A stretch of 10,634 bases of DNA from a bacterium. Lineage in GTDB: Bacteria; UBA9089; CG2-30-40-21; SBAY01. A program made the position numbers and the translations under genes. The notes under the pieces were generated by a model that saw nothing but the letters and a program-made list of their open reading frames with translations, did no database searches and was not told where the DNA came from. Where the stretch lies: contig JBFLYA010000130.1 of the NCBI GenBank assembly GCA_040757115.1, positions 1-10,634 on the forward strand, read 5' to 3'. How positions within the stretch are numbered: position 1 is the first letter of the stretch; the number at the start of each line of letters is the position of its first letter. Below are positions 1 to 10,634 of the stretch, one piece after another.

Positions 1-29
1 CAAGAATAGTCAATGGAGAAATAAATAAT

Positions 30-101
30 CACACAGAGACACAAAGTCACAAAGGAATTGAATAAAACAATAAACCTTTGTGTTCTTTGTGGCTTTGTGT
101 G
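30..101. repeat. Imperfect inverted repeat built of CACAAAG units
   Basis: The left arm (30-55) is made of CACA/ACAAAG units. The right arm (75-101) is its imperfect reverse complement (CCTTTGTG...CTTTGTGTG), around a loop of about 19 bases rich in A and T. It could fold into a long hairpin. The same CTTTGTGTTCTTTGTG wording recurs at about 10313-10330 inside the MITE-like element at the right end, so this may be a dispersed genomic repeat. No coding function is visible in 1-137. Confidence 0.6.
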
Positions 102-112
102 AGAAAATAAAA

Positions 113-136
113 AGGAGATATTTTAGGAGATATTTT
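113..136. repeat. Tandem 12-bp direct repeat (AGGAGATATTTT x2)
   Basis: Two exact head-to-tail copies of AGGAGATATTTT lie immediately before the first attC leader. An AGATATTTTAGGGTCAACC string also introduces the leader of the second site (from about 1060), so the unit probably belongs to the 5' edge of the conserved leader. Confidence 0.6.
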
Positions 137-137
137 A

Positions 138-208
138 GGGTCAACCGTGAATGTGGAATGCACAATAATTCGGTGAGGCAGAGGAAAAGGCAGCGAATTA
201 AAGCTTTT
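138..208 (+). repeat. Conserved pre-attC leader, copy 1
   Basis: First of five near-identical leaders, starting GGGTCAACCG and ending AAAGCTTTT directly against the attC R'' box. This copy lacks 6 bp of the purine-rich GGAAAA tract found in the others. It ends in a half attC (209 to about 276). No open reading frame is shared by the copies. Confidence 0.75.
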
Positions 209-276
209 GTCTAACCCTGCGTTGCAGTTGACGGCGGGGGACTGTGCCGTGGTCAGAGTTTTGTGGTCTCTCAAAG
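209..276 (+). other. Half attC site (left half only)
   Basis: Starts with R'' GTCTAAC (209-215) and continues through the left GC-rich arm and loop exactly like the four standard sites. It stops matching after GGTCTCTCAAAG, and no right arm or R' box follows. About 37 bp of unrelated sequence then leads into a second, complete site at 314. This is probably the scar of a deletion or illegitimate recombination within an older cassette. Confidence 0.7.
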
Positions 277-313
277 AGAAAAATGGGGGACGCACACAAT
301 TATCTAAGAACGA

Positions 314-444
314 TTCTAACAAATCGTTGCAGCGGACGGCGGGAGCTAACTGCTTTTCAAAAGTTTGTAGTTTATCAAAGTTTTGTCTTGCTTATAAAGT
401 TTAGTGGCAATTCTCCCCGCCGCCGCTGAACTCAATCGTTAGGC
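314..444 (+). other. attC recombination site 1 (131 bp)
   Basis: R'' is TTCTAAC (314-320) and R' is GTTAGGC (438-444). The left arm CAGCGG-A-CGGCGGG pairs with CCCGCCG-CCGCTG on the right, leaving one extrahelical A at 336, as in real attC sites. The right half (about 360-444) resembles the divergent site at 2684 more than the standard ones. Recombination would occur at G438/T439, making cassette A start at 439. R'' deviates from RYYYAAC at its first base. Confidence 0.8.
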
Positions 445-568
445 ATCTTGTCAAAGCTGAAGTATACTATGATGGTGGCGACGAGGTTAGCGCATTTTGG
501 ATTTAAACAATTAAGATTTTGAGTCTGTCCAGTATGATTTGTACTGTAGATACGAACGGTGATGAATA

Positions 569-805
569 GTGATAGGATTTGAGATCATTGGTGAAATTAG
601 AAATGTGGAGATAATCGCAACGGGTCAGGGAGTACATATCCGCCGCTATCTGGATCGAACCTATGGCAAGGGACACTGGCGGAAAATGAAAGGTAGAGCA
701 ACTGTGCGATTAATTGATGATACAATCTGTGAAGCCGAGATACACTGGTTTGAAGCACATGGTATAGGTCGTAAGGATTTCAAAGTCAAAAAGGTGATTC
801 GATGA
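569..805 (+). CDS. Conserved hypothetical cassette protein, 78 aa
   Basis: First gene of cassette A. The GTG start at 569 is the first possible in-frame start after an in-frame TGA at 563; a weak GGTGAT lies just upstream. The small basic protein has a core reading YGKGHWRKMKG followed by TVRLIDDTICEAEIHWFEAHGIG. I have the impression of a family of short uncharacterised proteins with a GxWRKxKG...AExHWYEAHGIGRK pattern, but it has no established function that I know of. There is no signal peptide or membrane segment. The stop overlaps the start of the next gene by 4 bp (ATGA), so the two are translationally coupled. A small coupled pair in a cassette fits a toxin-antitoxin or similar two-component unit, but that is inference only. 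Confidence 0.75.
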   Translation: MIGFEIIGEIRNVEIIATGQGVHIRRYLDRTYGKGHWRKMKGRATVRLIDDTICEAEIHWFEAHGIGRKDFKVKKVIR

Positions 806-1050
806 GTACATTTGTAATTTGTATCAACAACGAGAGCAATCCAGCGAGTTTGATTATAGGCAAAGTTTACCAGATTCTGCCAGACGCAGAAGCAAAGGCA
901 CATAACATGTTGCGCATTATTGATGAAGACAAATCCGAGTATGATGGTTATCTTTACCCGGTATCAATGTTCGCACCGATCACTTTGCCAAAGATAGCGG
1001 AGAGGGTATTGATGGCAACAGGTGAGAGAATACCCCTGTTGTCCCACTAA
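802..1050 (+). CDS. Conserved hypothetical cassette protein, 82 aa
   Basis: Second gene of cassette A, coupled to the previous one through an ATGA overlap. It starts MSTFVICINNESNPASL and has the look of a small beta-rich domain: CINN near residues 7-10, GKVYQILPD at 20-28, MLRIIDEDKSEYDGYLYP at about 36-53. I recall similar short proteins of unknown function with the order CINN...Y.VLPD...RIIDE..E.YLYP. There are no catalytic motifs, membrane segments or signal peptide. Its leader and attC follow directly, so cassette A carries just this pair. Function unknown; the coupling suggests it works with the 78-aa product. Confidence 0.78.
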   Translation: MSTFVICINNESNPASLIIGKVYQILPDAEAKAHNMLRIIDEDKSEYDGYLYPVSMFAPITLPKIAERVLMATGERIPLLSH

Positions 1051-1068
1051 GTGCGATAAGATATTTTA

Positions 1069-1145
1069 GGGTCAACCGTCAATGTGAAATGCACAATAAT
1101 TCGGTGAGGCAGAGGAAAAGGAAAAGACAGCGAATCAAAGCTTTT
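1069..1145 (+). repeat. Conserved pre-attC leader, copy 2
   Basis: 77-bp copy with two differences near its 5' end (CGTCAATGTGAAATG instead of CGTGAATGTGGAATG). It begins 18 bp after the stop of the cassette A gene pair and abuts attC 2. Confidence 0.8.
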
Positions 1146-1277
1146 GTCTAACCCTGCGTTGCAGTTGACGGCGGGGGACTGTGCCGTGGTCAGAGTTTTG
1201 TGGTCTCTCAAAGTTTTATCTTGCTATCAAACTTTTGTGGTAATCCTCCCCGCCGCACCTGAACTTTATCGTTAGAC
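1146..1277 (+). other. attC recombination site 2 (132 bp)
   Basis: R'' is GTCTAAC (1146-1152) and R' is GTTAGAC (1271-1277), perfect reverse complements. The arms CAGTTG-A-CGGCGGGG and CCCCGCCG-CACCTG pair around an extra A at 1168. About 80 bp between the arms forms the variable terminal loop, with a secondary CAAAGTTT/AAACTTTTG hairpin. The length is in the range of Vibrio cholerae VCR sites. The crossover point is G1271/T1272. Confidence 0.9.
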
Positions 1278-1296
1278 AGATGAAAAAGAGGTTTAA

Positions 1297-2646
1297 ATGA
1301 AGGCTATATTTAAGATTCTTTTATGGGTGAGTTTCGTCTTACTCATAGGTGGCTGCGCTGGCGGCAGATTACAAATAACAAAAGCCCAAATGCCACTACG
1401 CTCTTTTGAGGATATTCCCCAAAAGGATATTTCAATAGCAAGAGTCAAGCAAGAATTGAGAGAAGGACATTTTGATAGTGTTAAACGAGTGCTGGACGTT
1501 ATCTCAAAAGAAGGATACGAAAATGAGATTGAGATTCATATGTATAGAGGGATATTATATTACTATCAAAACAGGTTACAATCTGCTCTTAATGAATTTG
1601 AAAAGTCCCTAAATCTTCTGGTCCCAACGGTTGAACAAGCTATCCAGAAAGACCTTTATGAAAACGCAGGGTATCTATATTATGACCTCAATGACTATAA
1701 AAAAGCAGCGGTCTATCTTCGCAAATGCAAAGAGTTAGGTGGAGAAGTTGAGGAAGCCGATATTGAATTCTTTGAAAAATTTCAGGGTACTCCTTACCGG
1801 ATTGAGACCCAAGATCAAAGAGCGAACTTAAAGATGGATTACAAAGGAATTCCTATAGTCAAAGGCAGCATTAATGGAAGTAAGGAGCTAAGTTTTATAG
1901 TAGACACAGGAGCGCAGATGACCGTGTTGTCATCAGAGATGGCGAACAAGCTGAAGATAAAACCTCTTGTCTCTGGCAGCAAGGGAGCTGGAGCTGGTGG
2001 CGAATTTTCTGTTGATCTTGGGGTAATCGACTCATTAAGACTTGGTGATGTAATTGTCAGGAATGTCCCTGTTACTATTATTGATTCTAAGGAATTGACA
2101 TTTAAGCTCTTTGGGCTTTTGACAATCTTTAAGATAGATGGGGTAATTGGACTTCCGTTACTAAAACAGTTTGATGTTACCTTTGATTACAAAGGCAAGA
2201 GACTCATCTTAGATATTCCACAGAAGACTGAAGAACCCTCATCCTTTGAAGGCAATTTTTATCTTGTGCGTGATAAGATAATGCTACCCGTAGGCATAAA
2301 TGGCATTGAAGGATTTACATTCATGCTCGATACAGGTGGAGGTGGCGATCATGCTTCTATTACCCCTGAAGGTTTAGAGGAATTAAAGGATCAACAGTTA
2401 AAGATTTCTGAGCAATTAGGTGGAAGTTGGGGTGCTGGCGGTGGAGGAGTAAAGAAGATTAAAGATGTCAAGGATGTCTCCTTGAGAATGTGTGGGTTTG
2501 ATATTCGGAATGTAGATCTGCGTGTAGATAAAGACCCTATAAAAGATAAACTCATCGAGATAGATGGTTTTATTGAGAATATGATATTAGAAAACTTCAA
2601 GGTAAAGATGGATTTTAGAAAGATGCAAATAACATTAGTAGACTAA
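1297..2646 (+). CDS. TPR-like lipoprotein with two retropepsin-like aspartyl protease domains
   Basis: 449-aa single gene of cassette B; AGAGG precedes the ATG by 8 bases. Residues 1-20 are a lipoprotein signal peptide ending in a lipobox (LIGGC, Cys20), so the protein should be anchored in an envelope membrane. Residues 43-150 look like helical TPR-type repeats. From about 178 there is a retropepsin-like (gag-asp/PF13650 type) domain with catalytic FIVDTGA (DTG 203-205) and a later hydrophobic-Gly motif DGVIGLPLL (281-289). A second copy starts near 330 with FMLDTGGGG (DTG 345-347) and ends with DGFIENMIL (423-431), where the usual Gly after the hydrophobic pair is Glu. Each single-domain retropepsin contributes one aspartate, so two tandem domains could form an intramolecular active pair. 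Substrate unknown. It is unusually large for a cassette product. Confidence 0.88.
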   Translation: MKAIFKILLWVSFVLLIGGCAGGRLQITKAQMPLRSFEDIPQKDISIARVKQELREGHFDSVKRVLDVISKEGYENEIEIHMYRGILYYYQNRLQSALNEFEKSLNLLVPTVEQAIQKDLYENAGYLYYDLNDYKKAAVYLRKCKELGGEVEEADIEFFEKFQGTPYRIETQDQRANLKMDYKGIPIVKGSINGSKELSFIVDTGAQMTVLSSEMANKLKIKPLVSGSKGAGAGGEFSVDLGVIDSLRLGDVIVRNVPVTIIDSKELTFKLFGLLTIFKIDGVIGLPLLKQFDVTFDYKGKRLILDIPQKTEEPSSFEGNFYLVRDKIMLPVGINGIEGFTFMLDTGGGGDHASITPEGLEELKDQQLKISEQLGGSWGAGGGGVKKIKDVKDVSLRMCGFDIRNVDLRVDKDPIKDKLIEIDGFIENMILENFKVKMDFRKMQITLVD

Positions 2647-2683
2647 ATTTGAGATGCTAAAGAGAGGTTTAATTTTTTGTTCT

Positions 2684-2815
2684 GTCTAACCCATCGCTGC
2701 ACCTGACTGCGGGGGGCTGTGCCGTAATTAGAGTTTTGTGGTATCCCAAGTTTTTATCTTGTTTACAAAGTTTAGTGGTAATTCTCCTCGCAGCAGGTGA
2801 GCTTTATCGTTAGAT
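2684..2815 (+). other. attC recombination site 3 (132 bp, divergent, no leader)
   Basis: R'' is GTCTAAC (2684-2690) and R' is GTTAGAT (2809-2815). It has the same length and architecture as the standard sites but different arms: CACCTG-A-CTGCGGGG against CCTCGCAG-CAGGTG, with the extra A at 2706. The arm substitutions occur on both sides so that pairing is kept. The conserved leader is absent; only about 37 bp separate the site from the preceding stop codon. Confidence 0.88.
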
Positions 2816-2840
2816 TCAACACTCAGAAAGGAAAGGTATT

Positions 2841-3077
2841 ATGACTGTAACGGTTGAAAAGATTGCAAATGAAGTCAAATTGCTTCAGGAATGGGAGTTG
2901 AACGAGTTTCTGGCCTGGCTTACAGACTACGAGCTTGAACATTTTGACGAATGGGACAAGGAGATTCAACGCGATTCACAGCCGGGTGGACGCTTGCAGG
3001 TCATGCTGGATGGTGTTCGCGATGACATTTCCGCGGGAAGGACTAAACCTCTTGATGAAATCATTAACAACTCCTGA
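2841..3077 (+). CDS. Putative antitoxin of a RelE/ParE-type pair, 78 aa
   Basis: First gene of cassette C; an AAAGGAAAGG stretch precedes the ATG. It is acidic (many E and D), with predicted helices at the N-terminus (residues 1-45) and the hydrophilic C-terminus GRTKPLDEIINNS. It overlaps the downstream toxin gene by 23 bp, which supports coupled translation. I do not recognise a named antitoxin DNA-binding fold (no clear RHH or HTH). The role as antitoxin is inferred from position, size, charge and the partner gene. The C-terminal tail probably wraps and neutralises the toxin, as is common in this class. Confidence 0.75.
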   Translation: MTVTVEKIANEVKLLQEWELNEFLAWLTDYELEHFDEWDKEIQRDSQPGGRLQVMLDGVRDDISAGRTKPLDEIINNS

Positions 3078-3315
3078 TTTCTGGAATTTATACTTTTCTT
3101 TGCCTCCTGAAATCAAATCTCTAGCCAGAAGGATGTATCAATTGTGGAAGAGAAATCCGAGACATCCCTCTCTACACTTTAAGAAAGTTGGTCAGGTATG
3201 GTCTATCAGAGTCGGCGAAGGATTTCGGGCATTGGCCATGAGGGAAAGCGATACTTTCTTCTGGTTCTGGATTGGAAATCATGATGAGTATAAAAGACTT
3301 ATTGGGAAGTTATGA
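3055..3315 (+). CDS. RelE/ParE-superfamily toxin, 86 aa
   Basis: Second gene of cassette C. The frame is open further upstream, but the ATG at 3055 gives the usual toxin N-terminus (MKSLTTPDFWNLYFSLP) and a 23-bp overlap with the antitoxin gene. Features of the RelE/ParE fold: an N-terminal helical pair (about 8-32, PPEIKSLARRMYQLW), then strands in HPSLHFKKVG, VWSIRVGEGFRALAMRE and FFWFWIGNHDEYKRLI. The central Arg residues (R52, R58) and the NHDEYKR end match the pattern of this superfamily. Members either cleave mRNA on the ribosome or poison gyrase; the sequence alone does not decide which. Confidence 0.85.
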   Translation: MKSLTTPDFWNLYFSLPPEIKSLARRMYQLWKRNPRHPSLHFKKVGQVWSIRVGEGFRALAMRESDTFFWFWIGNHDEYKRLIGKL

Positions 3316-3402
3316 TTCGCGGAGGGTTCGCTGATTAAAGGAATGGAGATATCTAAGGAAGTTTTAGAGTCAACGGGAGATATTAGGGGCATGTCATTGA
3401 CA

Positions 3403-3478
3403 GGTCAACCGTGAATGTGGAATGCACAATAATTCGGTGAGGCAGAGGAAAAGGAAAAGACAGCGAATCAAAGCTTTT
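3403..3478 (+). repeat. Conserved pre-attC leader, copy 3
   Basis: 76-bp copy starting GGTCAACCGTG, with the full purine tract. It is preceded by a short stretch (about 3316-3402) that holds broken pieces of the same motif (GGAGATATTAGGGG) and no gene. Confidence 0.8.
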
Positions 3479-3610
3479 GTCTAACCCTGCGTTGCAGTTG
3501 ACGGCGGGGGACTGTGCCGTGGTCAGAGTTTTGTGGTCTCTCAAAGTTTTATCTTGCTATCAAACTTTTGTGGTAATTCTCCCCGCCGCACCTGAACTTT
3601 ATCGTTAGAC
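3479..3610 (+). other. attC recombination site 4 (132 bp)
   Basis: Standard site: R'' GTCTAAC (3479-3485), R' GTTAGAC (3604-3610). Its arms and terminal loop are the same as site 2 apart from a TTCTCC/TCCTCC difference in the loop. It separates the RelE-type pair from the VapBC pair. Confidence 0.9.
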
Positions 3611-3653
3611 AGTGTGATACAATTGTGTCTCAGATTTGCGATTGTAGAAAATT

Positions 3654-3659
3654 AGGAGG
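3654..3659 (+). promoter_or_regulatory. Shine-Dalgarno site deciding the vapB start
   Basis: A consensus AGGAGG sits 7 bases before the ATG at 3667. The frame is open from 3625, but only this start has a ribosome binding site and gives a normal-length antitoxin. Confidence 0.85.
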
Positions 3660-3666
3660 ATGGACT

Positions 3667-3891
3667 ATGTTGACAAAAATGATTGATGTGCATGAAGTTC
3701 AATCTCATTTGCAAGGGTTGTTATCCCAAGTACTGACAGGTATGGAACTTATCTTTACGGACGGAGATAAACCAGTTGCTCGTCTTGTACCAGTTGCTGC
3801 ACGAGTGGCAGGATTACACGCAGGAGCAATTTGGACAAGCATGGATTTTGATGAGCCTTTACCTGAAGAATTTTGGATGGGAAATATATGA
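3667..3891 (+). CDS. vapB: VapB antitoxin, Phd/YefM type (74 aa)
   Basis: Antitoxin of cassette D. The N-terminal half (MLTKMIDVHEVQSHLQGLL, then GDKPVARLVPV at about 48-58) has the Phd/YefM layout: a DNA-binding dimerisation domain that represses its own operon. The C-terminal tail GAIWTSMDFDEPLPEEF (about 54-71) is the toxin-binding segment commonly seen in antitoxins paired with this VapC subgroup. The stop overlaps the toxin start in ATGA, so the pair is translationally coupled. Autoregulation by the VapBC complex is expected from the family. The operator would have to lie in the roughly 56 bp between attC 4 and the start, but I see no clear palindrome there. Confidence 0.9.
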   Translation: MLTKMIDVHEVQSHLQGLLSQVLTGMELIFTDGDKPVARLVPVAARVAGLHAGAIWTSMDFDEPLPEEFWMGNI

Positions 3892-4274
3892 AATTGCTCT
3901 TAGATACACACACTTTCATCTGGTGGGATAGTGAGCCAACAAAACTTTCGGTACAAGTTCTTGCATTATGCCAGAACCGAGAAAATATGTTGCTGTTAAG
4001 CGTCGCCAGCATCTGGGAAATGCAAATCAAACTTCAATTAGGGAAATTGAAGTTTTCAGTGCCTTTAAAAGAAATCATCGAGACTCAGCAACAGACAAAC
4101 AATGTTAAAGTGTTACCTGTTACCTTGCCACATGTGTTGGCAGTGGAGAAATTGCCTGTCTATCATAAAGACCCATTTGATCGTCTCCTGATTGCTCAAG
4201 CTACGGTTGAAGAAGCAGTGCTCGTTACAGGGGACCCGATACTTACCAATTATCCAGTGAAAGTGGTGTGGTAA
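3888..4274 (+). CDS. vapC: VapC toxin, PIN-domain ribonuclease (128 aa)
   Basis: The start at ATG 3888 overlaps the vapB stop by 4 bp. An in-frame TTG further upstream would lie inside vapB and is less likely. The acidic PIN-domain residues are all present: Asp6 in LLLDTHTFIWW, Glu44 in SIWEMQIK, Asp95/Asp98 in HKDPFDRLLIAQA, and Asp116 in VTGDP. Together they bind the divalent metal for endoribonuclease action. VapC toxins typically cut tRNA or rRNA and stop translation; the exact target cannot be read from sequence. Length is normal for the family. The intact active site suggests a working toxin, so losing this cassette could kill the cell or stop growth. Confidence 0.93.
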   Translation: MKLLLDTHTFIWWDSEPTKLSVQVLALCQNRENMLLLSVASIWEMQIKLQLGKLKFSVPLKEIIETQQQTNNVKVLPVTLPHVLAVEKLPVYHKDPFDRLLIAQATVEEAVLVTGDPILTNYPVKVVW

Positions 4275-4311
4275 TTGTGTAAAAACTAAATAGAGAATTG
4301 AAGTATTAGGA

Positions 4312-4389
4312 GGGTCAAACCGTGAATGTGGAATGCACAATAATTTGGTGAGGCAGAGGAAAAGGAAAAGACAGCGAATCAGAGCTTTT
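4312..4389 (+). repeat. Conserved pre-attC leader, copy 4
   Basis: 78-bp copy starting GGGTCAAACCG, with AATTTGG in place of AATTCGG and AGAGC in place of AAAGC near its end. It begins about 37 bp after the vapC stop. Confidence 0.8.
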
Positions 4390-4521
4390 GTCTAACCCTG
4401 CGTTGCAGTTGACGGCGGGGGACTGTGCCGTGGTCAGAGTTTTGTGGTCTCTCAAAGTTTTATCTTGCTATCAAACTTTTGTGGTAATTCTCCCCACCGC
4501 ACCTGAACTTTATCGTTAGCC
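4390..4521 (+). other. attC recombination site 5 (132 bp)
   Basis: R'' is GTCTAAC (4390-4396) and R' is GTTAGCC (4515-4521). Identical in layout to the standard site except for a G-to-A change at 4496 (CCCCACCG) that breaks one arm pair. R' carries GCC rather than GAC, so this junction has a non-matching R''/R' pair, as expected when a cassette of different origin was inserted downstream. Confidence 0.88.
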
Positions 4522-4551
4522 ACAAACTGCAATTAGAAAGAGAGGTTAAAT

Positions 4552-4812
4552 ATGCCAGAGATTAGTCGATTTTATGGTATAATCATTGGGATGTTTTATG
4601 ATGATCATAATCCTCCTCATTTCCATGCTCGGTACGGAAAAGATAAGGCAGCTGTGGAAATCACTACTTTGCGGGTGTTGGAAGGGAAAATTCCTCCCCG
4701 ATCATTAGGATTAGTGGTCGAATGGGCATCACAACACCAAGAAGAACTGTTACAGGATTGGGAGTTGGCCAAAAACAATCAGCCCCCCAAAAAGATTATC
4801 CCTTTAGATTAA
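4552..4812 (+). CDS. DUF4160 family protein, 86 aa
   Basis: First gene of cassette E, with AGAGG before the ATG. It has the hallmarks of DUF4160: MPEISRFYGIIIGMFYDDHNPPHFHARYG at the N-terminus, including the conserved DHNPPHFHARYG motif at about 18-29, then a helix ending in WELAKNNQPPKKI (about 70-82). The conserved His/Asp cluster suggests metal binding or catalysis, but no activity is established. DUF4160 genes are very often found next to DUF2442 genes, as here with a 13-bp gap, and the pair has been proposed to act as a toxin-antitoxin-like module. That proposed role is inference. Confidence 0.88.
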   Translation: MPEISRFYGIIIGMFYDDHNPPHFHARYGKDKAAVEITTLRVLEGKIPPRSLGLVVEWASQHQEELLQDWELAKNNQPPKKIIPLD

Positions 4813-4825
4813 GTGGAGGTTTTCA

Positions 4826-5092
4826 ATGATTCATGATGTTGTTTCAGCGGTTTATAAAGGCGGGTACAAGATAAAGTTAACTTTTGATGATGGGAAAAAT
4901 GGAGTTGTTGATTTTGCAAAATACTTGACGGCAGGTGGAGTCTTCACGAAATTCAAGGATGTTGAATTCTTCAAGAACTTCACAGTGAATGAAGAGTTGG
5001 GTGTCATCACCTGGAATAATGAGGTAGATGTTGCACCGGAAACACTTTATTCTGAAGCTACAGGGTCTTCTTTGCCAAGATGGATGCAATAA
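4826..5092 (+). CDS. DUF2442 family protein, 88 aa
   Basis: Second gene of cassette E, with TGGAGG 8 bases before the ATG. It has the DUF2442 pattern: MIHDVVSAVYKGGYKIKLTFDDG (strand-rich N-terminus), VDFAKYLTAGGVFTKFKD, FFKNFTVNEELGVITWNNEVDVAPETLY (central, with the conserved GVITWNNEVDVAPETLY segment at about 60-76). No membrane segment. It is probably co-transcribed with the DUF4160 gene and may be its partner or antidote. The stop lies about 18 bp before the next leader. Confidence 0.88.
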   Translation: MIHDVVSAVYKGGYKIKLTFDDGKNGVVDFAKYLTAGGVFTKFKDVEFFKNFTVNEELGVITWNNEVDVAPETLYSEATGSSLPRWMQ

Positions 5093-5110
5093 CTATAATA
5101 GGGAGTATTA

Positions 5111-5188
5111 GGGTCAAACCGTGAATGTGGAATGCACAATAATTCGGTGAGGCAGAGGAAAAGGAAAAGACAGCGAATCAGAGCTTTT
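5111..5188 (+). repeat. Conserved pre-attC leader, copy 5
   Basis: 78-bp copy starting GGGTCAAACCG. It shares the extra A and the late AGAGC variant with copy 4, which suggests these two neighbours arose from each other or were homogenised. Confidence 0.8.
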
Positions 5189-5320
5189 GTCTAACCCTGC
5201 GTTGCAGTTGACGGCGGGGGACTGTGCCGTGGTCAGAGTTTTGTGGTCTCTCAAAGTTTTATCTTGCTATCAAACTTTTGTGGTAATTCTCCCCGCCGCA
5301 CCTGAACTTTATCGTTAGAC
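5189..5320 (+). other. attC recombination site 6 (132 bp)
   Basis: R'' is GTCTAAC (5189-5195) and R' is GTTAGAC (5314-5320). The arms and loop are the standard type and match site 4 throughout. It marks the start of the fused F+G cassette. Confidence 0.9.
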
Positions 5321-5349
5321 TAACCACAAAAAAGGTAGAATTACACAAA

Positions 5350-5835
5350 ATGAAAAGATACATTTTTATTGCCTTAATATTAATATTTATTTTATGGGCG
5401 ATAGGTGGATTAGCTGTATGGTTATTTTTACCAAATTGGTCCATTCGTGGTACCTTCGGTGATATGTTTGGAGCTATCAATTCTCTTTTTTCTGGATTAG
5501 CGTTAGCTGGAGTGATTATTGCAATACTTCTCCAGAAAACTGAACTTGAACTGCAAAGACACGAATTAGAAATGACCAGAGAAGAACTTCACCGTGCCGC
5601 TGAGGCTCAGGAAAAATCGCAACAAGCACTTAAGCAACAGGTAGAGAATCAAAAACTTTTGGCTCAACTTGAATCCATTAATGCACTGCTTGCTTCTTAT
5701 GGTGATCAAATTGAGGGAATGAAGGGAAATAGTACAGTCGTAATGACACTAAAAGAACAGTGTGAAAAGAAGATAAATAAGTTGCGTGAATCTTTGGAAA
5801 AAGTACTTTCTGACGCAGGGCTAAATTTAGAATAG
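5350..5835 (+). CDS. Membrane-anchored coiled-coil protein, 161 aa
   Basis: Gene of cassette F, with AAAGGT before the ATG. There are two membrane segments: about residues 4-30 and about 44-62, the latter following GTFGDMFGAINSLFSGLA. Then comes a long charged helix (about 63-155) rich in E, Q, K and L with heptad spacing, likely a coiled coil facing the cytoplasm. The FGDMFGAxNxLFSGLAxAGxxxAxxLQxxELELQRxEL wording recurs in uncharacterised proteins and in the N-terminal anchor of putative abortive-infection proteins (putAbiC-type). That makes an anti-phage membrane function conceivable, but no effector domain is present here and this is only a hypothesis. The attC after this gene is decayed. 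Confidence 0.8.
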   Translation: MKRYIFIALILIFILWAIGGLAVWLFLPNWSIRGTFGDMFGAINSLFSGLALAGVIIAILLQKTELELQRHELEMTREELHRAAEAQEKSQQALKQQVENQKLLAQLESINALLASYGDQIEGMKGNSTVVMTLKEQCEKKINKLRESLEKVLSDAGLNLE

Positions 5836-5911
5836 AAACTTAGAGAAGAATTGGAGTCATCTCCCGAATTGAGAATTAACGCAAGCAGGAAGAAAAGAGA
5901 ATTGCAAAACA

Positions 5912-6000
5912 AAGTTTTTGTCTAATCCAGCGATGTTCCCTGATTTTTATGAGAGGAGGCTCTGACTTGCTTCGCGTGCCCGTGAGTTTTGTCATTATGA
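5912..6000 (+). other. Decayed attC site
   Basis: GTTTTTGTCTAATCCAGCGATG (from 5913) is a mutated copy of the start of the standard site, with R'' GTCTAAT instead of GTCTAAC. A later CGTGAGTTTTGT resembles its loop. Neither a GC-rich right arm nor a GTTRRRY box follows before hicA, so it should not recombine. The flanking genes therefore probably move as one cassette. Confidence 0.55.
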
Positions 6001-6023
6001 CCAAATGATGTATAGGAGACTAA

Positions 6024-6209
6024 ATGAAATTCAGTGAACTGGTTAGATTATTAGAAGAAAATGGATTTAGAATTGTGAAAGAAAAAGGCTCAATAAGATA
6101 CTATGGAAAGACTGGGTGGAATAAAATGGTTCGACTTGATTACCACGGATCAAAGGAAGTTCCTACAGGCACTTGCAATAGTATCCTAAAGGCTGCAGGA
6201 ATTAAATGA
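6024..6209 (+). CDS. hicA: HicA-family toxin, 61 aa
   Basis: GGAG precedes the ATG. It has the double-stranded-RNA-binding-like HicA fold: MKFSELVRLLEENGFRIVKEKGS (helix and strand), VRLDYHGSKEVPTGTCNSILKAAGIK (strand then C-terminal helix). HicA toxins cleave mRNA and are neutralised by HicB. The catalytic His usually found as GSHH or GSHR is Ile here (KGSIRYYGK, about residues 21-29), while a His remains in DYHGSKEVPTG. This may be a subfamily with another active-site layout or a weakened toxin. It is followed after 16 bp by hicB, toxin first, as is normal for hicAB. Confidence 0.87.
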   Translation: MKFSELVRLLEENGFRIVKEKGSIRYYGKTGWNKMVRLDYHGSKEVPTGTCNSILKAAGIK

Positions 6210-6225
6210 CCATAAGGAGGATAAG

Positions 6226-6477
6226 ATGATTGAATTACCATATTCATTAGTAATTGAAGCTACGGAAGAACCAGACTATTTTGGTTTCTATTCCCTGGAT
6301 TTGGAAGGCTTTTCAGGCATAGGACATTCTGTAGAAGATTGTTTGTACCAGGCTAAGTGGGGAATGAAAGAACATGTTGCTTTACTAAGGGAACAAAGGA
6401 TTCCAGTCCCTCCTGAGAACCCAAAAGCTAAGATTATTATTCAGAATGAAAGAAAATTAGATGTGGCAATGGTCTAA
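6226..6477 (+). CDS. hicB: HicB-family antitoxin, 83 aa
   Basis: AAGGAGG precedes the ATG. The N-terminal domain is the partial RNase H-like HicB fold (YSLVIEATEEPDYFGFYSLDLEGFSGIGHSVEDCLYQAKWGMKEHVALLREQ), with the typical YSLDLEGFSGxGxSVEDC run. The short tail IPVPPENPKAKIII follows, and no separate C-terminal HTH or ribbon-helix-helix domain is present, as in short HicB proteins. It should bind and block HicA. Its stop codon TAA (6475-6477) lies inside the R'' box GTCTAAC of the next attC, so the coding end and the recombination site are merged. Confidence 0.88.
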   Translation: MIELPYSLVIEATEEPDYFGFYSLDLEGFSGIGHSVEDCLYQAKWGMKEHVALLREQRIPVPPENPKAKIIIQNERKLDVAMV

Positions 6478-6531
6478 CAAATCGCTGAAGCTGACGGTGC
6501 TTCGCACCGCAGCTTAGCTTTATCGTTAGAC
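6472..6531 (+). other. attC recombination site 8 (60 bp, short type)
   Basis: R'' is GTCTAAC (6472-6478) and R' is GTTAGAC (6525-6531). The arms form an almost perfect hairpin: AAGCTG-A-CGGTGC, loop TTC, GCACCG-CAGCTT, with a single extrahelical A at 6494. This is the compact layout typical of mobile integron cassettes and differs strongly from the 132-bp type next door. It is the last recognisable attC in the window. Confidence 0.93.
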
Positions 6532-6551
6532 CCTGAGAGGAACAAGAGCAT

Positions 6552-6674
6552 ATGTCAAACTTTGAGCACATATTCGAGACCTATAGGAAAGCCGAAGTCA
6601 AGAAGTTCACAGAAATAGCGGACAATATTCGCTCTCTCGATGATCTTTCCTCTCTGCTCTTATGTCTCCTTTAA
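6552..6674 (+). pseudogene. Start of a cassette gene, broken after 40 codons
   Basis: It begins with an ATG 20 bp after attC 8, at the position expected for the gene of a new cassette (H), with GAGAGG upstream at 6534-6539. It reads MSNFEHIFETYRKAEVKKF, continues through DNIRSLDDLSSLL and stops at TAA 6672. The first 36 or so residues look like a real amphipathic helical start, but the end is abrupt, no attC follows, and base usage changes after about 6660. I infer that the cassette was cut here by a deletion or insertion. The product is not recognised. Confidence 0.5.
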
Positions 6675-7103
6675 TTATGCTTACTGAAAGAATAAGCGAT
6701 ATACATTTTATCCAGTATAATCGTCAACGCATCCTTTCTCTATTAACCTGCCTTTTTCTCGTCTGGCTTATGGTCAGGAGCTTTAAAGAGATGCAAACCA
6801 TTGGTCAGATTTGTCCAGCAACCAGCTTGATTACATTCAGTAATCTCCTGATGAAGGACTACCTCTTTCCCCATTTGAGCTTACTTCAATTTTTCTCTCC
6901 TTTTATTTTTATATTAATTTTAACTTTGGCCAGTCCTTCAGGAAGAACCGTATCTTCACGGTATACTATTCTACAATTTTTTTGAATAACTAAAAGATTT
7001 TTTTAAGTTTTAATCTAAAAAATGGACTATCTTAACCCTAAATTTTAAATGAAGTTAAGGCAATATTAAAAATAAATTGCTATCTTATGCGGTTTTTTAT
7101 TAC
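6675..7103. other. Gene-poor stretch after the array; degenerate sequence
   Basis: No convincing gene. A plus-strand open frame from 6662 to 6985 has composition typical of the reverse side of coding DNA (very rich in L, F, S, I). On the minus strand there is a 43-codon frame (6743-6874, starting MGKEVVLHQEITECNQAGCW) with no clear relatives. Before it is a piece ending YREDTVLPEGLAKVKINIKIK (stop at 6886), which reads like the C-terminus of a real protein. These may be remains of minus-strand genes. From 6985 to 7090 the sequence is extremely AT-rich. No strong terminator hairpin was found below the membrane protein gene. Confidence 0.5.
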
Positions 7104-7520
7104 TTATTCCGCCTCAACGGGTGACCTTTTCCTGAACTTAAGCTTGATAAGAAATGTTGAAATCTTACAGGAGCAAATCGTTCTTAATTTGGAAATAATA
7201 TCCATTATCTGCATGCCTAATATAATTATTCCCAAGATTGCAAGGGAGATGAAAACAGTTCCAAATTTAATCGCAGAAGGTGAGTTGCCATAATAATTAG
7301 GCAGTGCCTTTGCAGAGAGCATAATGGCAAATGCCTGCAATGTAATCCATATCCCGCCTATAACCAATAAGGCGATAATTGTCTGTCTTAATACAAAATG
7401 CCACCTGTTACGATTGCTCCGCCGACGCAACAACAATAATAACTCGTGAACCGGCATCAGTAAAGCCGACAAAAGATAAAATAATCCGCTTATTCCGCTC
7501 CCAGGTAGACCCACTGCCAT
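7104..7520 (-). CDS. Small three-helix membrane protein, 138 aa
   Basis: The start is placed at the ATG at 7520, 1 base after the stop of the glycosyltransferase gene. GAAAGGA lies 8 bases before it, inside the end of that gene. The frame is open further up but would overlap without a ribosome site. Membrane segments lie at about 9-31, 46-70 and 86-108, separated by a basic loop LRRRSNRNRW and followed by a basic cytoplasmic tail (KLKFRKR). The tight coupling suggests an accessory subunit of the neighbouring polysaccharide synthase. No known family is recognised; a PgaD-like role is conceivable by position only. Confidence 0.75.
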   Translation of the reverse strand: MAVGLPGSGISGLFYLLSALLMPVHELLLLLRRRSNRNRWHFVLRQTIIALLVIGGIWITLQAFAIMLSAKALPNYYGNSPSAIKFGTVFISLAILGIIILGMQIMDIISKLRTICSCKISTFLIKLKFRKRSPVEAE

Positions 7521-7521
7521 T

Positions 7522-8607
7522 TTAGTGTCCTTTCTCATACATGGCAAAACGCCGCCTCAATATTAATTCACTCCACATTGCCTCTAACATAAAAATACTG
7601 TTAATAGTGCGCAGGACGAAAAATGAGGAAATGCTTGTTAAAATCAACCCCCCTTCTTTCTTACTGCGCATGTGTAAAAGTGCCGGTATCAAGACTGCCG
7701 GTGCATCAATTACATACCCAAAAAGAAAAAGAGGGTTTGCAAATAAAATAGCCAATAAAGGCAAAAGCAGAAGATAGGCCACCGATGCAAAAATTCCATC
7801 CCACATAGCTATGGCAATAAGTAGACGCAGGTAGCGAATCCTTGCTATTTTGCTCCAATGCACGCACACATTTTGTATAAAACCGTGTGACCAGCGTTTT
7901 AGTTGTTTTTTCATAAGTGAAAAATTATGGGGTTCAATAGGATAGGCAAACGCCTCAGGAACAAATACTACTTTGCGGCCTAATTCGTAAAAACTCCATG
8001 TCAAATCCACATCTTCTGCCAGAGTCCTATTAGACCAGCCTCCGTTTTGCTTTAAAATATCTGTTCTGTAGGCAGAAAAACAACCGGAGGAAATGAGGGG
8101 TTTTTCATAATAATCCTGTATCTGCTTATAAAAGGAAAAAGCAAAGAGATATTCAATATAACGGCCGCGTTCCCAGACCGTCTTTACATAACGAGGGAGC
8201 ACAAAACCGCAGACTGCCGCAGCATTACTTGCCTTAAGGGCATTCAGCATTTTCTCCACTGCATCAGACTCCAAAATAGTATCAGCGTCAATGGCCATAG
8301 TGAATTGGGTAGTTACATCCTTTAAAGCGTAGTTCTGGGCACCTGCCTTTGAGCCAGTGTTATATGGCGGCCTGATAACTGTAACTCCAAGTTCAAGTGC
8401 TACTTCAAAAGTATTATCAGTAGAACAGTCATCCACCACTATAATTTCATCAGGGGGAACTGTTTGATTCTTTAAACTCATTATTGTATCGGCTATGCTC
8501 TTTTCTTCATTGTATGCCGGGATTATGACAGTCAAGTTACTCAATTTTTTTACTGATAGGAAATTGCTTTTTTGAGTGTTTTGGGTATTATATCCATTTG
8601 TGCCCAT
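7522..8607 (-). CDS. Processive family 2 glycosyltransferase, membrane-bound (361 aa)
   Basis: Inverting GT2 enzyme of the cellulose/chitin/poly-GlcNAc synthase type, which adds sugars from UDP-donors to a growing glycan at the inner membrane. The GT-A domain starts at VIIPAYNEE (28-35), followed by VVDD (57-60), DAD (107-109, metal and nucleotide sugar), SSGCFSAYR (173-181), TLAEDVD (195-201, catalytic base) and QLKRW (235-239, the QxxRW motif of processive enzymes). Membrane helices follow at about 261-293, 297-312 and 322-345. Unlike PgaC or IcaA, there are no membrane helices before the GT domain, so it is shorter. Product unknown: poly-GlcNAc-like exopolysaccharide is a guess. The start at 8607 lies only 9 bases beyond a -10 box, so the mRNA may be leaderless. 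The next in-frame ATG is within the GT domain. Confidence 0.9.
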   Translation of the reverse strand: MGTNGYNTQNTQKSNFLSVKKLSNLTVIIPAYNEEKSIADTIMSLKNQTVPPDEIIVVDDCSTDNTFEVALELGVTVIRPPYNTGSKAGAQNYALKDVTTQFTMAIDADTILESDAVEKMLNALKASNAAAVCGFVLPRYVKTVWERGRYIEYLFAFSFYKQIQDYYEKPLISSGCFSAYRTDILKQNGGWSNRTLAEDVDLTWSFYELGRKVVFVPEAFAYPIEPHNFSLMKKQLKRWSHGFIQNVCVHWSKIARIRYLRLLIAIAMWDGIFASVAYLLLLPLLAILFANPLFLFGYVIDAPAVLIPALLHMRSKKEGGLILTSISSFFVLRTINSIFMLEAMWSELILRRRFAMYEKGH

Positions 8608-8616
8608 TGTGAGGAT

Positions 8617-8645
8617 ATTTTACCACAAATTTTATCCTTTGTCAA
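8617..8645 (-). promoter_or_regulatory. Strong sigma-70-type promoter of the glycosyltransferase operon
   Basis: On the minus strand: -35 TTGACA (8645-8640), 17-bp spacer, -10 TAAAAT (8622-8617). Transcription should start at about 8610, only a few bases before the ATG at 8607, and no Shine-Dalgarno sequence fits between them. Confidence 0.75.
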
Positions 8646-8834
8646 CAAAAAATTCAAAAAAATTCGACTCTTTTAAAAAAAATCCAAAAATTAGTATCGA
8701 AAATCTGCTCGATTAGGACAAAATCATAAAAATGGACATTGCCAATAGTGATTTTGGACACACTTATCCTCCGGAAGGTCCTTGGAAGGTCATAAAAGAA
8801 AGGACTAAAAAGTAGGTGAGAATTATGAAGGGTA
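8646..8834. other. AT-rich intergenic stretch without a gene
   Basis: Poly-A/T runs at 8645-8695, then a plus-strand 27-codon frame (ATG at about 8732, MDIANSDFGHTYPPEGPWKV) with no ribosome site or relatives. It lies downstream of the transposase remnant and probably includes decayed insertion sequence DNA. No recognisable regulatory site apart from the promoter at its left edge. Confidence 0.45.
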
Positions 8835-8987
8835 TCATCTTCCCTGCCAGAAACCATTATAAAACCATCTCTTCGTCCCTGGCATATTCTTCAGGATTTC
8901 CTCAATATCTTCTTTTTTGCAGATAATCTCTAACATCCGCATATTACCACCACATTCCGGACACTTCAATGGGTCGATACAAAAATA
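8835..8987 (-). pseudogene. C-terminal remnant of an IS91-like transposase
   Basis: About 50 codons, no start. The reading is YFCIDPLKCPECGGNMRM, then an IEEILKNM helix, then a stop at 8835. The DPLxCPxCGGxMR zinc-ribbon pair and the following I.....D.E.I..IL segment are typical of the extreme C-terminus of IS91/Y2-type transposases. It begins only 2 bases after the lexA stop codon. All of the catalytic part is missing. Either lexA sits on the inner edge of a deleted element or the deletion joined them. Confidence 0.72.
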
Positions 8988-8989
8988 TC

Positions 8990-9618
8990 CTAAAATCTTC
9001 TATACAAACCAATGACTTTCCCCGCAATCTTTATATCCTCTGCAGATACCAGTATTGGTTCCATCTTAGAATTCGCTGGCTCTAATCTCACCAATGATGT
9101 GCTTTCACGATAATAATATTTCACTGTAGCATCTCCTCCCACAAGTGCTACAACTATATCCCCATTATCGGCTATTTTTTGCCTTCTAACAATCACATAA
9201 TCCCCTGACAAAATCCCTGCTTCAATCATACTATTCCCTTCTACCTTAAGTGCAAAACACTTAGTATTGCTGACTAAATCTTTACCTAAGATAATCTCAC
9301 CCTCAATATTCTCCAAAGCCAGTAATGGTAGCCCTGTCTGAATCCTTCCTACTTTTGGAACCTTCACATACTCATCTTCTAATCTCTGTCTTTTATGCTC
9401 AACCAACAATTCTATAGCCCTGGGTTTGGTTGGGACCTTCCTCAGATAGCTTTTCTCTTGTAACGACTTGAGATGGGCAAAAGGTGCACAAGGAGATTTT
9501 AGTCCCAAATGACTCTGTATCTCCCTTACCGTAGGTGGGTAACCACATCTCTGGATATTCTCCAGACAAAAGTCTAATACCTGTTGTTGTTTTTCGGTTA
9601 ATTTAATTCCTTTGGCAT
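8990..9618 (-). CDS. lexA: LexA repressor, reading frame broken near the start
   Basis: SOS repressor and autoprotease. Restored, it would be about 209 aa: helix-turn-helix at 7-70 (LTEKQQQVLDFC..., YPPTVREIQSHLGLKSP), linker, and S24 peptidase domain with Ser130 (EGNSMIEAG) and Lys167 (DATVKYYY). The natural start is the ATG at 9618, with GGAGG 8 bases upstream, but that frame stops after 8 codons. The LexA frame lacks any ATG, GTG or TTG until codon 38 (TTG 9508), which would lack most of the HTH. One extra A in the run CCAAAGG at about 9610-9615 would join the two exactly (MPKGIKLTEK). So this is a recent frameshift, a sequencing error or slippage. The cleavage site, normally Ala-Gly, is Thr95-Gly96 (GRIQTGLPLLALE). 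Transcription is probably autoregulated through the SOS box upstream. Confidence 0.9.
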
Positions 9619-9626
9619 GCTCATCA

Positions 9627-9631
9627 CCTCC
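9627..9631 (-). promoter_or_regulatory. Shine-Dalgarno site of lexA
   Basis: GGAGG on the minus strand, 8 bases before the ATG at 9618. Its quality shows that this ATG is the intended start, even though the frame following it closes at once. Confidence 0.8.
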
Positions 9632-9641
9632 AATTATTATA

Positions 9642-9653
9642 ATACATATGTTC
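9642..9653 (-). promoter_or_regulatory. SOS box (LexA operator) in front of lexA
   Basis: Reads GAACATATGTAT on the minus strand, a near match to the Gram-positive type SOS box GAAC-N4-GTTC with one half-site imperfect. It lies just downstream of the -10 box, around the likely transcription start, where bound LexA would block transcription. A perfect 12-bp palindrome, TTCTAATTAGAA (9651-9662), overlaps its edge. Confidence 0.7.
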
Positions 9654-9660
9654 TAATTAG

Positions 9661-9689
9661 AATATACCATATAATCTTCAGAATGTCAA
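9661..9689 (-). promoter_or_regulatory. lexA promoter
   Basis: On the minus strand: -35 TTGACA (9689-9684), 17-bp spacer, -10 TATATT (9666-9661). Both boxes are near consensus. Transcription would begin at about 9654-9655, placing the SOS box at +1 to +13 or so. Confidence 0.8.
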
Positions 9690-9987
9690 GTAATTTTTTG
9701 GAGGGTGTTGAAAAAGTCGTTTTTTAGGAAAGGGTAGTTTTTGGAGGGGTGAATTTTCTAAAAACTGCAAAACTGCCTCCCTCTTTGAATTTAAACCTCT
9801 CCTTTTTAACCTTTCTTTTTATTTTTCTTAATCTTTCGTAACTATTCAGCACAATTATTCGATCTGTGCGGTTAGAAGAGAAACTTCCCCGCATTAAGGT
9901 TAAAGACGTACTCTCCCTTCTCCGCCGCTGGCGGGGGGATTAAGGATGTGAAAATCTTCTCAACTACCATTTCAATACAGGTCGCAA
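9690..9987. other. Non-coding 3' end of the IS66-like element
   Basis: No gene. It lies between the transposase stop (9988) and the lexA promoter. It holds an inverted repeat AGTTTTT/AAAAACT (9736-9766), a string GGGTGTTGAAAAAGTCG (9703-9719) of the sort often seen at insertion sequence ends, and a CCGCC-GCT-GGCGG hairpin (about 9923-9936). The outer end of the IS66-like element is probably inside this stretch, but I cannot place its terminal repeat. Confidence 0.45.
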
Positions 9988-10159
9988 CTATTGCATAAAC
10001 TCTGGCAATTGACCTTCGAACAAGAGATTCAGACCCTGAATTGAACCAATTCCATTCTTCTTGCATGTCGAAATATAGCTCCGAATCCGGCAGAATATTT
10101 TAGCCCCTTCCAGCGACCTGAAACAACCAGAAATCTTTTGCTGAACTTTAGTCATACGA

Positions 10160-10168
10160 ATATCATTT
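10160..10168. repeat. 9-bp target site duplication, left copy
   Basis: ATATCATTT directly flanks the left end of the inserted element. The identical string is at 10508-10516 on the other side. Confidence 0.88.
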
Positions 10169-10507
10169 GGGTGTGGCTATTCTTAAACGACAGGAGATTT
10201 ATTGTATCTCCTATGGTTATGTAAAAAAGAGTTAATAAAAAAGTTCCCTCCGGGTATAGATATAAAGTAGCCATCTTAATATCTCTATCAGAGATAGTCT
10301 ATTTTCAGTTATCTTTGTGTTCTTTGTGTCTCCTTTGAGAACTTTGTGTTTAATAATGTAGGTATCCTTAATTTAACCACAAACTTTACGAAGTTTTTCA
10401 CAACGCTCACAGAGATATAGACTTATAATGTAATGTTCTTTATAAACAGATTCCTTAAAAAGGAACAGGAAGGCTGTTTTAACCGTCGTCCAAAAGTAGC
10501 CACACCC
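10169..10507. mobile_element. MITE-like element (339 bp) inserted in the IS66 transposase gene
   Basis: Both ends read GGGTGTGGCTA inward. The imperfect inverted repeat extends to 23 bp (19 matches: left 10169-10191, right 10485-10507), ending ACGAC on each side. The element is flanked by an exact 9-bp duplication. The inside has no transposase gene, only small hairpins: AGGAGAT-N7-ATCTCCT at about 10192-10212, and ATCTCT-ATC-AGAGAT in the stretch 10281-10297. It also carries a CTTTGTGTTCTTTGTG tract like the repeat at the left end of the window. It would have to be mobilised in trans by a full-length element with the same ends. A 9-bp duplication occurs in several families (for example IS1, IS4/IS10), so the parent is not assigned. 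Confidence 0.88.
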
Positions 10508-10516
10508 ATATCATTT
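10508..10516. repeat. 9-bp target site duplication, right copy
   Basis: ATATCATTT, identical to 10160-10168, directly after the right inverted repeat. Transposase coding sequence resumes here. Confidence 0.88.
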
Positions 10517-10634
10517 TCACTCTGGTTGTTAGTAAAAGGAACATCTTTGTCTCCCATAAACCTTAATGTCTCATTCTCATAGTCCCTTAGCCGTTCCAGA
10601 AGATTATGTGCCTTTGTCTTCTTTGGTCTGCCCC

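Follow-up and report, generated by a model that had tools for sequence, protein, structure and literature searches.

The window analysed here, a stretch of 10,634 nucleotides corresponding to contig C130 of a 4.3-Mb bacterial genome in 462 contigs (G000), carries an integron array, in which repeated attC sites with an inverted R''...R' core are separated by different genes. The integron integrase lies on another contig (G000:C39), scores above the TIGR02249 cut-off and has an intact frame, and an attI-like site is also present in the genome. The array resembles the sedentary chromosomal integrons of the Vibrio type in its cassettes, which include many toxin-antitoxin genes, in the R''/L''/L'/R' organization of attC, and in the presence of the integrase and of an attI-like site. 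Different from those integrons, where standard cassettes conserve attC alone, a conserved leader made of two modules is found here upstream of R''.

All the features of the window described below lie on the forward (+) strand. The first-pass annotation had reported a leader of 71 to 78 bp at positions 138, 1069, 3403, 4312 and 5111, abutting R'' in every case, and both repeat search and BLAST confirmed it, with a length of 70 to 78 nt. These type A leaders (138 to 208, 1069 to 1145, 3403 to 3478, 4312 to 4389, and 5111 to 5188) are, as had been noticed, nearly identical, with 91 to 100% identity to the reference copy at 3403, and the number of GGAAAA units varies, with one unit in the leader of the first site, which is the 91% copy, and two in the others. 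The type-A attC sites that follow are located at 1146 to 1275 (99% identical), 3479 to 3608 (the reference copy), 4390 to 4519, and 5189 to 5318, while the first leader is followed by a truncated type-A attC, of which the first 68 nt are present with 100% identity (209 to 276). With the leader and attC at 3403 as the query, BLAST placed the leaders at 139 to 208, 1070 to 1145, 3403 to 3478, 4313 to 4389, and 5112 to 5188; one further G is part of most copies. On the 5' side, conservation reaches about 10 nt beyond the leader as described, with GGAGATATTA ahead of GGGTC.

In the first site, the truncated attC is followed by another leader type, namely, the type D REP-type end GGGGGACGCACACAATTATCT (284 to 305), which also occurs upstream of the gene for a REP-associated tyrosine transposase (RAYT) at locus L102, and then by a second long attC of another subtype (314 to 442), the type D end before it being devoid of the purine tract. 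At the REP head of the same site, a tandem iteration of GGAGATATTTTA (two copies, 114 to 137) could be read from the sequence, and similar iterations are present at other REP junctions. An additional partial REP head, GGGAGATATTAGGGGCA, was read upstream of the leader at 3403 (3376 to 3392). The degenerate site whose R'' lies at 5920 is also preceded by a leader, a decayed one of type B (5851 to 5919), in which, by comparison with other B leaders, TTGGAGTCATCTCCCGAATTGAGAATTAAC is followed by the purine tract. The long attC at 2684 to 2813 and the short attC at 6472 to 6529 have no leader, in agreement with the earlier description.

The leader is a composite of a distal REP-type end and a proximal module bound to attC. 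The distal 30 to 40 nt, approximately, correspond to the REP-type end GGAG-N6-GGGTCARACCNTGAAT of a family of dispersed palindromic repeats, and the proximal 40 nt or so, containing the purine tract, GACRGCGnA and CTTTT, were found only directly before R''. In an alignment of 17 leaders (A1), GGGTCAnACCTTGAATnnnGAATTAAC is followed by a middle part of variable length and then by GCnAGnnAGAAGAAAAGAAAAAGACGGCGGAGTGnAGCTTTT before TCTAACC; from the reading of this alignment, a coding remnant was rejected because the open frame is not the same across leader types. The search for AAAGACGGCGGAGTG, with up to three mismatches in 675 kb, returned 44 matches with TAAC or a similar sequence behind them, 42 of which carry the purine tract (the exceptions are L034:508 and L106:2707), and 11 matches at other places, which appear to be fortuitous. 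The reversed-sequence control gave 93 matches, and this 15-mer is weak by itself, so the argument rests on its position and context. The TGTG-N5-CACA element described as a mini-hairpin is present as a sequence feature, but as a structure it does not hold, since the folding is weak: with DNA parameters, the leader alone gave -3.8 kcal/mol for the bottom strand and -7.0 kcal/mol for the top strand. Furthermore, folding of the leader against the attC arms revealed no consistent pairing.

The REP core GGGTCARACCNYGAWW occurs 61 times in G000, 39 times in the sister species G001, 16 times in G002, and 10 times in G003, and 0 to 13 times per genome in the rest of the order, versus 0 (once 1) in the reversed control. 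Many of these matches form inverted pairs, 44 bp apart, and REPIN-like palindromic repeats of about 60 bp are found, such as TTGGGGTCAGACCGTGAATGTTGAATGTAAAAGGAACTGCTTTCTACATTCAAGGTCTGACCCTAAT (L110); the type-A arm itself is present in a free repeat at L120:853. Genes for Y1 transposases (PF01797) number six in G000 and five in G001, and REP-associated tyrosine transposase is the best NCBIfam family for four of the proteins (NF047646; E values from 1.5e-8 to 5.9e-19, with scores that fall short of the curated cut-off), which indicates the presence of a transposase of this type in the genome. Three of the four leader end types match the sequence directly upstream of RAYT genes of the same genus. 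In particular, type B corresponds to the end GGGGTCAGACCTCGAAAGCAGAATTAACT of L105 and L108, inverted on both sides of L108; type C corresponds to the end GGGGACACAATACT of L106 and L101, iterated on both sides of L101; and type D corresponds to the end GGGGACGCACACAATTATCT of L102. The leader end is thus identical in type to the ends borne by RAYT genes, with type B leaders at L042, L060, and loci of G002, type C leaders at L043, L068, and L062, and type D in the window (284 to 305). The search revealed no RAYT gene whose end is exactly of type A; this type matches free REPINs only.

These repeats share with the described RAYT/REP systems and REPINs the dispersed inverted pairs, the short end, and a GGAG/GTAG-like head (PMC2817692, PMC3116915, PMC8266576), as well as transposase genes bearing the same ends, inverted on both sides in L108. 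However, the ends observed here differ from the GC-rich hairpins of gammaproteobacterial REPs, and in the leader no second end follows the one joined to attC. According to the first-pass annotation, a leader common without attC would have spoken against its view of the leader; this turned out to be true of the distal half only, whose frequency away from attC reveals its nature as a REP.

The linkage of the leader to attC was evaluated on 141 attC sites, classed after a core filter, the detector background before the filter being 43 matches on the reversed G000 sequence. The pairing with this type of attC, which the first-pass annotation had proposed to verify, stands insofar as the full leader accompanies type-A attC (GTCTAACCCTG) in 51 of 53 evaluable cases, but it is not confined to type A, and exclusivity was rejected because related leaders precede other long and some short attC sites. 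Among the 61 other long attC sites of G000 and G001, 14 have both parts of the leader and 38 have neither, the proximal part occurs alone at 7 and the REP part alone at 2; the REP part was found for 1 of 20 short attC sites, and the remaining 19 lack any part. Two more short attC sites with the proximal module, at L062:588 and L097:4651, were missed by the detector. Leaderless cassettes are compact, with the gene end close to R''.

The leader with its attC gave at least 40 strong matches in G000 (E values of about 1e-91 to 1e-105), and 29 leader matches were obtained in G001, numbers well above those expected by chance. A recent local tandem duplication, envisaged in the first-pass annotation as the finding that would undermine its proposal, was rejected, since the leader recurs on many contigs and in genomes of other genera. 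In the fetched contigs, 75 leader matches have at least 60 nt of upstream sequence: 24 of them are from a single gene-less cassette (E) that carries the palindrome CACAGAGACACAAAG, and the other 51 represent 50 distinct upstream contexts. It follows that one 3' end is shared behind some fifty unrelated sequences.

The order includes at least five further genomes, from two families, in which the same two-part leader stands before attC sites that differ in sequence. It precedes long attC sites in G002 (L144, L147, L150, and L151), in G003 (L133), and in G006, from another family (L140), and it precedes a TAACAAGAAAAAT-type site in G004 and G005 (L134 and L143), the site being short in G005; several attC sites of G002 have no leader. 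The composite 3' end, with its RAYT-type REP head, is of order-wide age, has been fused repeatedly to unrelated sequences, and has a single orientation. The leader pattern was absent from the named genomes searched and the leader with attC from the plasmids searched, sets from which records near the window may be left out, and none of 80 loci around related integrases in other phyla had three or more attC-like sites by the detector used.

Of the 137 evaluable attC sites, 50 have a forward REP arm within 130 nt and none has a truly inverted one, the frequency in random windows being 1.9% and 1.8%. The lone match to an inverted arm near attC is the palindromic GGGTCTGACC. Tandem iteration, comprising the flank and the first bases of the arm, was observed for 8 of 66 attC-linked arms and 14 of 124 free arms, compared to 91 of 20,000 random positions (0.45%). 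The element end ...TAAAAGTATTATACCA occupies the identical place in the REP at three loci, namely, the RAYT locus L108, the leader at L047:6699, and a leader-like stretch at L038:16118, and a second element end, CAACACTCACT, is found within the leader of L065 and in free REPs. Moreover, five leaders begin in or at the end of a truncated older attC (L039:15462, L037:1130, L037:9157, L033:2470, and L036:10769), a type-B REP start is followed by a type-A leader in L035 and L036, and the leader at L037:9813 comes directly after the R'-like TTATCGTTAG.

The REP head is the fusion point in most of the roughly 50 contexts. In G001, a mazEF-like cassette has the unit directly behind CATCCCAAA, and the same holds for a diverged paralogue of G000 (L038), but a 98%-identical copy of G000 (C5) is uninterrupted at that point and has a unit further downstream. 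This comparison, a single one that covers the left junction only, fits an attachment at the REP head, and it could also reflect a deletion in G001.

In its workings, the feature resembles an integron cassette end that bears a handle of transposon origin; we do not class it as a RAYT element, since no unit bounded by two inverted REP ends was found when an inverted end was searched for downstream of attC. The first-pass suggestion that the leader may belong to an extended mobile unit is supported in that the leader is repeated as a unit in fixed association with attC and its distal half represents one end of a mobile repeat of the RAYT type, and the earlier interpretation as a whole is partly supported. 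The cassette ends, at its 3' side, in a RAYT-element REP-type end, a short purine-rich spacer (GACRGCGnA...CTTTT), and attC, and the REP end would serve at cassette birth as the handle for attaching attC behind a new gene, on its 3' side. The joining might occur by strand transfer at the REP, carried out in trans by a RAYT transposase, an HUH enzyme by which folded single-stranded REP DNA is cut and joined; single-stranded REPs are cut and joined in vitro by TnpA-REP (PMC8266576). Alternatively, the REP end might recombine with a REP already present behind a gene, a route comparable to that proposed for group IIC-attC introns (PMC7923331). The integron integrase would then act at attC, so that the gene becomes a cassette in which REP and spacer are the footprint left in its tail, and genes that were not joined in this manner would have compact, leaderless ends.

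We regard it as an evenly balanced matter whether the REP end serves as such a handle by either route. The stronger proposal, that the RAYT enzyme joins the REP end and attC to genes via single-stranded DNA and thereby drives cassette birth in the order, appears rather unlikely. No right-hand, inverted REP end was found after attC, so that the element is not observed in a complete form with two ends, and the identity of about 98% together with the hybrid attC sites implies that plain duplication and conversion can account for much of the spread now observed. The RAYT scores under the curated threshold and the failure to find a RAYT gene bearing the type-A end also count against the REP end as a handle.

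The main rival is a passive origin, since homogenisation clearly acts: one ancestral REP insertion between a gene and attC would have produced a leader that hitchhikes with no role in joining and spreads by cassette duplication, deletion fusions within the array, and gene conversion, the last having been proposed for the homogeneous attC sites of Vibrio (PMC1382264). Type-A copies that are about 98% identical in two species, a gene-less cassette in 24 copies, hybrid attC sites mixing subtypes, and leaders fused to truncated older attC sites all agree with it. However, the same proximal module is preceded by at least four REP end types, all in one orientation, fusion occurs at the REP head in most contexts, and the leader is also found before unrelated short attC sites in another family, which leaves a passive origin as a reasonable possibility, although short of a probable one.

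It seems improbable that the proximal module is instead a selected, functional extension of attC, making a bend or contacting a host factor or the integrase, with the REP end as incidental. The distance between the module and R'' is fixed, the module is found nowhere else, and its identity between genera (0.70 to 0.89) is similar to that of attC (0.77 to 0.85), so that it is either about as constrained as attC or homogenised with it. Against such an extension, the module is absent from 38 of the 61 other long attC sites and from nearly all the short ones of the same genomes, attC sites lacking it also occur in the related integron of G002, and no structure is predicted for it. An accessory integrase site, one of the first-pass suggestions, is possible for the proximal half.

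Should RAYT-driven joining be true, it would represent a natural, footprint-leaving route by which attC is attached to genes, and the leader hints at a way in which ordinary genes may turn into mobile integron cassettes. The mechanisms by which novel cassettes form have been listed among outstanding questions (PMC8618304), and a mechanism of cassette genesis native to the species has been mentioned (PMC8352920). Integrons and RAYT/REP systems, which both act on folded single-stranded DNA and have been compared in mechanism (PMC8266576), are here physically joined; our literature search found no paper treating integrons, attC, and REP-associated tyrosine transposases together. An order-wide footprint tying attC to the repeat of a single-strand transposase makes the acquisition of attC by genes testable.

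A role of the leader as a terminator, or as a promoter for the next gene or the opposite strand, is very improbable: a TTTT run lies ahead of R'' and a weak minus-strand promoter-like match (9/12) overlaps 3380 to 3408, but there are 13 promoter-like matches versus 14.6 in shuffles, and no terminator-like site, that is, a GC-rich hairpin with a T run, occurs within leaders, whose folding energies are given above, so that neither the terminator nor the antisense promoter suggested at first was retained. A structured RNA was rejected as well, since no Rfam family matches the leader. The gene-less cassette E recalls the Vibrionaceae, where cassettes without genes are common; different from those, for which promoter activity was shown (PMC11014356), no promoter signal is found in the leader.

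Mobile elements tied to attC include both group IIC-attC introns and IS1111-attC elements, and the latter insert into attC. Group IIC-attC introns also insert into attC, and a contribution to the building of cassettes has been proposed for them (PMC7923331), whereas the REP end described here is upstream of attC and travels with it. That introns inserting at attC and at terminators joined attC to genes, as in the published model, is hardly credible for the leaders of G000 and G001, at whose junctions no intron remnant was observed and the sequence is that of a REP; intron-like 3' ends were observed in G002, within a leader (L135) and within an attC (L153).

Besides the gene cassettes, we observed a repeated gene-less cassette, in which the CACAGAGACACAAAG palindrome is combined with the leader, at window 27-137 and at about 24 further loci (e.g., L051:225 and L034:5044). 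In L051, this leader-bearing form is the first cassette, located at the attI-like site GTGTATAATAACTTGTTAGAC, while a leaderless form, associated with a different attC, is found at L071:4101 and L056:9477. Furthermore, several attC sites are hybrids, in which one subtype supplies the 5' part and another the 3' part, or which continue into a second site (L096:1473-1601, L043:2115, L037:2194, and window 209-442), a structure that points to recombination within attC.

Two element ends occupy fixed positions within the REP arms, the distal halves of leaders and their dispersed counterparts (L038:16118, L047:6722, L108:1373, L065:10523, and L038:18852), as if the REPs were the target of the corresponding elements. 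In the sister species G001, a MITE bounded by TAAGCGTTCAG and CTGAACGCTTA lies inside the leader, at leader nt 55 to 63 (L069:8915-9135 and L069:10715-10960), and the copy at L069:10715 lies between two copies of AAGACAGCG, a 9-bp duplication. In G002, a further genome of the same order, group II intron-like 3' ends of the domain V type occur directly within the REP arm of a leader (L135:20-95) and within an attC (L153:1380-1480).

As for the genes, toxin-antitoxin genes abound among the cassettes of window 2841-6477 (ParE-like, PIN, DUF4160/DUF2442, and HicA), and the cassette gene at window 1297-2646 encodes a lipoprotein-like protein of 449 amino acids with TPR and retropepsin-type aspartyl protease domains. 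The source genome, G000, contains several broken or split integron-integrase genes (contigs C30, C63, C118, C324, and C114) and one intact copy on contig C39, the product of which is longer at its N-terminus than the TIGR02249 model by about 150 residues. Finally, a LexA-like gene is located on the minus strand of the window (8990-9508), and the palindrome TTCTAATTAGAA in its upstream region (9648-9663) is a possible SOS operator.

Follow-up and report, generated by a model that had tools for sequence, protein, structure and literature searches.

The window, i.e. the whole stretch of DNA that we analysed, is the entire 10,634-bp contig C130 of a fragmented, MAG-like bacterial genome assembly (4.32 Mb in 462 contigs, 99.9% complete and 1.4% contaminated). 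Its left part consists of tandem, co-oriented attC sites with short ORFs on the same strand between them (Table 1). The stretch from 6532 to 10634 lies outside the array and carries genes on the minus strand, namely a glycosyltransferase gene (7522-8607), lexA (8990-9604) and, at the contig end, a fragment encoding the C terminus of an IS66 transposase (10423-10632). Elsewhere in the genome there are copies of the first 20-40 codons of the glycosyltransferase gene, 60-90% identical and lacking the remainder of the gene; a close ortholog, sought for an empty-site comparison, was found in neither the congener nor the family. LexA matched TIGR00498 over the full frame (210 bits). The frame is open to its N terminus, but the ATG behind the ribosome-binding site GGAGGTGATG is offset from it by one base, so a frameshift or a misassembly may affect this gene. 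Contig C202 carries a second lexA. Just upstream of the lexA in the window (9639-9665) a palindrome, TTCTAATTAGAA, overlaps GAACATATGTAT and is possibly an SOS box. A link between such a box and the integrases was considered and rejected, as the lexA palindrome was not found near the intI genes.

Table 1. Features of the cassette array in the window (R1, covariance model described in the text).
Feature	Position	Strand	Evidence
3' part of recurring ORF-less cassette, cut by contig end; includes main-attC 5' flank	1-208	+	Complete copies elsewhere
Truncated main-type attC, left half normal, right half absent	209-310	+	R1 29.7 bits, E 8e-6; direct repeat
attC, 131 bp	314-444	+	R1 139.1 bits; bottom-strand fold z -4.1
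Cassette 1: ORFs 569-805 (78 aa) and 802-1050 (82 aa), no known family	439-1271	+	
Conserved 5' flank of main-type attC	1067-1145; copies 138-208, 3402-3478, 4312-4389, 5111-5188	+	
attC main type, 132 bp	1146-1277	+	R1 139.0 bits; fold z -3.9
Cassette 2: lipoprotein-like, TPR repeats and aspartyl-protease domain, ORF 1297-2646	1272-2809	+	PF13650 E 1e-21
attC, 132 bp, CACCTG/CAGGTG arm type	2684-2815	+	R1 153.6 bits
Cassette 3: ORF 2841-3077 (78 aa, putative antitoxin by position) and ParE-like toxin in ORF 2935-3315	2810-3604	+	
attC main type, 132 bp	3479-3610	+	R1 140.1 bits
Cassette 4: Phd/VapB-like antitoxin 3670-3891 and PIN toxin ORF 3873-4274	3605-4515	+	
attC main type, 132 bp	4390-4521	+	R1 135.5 bits
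Cassette 5: DUF4160/DhiT-like 4552-4812 and DUF2442/DhiA-like 4826-5092	4516-5314	+	
attC main type, 132 bp	5189-5320	+	R1 140.1 bits
Cassette 6, two fused: membrane/coiled-coil ORF 5350-5835; HicA 6024-6209; HicB-position ORF 6226-6477	5315-6525	+	
Decayed attC left half GTCTAATCCAGCGATG, R' absent, between two fused cassettes	5920-5943	+	Repeat match 71%, sequence reading
attC short type, 60 bp, final site of array	6472-6531	+	R1 62.2 bits; fold z -5.7

Both strands of the window were scanned for sites that combine R'' and R' boxes with paired arms and a bulged base. Seven complete sites were found between 314 and 6531, all on the plus strand (six of 131-132 bp and one of 60 bp), and none on the minus strand; a preliminary description made from the sequence alone had counted six, together with the half-site and the decayed site, both of which we also found. 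In shuffled sequence, sites reaching the lowest of the observed scores arose at a rate of 0.02 per window, and sites scoring 14 or more did not occur. The box motifs RYYYAAC (R'') and GTTRRRY (R') are present, with one box mismatch in each of two sites. Since an Rfam search of the window was uninformative, returning only chance miRNA matches, we built a genome-specific covariance model, R1, from 30 attC sites of the host genome. As the preliminary description had anticipated, the model recovered the sites with high scores: the seven complete sites had E-values of 1e-15 to 2e-43, which are partly circular because four of the window's sites were in the training set, and the half-site was detected as well. 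Covariation counts and matches in other phyla are less exposed to this circularity.

In the alignment of the 30 sites, with the R''/R' and L''/L' pairs named by hand, 92% of the pairs were standard, and sliding the partner by 1-3 columns reduced pairing to 26-49% of cells. The covariation score was 0.301 as against 0.120 in shuffles, none of 500 of which reached it, and folding of the bottom strand gave bulged hairpins for the window sites (z -2.5 to -5.7). Two bases of the left arm are unpaired, a G (column 16) and an A (column 23) six apart, which on the bottom strand are C and T. The attC sites of the window thus belong to the T-N6-C class, i.e. those with two extrahelical bases six nucleotides apart; the single extra A noted initially is real, but the second extra base, the G, had been overlooked. 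Excision by IntI1, IntI2*179E, IntI3 and SonIntIA has been measured on T-N6-C sites with the same extrahelical T and C at the same spacing (PMC3053210). In most known attC sites the second extrahelical base is G (PMC3053210), whereas in this genome it is C in nearly all of the sites found. As an independent check, R1 was run on 31 loci that surround IntI genes outside this genome (Scalindua, Brocadia, Deltaproteobacteria, Nitrospirae and others). It found 11 attC-like sites in these other phyla, every one of them on the strand opposite intI, as the layout of an integron predicts.

The toxins encoded in the cassettes all scored above their Pfam cut-offs: the ParE-like protein (PF24732, E 5e-6), PIN (PF01850, E 7e-11), HicA (PF07927, E 3e-13) and DUF4160, which lies with DUF2442 in cassette 5 (PF13711 1e-23, PF10387 3e-16). 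Among the antitoxins, DUF2442 was above its cut-off and the Phd/VapB-like protein below (PF02604 E 0.006, VapB 2e-4); the matches of cassette 5 to DhiT (7e-25) and DhiA (4e-7) both fell under the curated cut-offs. Four toxin-antitoxin (TA) or TA-like pairs had been proposed for the array. Support for them varies: PIN has a candidate Phd/VapB-like partner and cassette 5 a DhiT/DhiA-like pair, but the ORFs partnering HicA and the ParE-like toxin matched no family in profile searches. Integrons often carry TA systems (PMC7370490; PMC11023631). The ORF-less cassette that opens the window is about 318 bp when complete, as on contigs C39, C118, C93, C282 and C298. An 18-bp inverted repeat, CACAAAG...CTTTGTG (29-46/85-102), looks like a dispersed palindromic element, and similar sequence occurs at about 10305-10420 and in many ORF-less cassettes. 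The 60-bp site had been taken as a sign that a foreign cassette had been captured. This origin is unsupported, as at least 15 short sites (57-72 bp) are spread across the genome's arrays, where they form a regular minority type.

Genome-wide, R1 detected at least 134 attC sites, distributed over about 38 contigs; this total is a lower bound because 150 of 1994 candidates were scored. The sites are clustered and share a single orientation on 21 of the 22 contigs with two or more of them, and do not lie between non-cassette genes on both strands, as might have been found had the repeats been unrelated to cassettes. On the exceptional contig, C93, arrays at 199-9456 (plus strand) and 11336-14276 (minus strand) face each other, possibly through inversion or misassembly. 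The integrase profile TIGR02249 scored above its cut-off on C39 and C30, and pieces of intI were found on C63, C118, C114, C324 and C116. The copy on C39 (13613-14995, minus strand) is intact and encodes 460 aa (369 bits against a cut-off of 265). Its best PDB match is the Vibrio cholerae IntI 2A3V (E 2e-70), and the alignment of the two extends across the IntI-specific stretch as well as the catalytic motifs. Pfam reports PF13495 (SAM-like core-binding domain) in two stretches of the protein, and the N terminus has about 135 extra residues in common with IntI of Brocadiaceae, Desulfobacterota and Nitrospirota MAGs, many of which align with residues 1-452 at about 48-71% identity. The host's broken intI genes, judged as such from frame breaks, stops and partial matches in unrepaired sequence, form a separate second lineage with 38-56% protein identity to the C39 IntI and are far closer to each other.

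DNA upstream of the broken intI genes on C30, C116 and C118 is nearly identical and then diverges exactly at CTAA(G/T)|GTTA. In sequence terms this would be the trace expected if different first cassettes had been inserted at G^TTRRRY. These attI regions contain a promoter-like pair, TTGACA-N17-TACTCT, and an imperfect duplication. Contig C130 contains neither intI nor attI, and the platform of its own array is unseen. The apparent lack of an integrase in the preliminary description was thus an effect of the end of C130, since an intact intI gene and several broken ones lie on other contigs of the genome. By itself, with seven attC sites, a largest gap of 1.4 kb and no intI, C130 fits the survey definition of a CALIN, i.e. 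at least two attC sites separated by less than 4 kb, with intI absent (PMC9668308). Unlike an isolated CALIN, however, it shares its genome with intI, so it is a fragment of a larger system. Positions 209-6531 are almost certainly the distal end of an integron cassette array, probably a chromosomal one. An intact IntI is carried by another contig of the genome, and the array on C130 is one piece of a very large, partly broken integron system.

A chromosomal location is probable rather than proven for C130: the system is large, its attC sites are highly similar and such sites are found throughout the phylum, and lexA and glycosyltransferase genes follow the array on C130. The original view of a true integron cassette array, borne out by boxes, paired arms, covariation and folds, was right, and it was probably right as well in regarding the array, rich in TA-like cassettes, as a resident one of chromosomal type. 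The sedentary chromosomal integrons of the Vibrio cholerae superintegron type likewise have large arrays with homogeneous long attC sites (132 bp here), ORF-less and TA cassettes, intI opposite to the array and a promoter-like pair inside attI. Here, in contrast to that type, the system is divided among about 38 contigs, it has several intI loci of which most are broken, and the host belongs to a small phylum. RpoB of the host has 70-71% identity to two MAGs and 62% to DeMMO4_10. Among 19 genomes of the phylum that we examined, 17 contained attC matches (16 of them two or more sites) and six contained IntI above the cut-off. That integrons occur widely but patchily among bacterial phyla, as well as in archaea, is already known (PMC9668308). 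The integron itself is a known kind of element, here in a little-studied candidate phylum.

In this array each cassette is a plus-strand gene or gene pair ending in attC. The bottom strand of attC folds into a hairpin with the extrahelical T and C, which IntI would recognise and cut at G^TTRRRY in R', and cassettes cut in this way could be excised and re-inserted at attI or at another attC. The C39 IntI most likely acts in trans on all of the arrays, including those with a broken intI. A cassette at a distance from attI is probably not expressed unless it has a promoter of its own, as TA pairs do; these pairs would also help to prevent loss of the array.

With several intI genes broken, integron activity may be low or lost. 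Taken to its conclusion, this would make the array a relic, in which the lineage's integron activity has ended and the sites are decaying fossils retained by the TA pairs. Frame breaks and partial matches in every intI but one fit this explanation, as do the truncated attC at 209-310, the decayed attC at 5920 and five main-type modules that are preceded by the remains of a different attC. We nevertheless consider it improbable, because the frame of the C39 intI is intact over 460 aa, the copies of the main attC are 95-100% identical to each other, the arms covary rather than drift, and the contigs differ in the order and content of their cassettes. That the integron contigs are bin contamination from another organism is very unlikely: the assembly is fragmented and its contigs are broken at repeats, but its estimated contamination is low, an independent congener genome has the same attC type, the flank described below and many sites, attC is found across the phylum, and contig C30, 26 kb long, carries its array together with a 1536-aa metabolic gene that adjoins intI. 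Finally, a non-integron dispersed palindromic element (MITE or REP-like) between genes, for which the near identity of the 132-bp repeats and their common 75-90-bp flank outside attC might argue, has a negligible probability and was rejected, given the R'/R'' and L'/L'' architecture with T-N6-C bulges, the co-orientation, the attI junctions at G^TTRRRY, the association with intI in this and other genomes, and the many sequence-different sites that have only the attC structure in common.

Within this integron system the module of flank plus attC is the one element that is potentially new. The main attC type, which has the left arm GTTGCAGTTGAC and one mismatch in the L arm, is preceded by the same upstream sequence in 39 aligned copies, joined to unrelated ORFs. 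Across these copies the flank is about 97% conserved to about -72 from R'' and fades by -90. Its core occurs 51 times in the genome as against none for the reversed pattern. Nearly all flank copies that could be matched precede an attC; two reach a contig end and one precedes a truncated attC. Most other attC types are without the flank, a few having an apparent diverged version, and in the second species of the genus it is found on the same attC type, there too next to unrelated genes, with a few copies shortened at about -19, -45 and -62. We found no signal that the flank folds as a structure (z -1.1 and -0.2), and no main attC on viral contigs by exact pattern. This conserved flank outside the dominant attC may set the host's system apart from the Vibrio type.

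The 318-bp ORF-less cassette ends at its 3' side in the same flank and attC, and five of 40 main-type modules directly follow the remains of a different attC. We read the latter as cassette fusion, i.e. the replacement of a damaged attC by the working site of the module downstream. We tentatively suggest, while regarding it as doubtful, that the dominant attC, together with its flank of about 75-90 bp, acts as a prefabricated 3' end for cassettes, about 205-220 bp long. Unrelated genes that become joined to it would gain a working attC, in some cases with an earlier, broken one lying upstream. Simple duplication of the 3' end of one cassette, spread by recombination, would also fit, as would an unrecognised function of the flank.

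These results add a small candidate phylum whose members appear to carry integrons generally, and provide an example of a genome whose many attC sites are probably served by one intact integrase. The creation of cassettes is an open question of integron biology, and how genes acquire attC sites is treated in general terms in the literature consulted here (PMC8352920). The flank-plus-attC modules that follow older attC remains offer testable material on this question, and if the module is indeed a prefabricated 3' end, a step of cassette creation would be visible in the sequence of this genus.
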